Positions 1-64,000 of a stretch of DNA of 64,000 nucleotides are shown here, one piece after another. Source of the stretch: Cellvibrionaceae bacterium 1162T.S.0a.05 (GTDB lineage: Bacteria; Pseudomonadota; Gammaproteobacteria; Pseudomonadales; Cellvibrionaceae); NCBI GenBank assembly GCA_000964245.1, contig LANB01000001.1, positions 1,095,501 to 1,159,500 on the forward strand. The letters run 5' to 3'. Made by a program: the position numbers and the translations under genes. Each line of letters starts with the position of its first letter. Position 1 is the stretch's first letter. The notes beneath the pieces were generated by a model. That model saw only the letters and a program-made list of their open reading frames with translations, did no database searches and was not told the DNA's origin.

Positions 1-1338
1 TTGTGGTGCAAAATCAAAAGCTCTTGTCAACACACGCTCGATCTCTCGACGACGAACAGGTTTGAATAAATGTAAGTAACGCTGCTCGGAATACTTTAAC
101 TTTTCCCGGTGAGCTAGCATAGAAACAATTATCTTTACATCTTTCAAGATTTCAGACTCGTCCAACCTGAACACGCTCGAATCAACTAGCACAGCATCAA
201 AATTTGGCAACAGGTTTCTACACTCACTTAACTTTTGTTTGTTGGCAATTTCAAAGCAGCTAACGTCTACGCCCAACTTTCTAATTTTATTGGCGCTCGC
301 TTGCATATGGCCTTCATGCGTATCCAGTAATGCCACATGCCGATCTGCGAAACCTGACTTACATTCATCCGCCAAACAGCGATTCATTTTCAAAGGCATT
401 TCAATCCAGAACTCGGAGCCTTTACCCAATTCGCTACGAACGTTAATTTCGCCACCCATGCACTCAACAATCTGACTGCAAATTGCCAGACCCAGTCCGG
501 TACCCCCATATTTACGGGTGGTTGACACATCTGCTTGCGAAAAAGGTTTGAACAACAAATTGTAATGCGATTCATCAATACCAATTCCCGAATCAACAAC
601 AGCTATACGTAAGCAAGTCTGCTCACCGCTTTCCAGCTGACCGACCTTAACAACGACACTCCCTTCTTCAGTAAACTTTACCGCGTTACCAACAAGATTA
701 TTAATCACCTGTCGCAGCCGGGCAGGGTCGCCGATTACACACATGGGTAAAAGCGGATCAATATCAGAATATATGCGTAAATTCTTTTTCGCGGCCTGCT
801 CAGAAAAAAGCTCCAAACTGTCTTCTACGAGAGTACATAAATCAAATTCAATACTCTCTAGTTCAATACGGTTAGCCTCAGCTTTGGAAAAATCAAGAAT
901 GTCATTTAATAGTGAAAGCAATGATGCTGAAGACGCGTATACAGTATTTAAATCTGTGCGAAGCTCTTCAGGCAAATTGTTTTCCAGCACCAACTGGAGT
1001 ATCCCCAGCATTCCGTTCATTGGGGTGCGTATTTCATGACTCATATTCGCTAAAAATTTACTTTTCGCGATGGTAGCAATTTCAGCACGCTCTTTGGCTT
1101 CAACAAGCTCTTCGTTAGACTTTTCCAGCTTTTCGCGCGTAGCCTCCAAAGACGCGGTTCGCTCCTTAACCTTACGTTCAAGCGTAATAGCGTTCTGAAA
1201 CAATACATACGCCTCACCACCTTGATTAACACTCTGTTCAACACGGTATATCAAGGCCTCATTTACCTTTTCGAGGCGTGTCACCTTGGCACGTAGACTT
1301 TGTATTTCCTGTTCGAGAGAACTGAAGGCTTTATCCAA
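1..1338 (-). CDS. Hybrid sensor histidine kinase partnered with FIST sensor (3' end cut)
   Basis: I translated this by hand; it is open to the left edge, so the C-terminus is missing. A TTG start at 1338 overlaps the stop of the upstream FIST gene by 8 bases and has GGAG six bases ahead of it. The first ~90 residues are charged and coiled-coil-like, with no PAS, HAMP or membrane segment. HisKA follows with NMSHEIRTPMNGMLG (phospho-acceptor His), then HATPase_c with the N box NNLVGNAVKF, the G1 box DSGIGI and the G2 box GGTGLGLAI. The last ~110 visible residues look like a receiver domain ending in LFKPVRR, but its acidic pocket is poor (LLDTHEG, VLVDSS). Lack of a sensor domain plus translational coupling suggests that the FIST protein supplies the input, as reported for NosP/NahK and VpsV/VpsS pairs. 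A canonical receiver may follow outside the window. Confidence 0.9.
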   Translation of the reverse strand, partial: MDKAFSSLEQEIQSLRAKVTRLEKVNEALIYRVEQSVNQGGEAYVLFQNAITLERKVKERTASLEATREKLEKSNEELVEAKERAEIATIAKSKFLANMSHEIRTPMNGMLGILQLVLENNLPEELRTDLNTVYASSASLLSLLNDILDFSKAEANRIELESIEFDLCTLVEDSLELFSEQAAKKNLRIYSDIDPLLPMCVIGDPARLRQVINNLVGNAVKFTEEGSVVVKVGQLESGEQTCLRIAVVDSGIGIDESHYNLLFKPFSQADVSTTRKYGGTGLGLAICSQIVECMGGEINVRSELGKGSEFWIEMPLKMNRCLADECKSGFADRHVALLDTHEGHMQASANKIRKLGVDVSCFEIANKQKLSECRNLLPNFDAVLVDSSVFRLDESEILKDVKIIVSMLAHREKLKYSEQRYLHLFKPVRRREIERVLTRAFDFAPQ

Positions 1339-2467
1339 TTGCGACTCCAGTCAATGTTTGATTGATATGCAGTGCACCAAACTGCTCGCCGTAAGTATTA
1401 AAGCCCACCGCATTGTTTTCAACCAACACTTTCGATGCGCTCTCCAGCATCCCCGTGTTTTCGAGTTCCATACGACGCTGAATACAGTCACAAGCAATTG
1501 TGATACTGATGGTGCCGATGCGCGTTTTAATATCCGCTAATTTTGCGCTTAATTCATCTACCATGTTGACGCCAACACCGAGAGCCAGGACCAGGCCCAC
1601 GTCAATCGCACAAAACATACTCAAGCTGCCGTCAGGATTCGCTTTTTGCGGCGAACGAATGTACCAGGCATCGGCCAACATTAACATCAACGGATTTCGG
1701 GCAAAATGTTCTTCCGTTAACGCTTCAGGCCCGGATAAGCCAAGAAGTCTTGCGTATTCAACGGCAGCCAGCTCACCATTCAACTCACGGACAATACGGT
1801 TTTCAGGGTCGGCATCGGTGACAACGACCTTGGTTTGCCCGGGCCGAAAATGCTGCTCTTTAAATGCTTCCCAAGGGCGTTCGGTGTAGACCAATACGAT
1901 GACGGCCGCATCCGAATAAAAAGAATCCTTATAAAATATCTGGGTTCGCTCAAATATGAGTTCATCGCCCGCAGATCCTCCTACCAAAGGAATTGAACCC
2001 AATGCATGCTGCATGCGATAAGCAAGTGGCTCTTCTGAAATTGACATGCCATCGACGAGCAGCAAGGCAAAGCAGGAATGAAAATCCTCAACACCCTGAG
2101 CGCCCAGTTCTTCTCGAAGGGTACTGGCAATTTGCCTGGCTTGATCCGAGGTAAAATCCTTCACATTCTTTATCAAGTTCGCCGCGACTTTGAATTCATT
2201 AGCGGCAAAACTCATTGCGGTTATGCTTTTGCTGGTATAACCGCGGCTACCAATTTCCCCTGCGCTACTGCAACCCACAACCAAACTTTTCGTAGACCTG
2301 ACGCGCATTTCATCAGCGAAGTTTTGCTCGCAATATTGATTGCCGCAAAAAAATAGCGTGAATGCCGACTCATCAATCACCAGCGCTTGATCAAGCTCCT
2401 CGATCGCTTGTGAAATTGAAGTACTGTGAGAGTCAGCGCGCTTGATTGCATCGGTTGAATTCGCCAT
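1331..2467 (-). CDS. nosP: FIST-domain sensor protein, NosP-like
   Basis: 378 residues with no signal peptide, so cytoplasmic. It carries both FIST halves: GCSSAGEI near residue 85 and GGSAGDEL near 165 in FIST_N, and a FIST_C part that ends in the GFNTYGEQFGALHINQT signature I associate with the PA1975/NosP group. Family knowledge: these proteins bind heme, sense nitric oxide and modulate a co-transcribed hybrid histidine kinase, often affecting biofilm formation or cyclic-di-GMP. The overlapping downstream kinase fits that arrangement. Heme binding here is inference; I cannot say which His would be the ligand. The N-terminus (MANSTDAIKRADS) has no better start nearby. The gene starts 142 bases downstream of the yhdP stop, so it may have its own promoter. 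Confidence 0.85.
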   Translation of the reverse strand: MANSTDAIKRADSHSTSISQAIEELDQALVIDESAFTLFFCGNQYCEQNFADEMRVRSTKSLVVGCSSAGEIGSRGYTSKSITAMSFAANEFKVAANLIKNVKDFTSDQARQIASTLREELGAQGVEDFHSCFALLLVDGMSISEEPLAYRMQHALGSIPLVGGSAGDELIFERTQIFYKDSFYSDAAVIVLVYTERPWEAFKEQHFRPGQTKVVVTDADPENRIVRELNGELAAVEYARLLGLSGPEALTEEHFARNPLMLMLADAWYIRSPQKANPDGSLSMFCAIDVGLVLALGVGVNMVDELSAKLADIKTRIGTISITIACDCIQRRMELENTGMLESASKVLVENNAVGFNTYGEQFGALHINQTLTGVAIG

Positions 2468-2609
2468 TAGCCCTTACCACTGCGTTGTCAGCTATTAATT
2501 AATAGTAGCAGCACGGGGAACATGGGCTTGTAACCAGAGATTATTAAAACCCCGGAATTCCAAACCAAAATATAAGTGGCTTTACTTAGGGATGTTGAAA
2601 ATTGTGTAT

Positions 2610-5600
2610 CTATTCCTGGCTGACAGTATCACCCTGACCAAACTCCTTGTTAGGCTCGCTGTCTTTCAGGACCTTTCGTACTTTGATCTTTGGAGAGTTC
2701 CAATTGCCGGTCACGGAGTAGTTGATACTCGACACCTTATCCACCTGTTTTTTAAAGACCTTACTGATGAGATAGACGCCCAGGCCCGCTGGCAAGCCTG
2801 CCGTGAACGCCGTTAACACTGCAATATTGCTGGCAACGGGCAAAGTAACGATGAGTTCCGAGTTAATTTCTTCATTGATCACGTCCACCACGCCCGTAAG
2901 TTGCATACGCGAGGAGGTAGATTCCACAATCAAGGGAGACGAAATGTGCACAAGGCCCTCGGCAAAATTGAACTCCCCAGCAACGGAATCAAAGGCAAAC
3001 CCCTGTTTCGCAAGATCTGAAAAATCCAAACGCAACCGGCGCGCAAGCGTGTCAAAGTTAAAGAGCGCAATCAGGCGGAGCAAAGGATTTTCACCCGCCT
3101 TGGCCCCCCTGACGAAATTGCCATTCTCTACGTAAAGCTTGATCACACCTTCGATGGTTTTCAATTCCACTTCGTCCGGCGCACCCGGCCAATGTGCGGC
3201 CACATGAATATTAGCCGACTGGCTTTCCATTAGTCTGTCTTGCTCCCATGCCTCCAATACATCAGCAATATTGCCGGAGGTGATTGTTCCTTCGAAACGA
3301 CTGTGGTTTACGCCATTGATCTGTGTCCATTCAAAATCTGCTGGCTCCGTTTCGCTACCAATTTTTAACCCTCTGATATCCGCCTGGATATTGTCAAAAT
3401 GTACACCGTTTTCTATGGGCTTAAAATCAAATTGCCAGCGACCATAATTTTTGTTGCCCACTGAAATTTCCTTGGCAACAAAATCGATTGGAACAGCCAG
3501 CGATAAATCCACGTCTGCAAGAATACTCTTTCTCTCTTCTTCTGAATCGAGAACCGTTGGGTTTTTAGGGTCAACGTCACTTTCCACTTCAGGAAAACGA
3601 ATATGCTCAAGGCCCATAAAAAGTGGTCTTCCACTTTCGTACGCAACCAGTGTTCCTCGAATAAATTTGCTGTCGACATACAAGGTCCAATCACCCTCGG
3701 TGGCGATACCAGCAATATCCACATCCTGCACTTCAAAACTGCCGAAGTTACTCCGGGCCACACTTAAATCAAAACGTATTGGCAAGGCTTTGCCTTCCGC
3801 TTCACTGCGCCCACCGAGGTATTCAAAATATTTTTCTCGCGCCTTATTCCATTCCTGCAAGTCGAAACTTTCGATGTTGCCAGCCACATCAAAAAAACCC
3901 GACTCGGCTTCCAACTCCTTGTCACCAAACAAAATTTGAGCGCTGTTTACTTCGCTGCTACCACGTAAAATATTGAGCTTAATCCATTTATCAAAATTAA
4001 AACTGAAGGTTTGATGGTCAGCAAACACATCAATATTCACTGAGAAAGGTTTTTCAACATCCAGCGCCTTGCCCACCGGACGCGGAAGATTGAGTTGCAC
4101 ACCCTGCAAACCCGACTCCATCAGGATCGCAACTTTCCTGACATCATCACTGCTTTTATCTTTACTGCTTGCAGGTATACGCAACTGACCTTCAACGAAA
4201 GCCTTGCCTTCTGCAAACAGAAGTTCCGGTCGTTTTGTCCATTTATATAAAGGCTCAATGCCGACATTGCCCTCGAAGTTTAATTGTGTTTCGCGGCGCT
4301 GCTCCGCATTTTTAGGGCTACTCACTCTCGCCTTAATCCGCTCACCCCAAAGCCTTCCCTGTAAATCATCGGTATATAGGCCTGCGTCATCCCGATAAAA
4401 TAAGGAACCCGTGACCTCTTTTAATACGAGATCAAGATCGGTGATATCCAATTGCGCGCGGGCAAAATCAACCCGGACATTTTGCTTTTGGTCGGATTGA
4501 TCTTCAGTCAAGGGAACAATAAGTTCGAGATCTGCGCTGACATCACCTTTAACCTTCCAGGTATCGAAGGTTTCACCAATGGCATTTCTGACAGGGCTGT
4601 TTTGTAATAAGGTCAATGCGGCCTTGGCATCGCCGCGAATTAAACCTTTAATCGATAAATCCGGATAGTCATGTTTGGGGTTATCAAGCAGGGAAATGCG
4701 AGCAGCAGCAACATGATTGTCAAGAATACTCGCATCGTAAACATTAACATTTAAGTCCCTATCATTGAGATAGATATCTGCTTTTACTTTTTCCAACGGT
4801 GGCCAGGCTTTATCGAACGCAATCACACCGTTATCAATTGCTGCAAGAAGCTGAATATTCTTCGCCAACTTACCCTGCTTTCGCACAGAGCCGCTATAAA
4901 TGAAGCGAACATTACTCAGCTCGCCTTTACCAACACTGCGTGCCAACCACGAACTCAACCCCTCCGGCACCACTCCAGGCAAAAACTTTTGATAATTTTT
5001 TGCTGCCGTTTTCTCGACACCCAAACTCAATGTCATCCAGGGTTCACCGTATTCGCGCTTAAAGGGCAAAGCCAGATAAAGTTTACCGTGTACGTCTTCC
5101 GTTCCCGTATTGGCCTTTAAAAGGCTGGAGGACAATAAAGTACGTTTGCTTTCCAGGTCCACTTTCCACGCGACCTGGCCCTGCGCATTTTCAAGATTAA
5201 AGGTGTGTTTATAGAGCTGTGGAAAATACAGTGCGAGATTTTCACTTTTGAGTAGGGTTATGTCCCCTTCCAATGCACTCGCTCGCACGAAAGCATTGAC
5301 CTTGCCAATTTTGGGACTGCCGCGAAAGGCTTCGGTCTGGGCTTGTTGCAACTCTGCCTGCAACAAAAAACGTCGATCATCGTCCGCTAAAAATTCAACA
5401 TCCAGTGTGCTTATATTTCCCTTGGGCTGAAGCTCCTTGAGTATTTTGCCCACAAGCTGCTCACCCAAACCCAGGTCATCAATATGTCGCAACCAATCCT
5501 CGACTTCAATATTCTGGGTACGCAAGTGCGGGGCTTCGCCCGCGTTCCGGGAAATTAGCACATTGAAAACCGGCAGTTCAAATTCAGGCCAACTTAATTC

Positions 5601-6581
5601 CGCATCATTAAACCAGAGAGCCCATCGTTCATTGGGTTTCCAACGCGCAAAAATTTCGGACTTGAATTGTTGCGGAAGATTTAAATATTCGGGCAAATTC
5701 AGCGGCAGTCCATCGGCTCGCAGCTGCCCTTTTGCTTCTATTCCTTTGTGGCGTGATCCGCTAAACCACAACTGCATATCAAGATTGTGGCCTTCTCGCC
5801 AGGTTTGATTTTCCTCATCATCCCATACATTCAAACCACTCGCAGCCAAGACTTTTTCCATCGGAAAGGCACTGAATTCCATATAGCCTTTCGCGGTAAA
5901 ATTTTCTGCATCTCGTGGGTCACCCCAACCTTCGACTAAAAAGCGGAACGCTTGATCATTCTCATCGACCTTAAGGCTCGCTTCCAAACGGTGAAAATCC
6001 CTGTCGTTTTCCATGCTGACATCGGGAACCGAAAGTTGCGAGCGATGGCCCGTACGATAGCGAATTTCGAGATTCAGGTTTTTAATTTCGACTTGTCGTC
6101 CAAAAAGGAAGATATCCAGCGGATCGTCAATTTGAAAGTTGCTGGTGCTCTGGCTGGTCGTTTCCAATCCGGTAATGTGCCACGTTTTGTTTTCATCCTG
6201 GTAGGCGCTCGCCTCCATGTCCTCCATTAAAATTCGCTGCCAATAGAGGCGGCCTTGAAAAAGCGAATCCAGAAGATCAATTTCAGCCTGCGCCTTGGCA
6301 ATTTTAAATATGGTTTCACCATCTTCTGCGCGAATCAGAACATCGTACAAATCGAGGCGCGGTCGCATACCTTCCCATTCAGCTTCAAGCGCACCAATAC
6401 TCAGCTCCACACCAAGCTGCTCACTCAGGCGTTGACTCAACTCCTCGTTATATTCTTTTAATAAAGGAAATGCTTCACGACCTAATTGCACGACAACCGC
6501 AAAAGCAATGATCAGAGTAAAGATCACCCCCCAAAAACGGCGAGTCAACAAGCGGATTGTGGAAGTTTGGAATTCAGTCAC
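2610..6581 (-). CDS. yhdP: YhdP family AsmA-like envelope lipid-transport protein
   Basis: 1323 residues, the usual size for YhdP (DUF3971 plus AsmA-like C-terminal region). One N-terminal membrane helix (about residues 15-35, VIFTLIIAFAVVVQLG) anchors a very long periplasmic part rich in beta-strand patterns. The C-terminus has the characteristic segment around FNFDTLARRLRLDFSD followed by GLVHISSPLIVES. Family knowledge: YhdP, TamB and YdbH are redundant bridge-like proteins needed for phospholipid transport to the outer membrane. It starts 24 bases after rng on the same strand, so it is probably co-transcribed with mreBCD-rng. In Pseudomonas this gene is followed by a nitrilase gene and tldD; here the FIST/kinase pair comes next. 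Confidence 0.95.
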   Translation of the reverse strand: MTEFQTSTIRLLTRRFWGVIFTLIIAFAVVVQLGREAFPLLKEYNEELSQRLSEQLGVELSIGALEAEWEGMRPRLDLYDVLIRAEDGETIFKIAKAQAEIDLLDSLFQGRLYWQRILMEDMEASAYQDENKTWHITGLETTSQSTSNFQIDDPLDIFLFGRQVEIKNLNLEIRYRTGHRSQLSVPDVSMENDRDFHRLEASLKVDENDQAFRFLVEGWGDPRDAENFTAKGYMEFSAFPMEKVLAASGLNVWDDEENQTWREGHNLDMQLWFSGSRHKGIEAKGQLRADGLPLNLPEYLNLPQQFKSEIFARWKPNERWALWFNDAELSWPEFELPVFNVLISRNAGEAPHLRTQNIEVEDWLRHIDDLGLGEQLVGKILKELQPKGNISTLDVEFLADDDRRFLLQAELQQAQTEAFRGSPKIGKVNAFVRASALEGDITLLKSENLALYFPQLYKHTFNLENAQGQVAWKVDLESKRTLLSSSLLKANTGTEDVHGKLYLALPFKREYGEPWMTLSLGVEKTAAKNYQKFLPGVVPEGLSSWLARSVGKGELSNVRFIYSGSVRKQGKLAKNIQLLAAIDNGVIAFDKAWPPLEKVKADIYLNDRDLNVNVYDASILDNHVAAARISLLDNPKHDYPDLSIKGLIRGDAKAALTLLQNSPVRNAIGETFDTWKVKGDVSADLELIVPLTEDQSDQKQNVRVDFARAQLDITDLDLVLKEVTGSLFYRDDAGLYTDDLQGRLWGERIKARVSSPKNAEQRRETQLNFEGNVGIEPLYKWTKRPELLFAEGKAFVEGQLRIPASSKDKSSDDVRKVAILMESGLQGVQLNLPRPVGKALDVEKPFSVNIDVFADHQTFSFNFDKWIKLNILRGSSEVNSAQILFGDKELEAESGFFDVAGNIESFDLQEWNKAREKYFEYLGGRSEAEGKALPIRFDLSVARSNFGSFEVQDVDIAGIATEGDWTLYVDSKFIRGTLVAYESGRPLFMGLEHIRFPEVESDVDPKNPTVLDSEEERKSILADVDLSLAVPIDFVAKEISVGNKNYGRWQFDFKPIENGVHFDNIQADIRGLKIGSETEPADFEWTQINGVNHSRFEGTITSGNIADVLEAWEQDRLMESQSANIHVAAHWPGAPDEVELKTIEGVIKLYVENGNFVRGAKAGENPLLRLIALFNFDTLARRLRLDFSDLAKQGFAFDSVAGEFNFAEGLVHISSPLIVESTSSRMQLTGVVDVINEEINSELIVTLPVASNIAVLTAFTAGLPAGLGVYLISKVFKKQVDKVSSINYSVTGNWNSPKIKVRKVLKDSEPNKEFGQGDTVSQE

Positions 6582-6605
6582 TCGGAATGTCCGCTCGAAT
6601 TTAAT

Positions 6606-8090
6606 TTACACCAGCACAATGTCGTATTGCTCCTGGTTGTATATTGTTTCAACCTGAAACTTGATGGGTTTACCAATAAACGTTTCGAGATCCGCAAGGT
6701 TATTGGACTCTTCATCCAATAAGCGGTCGACAACAACCTGGGATGCCAGCACCATAAACTGCTCATTGTCATACGCGCGTGCATCACGCAGTATTTCCCG
6801 GAAAATTTCGTAGCAAACAGTCTCTGCAGTTTTCAAAATACCTCTACCTCGGCAAGCCGGGCATGGCTCACACAGCACCTGACCGAGAGATTCGCGCGTG
6901 CGCTTACGCGTCATTTCCACCAGCCCCAAATCTGATACACCATTGATACCGGTTTTGGCTCTGTCTTTCTCAAGGCTTTTTTCCAGCGCGCGCAAGACCT
7001 GGCGTTGATGTTCCGCATCTTTCATATCGATGAAGTCGATAATGATAATGCCACCGAGGTTACGTAAACGCAGTTGCCTGGCAATCGCCACTGCCGCTTC
7101 CAGATTGGTTTTGAATATGGTCTCTTCAAGATTGCGATGACCGACAAAACCGCCTGTGTTGACGTCAATGGTTGACATAGCTTCGGTTTGTTCAACAATG
7201 AGATAACCACCTGATTTGAGCGGGACTTTTTTATCAAGCGCTTTTTGAATTTCTTCTTCAACGCCATACAATTCAAACAAGGGACGCTCACCCGGGTAAT
7301 GCTCAATACGGTCACCCAACTCCGGTGCATAGTGGCCTGCGAATTTTTCCATGCGCGCAAAGGATTCACGCGAATCGATGCGCACTTTCTCAATATTGGA
7401 TCGGATGATGTCGCGCACGGTGCGCATAAAAAGTGGCAGGTCTTCAAAAACCATTGCAGGCGCTTTTTCTTCTTTCATGCGCGCATCCAAATCCCGCCAC
7501 AAACGATAGACATAGGGCACATCCGCTCTAAAATCTTCGCGTGTTGCTCCCTCCGCAGCCGTGCGAATAATGAATCCGCCGCGCTTGCCATCCTCAGGGC
7601 TGTATTCTTCAATCAACTCTTCCACAAGGGCACGCAAACGCTCGCGTTCATCTTCGTCTTCAATTCGATTGGAAATACCAATATGTTGACTGTTGGGCAT
7701 AAATACCAGATAGCGTGCAGACACAGACAAATGCGTTGTCAAACGCGCCCCCTTTGAGCCGATTGGGTCCTTGATAACCTGCACAAGGATCTCCTGGCCT
7801 TCGCGTAAAAGCGCCCTGACATCTTCGTCACCATTGCACTTTTGCTCAACGCCCTCTTCATCCAGGGGGGTAATGTCTGCAACATGAATAAACCCCGCGC
7901 GCTCCAGCCCGATATCGACAAAAGCGGCCTGCATACCTGGTAATACCCGTATGACCTTGCCTAGATAAATATTGCCGACAAAACTCTTGCTGTGACTGCG
8001 CTCGATATACACTTCTTGCAGCACACCATTATCGACGAGGGCGACCCGCGTTTCTGTTGGGCCAATATTGACGAGAATTTCTTCGCTCAT
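6606..8090 (-). CDS. rng: Ribonuclease G
   Basis: 494 residues, the RNase G rather than RNase E length (no C-terminal scaffold tail). An S1 domain (about residues 35-125) with insertions is followed by the catalytic core: the metal-binding Asp residues lie in STIDVNTGGFVG and IIIIDFIDM, and the Zn-link is CEPCPACRGRG. The enzyme is an endoribonuclease acting in 16S rRNA 5' maturation and mRNA turnover. It sits between mreD and yhdP as in Pseudomonas, but the maf/yhdE gene that normally lies between mreD and rng is absent; the 114-base spacer (8091-8204) holds no plausible gene. Confidence 0.97.
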   Translation of the reverse strand: MSEEILVNIGPTETRVALVDNGVLQEVYIERSHSKSFVGNIYLGKVIRVLPGMQAAFVDIGLERAGFIHVADITPLDEEGVEQKCNGDEDVRALLREGQEILVQVIKDPIGSKGARLTTHLSVSARYLVFMPNSQHIGISNRIEDEDERERLRALVEELIEEYSPEDGKRGGFIIRTAAEGATREDFRADVPYVYRLWRDLDARMKEEKAPAMVFEDLPLFMRTVRDIIRSNIEKVRIDSRESFARMEKFAGHYAPELGDRIEHYPGERPLFELYGVEEEIQKALDKKVPLKSGGYLIVEQTEAMSTIDVNTGGFVGHRNLEETIFKTNLEAAVAIARQLRLRNLGGIIIIDFIDMKDAEHQRQVLRALEKSLEKDRAKTGINGVSDLGLVEMTRKRTRESLGQVLCEPCPACRGRGILKTAETVCYEIFREILRDARAYDNEQFMVLASQVVVDRLLDEESNNLADLETFIGKPIKFQVETIYNQEQYDIVLV

Positions 8091-8204
8091 AAAACTACTG
8101 GTAAGTACTTATCATTTCAGAATAGTAGAGTATTGTACCGGGATAATGGTTCGTAATTGTGCACGACGCTTTCTGAACCGAGGCTTTACAGGTTAACCGG
8201 TGTT

Positions 8205-8696
8205 TTAGGTGCCCAGACGCAGCCGCCACTGCAACTGCAGCATTACCCAGGAAAAGAACGGCCAAAGTAGCGCGCTCACCAGCGCGGGAAAGACGATGAG
8301 TTTCGTTGGACTGGGGTAGCCAGCGAAACCTTGCACCCAGGACACCACAACCTGATGCGTGCCAACCAGGACAAACACCCACATGGCTTGCTGCCACACC
8401 GAATAACTGCGAATACGTTGCCACGAAAGCAGGCAAATATAGGCCAACACGGTCAATGCGAGCGCATGCGAGCCCCAGACATTACCGTGAATCACATCCT
8501 GAAATAGCCCGAGCCCGAAGGCAAAAGTCACTCCCATCTGCTGCGGGCGATTCAACACCCAGAAAATCAACAGCAGGCAGAGCAGTTCGGGGCGCACAAT
8601 TGCTAATTTACGCGCCAGCGGGAATAGGGGGAAAACCAGAAAAACACCGATGAAAAAGGAGAGGAAGAAAGCGGTTCGCCAGTAGTGAGCACCCAC
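8205..8696 (-). CDS. mreD: Rod shape-determining protein MreD
   Basis: 163 residues, nearly all hydrophobic with five or six predicted membrane helices (for example FLSFFIGVFLVFPLFPLAR at the N-terminus). Length, composition and position directly after mreC identify it. MreD is the inner-membrane part of the elongasome, working with MreC, MreB, RodA and PBP2. It starts three bases after the mreC stop, implying translational coupling. Sequence is poorly conserved in this family, so the call rests mainly on context and topology. Confidence 0.93.
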   Translation of the reverse strand: MGAHYWRTAFFLSFFIGVFLVFPLFPLARKLAIVRPELLCLLLIFWVLNRPQQMGVTFAFGLGLFQDVIHGNVWGSHALALTVLAYICLLSWQRIRSYSVWQQAMWVFVLVGTHQVVVSWVQGFAGYPSPTKLIVFPALVSALLWPFFSWVMLQLQWRLRLGT

Positions 8697-8699
8697 AAA

Positions 8700-9557
8700 C
8701 TACTCCTCTTCTGGCTGGCTTTCGTCAAAGACCAGTAACACATGGCGACTGCGATCCAGCTCGGCCATTGGGCGCGCCCACACTTGCATAAATTCGCGGC
8801 CACTGTGCTGTTCCACTTCCGTGACCACCGCGACCGGATATCCCTCTGGAAAACGCCCTCCAAGACCGGAACTCACCAGTAAATCGCCCTCCTGAATATC
8901 CGTGGTGTTCGACACATAACGCAAACTCAAGCGAAACTCGTTAGGGTTGCCGACACCCTCCGCAACCAGGCGCACGCCGTTGCGATCAATTTGTACCGGT
9001 AACGCATGGGTGGAATCCGTGATGAGTAAAACCCGGCTACTGCGCTCGCCGACTTCTACAACTTGCCCCATCAAACCATTCGCATCCAGCAGCGCCTGCC
9101 CGACATAAACCCCGTGCTTGCTGCCACGGTTGATGATCACTTTCTGTGTGGTGATATCCGGGGAAATACCAATCAATTCCGCCACTAACACACGGTCTTC
9201 AATCGTCTCCCGAGAGTTCAGCAACTGCCGCAAGCGCACATTTTCTGCCGCCAGCGACACCATTTCCTGGAGCTTGCGTTTGTGTAACAACAATTCGGTC
9301 CGTAACGCTTCATTCTCCTGCTCAAGACGGCCGCGCGACATGGTTTTGGTATCGACAATTTCAATCGCACGGTCCGGCAAGTCTGCCGCCCAATGAAAGG
9401 GAATGGCCAGGTCAGTGGTTTTGTTTTTGAGGGAGGAGAACCAGTCGGTATAAAGATAAATACCGGCAATGATGAGCGCGGCCAGTATCAACAGCGCTGT
9501 GCGTGCGCCGAGAGACGGACCTTTGTTAAAGATCGGTTTGATGCTCTTTTCCCCCAC
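8700..9557 (-). CDS. mreC: Rod shape-determining protein MreC
   Basis: 285 residues. A single N-terminal membrane helix (about residues 19-38, RTALLILAALIIAGIYLYT) is followed by a coiled coil (about 65-110, rich in LEQEN and LLHKRKLQE patterns) and the periplasmic beta-barrel pair typical of MreC (GLMGQVVEVGERSSRVLLIT; GDLLVSSGLGGRFPEGYPV). It links the MreB filament to the periplasmic cell-wall synthesis machinery. The start is GTG at 9557; no ATG is available upstream of the membrane helix. An unusually long 439-base gap containing a palindromic repeat separates it from mreB, so it may have its own promoter. Confidence 0.95.
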   Translation of the reverse strand: MGEKSIKPIFNKGPSLGARTALLILAALIIAGIYLYTDWFSSLKNKTTDLAIPFHWAADLPDRAIEIVDTKTMSRGRLEQENEALRTELLLHKRKLQEMVSLAAENVRLRQLLNSRETIEDRVLVAELIGISPDITTQKVIINRGSKHGVYVGQALLDANGLMGQVVEVGERSSRVLLITDSTHALPVQIDRNGVRLVAEGVGNPNEFRLSLRYVSNTTDIQEGDLLVSSGLGGRFPEGYPVAVVTEVEQHSGREFMQVWARPMAELDRSRHVLLVFDESQPEEE

Positions 9558-9709
9558 TAGAAAAGATGGTGTTGCTGTAAACCGGGGAGTATAGCCTGAA
9601 GTGGGGCTTAGACTAAATTGTCTATTACCACTTTAGCTTTGTCGCGAGGGTATTGGACTAAAACCTCGGCAGCATTGGCTGTCACGGAAGCATCGGCTTA
9701 TGGTCGCGA

Positions 9710-9823
9710 GGGCATCGATCACAAGGTGGCCCTTGGTGAAAACGCATGAATACGTCCCTGTAGCTCCGTTGCTTCTTCCCTGAAGCAACGGTTTCACCAA
9801 GGGCCACCTTGCACTCGATGCCC
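9710..9823. repeat. Intergenic palindromic element, copy 1
   Basis: Outer stem 9710-9718 with 9815-9823 (9 bp). A 3x3 mismatch follows (TCA 9719-9721 against CAC 9812-9814). The main stem is 9722-9741 with 9792-9811 (20 bp, perfect). A one-sided 24-nt bulge at 9742-9765 contains CATGAATAC and TCCCTGTAG. The inner hairpin is 9766-9775 with 9782-9791 (10 bp) and has loop TTCCCT. The same architecture recurs at 44303-44431 with ten compensated stem differences. Copy 1 lies between mreB and mreC, so mre transcripts would read its reverse complement. Confidence 0.93.
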
Positions 9824-9951
9824 GGCAAGCTTCCTCGTAATTGAAAGCTGGAATTTCAAACTGCCATAACCTACGCGGGAAATATTTAACTTAAACACTG
9901 CGCGCTTCAGGCTTTGCAATCGAAGTCGAATAGATATAGCGAAATAACATT

Positions 9952-9971
9952 CGAGGCTCAAAAGAGCCTCG
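9952..9971 (-). terminator. Hairpin downstream of mreB, possible attenuator
   Basis: Perfect 8-bp stem CGAGGCTC/GAGCCTCG with a four-base loop, 26 bases after the mreB stop on the minus strand. The sequence after the hairpin (AATGTTATTTCG on the minus strand) is only weakly U-rich. It may be a weak intrinsic terminator, or an mRNA 3'-end stabiliser that makes mreB mRNA more abundant than mreCD mRNA. Confidence 0.45.
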
Positions 9972-9996
9972 GAGGGTGGAATAAATAGAGAAACAG

Positions 9997-11124
<1,128 letters not shown>

Positions 11125-11166
11125 TCAGTGCGATTTAGAGCAAGGGAAGAAAGGGCTCGCCAGTGC

Positions 11167-11604
11167 TTATTCGCCAATAACGCGATCGTGTTTTTGGTTT
11201 TGCTTTTGCGCGTGCTGAATAAGACCACAAACGGCATTGTGTTTATGCACGCTATTGATTAACAACGCGAAGATTTTTCCGTACTCGGAAGCAAATGCGA
11301 GGGAGTTTTCGTGATAGGGATACTGGATAAAAAAATCGTTTATCGCTTTGATTGTGTTTTGCGAGTCGGCGACAAAAAAACGGACTGTCTGGGAGACTGT
11401 TGGCCAGGTATCAGAGGCCTGTTTGAGGGCGGGAATAAAGTCGCGATTCAAACGCACAAAGTGAGAAAGTATTGCCCGCTTTTTTTCCATCAGGAGTTGA
11501 CTGCCATTTTGGGTTTTAAAGCCCGCCAGGCGTATCTGCTCAACCGCACCTTCAAGGTCATTGCACGCTACTTCAAACTGCAACAATTCACTTTCCATAG
11601 TCAC
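11167..11604 (-). CDS. Small predicted helical protein of unknown function upstream of mreB
   Basis: 145 residues from GTG 11604, which has a strong Shine-Dalgarno (GGAGGA) six bases ahead; an internal ATG two codons later is too close to that site. The product has no signal peptide or membrane segment and looks mostly alpha-helical, with heptad-like leucines at the N-terminus (ESELLQFEVACNDLEGAVEQ). I do not recognise a family. The general look (small, helical, acidic N-terminus) recalls flagellar chaperones of the FliT/FlgN type, but I see no signature and no flagellar neighbours. It lies 135 bases upstream of mreB on the same strand and diverges from gatC. Confidence 0.65.
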   Translation of the reverse strand: MTMESELLQFEVACNDLEGAVEQIRLAGFKTQNGSQLLMEKKRAILSHFVRLNRDFIPALKQASDTWPTVSQTVRFFVADSQNTIKAINDFFIQYPYHENSLAFASEYGKIFALLINSVHKHNAVCGLIQHAQKQNQKHDRVIGE

Positions 11605-11780
11605 AATACATCCTCCTATATCGTTGGGTTACTGCTTTGCGACCGATATTCTCCTGAGTATAGTCAGCTTTCCGGCCCACAAAGCCTTATTTGGTGTGGA
11701 TAAGCGCCAATTCAGGATTCAGGGCGGAAGGCAAATGTGGTAACGTAGCGCGCTTTTCAAAAACTCGTCCGGAGTCGACC

Positions 11781-12062
11781 GTGAACCCATCAGATGTGGA
11801 AAAACTGGCGCATTTAGCACGCCTTGAAATCAGTGATGACACCATCGCTGAAGTGAGCAAAAGTGTCAGCGAAGTCATCAAACTTGTTGATCAATTGCAG
11901 GCCGCGTCTACCGAAGGTGTCGAACCCATGGCGCACCCGCAGGATGCGCTACAAATACTGCGCAGTGATGAGGTGACTGAAGGCAATGTTCGCGACGCCT
12001 TCCAGGCCATCGCACCGGCCACCGAAGACGGGCTTTATCTCGTTCCAAAAGTTATCGACTAA
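11781..12062 (+). CDS. gatC: Asp-tRNA(Asn)/Glu-tRNA(Gln) amidotransferase subunit C
   Basis: 93 residues from GTG 11781, which has GGAG six bases ahead; the frame is open further upstream but without a ribosome site. The VEKLAHLARLEISDD N-terminus and GLYLVPKVID-type C-terminus are typical. GatC is the small subunit that wraps around GatA and GatB in the complex that converts Glu-tRNA(Gln) or Asp-tRNA(Asn) to the amidated form. It is first in the gatC-gatA-gatB operon, which diverges from the mreB side as in Pseudomonas. Confidence 0.95.
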   Translation: MNPSDVEKLAHLARLEISDDTIAEVSKSVSEVIKLVDQLQAASTEGVEPMAHPQDALQILRSDEVTEGNVRDAFQAIAPATEDGLYLVPKVID

Positions 12063-12080
12063 ATTCTACCAGGATTCAAC

Positions 12081-13535
12081 GTGCACAAACTCAGTATCGC
12101 CGAACTCAGTCGCAACCTGAAAAACAAGGTCTTCTCGAGTGTGGAGGCCACCAGGCATTTTCTGGAACGCAGCAAAAAGCTGAACCCGGAGTTCAACGCC
12201 TATATCACGCTTACCGAGGAACAGGCCCTCGCAGAAGCGGCGGAAGCCGATAAACGTCTGGCAGCCGGCGACGACAATGTGCTCTGCGGTGTGCCTATCG
12301 CCCACAAGGATATTTTTTGTACAAACGGCGTACGCACCTCCTGCGGTTCCCGCATGCTCGATAATTTTATTCCTCCCTATGACGCCACCGTCGTTGCGAA
12401 CTATCGCGCAGCGGGTGCCGTCATGCTGGGCAAAACCAATATGGATGAGTTCGCGATGGGCTCTTCCAATGAGACTTCCTGGTATGGAAAAGTTCGCAAC
12501 CCCTGGGCGCCAAATTGCGTTCCCGGCGGTTCATCGGGCGGCTCCGCGGCGGTAGTCGCGGCAATGATGGCGCCAGGCGCAACCGCAACCGATACCGGGG
12601 GCTCTATTCGCCAACCCGCAGCGCTTTGTGGCATAACCGGTTTAAAACCCACCTACGGTCGAGTCAGCCGTTGGGGCATGATTGCCTTCGCTTCAAGCCT
12701 GGACCAGGGGGGAGTGATGGCCCGCTCCGCCGAAGATGCGGCCATATTGCTCAATGCCATGGCCAGTTACGACAGCAAGGATTCCACCTGTATTAATGAA
12801 CCCGTGCCGGACTACACGGCCACCTTGCACAATAAGCTGGAAGGATTGCGCATCGGCTTGCCCGAGGAGTATTTTGGTGAGGGTTTACACCCTGAAATCC
12901 AGGCCGCAGTGGAAGACGCCATTAAAATTCTCGAAAAGCGCGGCGCCAGTATTAAAAAGATCAGCCTGCCGCACAGCCACCTCGCCGTTCCGGCCTATTA
13001 CGTGATCGCTCCGGCAGAGTGTTCAGCCAACCTGAGCCGCTTTGACGGTGTCCGCTATGGCCACCGCTGTGAAGACCCCAAGGATTTGATGGACCTGTTC
13101 AAACGCTCACGTGGCGAAGGTTTCGGCGAAGAAGTGAAACGCCGCATTCTGGTTGGCACCTATGCGCTGTCAGCGGGCTACTACGATGCCTATTACCGCA
13201 AAGCGCAACAGGTTCGTCGCTTGATCAAACAGGATTTCGATGAGGCCTTCAACGACGTCGATGTTATCCTCGGCCCCACCGCACCCACACCTGCTTTTGA
13301 ATTTGGCGCCAAGGGCAATGATCCGGTCGCCATGTATCTGGAAGATATCTACACCATTGCGACCAATCTTGCGGGCTTACCAGGCATGTCGATTCCCTGT
13401 GGCCTGGTGGATAATAAACCCGTTGGCTTGCAATTGATTGGCCAAGCCTGGGATGAGGCGCGCCTGCTCAACGTCGCCAATGAGTTTCAACACCACAGCG
13501 ACTTTCACACCTGGACGCCGGGAGGGCTGGCCTGA
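12081..13535 (+). CDS. gatA: Glutamyl-tRNA(Gln) amidotransferase subunit A
   Basis: 484 residues from GTG 12081. The amidase-signature catalytic triad is visible: Lys in PIAHKDIF (about residue 76), cis-Ser in the [12 protein letters not shown] segment and the nucleophile Ser in [10 protein letters not shown]. GatA hydrolyses glutamine to feed ammonia through a channel to GatB. It follows gatC by 18 bases and overlaps gatB by one base (TGATG), so the operon is translationally coupled. Confidence 0.97.
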
Positions 13536-14995
13536 TGGAATGGGAAACAGTCATCGGCCTCGAAGTGCACGTTCAATTGGCCACCAAAACCAAAATCTTT
13601 TCCGGCGCCAGTACCGCTTTCGGGGCAGAGCCCAACACGCAGGCCTGCGCCATTGATCTCGCAATGCCGGGCACCCTGCCGAGCCCCAATGCCGAAGCAT
13701 TCCGCTATGCCGTGATGTTTGGTTTGGCGATTGATGCAGAAATTGGCAAGCGCTCGGTCTTCGAACGCAAGAACTATTTTTACCCTGACCTTCCCAAGGG
13801 TTATCAAACCACCCAACTTGCCGAACCCATAGTGGGAGCAGGCCATGTGGATATCCAACTCGAAGATGGCAGCGAGAAGCGCATTCGCATCCACCATGCG
13901 CATTTGGAAGAAGATGCCGGTAAATCCTTACATGATCTGTCCTCATCCATTGCCAGTCAGGGTATGAGCGGCATCGACCTCAACCGTGCCGGCACGCCCT
14001 TGATTGAAATTGTGACTGAGCCGGATATTCGCAATGCTGAAGAAGCCGTTGCCTTCGCACGCAAGCTGCACTCCATCGTCACATCTCTGGGAATTTGCGA
14101 TGGCGAAATGTCTCAGGGCTCCATGCGCTTTGACGTGAATATTTCGGTGCGCTTGAAGGGCGAGGAAGAATTCGGGACACGCACGGAAACCAAAAACCTG
14201 AACTCCTTCAAGTTTATGGAAAAGTGTATTCACCAGGAGGTGGAGCGGCAGATCGATGTCCTCGAGGACGGCGGCACCATCACTCAGGAAACCCGGCTTT
14301 ACGACGGTGAAACGCACACCGCACGTGCCATGCGCTCAAAAGAAGAAGCAAATGATTACCGGTATTTCCCCTGCCCTGACCTCTTGCCGGTTATTCTCAC
14401 TGACGATTACATTGAAGACCTTCGCCAATCCTTGCCGGAATTGCCTGATGCGCGTAAACAACGTTTTCAACAGGACTACGGCTTGTCGTCCTACGACGCC
14501 GGCGTACTCGGCAGCGATGCGGCTACAGCACACTACTTTGAAAGCTGTGCCACCGCCGCGAGCGATGCCAAGTTAGCAGCAAACTGGGTAATGGGTGAAA
14601 TCAGTGCGCGCTTGAATGCGGAAGAAATAAGCATCTCACACGCGAAGGTTTCCGCCGAGCAACTCGCTGGTCTAATATCGCGCATTAAAGACCAGACGAT
14701 TTCCAACAAGATTGCCAAACAGGTCTTTGAGGCCATGTGGGCCGGTGAAGGTGATGCGGATTCGATAATTGACACAAAAGGTTTGAAGCAGGTCAGTGAC
14801 AGCGGCGCGATTGAAAAGCTGGTAGACGACGTCATTGCCAACAATCCTCAACAGGTTGAGAACTATCGCAAAGCCGATGATGCCAAACGCCCCAAAATGT
14901 TGGGTTTTTTCGTCGGACAAATTATGAAAGCCTCAAAAGGCCAGGCGAACCCCCAACAGGTGAACAAGGTTCTTTTGGACAAATTGAACGCTTAA
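13535..14995 (+). CDS. gatB: Aspartyl/glutamyl-tRNA amidotransferase subunit B
   Basis: 486 residues. It starts with the GatB signature [14 protein letters not shown] and contains the [15 protein letters not shown] motif and the Zn/kinase region around [10 protein letters not shown]. The C-terminal YqeY/tail domain (about 400-486, ending [15 protein letters not shown]) binds tRNA. It phosphorylates the aminoacyl-tRNA side chain and amidates it with ammonia from GatA. It is the last core gene of gatCAB; the PA4642-like gene follows after 39 bases. Confidence 0.97.
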
Positions 14996-15034
14996 GCAAC
15001 CTATTTTTAATACACGAGAAAATTAGCAGTCATC

Positions 15035-15334
15035 ATGGTTTTAAAGAAAGACAAACAAAAAGTGCTCGGTGAAGTATTCGATGACGAGCGCGTAAAAGGG
15101 TTTTTGAATGTTGAGCAGCGCAATGGTGTCGATATTGACTTCGACGCGCTTGAGAAAGCCTATCGTGGCATGAAAGCGGAAAACTTCGCGACCTTTGTAA
15201 AGTTTTTTAAAGAAGAGGGCCGCAACCTTGACGCCGAGAATGCCGATGGTCGTACACTACTACAAGTGATTAGCGAACACCGCCATGCTGGCGAATACAT
15301 TGAAGCGTTAAAAGCGCAAGGTGCGAATTACTAG
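15035..15334 (+). CDS. PA4642 family protein of unknown function
   Basis: 99 residues, cytoplasmic and charged. MVLKKDKQKVLGEVFDDERV and the FVKFFKEEGRNLDAENADG segment match the small conserved PA4642 family of Pseudomonas relatives, whose function is unknown to me. It lies downstream of gatB on the same strand, ahead of a hairpin terminator at 15344, so it probably rides on the gatCAB transcript. Confidence 0.8.
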   Translation: MVLKKDKQKVLGEVFDDERVKGFLNVEQRNGVDIDFDALEKAYRGMKAENFATFVKFFKEEGRNLDAENADGRTLLQVISEHRHAGEYIEALKAQGANY

Positions 15335-15343
15335 ACCTGGTAC

Positions 15344-15368
15344 GTTTCGCTAAAAGCGAAACTTTTAT
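15344..15368 (+). terminator. Intrinsic terminator of the gatCAB transcript
   Basis: Stem GTTTCGCT (15344-15351) with AGCGAAAC (15355-15362), three-base loop, followed by TTTTAT. It lies ten bases after the stop of the PA4642-like gene and before cysZ. Confidence 0.75.
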
Positions 15369-15413
15369 CGCTGCATATACGTTTTCAATAAAAATCCAAT
15401 TAAAGCGGGCCTC

Positions 15414-16184
15414 ATGCAAACAAGTCAACGAAACAACCTGTTCTGTGGGGCCAGTTACTTCAGCGAAGGGCTTAAGCTTTTACTGCATCCGCAACTGCGT
15501 ATTTATATTCTGGTTCCGCTCGTTGTCAATGTCATACTGTTTTTCGGTCTGACAGGGATACTTGTTTACTACTACAACTATTTTGCGGGTAACCTCGACT
15601 GGCAAGCGCCGGATTGGTTGAGCTGGGCACAATTTGCATTCAGCTTCTTTTCCGCCATGCTCGGCATCGTCCTCGCCGTCTTGTTTATTATCCTGTACGC
15701 CTACAGTTTTAATGTGATCACCAACATAATCGCGGCACCCTTTTACGGTCTATTAGCTGAAAAGGCTGAAGAGATTATCAGTGGCGAAAAACCACCAGAA
15801 GAAAAGTTGAGCCGCATGATTCCGCGCACGCTGGGCCGGGAATGCCTCAAACTTTTTTACTTTATTACCCGCGGAATTTTTGTCATCCTGGTCGTACTTA
15901 TGATCGGCACCATTCCCCTGATCAACCTGCTCGCCCCCCTGCTTGGCTTAATCTGGAGCATGTGGTGCATGTCGATACAATACGTGGACTACCCCGCCGA
16001 TAATCATCAACTCAGTTTCAGGGAATTGCGCAACCGTTTGATGATGAAAAAATATAGCAGTATGGGACTAGGCGGCATGGTCATGCTGGCAAGTGTCATC
16101 CCTGTAATCAATATTATCGCCATGCCCGCCGCCGTGACCGCCGGCACCTTGTTTTGGTCCAGGGAACTTAAACGCATTCCTTAG
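15414..16184 (+). CDS. cysZ: CysZ-family sulfate transporter (EI24)
   Basis: 256 residues with four or more long hydrophobic helices (for example IYILVPLVVNVILFFGLTGI near the N-terminus and VILVVLMIGTIPLINLLAP in the middle). NLFCGASYFSEGLKLL at the N-terminus and FWSRELKRIP at the C-terminus resemble CysZ. Family knowledge: CysZ is an inner-membrane sulfate channel feeding cysteine synthesis. No other cys genes are nearby. It follows the gat terminator and is therefore probably transcribed separately. Confidence 0.88.
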   Translation: MQTSQRNNLFCGASYFSEGLKLLLHPQLRIYILVPLVVNVILFFGLTGILVYYYNYFAGNLDWQAPDWLSWAQFAFSFFSAMLGIVLAVLFIILYAYSFNVITNIIAAPFYGLLAEKAEEIISGEKPPEEKLSRMIPRTLGRECLKLFYFITRGIFVILVVLMIGTIPLINLLAPLLGLIWSMWCMSIQYVDYPADNHQLSFRELRNRLMMKKYSSMGLGGMVMLASVIPVINIIAMPAAVTAGTLFWSRELKRIP

Positions 16185-16207
16185 AACACCTTGCCAACCC
16201 AATCCTT

Positions 16208-16219
16208 GCGCAATTGCGC
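16208..16219. promoter_or_regulatory. 12-bp perfect palindrome upstream of the cellulase
   Basis: GCGCAATTGCGC lies 95 bases ahead of the cellulase start and 24 bases after cysZ. It has no T tract, so it is not a standard terminator. It could be a regulator site or chance. Confidence 0.3.
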
Positions 16220-16314
16220 GTTAAAGTCTGGATTCTGAAATCAAGCCCGCGTAGCATAGGCGTGCTGTACAAAATATAACTAAAACGATTCTTCAATCAT
16301 GTTAGGTGACACCT

Positions 16315-17895
16315 ATGAAAACTTTCACTACACCTTCCCCTGTGCGGGCGGTGTGTGTGGCGGTATTTGCCTTCTGTGCAAGTTACGCCAACGCCATCGT
16401 TTCCGGTGCCGGCGAAGCGCTTCTTGATGTAAACAACAACTGGGGCAGTGGCTACTGTGCCAATGTTTCTATAAGCAACAACGGAAATTCCAACATTACC
16501 AGCTGGACTGTCGAACTCGGCATGAACGGCGGTAGCATCAACAATTTGTGGGGCGGTAATCGCAGTGGTAATACCGTCACGCCACTGGGTTACAACGGGA
16601 CGATTGCGCCGGGTAACAGCGTGTCCTTTGGCTTTTGTGCCAACGGCTCCAATACGCCTTCGATTGCTGCATTCAGCGTTCAGGGCGGCGGCAACAGCGC
16701 TTCCAACTCGTCTTCGTCGAGTAGCTCAAGCTCATCCAGCAGCTCGAGTTCATCGTCGAGCTCCAGCTCCTCTTCTTCAAGCTCATCTTCCTCGAGTAGC
16801 TCTTCTTCCAGTTCGTCATCGTCCAGCTCCTCTTCTTCAAGTTCCTCCAGCTCAAGCTCATCGGCAAGCTCCGGCGGTGGTTCGTGCACAGAGGTCTGCA
16901 ACTGGTATAACGAAGGCACCTGGCCCCTGTGTCAGAACTCGGAAGGTTGGGGATGGGAAAACAACCAGAGTTGTATTGGTCGCTCCACCTGTGAAGGTCA
17001 AAATGGCGGTAGCGGCGGTGTCATCAATTCTTGTTCAGGCTCTTCAAGCTCTTCAAGCTCTTCCTCTTCCAGCTCAAGTTCCAGTTCGAGCTCATCAAGC
17101 AGTTCCAGCTCATCATCCAGTGCATCAAGCTCCGGAAACAGCGGAAATCCTGGTTCCTGTGATGGTTATGCTACCCGTTATTGGGATTGCTGTAAGGCCC
17201 ATTGCTCCTGGAGTGGCAATGTGCCCAATGGTGTCAATGCCCTGCAAGCCTGTTCGACCAACAACCAGGTAATCGGAGATCAAAACGCCTCCAGTTCCTG
17301 CGATGGCGGTAACGCCCACATGTGTTATGGGCTGACTCCCTGGGCAGTCGACAACAATTTATCTTACGGTTTTGCAGCAACCTCCAGTGGAGATGTCTGT
17401 GGCCGTTGTTTCGAGGTGACGTTTACCGGTCAATCTCACAATGGCGGCAATGATCCTGGCTCTGCAGCATTAGCAGGCAAGCGCATGATCGTGCAGGCGA
17501 CCAACATCGGTTATGACGTCAGCGGCGGACAGTTCGATATTCTGGTTCCGGGTGGTGGCGTCGGCGCATTTAACGCCTGTTCCGATCAGTGGGGTGTTTC
17601 CAACAGTGAGCTCGGTGCGCAGTATGGCGGCTTCCTTGCTGCGTGTAAGAATGAACTTGGCTATAACGCCAGTTTGCAGCAGTACAAATCCTGCTTGTCG
17701 AACCGCTGTAACAGTGTGTTTGCTTCCCGCGGCCTGACCGAGCTATACCAAGGCTGTATGTGGTACGTGGATTGGTTCCAGGCTGCCGATAATCCTTCGT
17801 TAAAATATAAGGAAGTCGCTTGCCCTGCCGCAATTACTTCCCGCTCAGGTGTTGACCGCGGGTTTTTAAATGATATCGATACCTCCTGTAACTGA
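16315..17895 (+). CDS. Secreted GH45 endoglucanase with CBM2 and CBM10 modules
   Basis: 526 residues from ATG 16315, preceded by AGGTGA at about six bases; an in-frame GTG at 16306 is less likely. Signal peptide of about 27 residues (cleavage after ASYANA). A CBM2-type module (about 28-124) is followed by a poly-Ser linker (about 125-188), a CBM10 module (CTEVCNWYNEGTWPLC, about 190-240), a second poly-Ser linker and a GH45 catalytic domain (about 278-526). The GH45 signature ATRYWDCCKAHCSW carries the catalytic Asp; QFDILVPGGGVGAFN contains the second conserved Asp region. It cleaves internal beta-1,4-glucan bonds outside the cell. The layout closely resembles Cellvibrio japonicus Cel45A. 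It is monocistronic, with a terminator at 17984. Confidence 0.95.
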   Translation: MKTFTTPSPVRAVCVAVFAFCASYANAIVSGAGEALLDVNNNWGSGYCANVSISNNGNSNITSWTVELGMNGGSINNLWGGNRSGNTVTPLGYNGTIAPGNSVSFGFCANGSNTPSIAAFSVQGGGNSASNSSSSSSSSSSSSSSSSSSSSSSSSSSSSSSSSSSSSSSSSSSSSSSSSSSSSASSGGGSCTEVCNWYNEGTWPLCQNSEGWGWENNQSCIGRSTCEGQNGGSGGVINSCSGSSSSSSSSSSSSSSSSSSSSSSSSSSSASSSGNSGNPGSCDGYATRYWDCCKAHCSWSGNVPNGVNALQACSTNNQVIGDQNASSSCDGGNAHMCYGLTPWAVDNNLSYGFAATSSGDVCGRCFEVTFTGQSHNGGNDPGSAALAGKRMIVQATNIGYDVSGGQFDILVPGGGVGAFNACSDQWGVSNSELGAQYGGFLAACKNELGYNASLQQYKSCLSNRCNSVFASRGLTELYQGCMWYVDWFQAADNPSLKYKEVACPAAITSRSGVDRGFLNDIDTSCN

Positions 17896-17983
17896 TATCG
17901 CAAGAACGTATTATTAAAACGCTGTGCTGAGTCATCAATGTGATGACTCAGGCAACTGGAAACTGACGTAGATTTCCTGAATC

Positions 17984-18018
17984 GCCCTGGTCAAAATTTT
18001 CAGGCCGGGGCTTTTTTT
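17984..18018 (+). terminator. Intrinsic terminator of the GH45 gene
   Basis: Stem GCCCTGG (17984-17990) with CCGGGGC (18005-18011), one G-T wobble, followed by seven T. A separate 9-bp hairpin TGAGTCATC/GATGACTCA lies upstream at 17928-17950. Confidence 0.8.
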
Positions 18019-18049
18019 AGTTCAGGAGTTCACACCTGGTCATCCACTT

Positions 18050-19294
18050 TTAATCATCACCAAAAACAAGATCACCACCCGCCTCTTTCGCACGCAAAAG
18101 ACATTTTTCTGCATTGCACACCAGTGCATCAAGGTTATCGCCAAACTCGCTGGAAACACCTGCACTGAAAGTCAGGGATAAGCTGTGCTCATCCACTTCA
18201 AAAGATTCTGCCGCGATGATTTGGCGGATTCTTTCCAGGAAAGCCACCGCTTTTTCATTCGGCAGTCCGGGTAAAAGCACATAAAATTCCTGCCCACCAG
18301 CTCGCGCTAACAAGAACTTGTCGAATAGTGCTATCAGACGCTTACAGACGCGCTGCATCAATTTATCGCCCAGCTCATTGCCATAGCGAGCATTGACTTC
18401 CATAAAATCATCGAGGTCCAGCACCGCCAACGACACGGCTGCGTTTTTTGCATTCGCCTCTTGATACGATCTATCTGCTTGCTGGAAAAAATAACGCCGA
18501 CTGTAGGTTCCGGTGAGCTCATCCCGATTCGCTGCATCGCGCAAACGTTCAATTAATTCAATCATTTCAACATTAGCCGTCACGCGGCAATGAAACTCTT
18601 CATAATTAAAGGGTTTTTTCAGGAAATCATTGGCCCCCGCTTTTATAAAGCGGGCGGATAACATGGCTTCGCCTTCAGATGACACGCCGATGATGACCAG
18701 ATCACCTTTCTCATATTTCACACGTAAATTTTTAACCAGTTCGAACCCATCCATGCGCGGCATGTTGTAGTCGGTAATTAATAATTTAATATCATGATTT
18801 TCCAACAGGATTTTGATGGCCTGAACGCCGTCTTCCGCTTCCAACACTTGATAAAGTTGACGGCGCAACAAGTTACACAACACTTTGCGTGAAGTCACAG
18901 AGTCGTCAACCACCAAAATACGCGTATTCAAATTATTGATTAAGCGATGAACAACAGACAGCGCGTACTCATAGGAATAACGCCCCTCTTTGGTGACATA
19001 GTCGACGATGCCCTTGCTCAACAAGAGTTCGCGTTTTTCTTCATTAAAGCTGCCGGTAAGCACCAGGGTTGGCAATCGATGTTGCAGCGCAAAATCAACA
19101 ATCTCGCCATTGGGCGCATCGGGTAAACTGAGATCGACAACCGCGGCAAACCACGGCGTGCCGTTAGCCAACAAGGTTTTGGCTTCGGCAAAATTTTCTG
19201 CGTAATGGGCCTTAATGTGTGGGGACTGGGAAAATACGTGGCGTATAACTTTTAGTACGACAGCACTGTCTTCTACAACCAAAACCTGCTTCAT
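18050..19294 (-). CDS. Response regulator REC-REC-GGDEF with degenerate active site
   Basis: 414 residues from ATG 19294; a GTG three codons upstream is possible. REC1 (about 1-115) starts MKQVLVVEDSAVV with phospho-Asp in AAVVDLSLPDA. REC2 (about 125-245) has ILVVDDSVTSRK, LLITDYNMPRMDG and FLKKPFN, and is canonical. The GGDEF domain (about 255-414) keeps DELTGTYSRRYFF and the DLDDFMEVNARYGNELGD metal and substrate region, but its signature reads AGGQEF instead of GG(D/E)EF, and no RxxD inhibitory site sits five residues ahead. Family knowledge: this third position lies at the catalytic turn, so reduced or lost diguanylate cyclase activity is likely; the domain may act as a c-di-GMP or GTP sensor. 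The upstream neighbour on the same strand is rhlB. Confidence 0.9.
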   Translation of the reverse strand: MKQVLVVEDSAVVLKVIRHVFSQSPHIKAHYAENFAEAKTLLANGTPWFAAVVDLSLPDAPNGEIVDFALQHRLPTLVLTGSFNEEKRELLLSKGIVDYVTKEGRYSYEYALSVVHRLINNLNTRILVVDDSVTSRKVLCNLLRRQLYQVLEAEDGVQAIKILLENHDIKLLITDYNMPRMDGFELVKNLRVKYEKGDLVIIGVSSEGEAMLSARFIKAGANDFLKKPFNYEEFHCRVTANVEMIELIERLRDAANRDELTGTYSRRYFFQQADRSYQEANAKNAAVSLAVLDLDDFMEVNARYGNELGDKLMQRVCKRLIALFDKFLLARAGGQEFYVLLPGLPNEKAVAFLERIRQIIAAESFEVDEHSLSLTFSAGVSSEFGDNLDALVCNAEKCLLRAKEAGGDLVFGDD

Positions 19295-19362
19295 CGGACA
19301 CACTCAACTGCGCGGCCTTGGGTGCCGCCTTAATTGAAGTGTAGCCGCTAAGTGAGCGTTCG

Positions 19363-20571
19363 CTAGCGCAATAGGTGCTCAGGAGGGATTTCACACTTTA
19401 ACTTGCTACCCAGCAATTCTTCGATGGCAGGCAAGCGAAAAGCATCATCTTCACAGGCAAAACTGATAGAGATACCACTGTTACCAGCGCGCCCCGTACG
19501 ACCAATGCGGTGCACGTAATCTTCCGGCTCTTCGGGTAGGGTGAAGTTCACCACATGTGTAACATCATCGATGTGAATACCGCGGCCTGCGACATCAGTT
19601 GCCACCAGTGCCTGCAGTTTACCGTTTTTAAAATCATCGAGGGTTCGTAAGCGCTTGCCCTGGGGTATTTCCCCTGAGAGTAAACCCACTTTAAAGCCCT
19701 TGCGACGCAGCTGTTCATGCAGATCCCGACACTGATCCCGCCGATTGGCAAAGACCATCAAGCTTTCGACGCCAGGTTCTTCCAGCAGATTGCCTAGCAA
19801 GCGAAATTTTTCATCGCCAGCAACCATGTAAATTGTCTGCTTTACCGACTCTGTGGCGACCCGTTCAGGTTCGATTTCGACACTTGCCGGTTCAAACATC
19901 CACTGCTCGGAAAGCCGTAACACGTCCTCTGAAAAAGTTGCAGAAAACAAAAGCGTTTGCCTGTGTGTTTTCTTTGGCGCCATACGAACAATGCGCTTCA
20001 CCTGGGGAATAAAGCCCATGTCGAGCATGCGATCAGCTTCGTCGATGACCAACACTTCCAACTGGTCGAGAAATATCACTCCCCGCTCACAAAAATCCAG
20101 CATGCGTCCGGGAGTGGCTACCAGCAAGTCAATGTGGCTGGATTGCAGTTTTTTCAATTGCTTATTGAAGTCCATACCGCCAACGACGGTGTGAACCTCA
20201 AAATCCAGGTATTTGCCTATTTCCGCTGCGTCCTTGGCAATTTGTACAACCAGCTCGCGTGTCGGCGCGATCACCAACGCCCGAGCTTCGCCCGCATAGC
20301 GCTCCTCAGGTGGTGGATTCTTTAATAAATCCTCAAAAACGGCGATCAGAAAAGCCGCCGTTTTCCCTGTGCCGGTTTGCGCCTTACCCAGCACATCATG
20401 ACCTGCAAGACTATAAGGAAGGGAACGGGCCTGAATAGGCGAACAATACTCAAACTTCAAATCTGCCAGTGCGCGCTGAATTTGCGGGGAAAGTGGCAGC
20501 TGATTAAAAGGAAGCTTTTTTTCAGCTTGGGATGACAAGGTAGCTACTCGCGTAAAAATTGAACGAGGCAT
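19363..20571 (-). CDS. rhlB: DEAD-box ATP-dependent RNA helicase RhlB
   Basis: 402 residues with all DEAD-box motifs: Q motif ([13 protein letters not shown]), motif I AQTGTGKT, Ia APTRELV, Ib ATPGRML, II DEAD ([12 protein letters not shown]), [18 protein letters not shown] and [12 protein letters not shown]. The short N-terminal extension and the absence of a long basic tail fit RhlB rather than RhlE, DeaD or SrmB. RhlB unwinds structured RNA, commonly for RNase E degradosomes. It diverges from the epimerase gene at 20675. Confidence 0.87.
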
Positions 20572-20674
20572 TCTAATCGCAGGCAGACAGCAAGTCCATC
20601 TCGCCGACGCCCCTTGGCAAGCCTGGCCTGAACGAGGACAATAGCGGCCCTCAAAGACAGAAATGGATGGAAAA

Positions 20675-21682
20675 ATGAAAATTCTGGTTACCGGTGCCGC
20701 AGGTTTTATTGGCTTTCACTTGAGTAAACGACTGTTGGAGCGCGGCGATGAGGTTGTAGGCATCGACAATCTGAATGACTACTACGACGTCAACATCAAA
20801 CTCAATCGCCTGAAGATGTTGGAAACGCAAAGCAAATTCGAATTTGTGAAAGGCGATATCGCCGATCGTGATGCCATCGACACCCTGTTTAAACATCACA
20901 GTTTCGACCGCGTTGTTAACCTCGCTGCGCAAGCCGGTGTGCGCTATTCCATCGAAAACCCTCACGCTTACATCAGCGCCAACATTGTGGGTTTCACCAA
21001 CATTCTGGAAGCCTGTCGCCACAATAAGGTGGCTCACCTCAGTTACGCGTCTTCGAGTTCTGTTTACGGCGCGAATACCAAGCAGCCCTTTTCTGAGCAT
21101 GACAATATTGACCACCCGGTTTCACTCTACGCTGCAAGTAAAAAAGCCAACGAGCTTATGGCGCACACCTACAGCAATTTGTATGGCCTACCAACAACCG
21201 GTCTGCGTTTCTTCACCGTTTATGGCCCCTGGGGTCGACCGGACATGGCGTTGTTCAAATTTACAAAAGGCATTCTCGAAGATCAGCCCATCGACATATA
21301 CAACAACGGCAATATGATTCGTGACTTCACTTATATTGATGACATCATTGAGGGTGTGGTACGAGTCACAGATAAAATTCCCGAACCTGACCCAGACTGG
21401 AATGGCGATGCACCGGATCCGGCAACCTCTTTTGCCCCCTATCGGGTGTACAACATCGGCAATAACAATCCTGTAAAGCTAATGGATTTTGTTGAAGCCA
21501 TTGAAAATGCGATTGGCAAAAAAGCCATAAAAAATATGATGCCGATGCAAGCCGGAGATGTGCCCGCTACTCGCGCGGACACCTCCGCTTTAGCAAAAGA
21601 TGTCGGCTTTAAACCCGACACATCCGTAACAGACGGTATCAACCGTTTTGTAAGTTGGTACCGCGACTACTTTAAGGTTTAA
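20675..21682 (+). CDS. UDP-glucuronate 4-epimerase, extended SDR family
   Basis: 335 residues from ATG 20675, which has GGATGGA just ahead; an ATG at 20663 would add four residues and lacks a ribosome site. NAD-binding Rossmann motif GAAGFIG at residues 8-14, catalytic YAASKKANE (YxxxK) near 150, and [14 protein letters not shown] and [12 protein letters not shown], which characterise UDP-GlcA epimerases (LspL/Cap1J/GAE type). It interconverts UDP-glucuronate and UDP-galacturonate for surface polysaccharide. No other polysaccharide genes are adjacent. Confidence 0.88.
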
Positions 21683-21992
21683 TTCGCACGGCATGTGTAC
21701 GCTGTAAACCCGGCACCCCCAACTCAAAGCGTGCAAATTTACTGACGAATTCGCTCAAGAATCGACTTTAAGTTTGCACGCTAAATCTATTGCAATCGTC
21801 GCCCACCTCCCTATACTCCCTACACAAGGACAGAGTTGTCACACGCAGGGAAGAGCCAAAACGGACTCATTTTCCCGGAGACGTCTTAAACTGCAACGTT
21901 TTTGCTCCGCTCCCGAAAATCGTCTATAAAATCAGCCCTTGACTATTCAGCCCTTGAATAAAGTAAAAAAATAAAACGTTTGGGAGAAACCT
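21683..21992. other. 310-base intergenic region before the TonB-dependent receptor
   Basis: Contains the inverted repeat at 21728-21782. Near the receptor there is a TTGACT at 21939-21944, followed by AT-rich sequence without a well-spaced -10. A Shine-Dalgarno TGGGAGA sits about six bases before ATG 21993. A short direct repeat CAGCCCTTGA occurs at 21933 and 21948. I see no open reading frame worth calling. Confidence 0.6.
21728..21782. promoter_or_regulatory. Inverted repeat AGCGTGCAAATTTA, possible operator or hairpin
   Basis: Left arm 21728-21741 and right arm 21769-21782 are reverse complements over 14 bases with one mismatch, separated by 27 bases. It lies 46 bases after the epimerase stop and 210 bases before the TonB-dependent receptor. 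Repeated GTGCAAA/TTTGCAC half sites could bind a regulator, or the RNA could fold as a loose terminator; there is no T tract. Confidence 0.4.
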
Positions 21993-24395
21993 ATGAGCCA
22001 GCCCGTTAATTCCCCTAAATTTTTTCGTCAACCTCTTGCTCTCGCGATTGCACTTTCTATCGGCGGCCTGAGTCAAAGCGCACTTGCGCAAGAAACTCCC
22101 ACGCTTGAAGAAGTCCTGGTCACTGCGCAAAAACGCGTTGAGACCTTGCAGGAAGTTCCGATTTCTGTGTCGGCCTTAAGCGGCGATAAAATCAGTGAAG
22201 CTGGCATCGAAAACGTCGAAGACTTGACTGTTCATCTCCCCAACCTGCATTTCACAGAAACCGGTATCAGCACCCAAATTCGTGTACGGGGTATCGGCTC
22301 AGACAACAGCCAGGGTTTTGAACAAAGTGTGGGCATGTACATCGATGGAATTTATTACGGACGCGCGCAATTATTCCGCGCACCAATGATGGACATGGAA
22401 CGCGCAGAATTATTGCGCGGACCACAAAGCACCCTTTTCGGTAAGAACAGCGTGGCGGGTGCACTCAACCTGACAACTGCCCGCCCCACTGATGAATTAA
22501 CCGGCCGTGTAGCCCTCTCAATGGGCGACGAATTTGGTGAACAGGAAGTCAATGCAATGCTGTCTGGCCCTTTCACTGATAATTTCCGTGGACGTATCGC
22601 CATTCGTGAGTTCGAAGATGATGGCTACTTTTACAATGCCTTCACCCGCGAAGACAGCGCAATGACTGAAGAAAGCACCGTTCGTCTCAGCCTTGAACTT
22701 GATGCCAGCGAGCGTTTAAGTCTTTACTTGAAAGGCGAGCGCAATGAATTTGACACAGTCGGCCGCCCTATCGAGATGACCCGCGACGAATCACTCATTG
22801 GCGGTTTGAACTACAACGAATATCTCACCCTGCTCAGCCAGCCGGGCTTTGACAGCGAAGCTGATTATGTGCGGGATATTAATCTTGTTGAGTACAGCAA
22901 TAACGAAGTGAATAACGTCACCTTTGAGGCCGCTTACGAATTCGATAGCATGACACTCACCGCGGTTACCGGCTTGCTCGACTACGCATACAACGAAAAA
23001 TGTGACTGTGATTTTACTGCGGCTGAAATTCTCGATATCGACCTCGTCGAAGATTACGATCAATTCAGCCAGGAGTTGCGCCTCAACTCGAATGCCGACA
23101 GTGATATTGAATGGATTGCCGGTGTTTACTACCAAAGTTACGATCAAAACTTTGATGACACAACGCACATTGCAGCGGAAGGTAACTTACTGACTCAACT
23201 CAGCGCACAGACCGCCGTCATGGCTGACACGGCCGTTTGGCGATCATTTGAACAGAGCTCCGATACCTGGGCATTATTCGGTCAAATGACCTATAGCTTT
23301 AATCCCGAATGGCACCTGACTGTGGGCGCGCGTTACACCGAAGAAACCAAGGAAGCGCACAAGGTCATCAATATTACAGAAGATGCTGAAGGTACAACGC
23401 CTGTCACTGATCCAGTTCAAGCTCAGGTTTTGGGTCTCACTTATCTCGGCGTCTTTTTATTGGAAAGCGAACAGTCACCAGGCGGGCACGATGTGAGAGG
23501 CGAGCGCGACGAATCCGCTTTCACTCCCATGATCAATCTTCAGCACGATTTTAGTGATGACATCATGTTTTACGGCTCTTACACCAATGGATTTAAAGCG
23601 GGAGGGTTTGATCCACGCTCCAATCGAATTGGTGCATTTGGCACTGCACCATCCACCGGAGTCGACCCCTTGCTCTATTTTGAATTTGAAGAAGAGCGTG
23701 CGGATGCGTTCGAATTTGGAATGAAAAGCACCATTGCAGATGGTCGTGGCGAAATTAACCTCGCGCTTTATCACACGAAATATGAAGACCTGCAAATCAG
23801 CCAGTTTGATGGCGGTGTCGGCTTTAACGTGGGTAACGCAAAAGATACGACAGTCCAGGGTATCGAGCTTGATGGTCGCTGGGCGCTCGCTGATGGCTTT
23901 ACCCTGAATTACGGTGCGGCCTGGCTTGATTTTGAGTATAAGGATTTCGAAAACGGCAATTGTTATGAAGGCCAAACGCGCGACGGTGCCGACCTGGATA
24001 ACGATGGCAATCTCGATACCTGTGATTACACCGGCAAACGCGGAGTTTACACACCCGAACTCACACTCAACCTTTCTCTTGACTATCGCTATGCGATGAC
24101 CGGTGATCTCGACCTGGTGGGTTTTGTGGACATGCAATATCTCAGTTCACAACAAGTTCACGTCAACCAGGATCCCGCTGGTGAAATTGACGGTTACACG
24201 CTGTTTGGTGCGCGCATAGCAATCGATTCCAACAACTGGACTGTCGCCCTGGTCGGTAAAAACCTTGGCGATGAAGAAATTATTTCTTATTCAGCCAATG
24301 CGCCCTTGTCTGGCTCGAACTTTAACACCAATACTTTTTACAGCTTCGTAAGGAAACCGCGCACAATCGCGCTCGAAGGTGTATTAAAGTTCTAA
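21993..24395 (+). CDS. TonB-dependent outer-membrane receptor
   Basis: 800 residues. A signal peptide (about 1-32, cleavage after SQSALA) is followed by the TonB box LEEVLVTAQKR, a plug domain (about 45-155 with QIRVRGIGSDN and ERAELLRGPQSTLFGKNSVA) and a 22-strand barrel ending SFVRKPRTIALEGVLKF with terminal Phe. It takes up an unknown ligand across the outer membrane using TonB energy. The PISVSALSGDKI and DGIYYGR motifs are those of the large CirA/IroN-like group common in Cellvibrionaceae and sphingomonads, where ligands are often carbohydrates or siderophores; nothing here decides which. Confidence 0.93.
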   Translation: MSQPVNSPKFFRQPLALAIALSIGGLSQSALAQETPTLEEVLVTAQKRVETLQEVPISVSALSGDKISEAGIENVEDLTVHLPNLHFTETGISTQIRVRGIGSDNSQGFEQSVGMYIDGIYYGRAQLFRAPMMDMERAELLRGPQSTLFGKNSVAGALNLTTARPTDELTGRVALSMGDEFGEQEVNAMLSGPFTDNFRGRIAIREFEDDGYFYNAFTREDSAMTEESTVRLSLELDASERLSLYLKGERNEFDTVGRPIEMTRDESLIGGLNYNEYLTLLSQPGFDSEADYVRDINLVEYSNNEVNNVTFEAAYEFDSMTLTAVTGLLDYAYNEKCDCDFTAAEILDIDLVEDYDQFSQELRLNSNADSDIEWIAGVYYQSYDQNFDDTTHIAAEGNLLTQLSAQTAVMADTAVWRSFEQSSDTWALFGQMTYSFNPEWHLTVGARYTEETKEAHKVINITEDAEGTTPVTDPVQAQVLGLTYLGVFLLESEQSPGGHDVRGERDESAFTPMINLQHDFSDDIMFYGSYTNGFKAGGFDPRSNRIGAFGTAPSTGVDPLLYFEFEEERADAFEFGMKSTIADGRGEINLALYHTKYEDLQISQFDGGVGFNVGNAKDTTVQGIELDGRWALADGFTLNYGAAWLDFEYKDFENGNCYEGQTRDGADLDNDGNLDTCDYTGKRGVYTPELTLNLSLDYRYAMTGDLDLVGFVDMQYLSSQQVHVNQDPAGEIDGYTLFGARIAIDSNNWTVALVGKNLGDEEIISYSANAPLSGSNFNTNTFYSFVRKPRTIALEGVLKF

Positions 24396-24426
24396 GCCCT
24401 GGGCGACTTGTTTCCTAATGACAAAC

Positions 24427-24460
24427 AAAAAACCAGAAGCTTGCCGCTTCTGGTTTTTTT
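24427..24460. terminator. Bidirectional intrinsic terminator
   Basis: Stem AACCAGAAGC (24431-24440) with GCTTCTGGTT (24446-24455), loop TTGCC, flanked by an A run on the left and a T run on the right. It serves both the TonB receptor gene and the convergent CBM2-bearing gene. Confidence 0.9.
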
Positions 24461-24480
24461 GTTTTAACCGCAGTATTAAG

Positions 24481-25446
24481 TTACCGGCACACAACAGATC
24501 GCAAAAGTGCATTTGCACTCTGTGCAGGTGTTTTACTTCCATTTATACCCAGGCTAATTTCCTGTCCGGGTTCAATGACGGCATTCCACTCCATATTACG
24601 AATATGGGCAGATCCCTCTTCTGAAAAAACTTCGCCAGACCAGAAGTGATTTATACTCACCGCGTCATCAAAGTTCAGCGCGAGCATCCAGGTGGAAAGT
24701 ACTTCCGCGCCTTCGTTTTTTAAAAATAAATTCGCAGTAAAACCTGTCCCCCAATCAACTTCCAGTTCATAGCGACACTCCAGCATGGCTGCGGCGGCCA
24801 GGTTTAACACCTGAACATCCCGAACAATTGCGCGCCCATACTTCAGGTGCGAGCCTACCGGCCGCAGGCTGAATTCTTCGCTCACAAAAAGCTCCCTGCC
24901 AACCATATTCAACGCATCCACTATTTGCGCGCTGTCCGGCGTGCTATTTCCATCGAGAAAATTGGCAATACGACGGCGAAAATACCAGCCCTCACCAGTA
25001 CCATCATCACTGACTCCCCGCAAATAATCATCCAGTGCAACATGTCCATATCGTTGGATATCCTGACTATAATTTTGCTTCACAGCAACATCATCGCTAA
25101 GCAATAGCGAATGACCATCGGCAGGGTAAGTACCAACGGGCAAGGCCGAACTGGAATACACTTTTATTGAAAAAGGTGGCGTGTCGGGATGACTTCGTTC
25201 AAAGATTGCTTGCGCCGTCTGCAAACTGAACGTTTCAAACTCAATGACAACTTGCCATTCATCCCGCTGCGGGTTTAGCCCTCCCCAGCTGGCATTAGGA
25301 ATTTCACCGCCAAAATAAAGCGCCTGCCAATCAACATCCAACTCCATAAACATAATGGTGCGCGCGCGCACTTCTACAGTGCAAAAAAATAATGAAAAAA
25401 TAAGACCTAAAACCGGAACAGTTTTTTGTTTGTACTTCGCTAACAT
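24481..25446 (-). CDS. Secreted protein with unknown N-terminal domain and C-terminal CBM2-like module
   Basis: 321 residues from ATG 25446, which has GGAG six bases ahead; an upstream in-frame start at 25491 would spoil the signal peptide. The signal peptide is about residues 1-28 (VPVLGLIFSLFFCTVEVRA). The last ~100 residues read as a cellulose-binding CBM2: CRYELEVDWGTGFTANLFL, NEGAEVLSTWML, FWSG, NMEWNAVIEPGQEISLGI, and Cys near both ends for the usual disulfide. The N-terminal ~190 residues (starting near FMELDVDWQALYFGG) match no fold I recognise; there is no N-terminal His, so a lytic polysaccharide monooxygenase is unlikely. A plant-polysaccharide role is inferred from the CBM and the nearby GH45 gene. 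Confidence 0.82.
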   Translation of the reverse strand: MLAKYKQKTVPVLGLIFSLFFCTVEVRARTIMFMELDVDWQALYFGGEIPNASWGGLNPQRDEWQVVIEFETFSLQTAQAIFERSHPDTPPFSIKVYSSSALPVGTYPADGHSLLLSDDVAVKQNYSQDIQRYGHVALDDYLRGVSDDGTGEGWYFRRRIANFLDGNSTPDSAQIVDALNMVGRELFVSEEFSLRPVGSHLKYGRAIVRDVQVLNLAAAAMLECRYELEVDWGTGFTANLFLKNEGAEVLSTWMLALNFDDAVSINHFWSGEVFSEEGSAHIRNMEWNAVIEPGQEISLGINGSKTPAQSANALLRSVVCR

Positions 25447-25704
25447 GTATAACTCCACAGGTGGTTTTTTTAAAATAAAACCGTTATCCAAATTTCCCTT
25501 TTAATATTCCCTGTTAGACCCACTTGCTTCTTCACGGCTCGCTTACTTTAGGTAGCAATTGTGAAAAATAAAAGAACAAACAAAGCGCATCGCGCCAAAA
25601 TTTTTTCTCAGGGGGAGAGGAGATCAATAAAGCAACAACTTATACTTGTAAACAAGCCTCAAAGCCTTTTCTACAATGAGACCGTCTTTTTATTTTGAAA
25701 ATAT

Positions 25705-26451
25705 TTACGCGCATACCTTACAATTTTTATTTTTATTAAAGTTTAAATAACGCCAACGATTCGCCTTACCATCAAACAAAGCTAGTACTCCCGTCAACAC
25801 ATCGTTCAACTCGCAAATTATTTTTAAGGCCTCAAGCGCTTGCGAAGTGCCCACAATGCCCACTACTGGTGCAAGCACGCCATTTTGTGAGCAGCTTAAA
25901 TTTTCTTCACCCACATCTTCATACAGGCATTGATAGCAAGGGTTCGTTTGTTCGCGTTTATCGATCACGGTGAGCTGCCCTTCGAAACGTACCGCTGCGC
26001 CAGAAACCAGGGGCACGCTCTCATCAACACAAAGACGGTTGACTTGCTTACGTGTTGAGAAGTTATCACTACAGTCGAGAACAACATCAGCACTTTTAAT
26101 GTGCTCTCTTAACTCACTGTCATCGAGCCGCCGGGCAAAGGTTTGGACCTGAATCATGGAATTAAGAGCCAGCAATTGCTGGCGTGCAGATTCAGCTTTA
26201 TTCACTTGCAAGCGGTTTTCATTATGAACAATCTGACGCTGAAGATTGCTCTCATCAACATGATCATCATCAACGAGTATTAGCTCACCGACTCCGCTCG
26301 CGGCAAGGTACATGGCTGCGGGTGAGCCCAAGCCACCGAGGCCGATAATCAGGCATCGTGCTGCACATATTTTCTCCTGCCCCTCAATATCAATCTGCGG
26401 GAGAAGAATGTGCCTGTTGTAACGCAGGAGCTCTCGGTCATTCATAGCCAT
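25705..26451 (-). CDS. moeB: MoeB/ThiF-family adenylyltransferase (HesA/MoeB/ThiF)
   Basis: 248 residues. The E1-like adenylation site has GLGGLGSPAA (Rossmann) near residue 36, the Arg-rich DESNLQRQIVH motif and DCSDNFSTR. Two CxxC pairs (CYQC and CKVC) bind structural zinc. It activates the C-terminal Gly-Gly of MoaD or ThiS by adenylation. In Pseudomonas moeB directly follows prmC; here the two are about 10 kb apart, with three plus-strand genes between them. A second small ubiquitin-like protein is encoded at 60948-61247, so the cognate partner is uncertain. Confidence 0.92.
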   Translation of the reverse strand: MAMNDRELLRYNRHILLPQIDIEGQEKICAARCLIIGLGGLGSPAAMYLAASGVGELILVDDDHVDESNLQRQIVHNENRLQVNKAESARQQLLALNSMIQVQTFARRLDDSELREHIKSADVVLDCSDNFSTRKQVNRLCVDESVPLVSGAAVRFEGQLTVIDKREQTNPCYQCLYEDVGEENLSCSQNGVLAPVVGIVGTSQALEALKIICELNDVLTGVLALFDGKANRWRYLNFNKNKNCKVCA

Positions 26452-26582
26452 ACCAAATTATTGTTACCCGATTCTTTTCACGAAATTTTTGCCACGATTG
26501 ATCAGATTTGTTCTCAAAATTCGCCATAAAACTGTGTTTGAATAGCAATCAAGGCTCATCCGGCAAGGAGAATATCATACGC

Positions 26583-29500
26583 ATGAATAAGCAAAGCCGT
26601 TTCTTTCACTCATTCCCTCAGCGTGGCGTCATGCTGCTTATCCTCTTTTTGCTTGCTTCCGCTTTTATGGCCTGCAGTAAGCAGGAGCCGGGTGTTTCAG
26701 ACACCGCGTCAACCAGCCCGCCTGCTGAAGGCAGCCCGCAGCGGCGCGAAGACGATAACACGATCTGGGAGCAGCTGATTGCCCATCACGATGAGAATTG
26801 GGTTTCGGCACACCAGGCCATCACCATCCATTTCCGCCAGGCCATTGTCCATGCAGACCAGGTCGGTACGCAGTTGGCGCATGCTGTCAGTTTTCAACCC
26901 GATGTGGCGACACTTGTCACGGCGGTGGATGAGAAGACCCTCCGCATTCAACCGCAATCGCCATTACTATCAGGTCAGGCCTATGCACTCAGCCTTCACC
27001 CGGACAAACTCCCCGCGCTGCACGCTCAGAATTTACCCGTCTACCGATTTCAGATTCAAGCCTTGAAACAGGATTTTGAATTACGCGTCGGGGCACTAGT
27101 ACCTGAAAACCAACAGGGAACGAACGCGATAAATTCTCTCATGCGCCTTGAGGGGCAAGTGCGCACCACGGATACCGCAAATGCTGAAGAGATTGAAAAC
27201 ACATTAAAAGCTGAACAGCAGGGACAAACACTGGCTATTTCCTGGGAACACGATGCCGATGGCTTGAATCACAGTTTCCGTGTCACGGGCATCAAACGCG
27301 CAGAGCAAAACGGTAATTTGCGACTGCATTACCAAACCAGCGGCCTGGGACTTACCAAAAGCGGGCATCAAGACATTAATATTCCTGCGTTGGAGCATTT
27401 TGAAATCACTGGTGTTCGCAGTATCCAGCGCCCCCGTCAGTATGTCGAAGTGAGTTTTTCTGAAGCCCTCGATCGCAACCAAAATCTGAATGGTTTGATT
27501 ACACTGGACGGCGAGCAAAGCAGTGTGCGTGTCGACGGCAGCCGACTGCAAATTTATCCACGAAGCAACCTTTCAGGCACTGTGGACCTGATGATTGCAA
27601 ACACACTACGCAGTAGCAAAGGTGCCGCCCTCGATAAAGCCTTGCAAAGTGACGTAACCTTTATTTCCGAAATGCCCGGCGTACGCTTTGTCAGTTCAGG
27701 CTCGATATTGCCCCCATCCGATAATCTCACTGTGCCCTTCGAGGCGATCAATGTGGATGCCGTCTGGGTAACCGCTTTTAAGGTGTATGGCAATACACTA
27801 CAGAATTATATTCAGAATTATCAAATCTCTTCTCATTACACCGACACCCGCAGCGGCCGTTACATCTGGCGAAAGAAAATCCAATTGCCCTCAGTGCCAT
27901 TTGATAAATGGGAACGTTTCGATATCGATTTACAGGAATTGATACAGACCCACCCTGATGCGCTTTTGAATCTGCAAGTAAGCATTGATCGCAGCACACT
28001 CGCCTTTCCTTGCCCGGAAGACGATGAAACACGCGTTCAGGAAAAATTGCAAAACCAGTCTTCAGAAAACGCTCTCTTAAAAAATTATGACGGCCCCAAT
28101 ATGGAAAGCTGGCGTGAGCGACCGGATTGGTTTTACCGCTACTACTCCAACGACAATGGCTATGTGAGTTATGAACAGCGCTCAGACCCCTGCTCTGTCA
28201 ACTACTACAGTTACTACGGCGCAAAAAATGTAAAAAGCGCACGCAATATTCTGGTAACGGATCTCGCCTTGCTTGCCAAAAAAGGGAGCGACAACACAAT
28301 CCACGTGGTAACAAGCAGTTTGAAAACAGGCAGTGCACTCGCGGGAACGCAAATCGGTTTGTATAACTACCAACATCAAATGTTGGCGAGTGCGGTTTCC
28401 GACAACCAGGGCATGGCAATCCTGGAAAGCAACGCACCCGGTTTTTATATTCTCGCTGAAAATAATGGCAATAAAAATTACTTAAGACTGCCGCGCAATG
28501 AAGCTCTGCCCACCAGTCAATTTGATACCCGCGGTGACATCGTCAACAAAGGGCTCAAGGGTTTTATCTACGGTGAGCGCGATATCTGGCGACCGGGAGA
28601 TAAAATTTTTCTCAGTTTCATGCTTGAAGACAAACAAAATACGCTCCCTCCCGGCCACCCCGTGAGCCTCGATTTCTTTGATCCACGGGGCAATAAACAC
28701 AGCACCTTGATCACCACCCAGGGCGTGGGTGCGATTTATACCTTTGAACTCGAAACAAACGAAGACTCACCTACAGGAAACTGGCATGCCGTTGTCAGAG
28801 TCGGTGGCGAATACTTTGACAAGATCATCAAAGTAGAAACCATCACACCCAATCGTTTAAAAGTCGAACTGGAACCTTCGCAGCGCCCCATCGTAACAAC
28901 GCAACCCTTGCGTACCGAGTTATTTGCCCAATGGCTAAACGGCGCCGTAGCAAAAAATCTGCGCGCCGACAGTGAAATTAAGTTGAGCCCGATGAACACG
29001 GAATTTAAAGGTTGGAGCCAATACGAATTTGATGACCCCGCCAGTGAATTTCGGTCTTACAGTGAATCGGTATTTGACAATACCCTCAATGACGAAGGTC
29101 GTGCGGCGTTTAATTTAAATCTATCCCATCTCAAAACCGCCCCGGGAAAACTACGCGCGACCTTTGTGACCCGCGTTTTCGAACAGAGCGGAGCTTTCAG
29201 CACAACCTTGCGTCAGGAAGAAGTCTTACCCTATGACAAATGGGTCGGCCTCTACATTCCCGAAGGCTCTGGATATCGCGGCGCGATTGCACGCAACCAG
29301 GATCACCCGCTGGAGTTTATTTCAATCAACGCAAATGGAGAGGTTCTTGCCAATCAAGAACTTGAATTACGTATCTACCGGATTGGTTGGCGCTGGTGGT
29401 GGGACCAAAGTGATGAAGATCTCAGCAATTATATTCGCCGCTCTCACACTCAGGCGCTTGTCGATGAAACACTGAAAACCGATAAGGAGGGTCGATCTCG

Positions 29501-32291
29501 CTGGACATTGGCAAAAGACAGTTTCGATTGGGGGCGTCACTTAATCCGTGTGTGTTTGAAAAACAGCGGCCACTGTGCAGGCCAGGAAGTATACCTGGGC
29601 TGGAGCTGGAACAACCAGGTCAATCCGGACAGCGCAACCCAACTTATGTTGGCCAGTGACAAGGAACGGTATCAAGTGGGAGACACCGCAAAAATAACCC
29701 TTCCCGCCGTTGCCAAAGGCAAACTCCTGATCAGTCTGGAAAATGGCAGCCGCATTTTTGATCAACGCTGGCTTGAACTTAAAAAAGATCAAAATGTTTT
29801 TGATTTAAAAATTACAGCAGACATGACGCCAAATGTGTATTTAAATGCAGTGCTATTGCAACCCCATCAACAACGCGAAAGTGATGCACCAATTCGCATG
29901 TATGGGATCGCAGCCCTGGAAGTGGAAGATAAAAATACCCTATTGCAGCCACAAATCACTGCGCCCGAACAAGTACGACCGCAATCCGAATTTGAAGTGA
30001 GCATTACAGAGTCCGAAGGCCGCGCGATGGACTACACACTCGCCCTGGTTGACGAAGGCTTATTAGGCATCAGCGGCTTTAAAGCCCCCAACCCGCATCG
30101 CCATTTTTACAAACGTGAAGCGCTCGGCGTGCTCACCTGGGATATGTACGATTCCGTTATCGGCGCTTACGGTGCAAATCTGGAAAAACTCTTGCGGATT
30201 GGGGGTGGCGATAGCGAAGACGAAGATAAAAGACAAGGTGAACGACGTTTCCCGCCAGTGGTGCAATTTCTCGGTGCCTTTCAGCTGAAAGCAGGTGAAA
30301 CACGTCAACACACAATTCAATTACCGGAGTACATGGGTGCGGTACGCCTTATGGCCGTCGCTGCAAAAGACCAGGCATACGGAAAAGCAGAAGAAAGCAT
30401 CACTGTTACGCAACCACTCACTTTATTAGCAACCCTGCCGCGCGTTCTCGGTCCGAATGAAGAATTTTCCCTGCCGGTCAATGTGTTTGTGTCCTCACCG
30501 GATATCAAGGACGTTCGCATCGAGATCGAAACCAACAACCTGTTTAAGGTCGAGAGTGGCGAACAACGATTTATTTTTGACAAACCTGGTGACCAAATTT
30601 CGAATCTTAAATTAAAAGTGATCGATCAGTTGGGCAAGGGCCGCGTCACGGTACGCGCAATAGCCGGAAATGAAATCGCAGAACAAACCATTCATATCGA
30701 TATCCGTTCACCGAATGTTGCCAGCACTTTTAGCGAGCAACACGTACTCCAGCCTGGCGAAAGCTGGCAAGCGAGCTTGCTGGCGCACGGCATGCAAGGC
30801 ACCAACGAAAGTGCTGTGGTGGTCAGCAGTTTACCGCCTTTAAACCTGGAAAAGCGTTTGAACTATTTAATTCGCTATCCGCATGGCTGTGTCGAACAGA
30901 CGACCTCAGCCATTTTTCCACAAATTGGCTTGCATAAATTGACCCAACTCAGCCAGCAACAACAAGACGACATTCAGAATAATGTTCAAGCTGCGTTGAA
31001 TAAATACCGAAATTTTCAAAATGCCAGCGGCGGTTTTTCCTATTGGCCAGGCAATCATTACACCAATGATTGGGCCAGCACCTGGGTAAGCCATTTTCTG
31101 GTTGAAGCGAACAAGCTCGGCTATCCGGTAAACCGCGACATGCTGGACAAGGCTTTGACCTATCTTAAAAACATGCAATACCAGGAAGGAGATTATGCAC
31201 ACCTTGTTAATGCCTACCGTCTCTATGTTTTAGCTTCCGGAAGTCGAGCGGAACTCGCTGACATGAATCGCCTTCGGGAACGCTTACTGCAACATTCACA
31301 ACATTACAATGATCAAATCGCACGCTGGATGCTCGCGAGCACGTACCAAAAACTCGGACTAAGTGATATCGCTGAAGAACTCATGGCGAACGACAACACG
31401 ATAGAAGATTATCGTTATAGCAGTTACACCTACGGTTCCTCACTACGCGACCGCGCCATTTTGCTCAGCACCTACCACGGCATGAAAAAAGATACCCTGG
31501 CCTGGCAAACAGCGAAAGAGATTGCCGCTGAACTTTCGAGTGAAAACTGGTACAGCACACATTCCACTGCATGGGCTTTACTTGCCTTGAATCAATTTGC
31601 AGAAAAGAAACAAGGAGACAGTAGCCAGTTTTCCCTAAGTGAAACGACATCAAATGGCAGTACACCCGATTGGCAAAACCTGGAAATGACTCACAGTTTT
31701 TTCCGTAAGAACATCCATGCGCAAACACTGGATAGCAAGGCGCTACAAATCCGCAATGACAGTGCTCATCCCTTGTTTGTTGAAGTGAGCAATACCGGCG
31801 TCCCTTCCGAAGGAAAAGAAGTGGCATTTAGCGAGGGGCTGGCCCTGGACATTGCCTTCAGCGATATGGACGGTCACGCTCTTGATATTCGTTCACTTCC
31901 TCAGGGCCAGGATTTTATTGCCGAAGTCACAGTAAAAAGTACCGACACGCGACGCACCTACAAACTGGAAGATATTGCAATGAGCTTACTGGTTCCCAGC
32001 GGCTGGCAAATTCGCAATCAACGTTTGGAAGGCGATAAGCTTGAGAAGGGCCTCGACTACCAGGATATTCGCGACGATGCGGTGCTGTCCTATTTTAGCC
32101 TTTGGAAAAATTACTATTGGACCTATCGCTACAACGAACGCAACCACGGCGAACAAACAATACGTGTTGTCCTCAACGCATCTTTTGCGGGTAAATACTA
32201 CTTACCCGGCTGGCAGGTGAAATCCATGTACGACGAAAACGTTGCCGCGCAGAGCCAGGGGCAGTGGATCGAAGTCGTTGCTCAGAACTAA
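26583..32291 (+). CDS. yfhM: Bacterial alpha-2-macroglobulin lipoprotein
   Basis: 1902 residues from ATG 26583 (MNKQSRFFHSFPQRG); GGAG lies about 12 bases ahead, rather far. The signal peptide ends in a lipobox-like FMAC, so it is probably a lipoprotein. The order of MG-type beta domains, the FIYGERDIWRPGDKIFLSF segment (MG2/A2M_N), the SLVDEGLLGI-like region and the thioester motif GCVEQTTS (CxEQ, near residue 1435), followed by an alpha-toroid TED domain with GGFSYWPG, is that of E. coli YfhM/ECAM. Family knowledge: it traps invading proteases in the periplasm and works with PBP1C to repair the wall. The adjacent pbpC fits exactly. Confidence 0.95.
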   Translation: MNKQSRFFHSFPQRGVMLLILFLLASAFMACSKQEPGVSDTASTSPPAEGSPQRREDDNTIWEQLIAHHDENWVSAHQAITIHFRQAIVHADQVGTQLAHAVSFQPDVATLVTAVDEKTLRIQPQSPLLSGQAYALSLHPDKLPALHAQNLPVYRFQIQALKQDFELRVGALVPENQQGTNAINSLMRLEGQVRTTDTANAEEIENTLKAEQQGQTLAISWEHDADGLNHSFRVTGIKRAEQNGNLRLHYQTSGLGLTKSGHQDINIPALEHFEITGVRSIQRPRQYVEVSFSEALDRNQNLNGLITLDGEQSSVRVDGSRLQIYPRSNLSGTVDLMIANTLRSSKGAALDKALQSDVTFISEMPGVRFVSSGSILPPSDNLTVPFEAINVDAVWVTAFKVYGNTLQNYIQNYQISSHYTDTRSGRYIWRKKIQLPSVPFDKWERFDIDLQELIQTHPDALLNLQVSIDRSTLAFPCPEDDETRVQEKLQNQSSENALLKNYDGPNMESWRERPDWFYRYYSNDNGYVSYEQRSDPCSVNYYSYYGAKNVKSARNILVTDLALLAKKGSDNTIHVVTSSLKTGSALAGTQIGLYNYQHQMLASAVSDNQGMAILESNAPGFYILAENNGNKNYLRLPRNEALPTSQFDTRGDIVNKGLKGFIYGERDIWRPGDKIFLSFMLEDKQNTLPPGHPVSLDFFDPRGNKHSTLITTQGVGAIYTFELETNEDSPTGNWHAVVRVGGEYFDKIIKVETITPNRLKVELEPSQRPIVTTQPLRTELFAQWLNGAVAKNLRADSEIKLSPMNTEFKGWSQYEFDDPASEFRSYSESVFDNTLNDEGRAAFNLNLSHLKTAPGKLRATFVTRVFEQSGAFSTTLRQEEVLPYDKWVGLYIPEGSGYRGAIARNQDHPLEFISINANGEVLANQELELRIYRIGWRWWWDQSDEDLSNYIRRSHTQALVDETLKTDKEGRSRWTLAKDSFDWGRHLIRVCLKNSGHCAGQEVYLGWSWNNQVNPDSATQLMLASDKERYQVGDTAKITLPAVAKGKLLISLENGSRIFDQRWLELKKDQNVFDLKITADMTPNVYLNAVLLQPHQQRESDAPIRMYGIAALEVEDKNTLLQPQITAPEQVRPQSEFEVSITESEGRAMDYTLALVDEGLLGISGFKAPNPHRHFYKREALGVLTWDMYDSVIGAYGANLEKLLRIGGGDSEDEDKRQGERRFPPVVQFLGAFQLKAGETRQHTIQLPEYMGAVRLMAVAAKDQAYGKAEESITVTQPLTLLATLPRVLGPNEEFSLPVNVFVSSPDIKDVRIEIETNNLFKVESGEQRFIFDKPGDQISNLKLKVIDQLGKGRVTVRAIAGNEIAEQTIHIDIRSPNVASTFSEQHVLQPGESWQASLLAHGMQGTNESAVVVSSLPPLNLEKRLNYLIRYPHGCVEQTTSAIFPQIGLHKLTQLSQQQQDDIQNNVQAALNKYRNFQNASGGFSYWPGNHYTNDWASTWVSHFLVEANKLGYPVNRDMLDKALTYLKNMQYQEGDYAHLVNAYRLYVLASGSRAELADMNRLRERLLQHSQHYNDQIARWMLASTYQKLGLSDIAEELMANDNTIEDYRYSSYTYGSSLRDRAILLSTYHGMKKDTLAWQTAKEIAAELSSENWYSTHSTAWALLALNQFAEKKQGDSSQFSLSETTSNGSTPDWQNLEMTHSFFRKNIHAQTLDSKALQIRNDSAHPLFVEVSNTGVPSEGKEVAFSEGLALDIAFSDMDGHALDIRSLPQGQDFIAEVTVKSTDTRRTYKLEDIAMSLLVPSGWQIRNQRLEGDKLEKGLDYQDIRDDAVLSYFSLWKNYYWTYRYNERNHGEQTIRVVLNASFAGKYYLPGWQVKSMYDENVAAQSQGQWIEVVAQN

Positions 32292-32305
32292 GGACCTTAC
32301 GTAAA

Positions 32306-32395
32306 CACTATGCATAGGTACGATTTATAGACACGATTCATAGGCACTATGCACAGACACTATGCACAGACATCAACCATAGGCATCATTTTATG
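32306..32395. repeat. 13-bp degenerate tandem repeat array before pbpC
   Basis: Six consecutive 13-base units (starting 32306, 32319, 32332, 32345, 32358 and 32371) and a partial seventh that runs into the pbpC ATG at 32393. Units include CACTATGCATAGG, CACGATTCATAGG and two identical CACTATGCACAGA. The array fills essentially the whole spacer between the macroglobulin stop and pbpC. The only ribosome-site candidate for pbpC, AGG at 32381-32383, is the end of unit six. Confidence 0.9.
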
Positions 32396-34792
32396 TTGAA
32401 GTGGCTTCAACGGAGAAAAAAAACATTGAGCCTCATGTTAACTATGAGCGCAGGCTTATTGGTTTTTCATTTTTTCCCCCTGCCACTCCATTTTAATAAT
32501 AAACCGCAAGCACAACTCTTGCTGGCAGAAAATGGCGAATTACTTGCGGCACGCATCGCCGCCGACCAACAATGGCGATTAAAACTTAACAGGGCATTGC
32601 CTGAAAAATATTTAAAGGCCTTGCTCCTGTTTGAAGATCGCTACTTTTACCAACACCCCGGTATTAACCCGGCTGCACTGCTTCGCGCAGCTTGGTCAAA
32701 TCATCGTGCCGAAAAAATTGTTAGCGGCGGCAGCACCCTCAGCATGCAAACCGCCCGCTTATTGCGTAACGATCCACCACGGACTTACACCAACAAACTT
32801 ATCGAAATGTTTTATGCCTTGAAACTCGAATGGCATTATTCAAAAAATGACATATTGGGTATGTATGCCGACAATGCACCCTTCGGCGGCAATACCGTGG
32901 GTATTAATGCGGCCAGCTGGCGTTACTTTCGAAGAAACCTCAACGGTCAGCAGGCGAATGACCTGACCTGGGCAGAAGCCGCTTTGTTAGCCGTATTACC
33001 CAACAGCCCCGCGCTGATCCATCCCGGGCGTGGGCGCGACAAATTAAAAGTGAAACGTGATCGTCTTTTACTTAAGTTACATCACATGGGACATATCACA
33101 GAAACGGATTACCAACTCGCCGTATTGGAAAATTTACCCGCAAAAGCCCAGCCCTTTCCACAACTTGCCGACCATCTTCTTACCACGCTAATAAAGCAAC
33201 GAAAAGAAATCACAGCAGATACACATTTTCACAGCACGCTCGACTACAAACTCCAGCGAGGCTTGCACCGTTTAAGCCAGTTCGCCAGTAAAAATTTACA
33301 CCAGGCAGGCATTCACAATCTCGCGATTTTAGTGATCGACAACCAGAGCTTTAAAACCCGCGCCTACATCGGCAATCAAAGCCAGGCGGAAACCTTTCAC
33401 GACTATGGCGGTGCTGTCGATATAATTCAAAGCCCACGTTCCACCGGCTCCCTGCTAAAACCCTTTCTCTATGGTTTGATGTTGGATAGCGGCGCAATTC
33501 TTCCCCATACATTGATACCGGACATCCCCAGTTCCTACCAGGGCTTTTCGCCGGAGAATTACGACCATCAGTATCGCGGCGCGGTCCCTGCGCATAAAGC
33601 CCTGGCACAATCCCTGAACATACCGGCCGTTCGCATGTTGAAAGACTATGGCATTGCCCCTTTTCACCAGGATTTACAAGCCTTGGGAATGAGCACACTC
33701 TTTCGCGAAGCAGACGACTACGGTTTGAGTTTGATTCTGGGAGGTGCCGAAGGCACCCTCTGGGATTTAACCGCAATGAACGCGCGCCTGATACAAAGCG
33801 CGCGTGAAGGCTGGAAAAATGACAGCAATACTATTCAGCTTTTACAAGCCGATGCATCAACAACAGGCAGACAATCAGAAAAGAAAAATTATCAAACGCT
33901 CAGCCAGGGTGCAGCATGGTTAACCTTGCAGGCTCTGCTCAATGTTTCAAGACCGGAACTTGAAAAACGCTGGCGAGATTATTCATCAAGCCAACATATC
34001 GCCTGGAAAACAGGAACCAGTTATGGCCTGCGCGATGCCTGGGCTATAGGCAGTAATGGCCGTTACACCGTCGGTGTTTGGGCGGGCAGTGCCAGCGGCG
34101 AAGGCGTCGCCGGTTTAAGTGGATTACAAAGTGCCGCCCCCATTTTGTTTCAGAGTTTTCATTTACTCGGCGATGCGGCTTGGATCAGCAAACCCGAATT
34201 TGCCTTAAAACAAGTCAATGCATGCAAGGACAACGGCTACCTTGCCAATGACTATTGCGAGACCAGCCAGGTTGATATCCCGCTGCAAGCGCACTTTCAA
34301 ACTCCGACACCGCACCATAAACAGGTACTCCTGGGGCCAGAAGGAAAATTCCGTGTTCACGGTGCTTGCGAACAAGCACACAGAATCAAGAAAGAGAACT
34401 TTCTGGTTCTCCCGCCCCTGCAAGAATATTATTGGAAACAGTCACACCGGGAACACCGCAGCCTGCCTCCCTGGAGAGAGGACTGTATTGCAGAGCTGGC
34501 TAATTTTAGTGAAGACCAGCCCATCGAATTAGTTTACCCCTATCGCGATTCAAAAATATTTATTCCTCGTGATTTGGATGGGGAGGCTGGAAAAACAATC
34601 TTTAAGGCTTCTCATCGAAACTCGCAGGCCACCATTCACTGGCATATCAATAATCACTATGTTACCAGTACGCAGCTTTTCCACGAAATCGCTTTAAACC
34701 TTGATCCTGGAAAATATAAACTAACATTGATTGATAATGCTGGCATACATCTAAAACAGTCGTTCATCATTCTAAAACCAGAAGAGAGTTAG
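32393..34792 (+). CDS. pbpC: Penicillin-binding protein 1C
   Basis: 799 residues. An N-terminal membrane anchor (about 12-28) precedes the glycosyltransferase domain GT51 (about 60-225, EDRYFYQHPG with the catalytic Glu, GGSTLSMQTARLL, and NSPALIHPG). The transpeptidase domain (about 290-590) has STGSLLKPF (SxxK near 350), SLN near 408 and KTG near 540. A BiPBP_C domain forms the C-terminus (about 700-799). Family knowledge: PBP1C polymerises glycan and is functionally linked to the bacterial alpha-2-macroglobulin, encoded next to it in many genomes. The start has only a weak ribosome site inside the 13-bp repeat array. Confidence 0.95.
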   Translation: MLKWLQRRKKTLSLMLTMSAGLLVFHFFPLPLHFNNKPQAQLLLAENGELLAARIAADQQWRLKLNRALPEKYLKALLLFEDRYFYQHPGINPAALLRAAWSNHRAEKIVSGGSTLSMQTARLLRNDPPRTYTNKLIEMFYALKLEWHYSKNDILGMYADNAPFGGNTVGINAASWRYFRRNLNGQQANDLTWAEAALLAVLPNSPALIHPGRGRDKLKVKRDRLLLKLHHMGHITETDYQLAVLENLPAKAQPFPQLADHLLTTLIKQRKEITADTHFHSTLDYKLQRGLHRLSQFASKNLHQAGIHNLAILVIDNQSFKTRAYIGNQSQAETFHDYGGAVDIIQSPRSTGSLLKPFLYGLMLDSGAILPHTLIPDIPSSYQGFSPENYDHQYRGAVPAHKALAQSLNIPAVRMLKDYGIAPFHQDLQALGMSTLFREADDYGLSLILGGAEGTLWDLTAMNARLIQSAREGWKNDSNTIQLLQADASTTGRQSEKKNYQTLSQGAAWLTLQALLNVSRPELEKRWRDYSSSQHIAWKTGTSYGLRDAWAIGSNGRYTVGVWAGSASGEGVAGLSGLQSAAPILFQSFHLLGDAAWISKPEFALKQVNACKDNGYLANDYCETSQVDIPLQAHFQTPTPHHKQVLLGPEGKFRVHGACEQAHRIKKENFLVLPPLQEYYWKQSHREHRSLPPWREDCIAELANFSEDQPIELVYPYRDSKIFIPRDLDGEAGKTIFKASHRNSQATIHWHINNHYVTSTQLFHEIALNLDPGKYKLTLIDNAGIHLKQSFIILKPEES

Positions 34793-34908
34793 CCAGCATT
34801 ACAAACATCGGCCCGACATCCAGCACTGGACAATTTACAAGAAACTGGCCGATAATTGGTATCATAACCAGAAATAATTCAGTCAAGACGGCTAACAAAC
34901 ATCAAAAA

Positions 34909-36405
34909 ATGAAAACGTCTATTTTTAAAACTACGATTCCAGCAATCCTTATACTATTTTATTGCTCAATTACCACTGCCGCCCGCTGGCAAGAATATAC
35001 CTCAGAAAACTTTCGTGTATATTCAGATTTAAAGCAAAAAGAAGTCATTAAGCTAATTAACAATTTTGAAACCTTTCGTAAAGCCGCACTTATCTATGCC
35101 AACCTGGATCCGCGCAAAGAGAATATACGCGCTCGTATTTTTATATTAAACAGGAAGGCAGACTATAAAAAAATTGGCCCGGAAAATAGTCTTGGTTTTT
35201 ACCGAGATAGTTGGGATGGCCCAATTATGGTAGTTCAAGGAAAAAGTTACTTCCTAAGTAAAAATTCGATTTTATACCACGAGTATTTTCACTACTTACT
35301 CAGAGAGCGAAGTGAACTATATTATCCAAAATGGTACGATGAGGGCTTTGCCGAGGTACTCTCCACTGCAGACGTAGATAGCGACGCTGTATCTATAGGA
35401 GGAATGCCAGAACTTAGAGCTTACAGATTAAACGCTAAGCTCAAACACATCCCAATTAAACTTGAAAAATTTTTAATTCCCACCCCTCCGGAAAAGAAGA
35501 AAGACCAGGATGAATACTGGGCAAGCTTTTATGCGCAAGCATGGCTAATGACACACTATATTCAACTTGGCGTTTACTCAGGCTATCCAGATTACTCTCC
35601 TGCTCTAAGAAAATATATCCTTGCTATAAACAATGGCGAAGACCCTATTTCCAGCTTCCCAAAGCACTTCGGCAGGTCAATAGAGGAGTTCTCAAAAGAA
35701 CTCGTGGAATACAAGAATCAAAAATATATAAACGGGTTCAAATTTTCAGTCACACCCTATACAGGCGGGATAAAAATCAGGGCTTTTTCTGACAATGAAG
35801 GTTACTATCACTTAGCAAATTTGGCATGGGAAAGCGGAAACGAAGAATATGCTTTGAAAACGCTAAAAAAGACTCGCAAGACCAAAGAGAACGCGGCGGC
35901 CAACATTGCATTAAGCGCCATTCTCGAAAACCATAAAGAAGGCATCGATAGTAAGCACCTGGCTAAGGAACATGCGAGAAAAGCCCAGACCTTGGGAATT
36001 AATAGTGCAGAAAGTTACAGAGATCTCGCTCACTATTATTACGATGTAATAGAGACTTCCAGAAAAAACAATACCCAGGAAAAAGATGCATATAAACAAT
36101 TAATATCGTATGCAACCAAGGCAATCGAGTTAGATCCCTCTTTAATTTCAGCCTACTCTTTCCTCTGGCAGGGGCACGCACTAATGGGTGACAGAATTGA
36201 AGCACTCAAAGTGATGGTGGCAGCTTTCAAAATATATCCTGAAAACATTAGGCTTAATTATGAATTAGGGGCTTACATTGCTAACGGCGAAGAAGCGGAC
36301 GCTGCCATTCCTTTACTTGAGAAAGTTATTAAGACAACACATAACCAGGAATTACAAAAATCCGCAGAAGATATTCTAAAGCGCATACGGGAACAATCAA
36401 ATTAA
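34909..36405 (+). CDS. Secreted HExxH metallopeptidase-like protein with TPR repeats
   Basis: 498 residues. The signal peptide is about 1-24 (ending ITTAA). The N-terminal half contains a gluzincin-type site: HEYFH near residue 124 and WYDEGFAE about 20 residues later, giving the HExxH...E zinc ligands and catalytic Glu. The C-terminal half (about 290-498) consists of TPR-like helical hairpins (YYHLANLAWESGNEEYALK; AIELDPSLISAYSF). No specific family name is certain (DUF1570/peptidase-like). It is noticeably AT-rich (about 35% GC in one 60-base line I counted, against about 60% in prs). It follows pbpC on the same strand and ends only 20 bases from the convergent prmC stop. Confidence 0.75.
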   Translation: MKTSIFKTTIPAILILFYCSITTAARWQEYTSENFRVYSDLKQKEVIKLINNFETFRKAALIYANLDPRKENIRARIFILNRKADYKKIGPENSLGFYRDSWDGPIMVVQGKSYFLSKNSILYHEYFHYLLRERSELYYPKWYDEGFAEVLSTADVDSDAVSIGGMPELRAYRLNAKLKHIPIKLEKFLIPTPPEKKKDQDEYWASFYAQAWLMTHYIQLGVYSGYPDYSPALRKYILAINNGEDPISSFPKHFGRSIEEFSKELVEYKNQKYINGFKFSVTPYTGGIKIRAFSDNEGYYHLANLAWESGNEEYALKTLKKTRKTKENAAANIALSAILENHKEGIDSKHLAKEHARKAQTLGINSAESYRDLAHYYYDVIETSRKNNTQEKDAYKQLISYATKAIELDPSLISAYSFLWQGHALMGDRIEALKVMVAAFKIYPENIRLNYELGAYIANGEEADAAIPLLEKVIKTTHNQELQKSAEDILKRIREQSN

Positions 36406-36425
36406 GTAAATTCAGCAAAGATAAA

Positions 36426-37295
36426 CTAAGCATTAAGTGCCTTGATACCCAAATTCAAATCTGAATATTGCCCAATCGTGACGCGTTCATGTCCAGATAA
36501 ATCACAGTACGTTTCAACACTAGAATAGTCATGCAAATTAAACATTTGGCGAACCTCTTCTGCCTGTGAAAAGCCATGCTCAATTAACAAATACCCGCCT
36601 ATTTTAAGATAAAAACAAGCATTAATTATAATTTTTTCAATATCAGCGAAGCCTAATTCATCTGCCACCAAGGCAGAAAGCGGCTCAAACCGCAAATCCC
36701 CTTGCTTGAGATGCGGGTCCTGTTCATCAATGTAAGGCGGGTTGGAAACAATCAAATCAAATTGTTGTTCTGGTATCGCGGAAAACCAATCGCTAATCAG
36801 GAATTCTGCATTCGTTATTTGATTACGCTTTGCATTTTCACGGGCAAGTTCAACAATATCGGAATCAAAATCCACACCCAATACGTGTGCCTGCGGCTTT
36901 TCCTTCGCAATGGCTAACGCAATGGCACCGGTACCGGTTCCGAGGTCAAGAATTTTGGCTTCTGCCTTGTTTATTTTTTCCAGCGCGAGTTCTACCAGGG
37001 TTTCTGTGTCTGGCCGGGGAATGAGGGTACGCTTGCTGACTATGAGCTGTAAATCCCAGAAGCCTTTTTCCCCGATGATATGCGCAATGGGTTCACCTGA
37101 TTGTCGCCGATCCAACATTTTTCTAAAAAGTTGATACGCATTTTCGTCCAGCACTTTATCCGGCCAGGTGTATAACCATGCACGGTCTTTTTTTAGCGCA
37201 TGCGCAACCAGCACTTCGGTATCGAGGCGCGCACTGTCGCTGATGTTTTCCAGCAATTTACTTAAGTTTAAACAATCGGCAACAGTGTGTGGCAT
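36426..37295 (-). CDS. prmC: Peptide chain release factor N5-glutamine methyltransferase
   Basis: 289 residues. An N-terminal helical domain precedes the SAM-dependent methyltransferase core: LDLGTGTGAIALA (motif I) near residue 116 and NPPYI near 187, the signature of glutamine N5 methylation. It methylates the GGQ Gln of RF1 and RF2. The gene lies 14 bases after prfA, the substrate's own gene, in the order hemA-prfA-prmC. The usual next gene, moeB, is displaced. Confidence 0.96.
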   Translation of the reverse strand: MPHTVADCLNLSKLLENISDSARLDTEVLVAHALKKDRAWLYTWPDKVLDENAYQLFRKMLDRRQSGEPIAHIIGEKGFWDLQLIVSKRTLIPRPDTETLVELALEKINKAEAKILDLGTGTGAIALAIAKEKPQAHVLGVDFDSDIVELARENAKRNQITNAEFLISDWFSAIPEQQFDLIVSNPPYIDEQDPHLKQGDLRFEPLSALVADELGFADIEKIIINACFYLKIGGYLLIEHGFSQAEEVRQMFNLHDYSSVETYCDLSGHERVTIGQYSDLNLGIKALNA

Positions 37296-37309
37296 AACAA
37301 AGGAGGTGA

Positions 37310-38392
37310 CTATTCGGAGAGGGCAGCCAATTGATCCGCCTGAAATTCATTTACCAAAGGCTGAACAACCTCATCGAGTGCGCCTTCCATCACTTCATCC
37401 AGCTTGTAGAGCGTGAGGTTGATGCGGTGATCGGTAACACGCCCTTGCGGATAGTTGTAAGTACGAATGCGTTCTGAGCGGTCGCCGCTGCCAACCAGGG
37501 ATTTTCGCTCGCTGGCTTGCGAGGCAGCAGCCTGCTCCTGCTGCGCAGAATTCAAACGTGACGCGAGCAAGGCCATCGCCTTCGCTTTATTTTTATGTTG
37601 TGAACGTTCATCCTGGCACTCAACCACGATACCCGTTGGGATATGCGTAATACGAATCGCCGAATCCGTTTTGTTTACGTGCTGGCCGCCAGCGCCGCTC
37701 GCACGGTAAGTGTCGATACGCAAGTCTGCTTTGTTAATATCAATATCTACCAGCTCATCCGCTTCCGGCATCACCGCCACCGTACACGCCGAGGTGTGAA
37801 TACGCCCCTGGGATTCTGTTTCCGGTACACGTTGCACACGGTGCGCACCGGATTCAAATTTTAATTGTGAATACACGCCCTGGCCAACAACCCGCGTAAT
37901 AATTTCTTTATAGCCGCCGTGTTCGCCGGCATTGTCACTGATCACTTCCACGCGCCAGCCACGTTGTTCAGCGTATTTGGAATACATACGAAATAAGTCG
38001 CCGGAAAAAATTGCCGCCTCGTCGCCGCCGGTACCCGCACGAATTTCAAGAAACACGTTTTTACTGTCATTCGGATCTTTCGGCAATAACAGCTTTTGCA
38101 ACTCCAATTCCAGCTCATCCACTTGCCCTTCGTTTTCTTTTAATTCTTCTTCGGCAAGTTGACGCATATCGGCATCACCTTCGTCGATCAGCATGCGCGC
38201 TTCTTCAATATTTTCACGCACTTTTTGATAACGCTTAAAGGTAAGCACGACATCTTCGAGTTCGGCATATTCTTTGGAGAGCTCGCGGAATTTATTTTGA
38301 TTGCCAATCACTTCAGGGTCGCTCAAAAGCGCACCGACTTCGGTATAACGTTCAGAAAGATTATCTAATTTATCGAGTATGGATTGCTTCAT
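37310..38392 (-). CDS. prfA: Peptide chain release factor 1
   Basis: 360 residues, standard for RF1. The GGQ motif [16 protein letters not shown] (near residue 232) catalyses peptidyl-tRNA hydrolysis; the stop-codon recognition region contains the PxT-type motif [17 protein letters not shown]. It terminates at UAA and UAG. It lies between hemA and prmC, 32 bases after hemA. Confidence 0.97.
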
Positions 38393-38424
38393 GTAAGGCA
38401 GCTGCTTATTAATAGAGGGTAAAG

Positions 38425-39711
38425 TTATTGCTTGTCGATGTCGGTATTTTCGTCCGACTCATCGAGAGGAAGTGCAAACAGGGTTTGCAAACCGAGAATA
38501 ATATCCTGGCGGCCGTCCGCTCCGGCGCGTCGCATTTGCACTGTCGGTTCGTGCATGAATTTTTTGCTCAAATTATTGGCGAGCTGCTCCAGTGCCTGTT
38601 CGGGTGTAAGGCCGTTCCCCAAGGCTTTCAAACATTTTTGCAACTCTTGCTCCTTGATACCGTCAATATTCTCTCGAAAAGCCCGGATGGCATTGACGGC
38701 CGACAACGCCCGTCGCTCACGCTCAAAAGCATGAACGGCTTCATCTATAATCTCGTGCGCGATTTCCGCCGCTTGTTGCCGTGAGCGTTTGTTTTCATCG
38801 ATCACTTCACGCAAATCATCAACGGTATAAAGGTAGACCTCGGCGATGTCATTCACCTGGGGTTCAATATCGCGCGGCACGGCAATATCAACCATGAACA
38901 TCGGCTTGCGCTTGCGCTTTTTCAGCGCGCTTTCCACTGCACCTTTGCCCAATAGCGGCAATTGACTGGCAGTTGAACTGATGACGATATCGGCGCGATG
39001 CAAAACTTCGGGAATATCTGCCAATAACACCGCCTCTGCACCAAACTTTTCAGCCAGTTCAGTGGCATTTTCGAGGGTGCGATTGGCAACAATAATTTGC
39101 TTCATGCCCTGGTCGACCAGGTGCCGCGCCACCAGCTCGATGGTTTCGCCCGCGCCAATCAACAAGGCCGTATCTTCCTTTAAATCTGAAAATATCTGCT
39201 GGGCAAGACTGACAGCGGCGTAGGCGACGGAAACAGGGTTTTCGCCAATCGCTGTTTCCGAACGCACTTTTTTGGCAACGCTGAACACGCGTTGGAAAGC
39301 ATCGTGGAGCATGCCACCCAGCGCACCACTTTCCTTGGCAACACTGTAAGCGGCTTTCATCTGCCCGAGAATTTGTGGCTCGCCTAACACTAAAGAATCC
39401 AGACCACTGGCGACCGTCATCATGTGCCGTGCCGCTTCCGCCTCGGTTTTAAAGTAGTGGGCCGCACTCAAGTCTTCAATCTTGCTTCCTTTATAGCGCG
39501 CGAGCCAATCGAGAATCAGCTGCGCATCCCCATCCATTTGGCAGTATATTTCCGTGCGGTTGCAGGTAGAGAGAATGGCAATTTCATTAGCGGGAATATG
39601 CTCCTGCGCGCTGAGCAAGGCAGGCTCAATCTGCGCGGACGAAAAGGCCACCTTTTCGCGCACATCGACACTCGCGGTGTTGTGATTGATGCCAAAGGCA
39701 AAAAGAGTCAT
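38425..39711 (-). CDS. hemA: Glutamyl-tRNA reductase
   Basis: 428 residues. The catalytic Cys lies in [12 protein letters not shown] near residue 50; [17 protein letters not shown] and the NADPH-binding [16 protein letters not shown] follow, with the dimerisation helices in the C-terminal third. It reduces Glu-tRNA to glutamate-1-semialdehyde, the first step of C5 heme synthesis. It is the first gene of hemA-prfA-prmC and diverges from the TPR lipoprotein gene across 294 bases, the standard Pseudomonas-type arrangement. Confidence 0.97.
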
Positions 39712-39948
39712 AGGCGCAAGAATAGTGTGGCTGCTGGAAAAAGTCGCCCATTTTCTTTGCTGTACAGGCGGAACGCAAGCTTTGGACGCCTGTCCAAGCC
39801 GAACGGGTTCCGATTGACTGAGAATTCGCCCTCAGTTTGCCCGCGTACTTGATATACTTTGGCAAGACCCCATCAAGGATCAAGGGTTTGGCGCGCTAGA
39901 GAATGTGAGCCTAATCAAGAAGCTTAAGCCGTTGATGATTCCATGCTG

Positions 39949-40008
39949 TTGAAGTCCATGTATTTGAAGTCCGTATATTTGAAGTCCTTATAATTGAAGG
40001 TTACTGTG
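39949..40008. repeat. 15-bp tandem repeat running into the TPR lipoprotein start codon
   Basis: Four head-to-tail units beginning TTGAAG at 39949, 39964, 39979 and 39994. Three share TTGAAGTCC plus a variable AT-rich end; the fourth is TTGAAGGTTACTGTG and contains both the Shine-Dalgarno (GAAGG) and the GTG start codon. The third-to-fourth junction creates TATAAT (39989-39994). Confidence 0.88.
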
Positions 40009-41739
40009 AAAAAACTCCCGCTAGTCAGTCTTACTGCCAGCCTTATTCTCAGCGCCTGCGGCAGTGCCCCTGTACAACCCACACAGGTTGCAGCGCCTGA
40101 GACGCGTGCGCCAGCAAAAGAAACTCGCCCTGCACGCGTCGTGAACAAGTCATTTAGCGCGGATACCCTCTACGCCCTATTGGTTGCCGAATTGGCCATG
40201 GGCCGTCAGCGTCACGATATTGCCCTGAACAATTATGTTCAACAAGCTGAGGCCACCCGGGATGCCGGCATTGCCGAACACGCTACTCACCTGGCCACCA
40301 TGCTGCGCGCCCCGCAGGAAGCATTGAGCATGGCTGAAATCTGGACAGACGTTGAGCCACATAACACGGAAGCACGCAGTCTCTACGCGAATAACCTGGT
40401 TCGTGCAAAACGCTTTGATGAGGCCTTTGAGCAAGCGCGCCGCTTAATTGAGGCGGGCGAGACAGCTGCCTTTGAAAACCTCGCCGCCAATGCTGCAGAA
40501 GGTGGCCCCGAACAAGCTGCAGCCCTGGCCACCAAATATGAAAACTTGCTGCAAAGCCATCCTGACAATGTCTCACTGCTTGTTGGTTATAGCTTGCTGC
40601 AGGAGCAACTCCAGCAACCCGAAGCGAGCCTGGAAACCATTCGACGAGCAATCAGCATTGAGCCCGACAGTGTATCTGCCCTCTATCAAGAGAGCCGACT
40701 GTTACAGTTACTCGGTAGAGATGCAGAAGCGATGGATAAAATGGGCACGCTGGTCGCTAAAAACCCTGGCAACCACCGCCTGCGTTTGCGCTACGCGCGC
40801 GCCCTTGTCGACTCGGACATCCAGAAAGCCCATGAGCAGTATTTAATTTTGCAAAAACAGCTTCCCTTTGACCAGGACGTGCTGTTTACCCTCGCACTGA
40901 TTGAACGCGAACTGCAGCGTTTTGACGATGCCATCCAACGTTTCAACACGCTAATAGAACGTCAGCAACATGTGCTCTCCAGTCACTACCAACTGGGCAA
41001 AATTTACGAAGACCAGTTGCGCCCGGATAAAGCCTTACCACACTATCTTGAGGTCAATAGCGGTTCCAATCATATCGCTGCGCTGTCGCACGCGGTGCGA
41101 TTGATGCTCTCCGAGGAAAGACACGAAGACGCACTGCTTTTAATTCGCAGCCGTCGGGCAAATCTTGACCCTGGCCAACAGGACCGCGCCTACATGCTGG
41201 AAGCCGACATTCTGAATAAACGCGGCCAGGTGCGCGCTGCAGAAGAAGTCCTCACCGAAGGTCTCCTGCAGATGCCCGCCAGCGCAAATTTACTCTACGC
41301 CCGCGCCCTCCTCTATTCCAACATCGATTCAATAGAAGCGGCGGAAAAAGATTTTAAAGCCATCCTGGCCATTAAGCCTGATGATGCTGCCACGCTGAAT
41401 GCGCTGGGCTACACCCTGGCCGACAAAACGGATCGCCTGGATGAGGCCCAGGAATTCATTGCGCGCGCTCTCGCCATCACGCCCAATGATGCCGCCGTGC
41501 TGGATAGCATGGGCTGGCTACATTACCGCAAGGGCAACTACGAAGCGGCGCTGGATAAACTTCGCCAAGCCATGGCTGCTATGCCTGACCACGAAATTGC
41601 TGCGCATCTCGGCGAAGTTTTATGGGTTACCGGTGTTCAGGATGAAGCCCGTCAGGTTTGGCGATCTGGCCTGGAACTCAACCCGGACAGTAAAATCATT
41701 AAAAAAACGCTCGACCGCCTGAATGCCACACTTCATTAA
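40006..41739 (+). CDS. TPR-repeat lipoprotein (PA4667 type)
   Basis: 577 residues from GTG 40006, which has GAAGG five bases ahead; a TTG at 39994 is inside the repeat array. The lipobox is LILSAC near residue 17, so it is probably a lipoprotein. After a Pro/Ala-rich linker come about ten TPR or TPR-like repeats (for example AATLNALGYTLADKTDRLDEA, AAVLDSMGWLHYRKGNYEAA). Family knowledge: this TPR gene precedes lolB in Pseudomonas (PA4667); its function is not settled and is likely scaffolding in envelope biogenesis. It overlaps lolB by 17 bases. Confidence 0.88.
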   Translation: MKKLPLVSLTASLILSACGSAPVQPTQVAAPETRAPAKETRPARVVNKSFSADTLYALLVAELAMGRQRHDIALNNYVQQAEATRDAGIAEHATHLATMLRAPQEALSMAEIWTDVEPHNTEARSLYANNLVRAKRFDEAFEQARRLIEAGETAAFENLAANAAEGGPEQAAALATKYENLLQSHPDNVSLLVGYSLLQEQLQQPEASLETIRRAISIEPDSVSALYQESRLLQLLGRDAEAMDKMGTLVAKNPGNHRLRLRYARALVDSDIQKAHEQYLILQKQLPFDQDVLFTLALIERELQRFDDAIQRFNTLIERQQHVLSSHYQLGKIYEDQLRPDKALPHYLEVNSGSNHIAALSHAVRLMLSEERHEDALLLIRSRRANLDPGQQDRAYMLEADILNKRGQVRAAEEVLTEGLLQMPASANLLYARALLYSNIDSIEAAEKDFKAILAIKPDDAATLNALGYTLADKTDRLDEAQEFIARALAITPNDAAVLDSMGWLHYRKGNYEAALDKLRQAMAAMPDHEIAAHLGEVLWVTGVQDEARQVWRSGLELNPDSKIIKKTLDRLNATLH

Positions 41740-42292
41740 ATACGGACTGCTGGTACTTTTCCTGCTCCTGCAAGCCTGTGCGCAACAAGCACGACATGCC
41801 GGCGATACCCGGCCCCTTGCAGAGATCGACCACTGGGAAATTCGCGGCAAGGTTAGCTTAAGTGCCGAAGGCGAACGCAACACGGCAAATTTTCGCTGGC
41901 AACAGCAGGGAGACGACTACGAGATTCGCCTGCACGGCCCTTTTGGCAGCGGTGCAGCGAAACTGGCGCGCGAAGGCGGCTGGGTCACGTTCAACGATGG
42001 TGATCAAAAGCTTGAAGCCGCGTCAGCGGAAAGCCTCTTGTATGACAACACCGGCTGGACCTTACCCATAAACGCCCTGCGCTGGTGGGTTAAAGGTTTG
42101 CCCGACCCGCGCTCTCCCGTGCAAACCAGCAGCACCAATGACAGTGGCGAACTGTCAAAACTCAAACAGGAAGGCTGGAGCTTGAGCTATAAAAACTTCC
42201 TTGATATCTCAGGCCGCTCCTTGCCAACAAAAATCATTGCGCAAAAAGACGAGATAAAACTGGTAATGGCAATCAAGAGCTGGAAAATTTAA
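41723..42292 (+). CDS. lolB: Outer-membrane lipoprotein receptor LolB
   Basis: 189 residues. The signal peptide has lipobox LLQAC near residue 18. [20 protein letters not shown] and [12 protein letters not shown] are LolB hallmarks, and KSWKI-type ends are common. It accepts lipoproteins from periplasmic LolA and inserts them in the outer membrane. It overlaps the upstream TPR lipoprotein gene and is followed by ispE after 29 bases, the conserved lolB-ispE-prs order. Confidence 0.95.
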
Positions 42293-42321
42293 GCAGACCG
42301 AAACTGATTCGTACCCTTACT

Positions 42322-43173
42322 ATGCCGACCATCACCAATCTGTCATTACCCGCGCCTGCCAAGCTCAACCTCTTCTTACACATTCTCGGTCAACGCGCTG
42401 ATGGTTACCACGAACTTCAGACCGTATTTCAATTGCTGGACTTTGGTGATCAGCTTGAGTTTCAGCTGAATAACAGTGGAGCCATTACCCTTACACCCGA
42501 CCTGCCTGGCACACCGCTCGAAAGCAATCTCGTTTGGCGCGCGGCCAAACTTTTACAAACCCACTGTGCCTGCCCCCTCGGCGCTAACATTCACCTCGAC
42601 AAAAAACTCCCCATGGGTGGCGGTATCGGTGGCGGCAGCTCCAATGCGGCGACCACACTTTTGGGCCTCAATTCGCTCTGGAAATTGGGGCTCAACCTGA
42701 AAGAATTGGCGCAACTCGGTGCGCAACTCGGCGCAGATGTTCCAGTCTTTGTCGAAGGTAAAACCGCCTGGGCCGAAGGTGTAGGAGAACGCCTGCAAGC
42801 CCTCGCCATGCCTGAGCTCTGGTACCTGGTTTTGGCCCCGAATTGCCACGTTTCCACGGCCGAAATTTTCTCTCACAAAGATTTGACAAGGGGCACCCTC
42901 GCCATTACAGTAGCGGCCTTCTTCGAGAAGGGCGGGAAAAATGACTGTCAACCTTTGGTTGAAAGGCTTTACCCGCAGGTAAGGGATGCGGTTGATTGGC
43001 TAAGTCGACAGACCAACGGCCCAGCACAGCTTACCGGGACGGGAGCGTGCGTATTTGCATCCTTCCCGAGTCAGCAGGCGGCGCAAGCGGTATTTGCCAA
43101 GCGACCACAGCATTTGAATGGCTTTGTGGCTAAAGGCGTGAACGACTCGCCACTGCACCAACATCTCCCCTGA
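42322..43173 (+). CDS. ispE: 4-diphosphocytidyl-2-C-methyl-D-erythritol kinase
   Basis: 283 residues. The GHMP kinase fold has an N-terminal [23 protein letters not shown] and an ATP-binding [20 protein letters not shown] near residue 97. It phosphorylates CDP-ME in the non-mevalonate isoprenoid pathway. It lies between lolB and the tRNA-Gln gene in the conserved order. Confidence 0.96.
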
Positions 43174-43187
43174 AGGCGATTTATTAC

Positions 43188-43262
43188 TGGGGTGTAGCCA
43201 AGCGGTAAGGCAGCGGGTTTTGATCCCGTCATGCGAAGGTTCGAATCCTTCCACCCCAGCCA
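43188..43262 (+). tRNA. tRNA-Gln (anticodon TTG)
   Basis: Acceptor stem TGGGGTG (43188-43194) pairs with CACCCCA (43252-43258); discriminator G and encoded CCA end at 43262. Anticodon loop TTTTGAT gives anticodon TTG. The T loop is TTCGAAT. The 5' T and U1-A72 pair are typical of bacterial tRNA-Gln. It lies between ispE and prs, as in Pseudomonas. Confidence 0.97.
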
Positions 43263-43329
43263 TCCATTCGCTTTCATCTTCTTGCCAACTACAATACTAA
43301 GCTTAAGAATCAGCAGAAGGGCTTGAACA

Positions 43330-44271
43330 TTGGCAGACTTAATGGTCTTTAGCGGTAACGCTAACCCGGAATTGGCAGAGAAAGTCGTCGACAAACTGGG
43401 GATTCCTCTCGGAGATGCGACCGTCGGTAAATTTTCAGACGGTGAAATTTTTGTAGAGTTGAACGAAAACGTACGCGGTCGCGATGTGTTTTTGATTCAA
43501 CCCACATGCGCACCGACCAACGACAATATTATGGAGTTGGTGGTGATGGTGGACGCACTGCACCGTGCTTCCGCCGGGCGAATCACTGCGGTGATACCCT
43601 ATTTTGGTTACGCCCGCCAGGATCGTCGTGTACGTTCTGCGCGCGTTCCTATCAGTGCAAAAGTCGTCGCGGACATGATGGTCAGCGTCGGCATCGACAG
43701 AATTTTAACCGTGGATTTGCACAGTGAGCAGATTCAGGGCTTCTTCGATGTGCCGGTAGACAATGTCTACGGCTCGCCCGTTTTGCTGGCGGACATTGAA
43801 GAACAGGAATTTGAAGATCTGGTGGTGGTATCACCGGATATTGGCGGTGTGGTTCGCGCCCGTGCAGTGGCCAAGCAGCTGGATATTGATCTGGCCATTA
43901 TTGATAAGCGCCGCCCGAAAGCGAATGTTGCCGAGGTGATGCACCTGATCGGTGAGATTGATGGCCGCACCTGTTTGCTGGTCGACGATATGGTCGATAC
44001 TGCGGGCACTTTGTGCAACGCTGCCAAGGCTTTGAAAGAACACGGCGCCAAGAAAGTGATCGCGTATGCGACGCATCCGGTTTTATCCGGTAATGCCGTG
44101 GAAAAATTAATGAATTCGACCCTGGATGAATTGGTGGTAACTGATTCCATTCCTTTGTCGGACGATGCAAAGAATTGCAAAGTGATTCGTCAATTGACTT
44201 TATCCAATATGTTGGCTGAAGCGATGCGACGAATTAGCAATGAGGAATCTTTAAGCGCGATGTTTCGCTAA
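43330..44271 (+). CDS. prs: Ribose-phosphate pyrophosphokinase
   Basis: 313 residues from TTG 43330, preceded by GAAGGG eight bases ahead; the next ATG (43342) would clip the conserved N-terminus. The N-terminal [11 protein letters not shown], the catalytic flexible loop [16 protein letters not shown], the [11 protein letters not shown] motif and the PRPP-binding [13 protein letters not shown] are all present. It makes PRPP from ribose-5-phosphate and ATP. A terminator overlaps its stop codon. Confidence 0.97.
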
Positions 44272-44289
44272 CATTGCGCTTTAATTTTT
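44254..44289 (+). terminator. Intrinsic terminator overlapping the prs stop codon
   Basis: Stem AGCGCGATGT (44254-44263) with ACATTGCGCT (44271-44280), one G-T wobble, seven-base loop, followed by TTAATTTTT. The stem starts inside the last codons of prs, so prs should be uncoupled from rplY. Confidence 0.75.
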
Positions 44290-44302
44290 GGGTTAGTCGC
44301 AG

Positions 44303-44431
44303 GAACGCCGATCACAAGGTGCCTCTTTGCGAAAACACATGAATACATCCCTGTAGTTCCGTCACCGGTTCGCCGGCCGCTTCATCCCTGAAGTGACGGT
44401 TTCGCAAAGAGGCACCTTGCACTCGGCGTTC
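44303..44431. repeat. Intergenic palindromic element, copy 2
   Basis: The outer stem is 44303-44311 with 44423-44431 (9 bp). The mismatch TCA/CAC is at 44312-44314 and 44420-44422. The main stem is 44315-44334 with 44400-44419 (20 bp perfect). The bulge 44335-44358 is 24 nt, with CATGAATAC and TCCCTGTAG as in copy 1. The inner stem ends in CTTC-ATCCCT-GAAG and carries an extra small hairpin CCGG-TTCG-CCGG at 44365-44376. It lies between prs and rplY. Confidence 0.93.
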
Positions 44432-44530
44432 AGGCAAGTTCATGCCATGAAATTTATCAAAGATTCTTAAACCCTCTTTTAGTTCTGGTCGCGGACTTTA
44501 AGAGAAATTTAACTAACTGGAGTAACTGAT

Positions 44531-45172
44531 ATGTCTAAAGAAGACTTTCAATTAGATGCCCAACCTCGTGATGATCAAGGGAAAGGTGCGAGCCGCCGCC
44601 TGCGTCGCGAAGCCGGTTTGGTGCCGGGCATTGTTTACGGTGGAACCAAAAAGCCACAAAACATTAGCATCAAACACAACGAACTCGTTAAGCATTTGGA
44701 AAACGAAGCGTTTTACTCTCACATCATTAAATTGAATGTGGGTGAGAAAAGCGAAGATGTGATTTTGAAGGATTTGCAACGTCATCCTGCAAAAGCGCAA
44801 ATCGTTCACGCGGATTTTCTGCGAGTTTCCAAAACCAAAAAACTGCAAACCTCCGTACCTCTGCACTTCATCAATGAAGCCAGCAGCAAAGGCGTCAAGT
44901 TACAGGGTGGCCAGGTAGCTCACAGCATGACTCAGTTGGAAATCAGCTGTTTACCAGGTGATTTGCCCGAGTACATCGAAGTAGACCTGGCTGACGTTGA
45001 AGTCGGTCAGATCGTTCACATTTCCGACCTCAAATTGCCGAAAGGTGTTGAATCTGTTGCTCTAAGTCACGGTGAAGACCATGACTTACCTGTTGCGGCG
45101 ATTAATAAGCCTAAAGGTTCTGCCGAGTCTGAAGACGAAGGCGGCGAAACGGAAGAAGGCGGCGAAGAATAA
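44531..45172 (+). CDS. rplY: Large ribosomal subunit protein bL25 (Ctc/TL5 long form)
   Basis: 213 residues, the long form. The N-terminal 5S rRNA-binding domain (about 5-95, [20 protein letters not shown]) is followed by the TL5 C-terminal beta domain (about 100-190, with [20 protein letters not shown]) and an acidic tail ([15 protein letters not shown]). It is a ribosomal protein of the 50S central protuberance. It is followed by a strong terminator at 45191, and preceded by palindromic element copy 2 and a Shine-Dalgarno (GGAG) near 44519. Confidence 0.95.
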
Positions 45173-45190
45173 GTTTGCCGGTATTCAAAA

Positions 45191-45223
45191 AAGCGATGTA
45201 CCGCAAGGTGCGTCGCTTTTTTT
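45191..45223 (+). terminator. Intrinsic terminator after rplY
   Basis: Twelve-pair stem 45191-45202 with 45207-45218 including two G-T wobbles, closed by a GCAA tetraloop, followed by a T run to 45223. Confidence 0.92.
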
Positions 45224-45287
45224 GTATGCGAATGTGCATTTTTTCGTTTAACACACTTCTTGCCTATAGTACGACACTAGCAATTCG

Positions 45288-45878
45288 ATGAAAGCACCGG
45301 ACACTAAAATCAAACTTGTGGTCGGCCTCGGGAACCCCGGCGGCGAATACACCAATACACGTCACAATGCAGGTCAGGATTTTGTCGAGGCCTTGTCTCG
45401 CGAGTATCTTGGCAATTTGAACCCGGAAGCGAAATTTTTTGGATTGGCCGATCGCATTTCAGTTCAACATCGCGATTTGCGCTTATTGGTTCCCACAACG
45501 TTTATGAATTTAAGTGGCAAGGCAGTGGCTGCGCTTGCCCAGTTTTTCAAAATTGAACCTGAAGAAATTCTGGTGGCGCACGATGAGCTTGATCTTGCAC
45601 CGGGTGTTGCACGCTTGAAAATAGGCGGGGGTCACGGTGGCCACAACGGGCTGCGCGATATTATTCAGGCTTTGGGCAACAATAAAAATTTTGCACGTTT
45701 ACGTTTGGGAATTGGCCACCCCGGCAATGCCAAACAAGTCAGCTCTTATGTTCTCAAGAAAGCGCCCCCAGAAGAACAGCAAAAAATTGAAGATGCAATT
45801 CAAGCCGCTTTAAAACATATTCCCACACTCGTAAACGGTGATTGGGAAAAAGCGATGCGTGAACTGCATACAAATTAG
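45288..45878 (+). CDS. pth: Peptidyl-tRNA hydrolase
   Basis: 196 residues. [19 protein letters not shown] contains the catalytic His; [17 protein letters not shown] and [13 protein letters not shown] complete the active site. It recycles peptidyl-tRNA released from stalled ribosomes. It lies between rplY and ychF, the widely conserved order, 64 bases before ychF. Confidence 0.97.
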
Positions 45879-45942
45879 TAAATGTTAAGTACTTCCAGAT
45901 AACAATTTATAGATAGCCAACTCATATAGAGAGACACAGAAT

Positions 45943-47034
45943 ATGGGATTTAATTGCGGAATTGTTGGCTTGCCCAACGTAGGCAAATCCACTTTATTTA
46001 ACGCCTTGACTCAAGCCGGGATCGACGCGGAAAATTTTCCTTTCTGCACCATCGACCCGAACTCCGGTGTCGTCGCTGTACCCGATCCACGCCAGGATAA
46101 ACTCGCCGAGCTGGTTAAGCCCGAGCGCGTTGTGCCCACAACAATGGAATTTGTCGATATCGCAGGCCTGGTTGCCGGTGCATCGAAAGGCGAAGGTCTC
46201 GGAAATAAATTCCTTGCCAACATTCGCGAAACCGATGCGATTGCGCATGTGGTTCGCTGTTTTGATGACCCCAATGTGATTCACGTTGAAGGAAAAGTAG
46301 ATCCGCGAGCAGATATTGAAACGATCAATACCGAACTCGCCCTCGCCGATCTCGAAACCGTTGAGAAAGCCTTGCAACGTTTTACCAAAGCCGCCAAGGG
46401 CCAGGATAAACATGCCATTGAAATGAAGGCCATTTGCGAGAGCATTCTTCCCCACCTCAATGATGCCAAGCCTCTGCGCTCTTTTGGTTTGAGCCCCGAT
46501 GAACTCAAGCTATTAAAAGAACTCACCCTGCTTACCGTTAAGCCCACTATGTACATTGCCAATGTCGAGGAAGACGGTTTCGATAACAATGTCATGCTGG
46601 ATATGGTGCGCGAAATTGCCGAAGAAGAAAATGCTGTTGTCGTCCCGGTTTGCAACAAAATCGAAGCGGAAATTGCCGAGCTCGATGATGATGAGAAGGC
46701 TGAATTTCTGGAAGAGCTTGGTCTCGAAGAACCTGGTCTCAACCGCGTGATTCGCGCGGGTTATGAGCTGCTAAACCTGCACACCTATTTCACTGCCGGA
46801 GTAAAAGAAGTGCGCGCCTGGACAATTCCTGTGGGTGCCACCGCACCGCAAGCCGCCGGCAAGATTCACACCGACTTTGAAAAAGGCTTTATTCGCGCCG
46901 AAGTGGTCGCCTACGACGACTACATTACATACAAAGGCGAGGCGGGAGCGAAGGAGGCAGGCAAATGGCGCCTTGAAGGCAAGGATTACATCGTAAAAGA
47001 CGGTGATGTGATCCATTTTCGATTTAACGTTTAA
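45943..47034 (+). CDS. ychF: Redox-regulated ATPase YchF (Obg-related)
   Basis: 363 residues. The P-loop [14 protein letters not shown] is near residue 8; a coiled-coil hairpin lies about 130-200, and the C-terminal TGS domain ends at [10 protein letters not shown]. The G4 motif is the NxxE form that prefers ATP (YIANVEEDG). YchF binds ribosomes and responds to oxidative stress. It lies downstream of pth and upstream of tRNA-Met. Confidence 0.97.
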
Positions 47035-47122
47035 TGCAAAAATCCCCGGTTTTGCGGGATACACGATGCTTGACTTTGCAGGGGTGACTAGTGAAAATAG
47101 CCGCCCCTCAAAATGGGACTGT

Positions 47123-47199
<77 letters not shown>

Positions 47200-47266
47200 C
47201 TTTCCCCTTTTTCCGAACCCATTTTCTGATTCCGAATATCCCTGAAGAAGCCTCTCTGCCAGACAT

Positions 47267-47809
47267 TCAGTGGTCGGCAAACGCCGCAAGCGGAAAGCAC
47301 TCGGTAATCTGTATAAAAGGCTGATGGTTCATAATAATGCGATAGCGTCGCCACACCTCGGACTGCTCGGCATTCTCACCAAACTCGACAATTTCCCGGT
47401 AAGTCTCAAGGCCCAGCTCTCGTAATAACTCACCGACGCCAACCTTGCCGTTTTCAAGGTCCTCGCGCACAGCTTTCTCGAGCAATTCTGTGCGAATCAG
47501 CGAACTCGCACGTGTGAAGATTTTCTGACTGTTGCGGCCGACAAGCTGGACTTTACGGTCGAGTACCCGCGCGCCACTGTCACACTCAATCGCCGCAACG
47601 GCTTCCTCGAGAATACAATACGCTTGCCCGAGATTCTGCACTTCCACAGGTTCCCAAAACCAGGACTCAAGGCTTTTGGTCACCGTGCCATCCGTCGTAA
47701 GCAGTACGCGCAAAAAGGCCGGCAAGGCCTGAAAATCGATCTTGCTGCCGTTCGCCGCGAGGAAGTCTTCTGCCTCTACATAACCACTGGTACTGAATAG
47801 TTTTTTCAT
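47267..47809 (-). CDS. Chorismate lyase-like protein (UbiC/DUF98 superfamily)
   Basis: 180 residues, cytoplasmic. The segment LRVLLTTDGTVTKSLESWF resembles the start of UbiC (WLL-x-x-GSMTRRLE). IRTELLEKAVREDLENGKVG matches the Arg-containing central part, and WRRYRIIMNHQPFIQITECF mirrors the C-terminal RRS...PLLVTE stretch. UbiC converts chorismate to 4-hydroxybenzoate for ubiquinone; whether this divergent member has that activity is inference. It stands alone, convergent with ychF/tRNA-Met and divergent from the aminotransferase. Confidence 0.7.
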   Translation of the reverse strand: MKKLFSTSGYVEAEDFLAANGSKIDFQALPAFLRVLLTTDGTVTKSLESWFWEPVEVQNLGQAYCILEEAVAAIECDSGARVLDRKVQLVGRNSQKIFTRASSLIRTELLEKAVREDLENGKVGVGELLRELGLETYREIVEFGENAEQSEVWRRYRIIMNHQPFIQITECFPLAAFADH

Positions 47810-47975
47810 TGACAGTCTGCAAATTTGAAAGGGCGCTATGGTAAGGCCTATTTACCCGAATTCGAAGCCCTGGACGTTGACTTATGCTAAAAGTCGGGGT
47901 TTCAGCACTGTTTCCCGGTGAGCCTGCAAGCTATAATTCTCAGCTCATTTTTGCCGAGATTTTGAGGACACCGCA

Positions 47976-49250
47976 TTGAACTTGCAAGCTGCATCCAAAG
48001 ACCAATTATCCGCTTGGGAACAAGAACTAAGCGCCGCCTACCGCACTGCGCAAGGGAAGAAACTCAATCTGGATTTAACCCGCGGTAAACCGTCTGCCGA
48101 GCAGTTGAGTCTTGCCAACGCTTTGGATGGTATTTTAAACGGTGATTATTCGGCAAACGGCGTTGATGTCCGCAATTATGGAGGCCTCGATGGTTTACCC
48201 GAGGTGCGTAAACTCGGCGCCGAGATTATGGATGTCCCTGTTGAGAATGTCCTCGCAGGCGGCAATTCCAGTCTGACATTGATGCACCAAACCGTTCTGG
48301 TCGCCGCTTACTTTGGCCTGCAAGGTGAAGCCTCTGCCTGGCACAACAAAGGCACGATGAAATTCCTGTGTCCGGTTCCCGGTTACGACCGCCATTTTTC
48401 GGTGTGTGAACACATGGGCATCGAAATGGTGACTGCACCGATGACCGCGACCGGCCCCGACATGGACCAGGTAGAAAAAATGATTGCCGAAGATGCCAAT
48501 ATCGTTGGCATGTGGTGTGTACCCAAATATTCCAACCCAACAGGTGTCGTTTACAGTGACGATACCGTGCAGCGCATTGCAAAATTGGCGAAGATTGCCG
48601 GCGAGGGCTTTCGTGTATTTTGGGATAACGCTTACGCCGTTCACGATCTGGTTGATGAGCCCGTCGCGTTAGCAAGTATCCATGAAGCGTCTATCGCCGC
48701 TGGCACAGAAGACTCTGTGATTCAATTTGCTTCCACTTCAAAAATTACCTTTGCCGGTGCAGGCGTCGCGTTTATGGCCGCTAGCGAAAGCAACCTGAAA
48801 GGTATAAAGCACGCCCTCAGTTTTATGACCATTGGCCCCGACAAGGTCAATCAGTTGCGTCATGTGAAATTCTTTTCAGAGAACGGTGCACTGCAAGCGC
48901 ACATGAAAAAACACGCAGCCATTATTAAACCGCGCTTTGCCTCTGTGCTCGACCATTTACAAGCAGCATTCGGCGATAGCGAACTTGGCAAGTGGGAAAG
49001 TCCCGAAGGCGGCTATTTTATTTCATTCGACACCTTACCAGGCCTCGCAAAAGACGTTGTCCGTATGGCGGGCGAAGCCGGAGTCAAATTGACACCTGCC
49101 GGCGCAACCTTTCCTTACGGCAAAGACCCACAAGACAGCAACATTCGTATCGCACCCACCGTACCAACGGTCGAGCAAGTAGACGCTGCAATGGAAATTT
49201 TCGTACTGTGTGTAAAACTTGCGTCCGTCAGGCAGGCTTTAGCAAAGTAA
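47976..49250 (+). CDS. PLP-dependent aspartate-type aminotransferase (PF12897-like)
   Basis: 424 residues, fold type I. LDLTRGKPSAEQL and DVRNYGGLDGLPEVRKLG at the N-terminus and the PLP lysine in FASTSKITFAGAG (near residue 250) place it in the Corynebacterium AspT-like group rather than the AspC family. MWCVPKYSNPTG contains the NPTG substrate motif. It probably transfers amino groups between aspartate or alanine and 2-oxoglutarate; the exact substrate cannot be read from sequence. Confidence 0.88.
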   Translation: MNLQAASKDQLSAWEQELSAAYRTAQGKKLNLDLTRGKPSAEQLSLANALDGILNGDYSANGVDVRNYGGLDGLPEVRKLGAEIMDVPVENVLAGGNSSLTLMHQTVLVAAYFGLQGEASAWHNKGTMKFLCPVPGYDRHFSVCEHMGIEMVTAPMTATGPDMDQVEKMIAEDANIVGMWCVPKYSNPTGVVYSDDTVQRIAKLAKIAGEGFRVFWDNAYAVHDLVDEPVALASIHEASIAAGTEDSVIQFASTSKITFAGAGVAFMAASESNLKGIKHALSFMTIGPDKVNQLRHVKFFSENGALQAHMKKHAAIIKPRFASVLDHLQAAFGDSELGKWESPEGGYFISFDTLPGLAKDVVRMAGEAGVKLTPAGATFPYGKDPQDSNIRIAPTVPTVEQVDAAMEIFVLCVKLASVRQALAK

Positions 49251-49271
49251 AAAATCAGGAGGAGCACAGAA

Positions 49272-50207
49272 ATGGATTTTCGCAGGCTTCTGCTGCTCAG
49301 CCTTTTACTTTGCCCTGTGGCTCTGGTGACCTGGTCCTTGCCAGGCTTTAGTGAAGCCGAAAAAGACCAGGTAAAATTTTACCGCAAGGGCATGTCGAGT
49401 GGCATGCAACCCTACAATGAAGCACTCGTTCACCTGGCACTGGAAAAATCCCGTCACCAATTTGGCGATTATGAAATTGCCTACTTCGAAGAAAAATTGT
49501 CGCCGGCACGAGCGCGGGTTGAAACAGAACTCAACCGCGCTTTTAATGTCAACATTGCCGGCTCCTGGCTTGGCCCTTATGCCAATCGCGATAAAATTTT
49601 TGAGCATTGTAAAGGCCAATACCAATACCTGTTGGGCTTGCGCGCTTTCATCATCCGCAAGGATGATCAACAAAAGTTTGCCCAAATAAAAACCCTGGAA
49701 GATTTAAATCGTTTCAAACTTGTCCAGGATAGAAGTTGGCCGGATGGCAATATAATTGAGGCGAGCGGCCTGGAAGTGCATCGCTTTGTCGGCATGGAAA
49801 ATTTATTACGCACACTCGCCAACAAGCGCGTCGACTATTTACCCGTCAGTATACTTGAGGCTCACAGTTTGCTCGCGCGCTTCCATGAATACGACAACTT
49901 GACACTGGCGAACGACGTGTTGTTGTTTTATCCGCATCCCGGTTGTATTTATGTGAGTGCGCAAACGCCCAATATTTCCAGGCGTATTGGTATGGGTCTC
50001 GATCTCGCGCAAGCAGACGGCTCCATGAACGCACTCTTCTCCAAACATTTCAGTGAAGTTGAAAATTTTCTGAAATCCCGCTCGCATTTAACCTTTGTCC
50101 TGCGCAACCCAAATTTAAGTGTTACTGAAAATACAGATATAACCCAACACTTTCTGCAAGGTTTCAAGCCCTTCATTCGCGCGCTTGCCATTCCCACCAG
50201 TAAATAA
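49272..50207 (+). CDS. Orphan periplasmic solute-binding-like protein, paralog 1
   Basis: 311 residues with a strong Shine-Dalgarno (AGGAGGAG). The signal peptide is about 1-24. The remainder resembles SBP_bac_3-type two-lobed binding proteins: FIIRKDDQQKFAQIKTLEDL, VQDRSWPDGNIIEASGLEV and LANKRVDYLPVSILEAHSL, and the DLAQADGSMNALFSKHF C-terminal helix pair. No ABC permease or ATPase is adjacent, so it may be a receptor for chemotaxis or signalling, or a periplasmic chaperone. It is clearly paralogous to the protein encoded at 59980-60888. Confidence 0.75.
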   Translation: MDFRRLLLLSLLLCPVALVTWSLPGFSEAEKDQVKFYRKGMSSGMQPYNEALVHLALEKSRHQFGDYEIAYFEEKLSPARARVETELNRAFNVNIAGSWLGPYANRDKIFEHCKGQYQYLLGLRAFIIRKDDQQKFAQIKTLEDLNRFKLVQDRSWPDGNIIEASGLEVHRFVGMENLLRTLANKRVDYLPVSILEAHSLLARFHEYDNLTLANDVLLFYPHPGCIYVSAQTPNISRRIGMGLDLAQADGSMNALFSKHFSEVENFLKSRSHLTFVLRNPNLSVTENTDITQHFLQGFKPFIRALAIPTSK

Positions 50208-50344
50208 ATAACTTTCCGCGCCACGCGTTGAACCTTTTCTGAAAGCTTTAATGCTCCTTCTGCATACTGAATTAGTAGGCCTGACACTGTCTGCCTGTAA
50301 ACCCCAATAACTTATTTCACAGCAATTTAATTAAAGGAAAAAAA

Positions 50345-50983
50345 ATGAAATTCAAAATTTTACTTTTTATGCTGCTTGCCAGTGTGGCTCAAACCACTTT
50401 CTCAGACGTAAAATTTAATGAAGTATTTCGCAATTCCATGGGATATTTAGAATTGGTTAACACGGGAAGTTCCAGTGTGGATTTATCCACTTACAGTGTC
50501 ACTACCTATCAGATGGGTTTCGTAGAAGACGCCAGCGATATTGTCATACCAGGATCTGAAGCTTCGTGCCCTTTGAACGGCGTGCTGGATTCCGGCGAAT
50601 ACCTCGTTGTCACCCTGGGACGAGCCTGTGATACTGCCATTGGTGGTGATGTGTGTGTCCAATGCGATGAACTCGAAATAACACTACCAGAGGACCCGAA
50701 TATTTACGCGGGCTTTAGTCTAAGCGAGGGTACAACGGTGCTCGAAACAGGCGCATACCCTTCTGTTAAAGGTGCTCCCTATGGTTCAGACGAGTGCCAT
50801 GTTCCAGGTTACTGGTTTTGTAGCGTACCAGCTTATGCCCATTTGTCATTCTGTCAGGTTACCTGTGGTTGGCAATCTACTGTATACGTCCCTCTGATTT
50901 TTCAATCGTGGAGCGCAACATTGGAAGGCGACCCTACAAGCGAATGGGAACCTCTCGATCCAACTCCCGGTCAACCGAATTAA
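50345..50983 (+). CDS. Small secreted Cys-rich protein, lamin-tail-like domain
   Basis: 212 residues; the signal peptide is about 1-19. The opening VKFNEVFRNSMGYLELVNTG followed by SSSVDLSTYSVT resembles lamin-tail (LTD) domains (IxEI...EWIELxNPxxxxVDLSGW), a fold seen in many secreted bacterial proteins. Eight or so cysteines in the mature part suggest disulfides. The C-terminus is acidic and Pro-rich. No known function. It is single, ending in a bidirectional terminator at 50988. Confidence 0.65.
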   Translation: MKFKILLFMLLASVAQTTFSDVKFNEVFRNSMGYLELVNTGSSSVDLSTYSVTTYQMGFVEDASDIVIPGSEASCPLNGVLDSGEYLVVTLGRACDTAIGGDVCVQCDELEITLPEDPNIYAGFSLSEGTTVLETGAYPSVKGAPYGSDECHVPGYWFCSVPAYAHLSFCQVTCGWQSTVYVPLIFQSWSATLEGDPTSEWEPLDPTPGQPN

Positions 50984-50987
50984 CTCG

Positions 50988-51019
50988 AAAAAAAAGGCCT
51001 CAATACCGAGGCCTTTTTT
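50988..51019. terminator. Bidirectional intrinsic terminator
   Basis: GGCCTC (50996-51001) pairs with GAGGCC (51008-51013), flanked by eight A and six T, between the secreted protein gene and the convergent hydrolase gene. Confidence 0.88.
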
Positions 51020-51055
51020 GGTTTGCTGACTTCTGCTCTTAAAACAACACCTGTA

Positions 51056-51817
51056 TTACGGTAGCAGAAACTTTAATAGTGATTTCGACACCAACTCCGG
51101 TTTTTCTGCATGTAACCAATGGCCAGTACCACTGATTATTCTGAATTGTGCATGCGGGAAGCAGGAATGAATAGCCTGTTGATGCTCTTTTAATATATAT
51201 GGAGACGTTTCGCCTTTTAAAAACAAGACTGGCCCAGAATAAATTCCGGCGCGATTCCCTTCAAGAATATTTGCATAATCACGTGCAATAACCGACAAAT
51301 TGATTCGCCAATGAAATTTTCCTTCCTTGTCTTTTTGTAAATTTTTTAATAAAAAACTTCGTAGAGAGGCATCTTCAAGATAGGCCTGCATCTGTTGATC
51401 TGCATCCTGGCGCGTTTTCACCGCAGTGACATCCAGCGCGTGCAAGGCTTTAAAAACCGCATCGTGATGTGCACTGTAGGGAACAGGTGCAATATCAAGT
51501 ACCGAGAGGCTGTCAACGCGCTCTGGCCAGCGCAATGCAAATTCCATTGCCGCTTTGCCACCCAGAGAGTGACCAACAAAATGCGCTTTTTCCAAACCCT
51601 GCTGATCCATCCACTCGGCAAGCGTCTCGGCCAGCACACTGAGGGAGAGCGACGCGGTATGCATCGAGCGGCCGTGATTCGGCAAGTCCACTGCGTGGAC
51701 ACAAAAATGCTCACTCAAAGGGCGAGCAAGTACACCGAGATTCTCGAGCGAACCAAATAAACCGTGGAGCAGCACAAGTGGCGAACCCTCACCACTCTGC
51801 CGGGAAAAAAGAGGCAT
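51056..51817 (-). CDS. Alpha/beta hydrolase, YbfF-like esterase
   Basis: 253 residues. Oxyanion HG motif LVLLHGLFGS near residue 15, nucleophile elbow VGHSLGGKA near 81, and catalytic His in SGTGHWLHAEKP near the C-terminus. DLPNHGRS is typical of YbfF. An acyl-CoA or short-chain esterase activity is probable. It starts two bases after the DUF1820 stop, so the two are co-translated. Confidence 0.87.
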   Translation of the reverse strand: MPLFSRQSGEGSPLVLLHGLFGSLENLGVLARPLSEHFCVHAVDLPNHGRSMHTASLSLSVLAETLAEWMDQQGLEKAHFVGHSLGGKAAMEFALRWPERVDSLSVLDIAPVPYSAHHDAVFKALHALDVTAVKTRQDADQQMQAYLEDASLRSFLLKNLQKDKEGKFHWRINLSVIARDYANILEGNRAGIYSGPVLFLKGETSPYILKEHQQAIHSCFPHAQFRIISGTGHWLHAEKPELVSKSLLKFLLP

Positions 51818-51819
51818 AT

Positions 51820-52152
51820 TTACTCAGGGGCTTTGGGAGCTGGCATCGAAAACGGAAACTGGGCAACCTTGTCACCGGTTTTCAGTTCGGTGACTTTTAT
51901 GGCACCCTCCTTTTCGACTTCATCAATCCGCACAATGCTGTGCATCGGGATATAGGAGCGCTTAACGCCGGCGAACTCACCTTTCAGCTTCTCTTCACCG
52001 GGGTCCACCACCAATTGTGTGCGCTCGCCAAAAACGAATTCTTCCACTTCAATAAAGCCATACATATCACTCTGGTAGATGGCGCGTGCATAGATCTCAT
52101 AGACCTGATTTTGGTTATAGAAAATAACCTTATAGATGGGCAGTTTTGTCAT
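51820..52152 (-). CDS. DUF1820 family protein
   Basis: 110 residues from ATG 52152 (MTKLPIYKVIFYNQNQVYEI), chosen because family members begin at that point; an ATG ten codons upstream is possible. Conserved blocks SDMYGFIEVEEFVFGERTQLVVDP and MHSIVRIDEVEKEG match the gammaproteobacterial DUF1820 family, of unknown function. It is the first gene of a two-gene operon with the hydrolase and diverges from miaB. Confidence 0.85.
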   Translation of the reverse strand: MTKLPIYKVIFYNQNQVYEIYARAIYQSDMYGFIEVEEFVFGERTQLVVDPGEEKLKGEFAGVKRSYIPMHSIVRIDEVEKEGAIKVTELKTGDKVAQFPFSMPAPKAPE

Positions 52153-52336
52153 GATTGGGGTAAACACCTCGAAACATTTCATGATTTCGAAACAAGGCAG
52201 TCATTATGTGGCCACTTGGCCGAAATTCAAGCCACTTTTTAAGCGCCTCTTAACGCAATGACGGCTTATTAGGACTATAGGAAAGCAGAGGGACTGCCGC
52301 TATAATGCGCGCTCTTTTTTTGAGCAGTCTTATTCC

Positions 52337-53695
52337 ATGAGCGACCTTGCCGCCAAACAGCACAAGAAACTCTTCATTCAGACCCACGGGTGCCAGATGA
52401 ATGAGTATGATTCGTCGCGCATGCGTGATTTGCTGGGCAGTACGCACGATATGGTCGCCACCGACAACCCGGAAGAGGCCGACGTACTGCTGGTGAATAC
52501 CTGCTCCATACGTGAAAAAGCGCAGGAAAAGCTGTTCCACCAATTAGGCCGCTGGAAGCATCTTAAGGACAAAAACCCCGACCTCGTTATCGGTGTTGGC
52601 GGCTGTGTCGCCAGTCAGGAAGGTGAAGCCATTGCCAAACGCGCGCCCTTTGTCGATTTAATCTTTGGCCCGCAAACCCTGCACCGCCTCCCGGAGTTAA
52701 TGGAAAGCCGCTCTCAAAGCGGGGCCGTCGTTGTCGATATCAGCTTCCCCGAGATTGAAAAGTTCGACAAATTACCTGAACCCGAAGCCGATGGCGTGAG
52801 TGCTTTTGTGTCGATCATGGAAGGCTGCTCCAAGTACTGTACATTCTGTGTGGTCCCTTACACACGCGGCGAGGAAGTCAGCCGCCCTGCAGTCGATGTT
52901 TTACGTGAAGTGGCAGGATTCGCCGCCCAGGGCGTGCGCGAAGTCAATTTACTCGGGCAGAATGTTAACGCCTATCGAGGTGAAGGCCCCGAGGGCATTG
53001 TTGATTTGGCAGAGCTTATTACTCTGGTTGCGCAGATCGAGGGCATTGACCGCATACGCTTTACAACTTCGCACCCGGTTGAGTTCAACGACGCCCTGAT
53101 TGATGTCTATGCTGAAGTCCCGGAACTCGTCAGCCACTTGCACCTCCCCGTGCAGAGCGGTTCAGACCGTATTCTCAGCGCCATGAAACGCGGCCACACC
53201 GCACTGGAATACAAATCCAAATTGCGGCGTATTCGCGCGCTGCGCCCCGACATTTCCTTTTCCTCGGATTTTATTATTGGCTTCCCCGGTGAGACAGAAG
53301 CTGATTTCGCGGCAACAATGAAACTGATTGAGGATATCGGCTTTGACCATAGCTTCAGCTTTATTTATAGCGCCCGCCCCGGTACACCAGCTGCTGACCT
53401 GCCTGACAGCACACCCGAAGCGCTGAAAAAGCAACGTCTGCAAATACTGCAACAACGCATTCTGCAACAGGCTATGGAGATCAGCCGCCGAATGGTGGGC
53501 TCAACACAACGCATACTTGTCAGCGGCTATAGTAAAAAAGATCCCGGCCAGCTCAGTGGGCGCACCGAAAACAATCGTGTCGTCAATTTCCGCTGTGATC
53601 GTGCTGAACTTATTGGCCATTTTGCCGATATAAAAATTGATGAAGCGCTACCAAACTCCCTGCGAGGCACACTCGTCAGCTCAGAGCTGGATTGA
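52337..53695 (+). CDS. miaB: tRNA-2-methylthio-N6-dimethylallyladenosine synthase
   Basis: 452 residues. The UPF0004 domain (about 10-120) has conserved Cys residues ([28 protein letters not shown]) for one Fe-S cluster. The radical SAM domain has CSKYCTFC near residue 160. The TRAM domain forms the last ~65 residues. It methylthiolates i6A37 of tRNAs reading UNN codons. It heads the conserved miaB-phoH-ybeY-corC-lnt run. Confidence 0.97.
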
Positions 53696-53824
53696 TGCCA
53701 GAGTCAGCCGGAATGGCGCAGCACAACGCAAAGCCAGGGATCGAAATTAAAAGTACGCTTTCACCCTTCATACGAATCAGTTAGTCTTAAACCTGAGACA
53801 TCAATAGAGAGAATCCCGACCCCT

Positions 53825-54853
53825 TTGGACACGCACCCCCCCGTTTTTACTGGTGAGCTGGCACTGGAACCCGCCGATACCCGCCGCTTGGCGATATTGG
53901 GCGGGCAGTTTGGCAACCATATCAAGCAGATCGAACGCGCCTTCAATATTGAAATTCATCATCGCGGAAATGCCTTTAGCCTGCATGGCGACAAGGGCGC
54001 CATTCGCCTGGCGACGCGCGTGCTCGAACAACTCTACGCCGATACCTCTGAAGGCCGCGAAATAGCGCCCGATGATGTCCACCTCGCTATTCAGGAATCC
54101 AACAGTATGCAATCCGAGCCCAATAACGGTATCGACAGTGCTATCGACAGCGCCAGTATCATTCGCACTAAAAAAACGACAGTAAAACCACGCGGTGGCA
54201 ACCAACAGCGCTACGTGCTCTCGGTGCGGACTCACGATATCAATTTCGGCATTGGCCCTGCCGGGACGGGGAAAACCTACCTGGCTGTTGCCTGCGCCGT
54301 GGAAGCCTTACTCAAAGAGGAAATAGAACGCATTTTACTGGTGCGCCCGGCTGTGGAAGCGGGAGAAAAACTCGGCTTTCTGCCCGGCGATCTCAGCCAG
54401 AAAGTGGACCCGTATTTACGACCACTCTACGACGCGCTCTATGAAATGCTGGGCTTCGAAAGCGTGGGCAAAATGATTGAGCGCAACGTGATCGAAGTGG
54501 CCCCACTTGCTTATATGCGTGGCCGCACCTTGAACAACTCCTTTGTCATTCTCGATGAAGCACAAAACACGACCCGCGAGCAGATGAAAATGTTCCTGAC
54601 ACGTATTGGATTCGGGACAACTGCGGTGATTACCGGCGACCCCTCACAGGTGGACTTGCCGCGCGGCCAGGCGTCAGGACTCAAGCACGCGATTGAAATT
54701 CTTGATGGTGTCGAAGGCATCAGCTTTGCCTGGTTTCGTCCGCAAGATGTTGTAAGACATACGCTGGTACAAAAAATTGTTGAAGCTTACGATCGTGCTG
54801 AGCAGGCACAAGCTGCTCGCAGTGCTGACGACAACAAGGCCGACCCGGCCTGA
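53825..54853 (+). CDS. ybeZ: PhoH-like ATPase (YbeZ)
   Basis: 342 residues from TTG 53825. The N-terminal KH-like region has LAILGGQFGNHIKQIERAFN; the P-loop is GPAGTGKTYLAVA near residue 140 and Walker B is FVILDEAQNTT near 240. It is a putative RNA-associated ATPase acting with YbeY. The start is uncertain: the TTG has only AGAGAG about 14 bases ahead, but the conserved region begins soon after it and no ATG fits. Confidence 0.93.
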   Translation: MDTHPPVFTGELALEPADTRRLAILGGQFGNHIKQIERAFNIEIHHRGNAFSLHGDKGAIRLATRVLEQLYADTSEGREIAPDDVHLAIQESNSMQSEPNNGIDSAIDSASIIRTKKTTVKPRGGNQQRYVLSVRTHDINFGIGPAGTGKTYLAVACAVEALLKEEIERILLVRPAVEAGEKLGFLPGDLSQKVDPYLRPLYDALYEMLGFESVGKMIERNVIEVAPLAYMRGRTLNNSFVILDEAQNTTREQMKMFLTRIGFGTTAVITGDPSQVDLPRGQASGLKHAIEILDGVEGISFAWFRPQDVVRHTLVQKIVEAYDRAEQAQAARSADDNKADPA

Positions 54854-54874
54854 CTCTGGTAACGAGCAAGTCAC

Positions 54875-55321
54875 GTGGCCCAGGTGGACATCCAAATTGC
54901 CAGCAAACTCCCTCTGCCTTCCGCGGATGCCATGCAGTGCTGGATTAGCACAGCGGTGCCCGAAGATAAAATTATCAGTTTGCGCATTGTTGATAGCGAG
55001 GAAATTCAACAATTGAATCGCGACTATCGACAAAAGGACAAGCCAACCAACGTGCTGGCTTTTCCCTGCGAGTTACCGGAGGAAGTTGACGAGCCGCTTA
55101 TTGGCGACATTGTTGCATGTGCAGAAGTGATCGCTAACGAAGCACGTGAACAGAACAAAAGCCTGGAGGCACATTGGGCACACATGCTGATTCACGGTAG
55201 CTTACATTTACTTGGTTATGACCATATTGAGGAACACGAGGCCCTTGATATGGAAGCACAGGAAACCCGCCTGCTCGCTGAGCTCGGTTTCCCTGCACCT
55301 TATGAACAACAGGAGACTTAG
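54875..55321 (+). CDS. ybeY: Endoribonuclease YbeY (rRNA maturation)
   Basis: 148 residues from GTG 54875. Zinc site IHGSLHLLGYDH (HxxxxHxxxxxH) near residue 110 and the conserved Arg/Asn region LNRDYRQKDKPTNVLAF. It acts in 16S rRNA 3'-end processing and ribosome quality control. It is 21 bases after ybeZ and eight bases before corC. Confidence 0.96.
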   Translation: MAQVDIQIASKLPLPSADAMQCWISTAVPEDKIISLRIVDSEEIQQLNRDYRQKDKPTNVLAFPCELPEEVDEPLIGDIVACAEVIANEAREQNKSLEAHWAHMLIHGSLHLLGYDHIEEHEALDMEAQETRLLAELGFPAPYEQQET

Positions 55322-55329
55322 AAAAGCCC

Positions 55330-56184
55330 ATGTCTGAAGACCCCTCGAGTCGGCCCTCCGGGAGCGAAGGAAAAACCTCTCGTTCCTGGTGGGAAAAAAT
55401 GTTTAACGGCTTTGCGACTGAGCCGAAATCTCGCGAAGAATTATTGGACATCATCAAAGGTGCCGCCAACAACAAGGTTGTTGACCAGGAAGCCCTGACC
55501 ATCATTGAAGGCGCGCTTGATGTTGCCAATCAGCAAGTGCGCGAAATCATGATTCCACGCTCGCAAATGGTCTCTGTCAAAGAAAATGAGACACCGCAGG
55601 AATTCTTGCCCAAAATCATCGAATCCGGCCACTCCCGCTTTCCCGTCGTCGGCGAAAGTAACGATGATATCAAAGGCATATTGCTAGCAAAGGATTTGTT
55701 GCCGCTTCTCTTGCAAGGTCAGGATGATTTTAAACTCGAAGAAATTTTGCGCCCGGCAAATATTATTCCCGAAAGTAAACGCCTCAATGTCTTACTCAAG
55801 GAATTTCGGGAAATGCGTTATCACATGGCGCTGGTGATTGACGAATACGGTGGCATATCAGGTTTGGTGACCATCGAAGATATTCTGGAAGAAATTGTTG
55901 GTGAAATTGAAGACGAAACCGACGAAGACAATGAAGACTTTATTCGTCAGGTCAGTGACAACGATTATATTTTAAAAGCCTTAACGCCTATTGAGGATTT
56001 CAACGAGCATTTCAGCACCGAATTTAGCGACGAAGAATTCGACACCATCGGCGGTATCGTTACCCAAGCCTTTGGCCATATGCCCAGCCGCAACGAAAAA
56101 GTGGATATCGGTGCATTTCGTTTTCGCGTACTCTATTCCGATAGCCGCCAGGTTCACCTTTTACGTTTGAGCAAGCTCGGCTAA
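55330..56184 (+). CDS. corC: CorC/HlyC family CBS-domain protein
   Basis: 284 residues. Two CBS domains (about 65-185; REIMIPRSQMVSVKENETP and YHMALVIDEYGGISGLVTIEDI) and a C-terminal CorC_HlyC domain (about 205-284, DTIGGIVTQAFGHMP). No membrane segment. Family knowledge: it is associated with Mg/Co efflux via CorA; here it is part of the conserved ybeZ-ybeY-corC-lnt envelope operon. Confidence 0.94.
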   Translation: MSEDPSSRPSGSEGKTSRSWWEKMFNGFATEPKSREELLDIIKGAANNKVVDQEALTIIEGALDVANQQVREIMIPRSQMVSVKENETPQEFLPKIIESGHSRFPVVGESNDDIKGILLAKDLLPLLLQGQDDFKLEEILRPANIIPESKRLNVLLKEFREMRYHMALVIDEYGGISGLVTIEDILEEIVGEIEDETDEDNEDFIRQVSDNDYILKALTPIEDFNEHFSTEFSDEEFDTIGGIVTQAFGHMPSRNEKVDIGAFRFRVLYSDSRQVHLLRLSKLG

Positions 56185-56274
56185 TGTACGGATATCAATG
56201 TACTGAACGTAATGGCTTGCAACCAGGGCCCGGTTGTCAGTGTGCATAGCCCGGTGTTCAGGCATAAAGCTTAA

Positions 56275-57834
56275 ATGGCTTACGAGGCTGCTCGGGTGAG
56301 ATTCAAGAACGTTCCCTTATTACCCGAATTATGCGCCCTGATTGCGGGCGCCAGCTTACCGCTCGCTTTTGCGCCCTTTTCAATCTGGCCTCTGGCAATA
56401 TTTGCCCCAGCGGCGCTGGCTCACCTGCTCGCACAAGCAAGCCCTTTTCAAAGTTTTTTAAGGGCTTTACTCTTCGGCATTGGGCTCTATGGCGTAGGGG
56501 CTTCCTGGGTATTTCGTAGTATCAATGATTTTGGTTTTGCAAATTTTGCTCTGGCGCTCACACTGACCGCATTATTTGTTATCGGTCTCGCGCTGTTTTT
56601 TTCCCTGCCCTTTTATTTATTCAAGCGCTTTATTCGCGTAAAAGGCTTAGCCTATTTCGCGGCTTTCGTCTGCGTGTGGACGCTTGATGAATGGTTACGC
56701 TCGTGGTTTCTCACCGGCTTCCCCTGGCTTTACTCAGGCTACGCGCACATTCATTCCTGGCTCGCCGGCTGGGCACCCCTTTTTGGTGTTTTTGCCTTGA
56801 GTTTTTTATCTGTTGCCAGTGGGCTTCTTGTTGTCGAAAGTGTCCTGGCGCTGCGCAATAAAAATAGAAAGAGAATAATAAATGCTGCTATTGCGCTGGC
56901 AACAATCTGGGTCGGCGGCGTTATTTTACATTCTGTAAGTTGGACAAAACCATTGCGAAGCGATTATCGCGTTGCGCTGATGCAGCCCAATATCCCTCAG
57001 CACTACAAATGGTTTTCAGAATACTACCCCTACATCATGCAAACCAATCGCGACCTCAGTCGCGATGCCTGGGCCAAGGCTGACTTGCTGCTCTGGCCGG
57101 AAAATGCAGTTCCCCTCTTTTATAATGAGGCACAAACCTATCTGGATGAATTGGCCTTACGCGCAGAGGTCAGCAACACCGCACTGATTACCGGCATACT
57201 GTATGACGACGAGAATGCACCTCGCTGGTTTAATGCCATTATTGGTCTCGGCCTGGCAGAGGGGAAATATTTTAAACAACGGCTCGTCCCCTTTGGCGAA
57301 TATGTCCCGATGGAAGATTGGCTACGCGGCACCTTGCGATTTTTTAATCTTCCGCACTCGGTTATATCAGCGGGTGAGGCCGGCCAGGCCTCCCTCAAAG
57401 TGGCCGATTTCAATTTGGCCGCATCTATTTGCTACGAAGTGGTCTATCCCGATCTGGTCGCGTCCTACGCGCGTGACGCCGCCCTCTTGCTGACAATTAG
57501 CAATGATGCCTGGTTCGGCGACTCCATCGGCCCCATTCAGCACTTCGAGATGGCGCAAATGCGCGCATTGGAAAACGGCAAATATTTAATACGTGCAACC
57601 AATACAGGTGTCAGTGGCATCGTGTCTGACAAAGGCGAGGTCATCGATACCCTTCCGCAATTTGAACAGGGAACTTTAATTTCCGCGGTGACACTAAAGA
57701 GCGGGAACACCCCTTTTTCACTTTGGCGCTCGTGGCCAATAATTGTCATTTGCTTTGCGGGCTTGCTCGTTCCACTAATTAAGCGCAAGATAGCGCCCTC
57801 GCAAGCTGCACCCCAGGATTCGATACAAGAATAA
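56275..57834 (+). CDS. lnt: Apolipoprotein N-acyltransferase
   Basis: 519 residues. About seven N-terminal membrane helices (starting LCALIAGASLPLAFAPFSIW) precede the nitrilase-like periplasmic domain. The catalytic Glu is in LLLWPENAVPLF near residue 277, Lys in RLVPFGEYVPME near 340, and Cys in AASICYEVVYPD near 390. It adds the third acyl chain to lipoproteins. It is followed one base later by a lipoprotein gene. Confidence 0.96.
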   Translation: MAYEAARVRFKNVPLLPELCALIAGASLPLAFAPFSIWPLAIFAPAALAHLLAQASPFQSFLRALLFGIGLYGVGASWVFRSINDFGFANFALALTLTALFVIGLALFFSLPFYLFKRFIRVKGLAYFAAFVCVWTLDEWLRSWFLTGFPWLYSGYAHIHSWLAGWAPLFGVFALSFLSVASGLLVVESVLALRNKNRKRIINAAIALATIWVGGVILHSVSWTKPLRSDYRVALMQPNIPQHYKWFSEYYPYIMQTNRDLSRDAWAKADLLLWPENAVPLFYNEAQTYLDELALRAEVSNTALITGILYDDENAPRWFNAIIGLGLAEGKYFKQRLVPFGEYVPMEDWLRGTLRFFNLPHSVISAGEAGQASLKVADFNLAASICYEVVYPDLVASYARDAALLLTISNDAWFGDSIGPIQHFEMAQMRALENGKYLIRATNTGVSGIVSDKGEVIDTLPQFEQGTLISAVTLKSGNTPFSLWRSWPIIVICFAGLLVPLIKRKIAPSQAAPQDSIQE

Positions 57835-57835
57835 A

Positions 57836-58693
57836 ATGCTATCAACATTTCTACGATCGGTTTTACTCCTTACCCTTTTTCTGCTTGTAACAAGCTGTTC
57901 GTCAACGCGCGTTGCCTATGGCTTTCTGGACTGGGCAATCAGCTGGCATATTGGAAAATATGTCGATCTGAACAGCGAGCAAAAGAAAATCAGTAAAGCG
58001 GCAATTGATAAGTTCCACTCCTGGCATCGCAAAAATCACCTACCCCTTTACGCCGACTATGTCAGCGGTTTAAAAACTCGCTTACTCAGTGGCAATATTA
58101 CCGGCGAACAAATACATGCCGAAACCGATCAGCTTCAAATTTATCTTGATGCTTGCATAGAACAACTTCTGCCTACCTTTGTTGATCTCGCTGCAGACCT
58201 CAGCGACCAACAAGTTGAAGGCCTGAAGAAAAACCTGAAAAATGAACGCGAGAAATACAAGAAAAAGTACATGGATGTTAGCGACAAGAAAAAATACAAA
58301 CTGCGTGAAAAAGAGCTTGCAAAGCATTTGGAACGAGTACTGAACAAACTGACCGACAAGCAGGAAAAAGGCTTGCAAACGTGGGCTCGTTCGCTAATAC
58401 CTTATGAAAAACTCACCTACGAACAACAAATTGATTGGGCCGAACAAGCAGAAGAGGCCTTGCGTTACCGGGACAACCGACAAGAACTGGAAAAACGCAT
58501 TCGCGGTTTAATGTTTTATCACAGCGAAAACTGGGGCGAGGAGGCCGAACGTATTCTCGATACCAATCAGGCGCTTACTTACAACTACATCGCCAGTGTA
58601 TTTAATTCCATGGATGGCAAACAGCGCGCCTATCTCGAAAAAACTCTCGATGGCTACGTTCGTGACTTTCAGGCCTTATCTTCAGCCGAATAA
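57836..58693 (+). CDS. DUF6279-type lipoprotein
   Basis: 285 residues; lipobox LLVTSC near residue 21. The rest is alpha-helical and strongly charged, with a long Lys/Glu-rich stretch (about 130-175, KNLKNEREKYKKKYMDVSDK). YGFLDWAISWHIGKYVDL is the conserved N-terminal motif I associate with DUF6279 lipoproteins of gammaproteobacteria. Function unknown. Its ATG follows the lnt stop by one base, so translation is coupled to the enzyme that finishes lipoproteins. Its last 25 bases overlap the convergent gene at 58669. Confidence 0.85.
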   Translation: MLSTFLRSVLLLTLFLLVTSCSSTRVAYGFLDWAISWHIGKYVDLNSEQKKISKAAIDKFHSWHRKNHLPLYADYVSGLKTRLLSGNITGEQIHAETDQLQIYLDACIEQLLPTFVDLAADLSDQQVEGLKKNLKNEREKYKKKYMDVSDKKKYKLREKELAKHLERVLNKLTDKQEKGLQTWARSLIPYEKLTYEQQIDWAEQAEEALRYRDNRQELEKRIRGLMFYHSENWGEEAERILDTNQALTYNYIASVFNSMDGKQRAYLEKTLDGYVRDFQALSSAE

Positions 58694-59607
58694 GACATAC
58701 CCATACTCAGCCAGGATTCCAGCATCGCCTCGTTCCACTGTCGAACAACGCTAAAGCCTTCATTTACAACAGCCCAGTAAATATCAATCAGCTCTGTTGC
58801 CAGCTTGAACAGTTGGTGCGTATTCGTTTGAATGGTACGACCACCGAGGACATCATTATCGACGGTCTCCAGTAAATAAATCAGTTTGAATTCGATCGTT
58901 TTGATTTCCGGCAACCGGCTGACGGCGCCATCAAGAATTTTTGCCAAGCGCTCGCTTTGATGGCGCAGCTTTTCATTTTGTTGGCGCGCACACTGAAGTA
59001 CGTAGCGCAGTTTACGGTCGTTGGAAAAGTCCACCTCACCCGAAGCGGTCATATACGTCGACAAGCCGCGTACGCGTGCTATCTGCTCAATCATATCGGG
59101 CAGCTCCTTGCCGACAAAATTTAATAATTCGATTTGTTTGAAAATTTGTGGATGCGCAACCGTGTCAATTTGACTGGCGCTTTCGAGAGGTTTTTCCAAC
59201 TCCTTGGTAAGACCGAGAACAATATTTTGTAATTCTTCAATAAAATGCGAATGCAATTCAAAATTATCGCTAAGCTTGTCGTCTTGCCAATCCTGGCGGA
59301 TGGTGCGCCACGAAAGCAAAATACTTTCTTCTTGCTGGCGGTTAATTAATTTGCCACTGCGTGCAACAAACGCTTGCAGAGCGGCGATACGGCGATCCAA
59401 TTGATACTGCAAAGAGCTAAAGTTTTCCCGAAAGCCCTTATTACCGCCGATCAAAGCCATGGTCATACCGCGGTGAGTTTGCACCGCCTTGATCAATTGG
59501 TTTAGTTGGAAGATCAGCCCGAGAGCGTCTTCCCGGCGGCGAAAGTCTTCACACAAAGCATTAAATGCGCTTTTTTCTTCGTAAGGCAATATTGAAGGTT
59601 GATTCAT
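58669..59607 (-). CDS. NIT-like all-helical sensor protein
   Basis: 312 residues from ATG 59607 (MNQPSILPYEEKSAFN). It has no membrane segments and is entirely helical. Two motifs recall nitrate/nitrite-sensing NIT domains: VQTHRGMTMALIGGNKGFR in the first half and IEQIARVRGLSTYMTASGE in the second, giving the paired (R)GxS/T pattern of a two-bundle protein. NIT domains usually sit in kinases or regulators; here no output domain is attached, so it may act by protein contact. The ribosome site is weak. It overlaps the upstream convergent lipoprotein gene by 25 bases. Confidence 0.65.
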   Translation of the reverse strand: MNQPSILPYEEKSAFNALCEDFRRREDALGLIFQLNQLIKAVQTHRGMTMALIGGNKGFRENFSSLQYQLDRRIAALQAFVARSGKLINRQQEESILLSWRTIRQDWQDDKLSDNFELHSHFIEELQNIVLGLTKELEKPLESASQIDTVAHPQIFKQIELLNFVGKELPDMIEQIARVRGLSTYMTASGEVDFSNDRKLRYVLQCARQQNEKLRHQSERLAKILDGAVSRLPEIKTIEFKLIYLLETVDNDVLGGRTIQTNTHQLFKLATELIDIYWAVVNEGFSVVRQWNEAMLESWLSMGMSYSAEDKA

Positions 59608-59979
59608 TTCCAATTTCGTACTTTGTTAATACCGCGCTGGCTCAGCCTGGACGCATGCTGCATTGTTAATTAAATTCAACGTTGGGCGGAGCCTTCAACA
59701 CGAACCTTACTGTAGAAGTCCCTTACCTGTCTTTCCAGGCCCTGTATCGTTTTCCTCACGCGCATGGTTGGATCTCATTCGCATAAGTTTGAGATAGCAA
59801 ACCCTGTACCGTTTTATACTCTTTTTGTTAATTCAGCCTGGAGCGACCCAAAATAAAGCCTTCCAGCCCATTCACGGGGAGGTAGACCCGACAATTTGCG
59901 CACAAGTAAGCCCCAGGATAAGTCGCACCTGCACCATTCTGGGTCATCTAAATTCTTCGAAACGCGCTCGAGTGCAAGG
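59608..59979. other. 372-base region between the NIT-like and binding-protein genes
   Basis: Both flanking genes run leftwards. There are two near-copies of a block CTTTGTTAAT...TCAGCCTGGA (around 59620-59651 and 59821-59842), 191 bases apart. The only reading frames are a few dozen codons long; a 29-codon minus-strand frame has no convincing start site. The region probably carries the promoter of the NIT-like gene. Confidence 0.5.
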
Positions 59980-60888
59980 TTACTTGACGTCGAACCATAG
60001 CTCCCTCCGCTCTACAGGCGTTCCTTTAGGCAAGAAGGAATTGTCGATTCGGTAGATTTTGCGTTTTTCAAATTGCGCTTTTGCAATGGTTTCTGCGAAG
60101 GTCTTATTGAATAGGGCGTCAAAGGAACCGTCAGCAATTGCTCGCTCCAGGCCGGTTTCCAGTACCTTGGCCAATTCGCGGTTTTTCTTGTCAACGAACA
60201 TATAGAAAGCCGTTGGATAGACCAGGGCGATATGCTGATCCACCACAACATCCTCCCCTGAAAGATAATGCTCCTCCCCCCAAATCTCGATGATCGAACG
60301 AGGAAAGTAGTCAAGCCTGTTGCCGCGCAACATATTTAATAAATTGATTGGGCTCGTGGATTCAACAATATTGAACTGATGAGCATAGAGTATAGGCGTA
60401 TCGGGCCAGTCAGAACCCTGACCCAGGCGCAGCGATTTGAGTTTTTCCAATTCATCGATTTCGCTAAAAAGCTGTTGATCACCGCCCCGAATAAAAAAGA
60501 GCCGCCAGCCAATCAAGCCTTTGTGGATGGGGATGCGGATCGGCAAAGCAAGGGATTCGCGCTCCTTACTGGTGTGCATCCAGTTCACATCATACAGACC
60601 CCTCGCCATATTTCTGACATTACGACTGCTGGTGATCACATCCTGGCCGATTTTCACAAGCTCAAAACTTTCACCTGACTTCTCCATCGCAAGCTTCAGG
60701 ACGTCTTGCCTGTAGTCTTGTACAAATTGGTGGGGATAGTCCGGCTCATTGTAGGTAGGGAAGCGGATGGTGTAGCGCGGTTCCTGATTTGCATGCGCAA
60801 GGCACGAGAGCGCCCACAACAGAGCAAGCACACTATTTAGCGGCCATACGTACCCGGATTTATGGCTTCTTGCAGAATCTCTATTCAC
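59980..60888 (-). CDS. Orphan periplasmic solute-binding-like protein, paralog 2
   Basis: 302 residues from GTG 60888. Signal peptide of about 35 residues (VLALLWALSCLAHA). It shares, with the protein at 49272-50207, the ordered blocks G-W-R-L-F-FIRGGDQQLFSEI, LEKLKSLRLGQGSDWPDTPI, NLLNMLRGNRLDYFPRSIIEI and AIADGSFDALFNKTFAE. No transporter membrane or ATPase subunits are nearby. The ribosome site is poor (GGGAAA just ahead). Its ligand is unknown. Confidence 0.78.
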   Translation of the reverse strand: MNRDSARSHKSGYVWPLNSVLALLWALSCLAHANQEPRYTIRFPTYNEPDYPHQFVQDYRQDVLKLAMEKSGESFELVKIGQDVITSSRNVRNMARGLYDVNWMHTSKERESLALPIRIPIHKGLIGWRLFFIRGGDQQLFSEIDELEKLKSLRLGQGSDWPDTPILYAHQFNIVESTSPINLLNMLRGNRLDYFPRSIIEIWGEEHYLSGEDVVVDQHIALVYPTAFYMFVDKKNRELAKVLETGLERAIADGSFDALFNKTFAETIAKAQFEKRKIYRIDNSFLPKGTPVERRELWFDVK

Positions 60889-60947
60889 TTTCCCGGTTTC
60901 TCCATAACAGCGCTATAGCAGGCCTTTTTCAGCGTAATCTGCGGCAT

Positions 60948-61247
60948 CTATCCACCTGCAATCGCCCCAACCACAAGCACCGGGCTTAGCCCTTCAATCA
61001 CGTCTTGTGGGAGAGCTGTCTCCAGGGGCTGGTGGGAGTAATCGCGCTCGCAGGCGAACAGTCGTACCATGGGTCGCCGCTCGCCCGTTTGCGCATCCCG
61101 AATTTTACCTTTGAGCGCCGGGTATTGCTTCTCCAGTACAGTGAGCATGGAATCGAAGGTTAGGGGCTCAGGCACCTCCAGGAATATCAACGCCTTCTCC
61201 AGTTTAGCCAATTCACAGAGTGGAGCGGGCAAAACAACCTGAATCAT
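60948..61247 (-). CDS. MoaD/ThiS-like small protein with C-terminal Gly-Gly
   Basis: 99 residues ending [10 protein letters not shown]. The terminal Gly-Gly, the length and the [17 protein letters not shown] strand-turn match the beta-grasp MoaD/ThiS fold, whose C-terminus is adenylated by MoeB/ThiF. Its start codon overlaps the stop of the BNR-repeat gene by four bases (ATGA). I do not know a defined pathway for this BNR/MoaD-like pair, but pairing of a BNR-type propeller and a MoaD/ThiS-like protein is a recurrent arrangement in my recollection. Confidence 0.75.
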
Positions 61248-62431
61248 GACAGAGTTTGCACCTCAACCGAGAGCACCGCGGGCAAATCACGGACAATGGC
61301 CTGCCAGTGGTCACCCCCATCCGGTGAACAGTAAACCTGACCGCCCGTTGTGCCAAAATAGATCCCGCAATTTTCAAGCTGGTCTGTCGCCATGGCGTCC
61401 CGCAAAATGTTAACAAAGCAATTTTCTTGCGGCAGCCCTTGCGTCAGTGCCTCCCAATTCTCGCCGCCATTGCGGCTGCGATAGACACGTAGTTTTCCCT
61501 CCGGCGGGAAGCGTTCAGCGTCGCTTTTTAAGGGAATGACGTAAACGGTATCCGGGTCGTGGGCGTGCACCTCTATTACGAAGCCAAAGTCACTCGGCAG
61601 GTTGCCACTGATTTCATACCAGGAGTCACCGCCATTGTCGCTGCGCAAAACATCCCAGTGTTTTTGCATAAACAAAACATTGGGACGCGCAGGGTGCATG
61701 GCGAGCCGATGCACGCAATGGCCAACTTCTGCCGTGGGGTTTGGAATGTAACTCGAGTGCAAGCCCTTGTTGATAGGTTGCCAACTGCGGGCACCATCAC
61801 TGGTGCGGAAGGCACCCGCTGCCGATATGGCTATATACATTTTGCTCTTGTCTTTCGGGTCCAACAAAATGGTGTGCAAACACATCCCCCCCGCACCAGG
61901 TTGCCATTCGGGACCGGTGCCATGACCGCGCAAGCCACTTAACTCACGCCAGCTATTGGCACCATCTTCACTGACAAATAAGGCGGCATCCTCGACACCA
62001 GCGTACACGGTATCAACATCATCAAGCGCGGGCTCAAGATGCCAAACGCGTTTAAATTCCCAGGGGCGTTGACTGCCGTCGTACCACTGGTGCGAACCCA
62101 GTGGTACGGTTTTCTCATCATAAGCAAAATTTTCACTTTGTCCTTTCGGCATCCCGTCCTCTGTCAGCGGGGACTCGCCCTCATGCAGGCCCATTTGCCG
62201 CCATGTGCGGCCACCGTCATCCGAACGCTGAATAACCTGGCCGAACCAACTGGAACACTGCGATACATAAATACGGTTCGGATCGACTGGCGAGCCTTTC
62301 ATATGGTAAATCTCCCATCCCGCAAAATGCGGACCGGAAACCTCCCACGTTTGTCTCTGAGTATCCGAAGTTAAAATAAACGCGCCTTTTTTTGTTCCTA
62401 CCAGCACTCTTACTCCGCCTGTTGTTGCCAT
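61244..62431 (-). CDS. BNR/Sortilin-like beta-propeller (exo-sialidase-like fold)
   Basis: 395 residues from ATG 62431 ([18 protein letters not shown]), which has AGGGTGA ahead; the frame is open 19 codons upstream. Several Asp-box motifs (S-x-D-x-G-x-T/[47 protein letters not shown]) mark a multi-bladed propeller. No signal peptide, so it is cytoplasmic. The usual sialidase catalytic residues are not evident, so a glycosidase role is doubtful. It is coupled to the MoaD-like gene. Confidence 0.82.
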
Positions 62432-62594
62432 AACAATCACCCTGGTTAAAGATAGCGACCCCAAACTACAACACAGAGGCTCCACCATTTTGAATATGGA
62501 TATTAAAAATATGTCACCGCTGACTTTCCCTGGTAACAGCCATATTCATTCAGCTTTGAAATGAAATCAACGAGAAAGAGACGACCGGGGGCGG

Positions 62595-64000
62595 TCAGGA
62601 ATCTGTTTTTATTCGGTTTAGAAGGGACATTAAATTTTCATTGTTGACGGGCTTGTACATATAGCCATCCATTCCCGCATCGCGCGACTTTTCGAGATGT
62701 TTTTCCATCGCATGTGCGCTTAATGCATGAATCTCTACTGGTTTGCCATTCGCGCGTTTGTAATCCATTGCACGAATATTTCTCGAGGCTTCCCAACCAT
62801 CCATTTCGGGCATTTCACAATCCATGAGGATCAAATCGTAGGGTGTTTCTGTTTGTTTTTCACACGCTTGCACAGCAAGCAGCCCATTTTCTGCAAGATC
62901 GGGCTCAATACCTGCCTTGTTTAGCAAACCGCGAATAACAATCTGGTTCACTGCATTGTCCTCTACAACAAGGACTTTAATATTTGCGAAACTGTTTTCA
63001 TCTTCTTCGTCACCGGCCAATAAATCGCTTTGTGCTTCTCCAAGCGGTTTCAGAAGTTTTAACAGGCCCTCTCGCAATTCGTAATTTGATATAGGTTTCT
63101 CAACGAAAAGACCCACACCACTTTCTTCGAGTTTTTCCAGAGAGTCGGCACTTTTCACTGCGCTTACCAATAAGATCTTCGGCATTTTTGTGCCGTGTAA
63201 ATCCTTGAGCTCCTTACACAGGCTAATGCCATTGGTATCCGGCAAGGCAATATCCACAACTGCGACGTCATAGGGGTCATTACTATGAAGGCCATCAGCA
63301 ATTAAAGTTCGCGCCTGATCACCAAAAGCAACAGTCTCAACACGCATGCCCCAACCTTCAGTAATTTCGTAGATTAGCTCGCCAAAAGCCGAGTGATCAT
63401 CCACCACCAGAAGTTTTTTATCCTTTAACAATTCTGCCGTTTCTTCCTTATCGACTCGCTTATCCTTTTCATAGAGCGTAAAGGGAATATCAACTTCAAA
63501 AGTCGAACCCTTGCCGACACGACTGCGCACTCGAATATCCCCACCCATCAATTCAGCAAGCTGTTTGGAGATTGTCAGCCCCAAACCTGTGCCACCATAT
63601 TTTCGGGTTGTGGATTTATCAGCCTGACTAAAGGGTTGAAACAAACGCGCCAATGCTTTTTGATCAATACCGATGCCGGTATCACTAACGGTAAATCGAA
63701 TCACCCGTTTATTTTGTGCTTCTACACGCACCTCATCAACACGTAACACCACTTCGCCCTGATGAGTAAATTTAAAGGCATTGGCAATCAGGTTATTTAA
63801 AATTTGTTTTATTCGTGTCGCATCACCGAGGACCCAGCGTGGACACGCGGTATTAAAAACAGGCAACAAGGCAACGCCGGTTTCTCGCGATTTAAATGAG
63901 AACATGGCTGCGCAATCATCAACCAGTTTTTCCAGATTAATTTTGCGCTCTTCCAGCTCAATTTTGCCCGCTTCGATTTTAAGCTGGTCGAGAATGCCAT
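62595..64000 (-). CDS. Hybrid sensor histidine kinase, HATPase-REC-REC (5' end cut)
   Basis: The gene continues past the right edge. Translating through the edge gives ILDQLKIEAGKIELEE, the end of HisKA. HATPase_c follows with NNLIANAFKF, DTGIGID and YGGTGLGLT. REC1 has KLLVVDDHSAF, AVVDIALPDTNG and EKPI. REC2 has LVVEDNAVNQ, ILMDCEMPEMDG and YKPV. Both receivers keep the phospho-Asp and the Lys; no Hpt domain is attached, so phosphate must leave to a separate protein. The N-terminal sensory part is outside the window. Confidence 0.92.
   Translation of the reverse strand, partial: GILDQLKIEAGKIELEERKINLEKLVDDCAAMFSFKSRETGVALLPVFNTACPRWVLGDATRIKQILNNLIANAFKFTHQGEVVLRVDEVRVEAQNKRVIRFTVSDTGIGIDQKALARLFQPFSQADKSTTRKYGGTGLGLTISKQLAELMGGDIRVRSRVGKGSTFEVDIPFTLYEKDKRVDKEETAELLKDKKLLVVDDHSAFGELIYEITEGWGMRVETVAFGDQARTLIADGLHSNDPYDVAVVDIALPDTNGISLCKELKDLHGTKMPKILLVSAVKSADSLEKLEESGVGLFVEKPISNYELREGLLKLLKPLGEAQSDLLAGDEEDENSFANIKVLVVEDNAVNQIVIRGLLNKAGIEPDLAENGLLAVQACEKQTETPYDLILMDCEMPEMDGWEASRNIRAMDYKRANGKPVEIHALSAHAMEKHLEKSRDAGMDGYMYKPVNNENLMSLLNRIKTDS

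Follow-up and report, generated by a model that had tools for sequence, protein, structure and literature searches.

A dispersed REP-like intergenic repeat family whose opposite strand may encode a three-way-junction RNA with two CsrA-type sites

Introduction

The small RNAs RsmY and CsrB of the Csr/Rsm network carry several A(N)GGAX stem-loops per RNA. PMC4005645 describes the high-affinity RsmE site as an ANGGAX hexaloop that caps a C-G-closed stem without intervening bases; N and X are looped out, and N may be lacking. PMC7652899 gives a SELEX consensus, RUACARGGAUGU, and a range of 10-63 nt over which CsrA bridges two sites, with an optimum above 18. A different kind of system that also comes close is the GTAG REP super-family with its BIMEs, presented in PMC3733652 as dispersed intergenic palindromes of 20-40 bp with an unpaired GTAG tag beside the hairpin, head-to-head dimers and complementary stem variation. 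Finally, PMC8794818 proposes template switching as a source of changes in RNA stems, these changes being multi-base and compensated.

Here we describe a family of palindromic elements that touches on all three. The starting point was a 64,000-nt stretch (the window) of the genome of Cellvibrionaceae bacterium 1162T.S.0a.05, the source genome below. In the accessible parts of the open-licence PubMed Central literature we found no named family and no CsrA-repeat link for these elements, and the accessible portions of PMC9788540 and PMC12889724 do not describe the family.

Results

Two copies in the window

Two copies are present in the window, at 9710-9823 and 44303-44431, as a first-pass annotation made from the sequence had claimed. 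Its count of compensated change also stands: over 39 paired positions the copies show 10 differences, each leaving a Watson-Crick pair in either copy. The core pattern, with at most 3 mismatches, matches twice in the window against a shuffle mean of 0.01, and folding z-scores run from -8.2 to -11.6 over both strands of both copies, with 0/200 shuffles folding equally well. Copy 1 is flanked by minus-strand ORFs at 9997-11124 and 8700-9557, which we take to be mreB and mreC, and its minus strand is sense to both. Copy 2 is flanked by plus-strand ORFs at 43330-44271 and 44531-45172, presumably prs and rplY, and its minus strand is antisense to both. The parts of each copy, labelled by the structure argued for below, are as follows.

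9710-9741, minus strand: P1 arm of copy 1, 3' arm of the predicted minus-strand RNA
9751-9762, minus strand: P2 mini-hairpin of copy 1, UAC-AGGGAC-GUA in the predicted minus-strand RNA, a CsrA-type hexaloop
9766-9791, minus strand: P3 hairpin of copy 1, loop C[AGGGAA]G in the predicted minus-strand RNA
9792-9823, minus strand: P1 arm of copy 1, 5' arm of the predicted minus-strand RNA
44303-44334, minus strand: P1 arm of copy 2
44344-44355, minus strand: P2 mini-hairpin of copy 2, UAC-AGGGAU-GUA in the predicted minus-strand RNA
44359-44399, minus strand: P3 hairpin of copy 2, loop C[AGGGAU]G in the predicted minus-strand RNA, with a 15-nt insert at 44366-44380 in one strand
44400-44431, minus strand: P1 arm of copy 2

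The annotation was right that copy 2 has extra sequence in P3, the 15-nt insert adjoining the CCGG-TTCG-CCGG mini-hairpin that it had taken for the insertion. Several source-genome copies of 138-139 nt equal copy 2 in extra length and are possibly a sub-family, the insert itself having been read in copy 2 only. The 3x3 mismatch in P1, described as fixed, is identical in both window copies but is not fixed in the family: the left side reads TCAC in 18/41 copies, and several copies are fully paired. Read on the opposite strand it becomes two G-U pairs and one A-G. By eye, the TCGCG just beyond P1 (window 9702-9709) is repeated at many source-genome copies, with a loose TCATGA-like motif on the far side.

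Family size and distribution

The source genome is a single contig of 4.40 Mb in which BLASTN gave 55 matches. From 54 places, 12 were dropped from alignment A1 and one more from A2, and the 41 copies of A2 were used to build covariance model R1. This model found at least 134 matches on both strands of the source genome, a lower bound as 150 of 1150 first-look candidates were scored. Matches in the fetched source-genome loci numbered 180, of which 150 were aligned and 95 kept after overlap removal (A3), extending the two-copy family of the annotation to a genome-wide one of at least 95 non-overlapping, mostly intergenic copies. Among 58 genomes near the source genome 31 carry the family by R1, and a broader model of the opposite strand, R2, has matches in 37 of 185 genomes of the class, the source genome being included in both counts. 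The exact core pattern recovered 77 stretches in named genomes, including Microbulbifer, Marinimicrobium, Marinagarivorans, Cellvibrio, Pseudoteredinibacter and Halomonas. A named set of 94 copies was retained from 118 matches after dropping 7 from Pseudoteredinibacter, 12 partial or weak and 5 antisense duplicates; its P2 types are biased because the loci were fetched by the exact core pattern. One P. isoporae copy is common to two copy sets.

Viral contigs of IMG/VR gave 0 matches to the exact core pattern, and the idea of viral carriage was dropped. At the elements no Rfam family rose above its gathering threshold, in the window or at 7 related loci; the two tRNAs of the window lie elsewhere, and below threshold 9650-9880 attracted miRNA-precursor models only. 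Two distant gammaproteobacteria (G128 and G096, loci L274-L282) hold numerous copies that score identically and are nearly the same in sequence. Those of G128 also share their flanks, and together with those of G096 they appear to reflect recent amplification within a larger repeat.

A third helix in the palindrome

Over the 41 aligned copies, the 39-pair structure shows 97.3% standard pairs, with 353 pair cells changed on both sides and, in the motif-strand count, 3 changed on one side while keeping a standard pair. The covariation score is 0.605, compared with 0.164 for shuffles and at most 0.101 for slid versions, and many of the double changes are transversions. What had been described as a one-sided, conserved 24-nt bulge is really a third helix, the covarying 3-bp hairpin P2. 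Across three sets the P2 loop could be placed in 230 of the 241 copies, and all 3 stem pairs are formed in 218 of these 230. The stem is mostly TAC/GTA flanking NTCCNT, and it also occurs as CCC/GGG, CAC/GTG, TAT/ATA, GTC/GAC, GAC/GTC, TGC/GCA and AAG/CTT. Among the 55 copies that are not TAC/GTA, 43 are fully paired, against a mean of 14.1 and a maximum of 22 in 2000 shuffles (the 100% P2 pairing of a further alignment, A4, is no evidence, as copies had to have P2 and P3 to enter it). Beyond a 5-nt bulge P2 continues in a lower stem, GC(N)/(N')GC, which covaries as well, at 40/48 against 26.7 expected and a maximum of 34. As the P2 stem pairs and covaries, the GTAG beside the inner hairpin is the 3' side of P2. 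Judged from sequence, the best reading is that the opposite-strand RNA would fold as a three-way junction of P1 (about 20-32 positions), P3 (about 10 bp) and P2 (3 bp plus the lower stem). P2 does not appear in the minimum-energy fold of the minus strand of either window copy.

Some copies carry further palindromic sequence. An extra flanking inverted repeat scoring at least 10 was seen in 12/50 source-genome copies (G000: 331514, 748493, 754762, 1295014, 1818436, 1818761, 2781627, 3286451, 3286767, 3300451, 4060840 and 4240796) and in 109/2450 mismatched flank pairs. Several of these repeats are perfect over 26-38 nt, mostly with a short unpaired stretch before P1, and look like inverted flank duplications. 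Two comparisons of close relatives (L135:1242-1321 with L136, and L128:3207-3270 with L173) show an additional, partly palindromic stretch of about 60-80 nt within a hairpin loop of the element, by nested insertion or deletion. At G000:C1:1818761-1818990 same-orientation variant copies with the altered tag CTGTTCGTTT adjoin an element.

Loop sequence and wobble pairs differ between the strands

On the opposite strand, which is minus for both window copies, the P2 and P3 loops read C[ANGGAX]G. A sequence-blind search found P3 in 118/147 copies. Its 52 hexaloops have A in 50, G in 52, G in 51 and A in 51, with C-G closing in 50, and there are also 42 four-nt loops, many or most of them GGGA or TGGA. 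The same kind of search found P2 in 102/118, with A in 97, G in 100, G in 95 and A in 99; its N and X vary, and a C-G pair closes 92 of the loops. P3 is closed by G-C in 8/84 aligned copies, mostly from genome 005FR1. Among the copies there are hexaloops as well as pentaloops lacking N. Two stem-loop A(N)GGAX sites are present on the opposite strand in 64/95 copies of the source genome and in 36/52 and 81/94 copies of the other two sets, numbers to be read knowing that covariance-model finding disfavours copies without loops. On the motif strand two such sites occur in 0 copies, and one in 2/241. Under the strict rule, 30/95 source-genome copies have one site and 1/95 none, and one site is left in 16/52 and 13/94 of the other sets.

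The wobble pairs of P1 are similarly uneven. G-U pairs on the opposite versus the motif strand number 132:20 in the source genome, 106:9 in the named loci and 41:6 in the Pseudoteredinibacter set. In the source genome, the only set in which the mismatch block was separated out, the mismatch columns contribute 77 versus 2 and thereby much of the asymmetry, and the wobbles outside this block and its two neighbouring columns stand at 35:17 (p = 0.018, wobble p-values being optimistic because related copies share ancestry). An initial reading of the elements as DNA only, suggested by a motif strand nearly without G-T pairs, was overturned by the opposite-strand count.

Likeness to CsrA/RsmE sites

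In sequence the elements resemble a CsrA/RsmE ligand, with ANGGAX on a C-G stem, A, G, G and A fixed and N and X free. The consensus P2, CUACAGGGAUGUA, agrees with the SELEX consensus at 11 of 12 positions. Among the 64 two-site copies of the source genome, 54 have their GGA motifs 19 nt apart and 59 have them 19-21 nt apart, distances within the CsrA bridging range; 31/95 copies are without two sites. Distant copies keep these features: among 21 copies from 20 stretches, picked among high-scoring matches, 21/21 retain ANGGAX in P2 and 20/21 follow the two-site rule. CsrA itself (PF02599) has 2 matches in the source genome and is present in 56/58 genomes, as well as in 33/36 other element-bearing genomes of the class and 27/27 of the near-complete ones, a weak test given that CsrA is so common here.

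Loops are kept and arms rewritten at orthologous sites

Orthologous sites were compared in four genomes, Pseudoteredinibacter and near kin, which yielded 10 groups, 9 of them usable after exclusion of one tandem-array locus. With the reference copy of each group required to carry the P2 loop, the fixed loop positions A, G, G and A vary at 1/68 and N/X at 9/34 (p = 1.7e-4, nine site groups); a stricter variant with 6 groups gave 1/48 against 7/24. Other core positions vary at 11/127, which is not significantly different from the fixed loop positions (p = 0.06). Variability elsewhere was 8/54 in the P2 stem, 4/98 in the P3 stem, 165/540 in the P1 arms and 276/720 in the flanks. The wobble asymmetry, combined with conservation at orthologous sites of the loop positions that CsrA would contact, indicates selection and points to a strand-specific single-stranded molecule as its object, of which RNA would be the simplest form. 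Single-stranded DNA of the opposite strand would be expected to give the same asymmetry.

The P1 arms behave differently. In 7/8 groups the left arms of more distant members share 58-80% identity at a given site, and each pairs with its own partner at 92-100%, with matched indels, where cutting the arms by best local match favours high pairing. This agrees with the earlier suggestion of selection on structure or arm-to-arm copying, or both. Single uncorrected mismatches linger in several groups which, together with the arm change at the same site, argues for rewriting in place that is not instantaneous. Template switching, proposed for RNA stems in PMC8794818, probably supplied the mutations, to which selection at the RNA level would be added; the sharing of arms among copies by conversion was assessed by eye only. 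At one locus (L176:1932-2375) a gap contains three tandem copies; in L167 the gap contains only one, and its arms differ.

Genomic arrangement

In co-directional gaps the strand bearing the sites is sense for 12 single copies and antisense for 9, where genes were predicted with a simple ORF score. Orientation relative to the genes is unbiased, in line with what the annotation had noted from two copies, and this speaks against any simple action in cis. Gaps of all three kinds (co-directional, convergent and divergent) contain elements, in either orientation, and 0/92 copies with called neighbours lie wholly inside a predicted ORF, some overlapping ORF ends. Close neighbours are convergent (head-to-head) in 31/34 cases in the source genome and 25/31 in the named loci, an arrangement that would give one site-bearing RNA in either reading direction. 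An autonomous element between convergent copies was rejected: 14 spacers are unrelated, sharing only 14-16-nt matches, and two wider gaps hold ordinary-looking ORFs. PF01797 (Y1_Tnp) has no match in the source genome, and it is found in 22/31 element-positive and 21/27 element-negative genomes, leaving 9/31 element-bearing genomes, the source genome included, without it. Mobilisation by a RAYT, the REP transposase suspected earlier, is unsupported by these data, there being no association in the 58 genomes.

Discussion

Our preferred reading, to which we assign a probability of about 0.58, is that the elements are a dispersed REP-like intergenic family whose selected product would be the opposite-strand RNA, folded as a three-way junction with two CsrA-type sites. 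One CsrA/RsmA dimer is predicted to bind both loops of a single element. Transcribed copies may then titrate CsrA, or place CsrA on host transcripts, by analogy with the hairpins of RsmZ and CsrB. The complementarity of P1 would be upheld during rewriting by intrastrand template switching (quasipalindrome correction) along with selection on RNA pairing.

Several other explanations deserve weighing. That these are REP/BIME-type non-autonomous mobile elements seems unlikely to us. The opposite strand would then act as a single-stranded DNA hairpin recognised by an HUH (TnpA-REP-like) or other transposase, with the loops and the GTAG-like tag as recognition features. It draws on the dispersal, on the GTAG beside the hairpin and the head-to-head pairs, which recall the GTAG REPs of PMC3733652, on the prevalence of convergent close neighbours, and on the strand asymmetry that single-stranded DNA also gives. 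However, the source genome is without PF01797 and the domain shows no association with the family, the core pattern is absent from IMG/VR viral contigs (0 exact matches), the GTAG tag forms the 3' half of the P2 stem, covarying with its 5' half, and at shared orthologous sites the loops have been conserved. This last point, with the bias of G-U wobbles to the opposite strand, also tells against the main inference of the first-pass annotation, which had favoured a DNA or mobile element over a cis-regulator.

Neither of the two remaining ideas accounts for the loops. A long hairpin acting as a transcription terminator, mRNA-end stabiliser or attenuator would leave the ANGGAX loops unexplained; elements moreover occur in all three gap types and both orientations, and a simple scan of 9558-9996 gave one terminator-like site, at 9952-9971, away from copy 1. 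Even granting very stable stems and the 0/92 copies wholly within a predicted ORF, we consider this role improbable. Slighter still is the chance that the palindromes have no function and are perfected and diversified only by template switching (quasipalindrome correction) or inter-copy conversion. Such a process predicts neither the wobble-strand asymmetry nor the position-specific loop conservation, and barring an unrecognised ascertainment bias both are seen; single mismatches also linger at several orthologous sites. It does fit the blocks of both arms that differ at orthologous sites with matched indels and the many double changes that are transversions, and it is the mechanism proposed for RNA stems in PMC8794818.

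A broader and more tentative idea suggests itself from the sequences: class-wide mobile or mobilised repeats may seed gammaproteobacterial genomes with two-site CsrA/RsmA docking RNAs, providing a distributed, evolvable sponge and a layer of regulon rewiring. A convergent pair would then yield one site-bearing RNA whichever way its gap is read, and partner loops read antisense (AUCCCU) could mask AGGGAU sites by kissing. If true, REP-like 'junk' repeats in many gammaproteobacteria would be a hidden layer of the Csr/Rsm network. This would also give REP-like repeats a concrete RNA function and change the assumption about free CsrA in models. The orthologous copies also form a natural record of two-arm stem rewriting with the loops, which resemble protein sites, kept fixed; this bears on the origin of compensated changes in RNA stems.

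Set beside the described systems, the family combines features of each. With the template-switch-maintained RNA hairpins of PMC8794818 it shares multi-base, compensated stem changes; the difference is that here they occur at orthologous sites in a bacterial element that is dispersed and whose conserved loops resemble protein sites. With the GTAG REPs and BIMEs of PMC3733652 it shares dispersed intergenic palindromes, GTAG beside the hairpin, head-to-head dimers and complementary stem variation; the elements here, however, are predicted three-way junctions of about 110-140 nt rather than 20-40 bp, their GTAG is paired within P2 and covaries instead of being an unpaired tag, their wobbles are strand-specific, and no RAYT association was seen. 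The Csr/Rsm small RNAs RsmZ, RsmY and CsrB have the same A(N)GGAX loops on C-G-closed stems, several per RNA and at one-dimer spacing. Instead of a single sRNA gene dedicated to many sites, the source genome has about 100 two-site copies, dispersed and set in long, variable palindromes.
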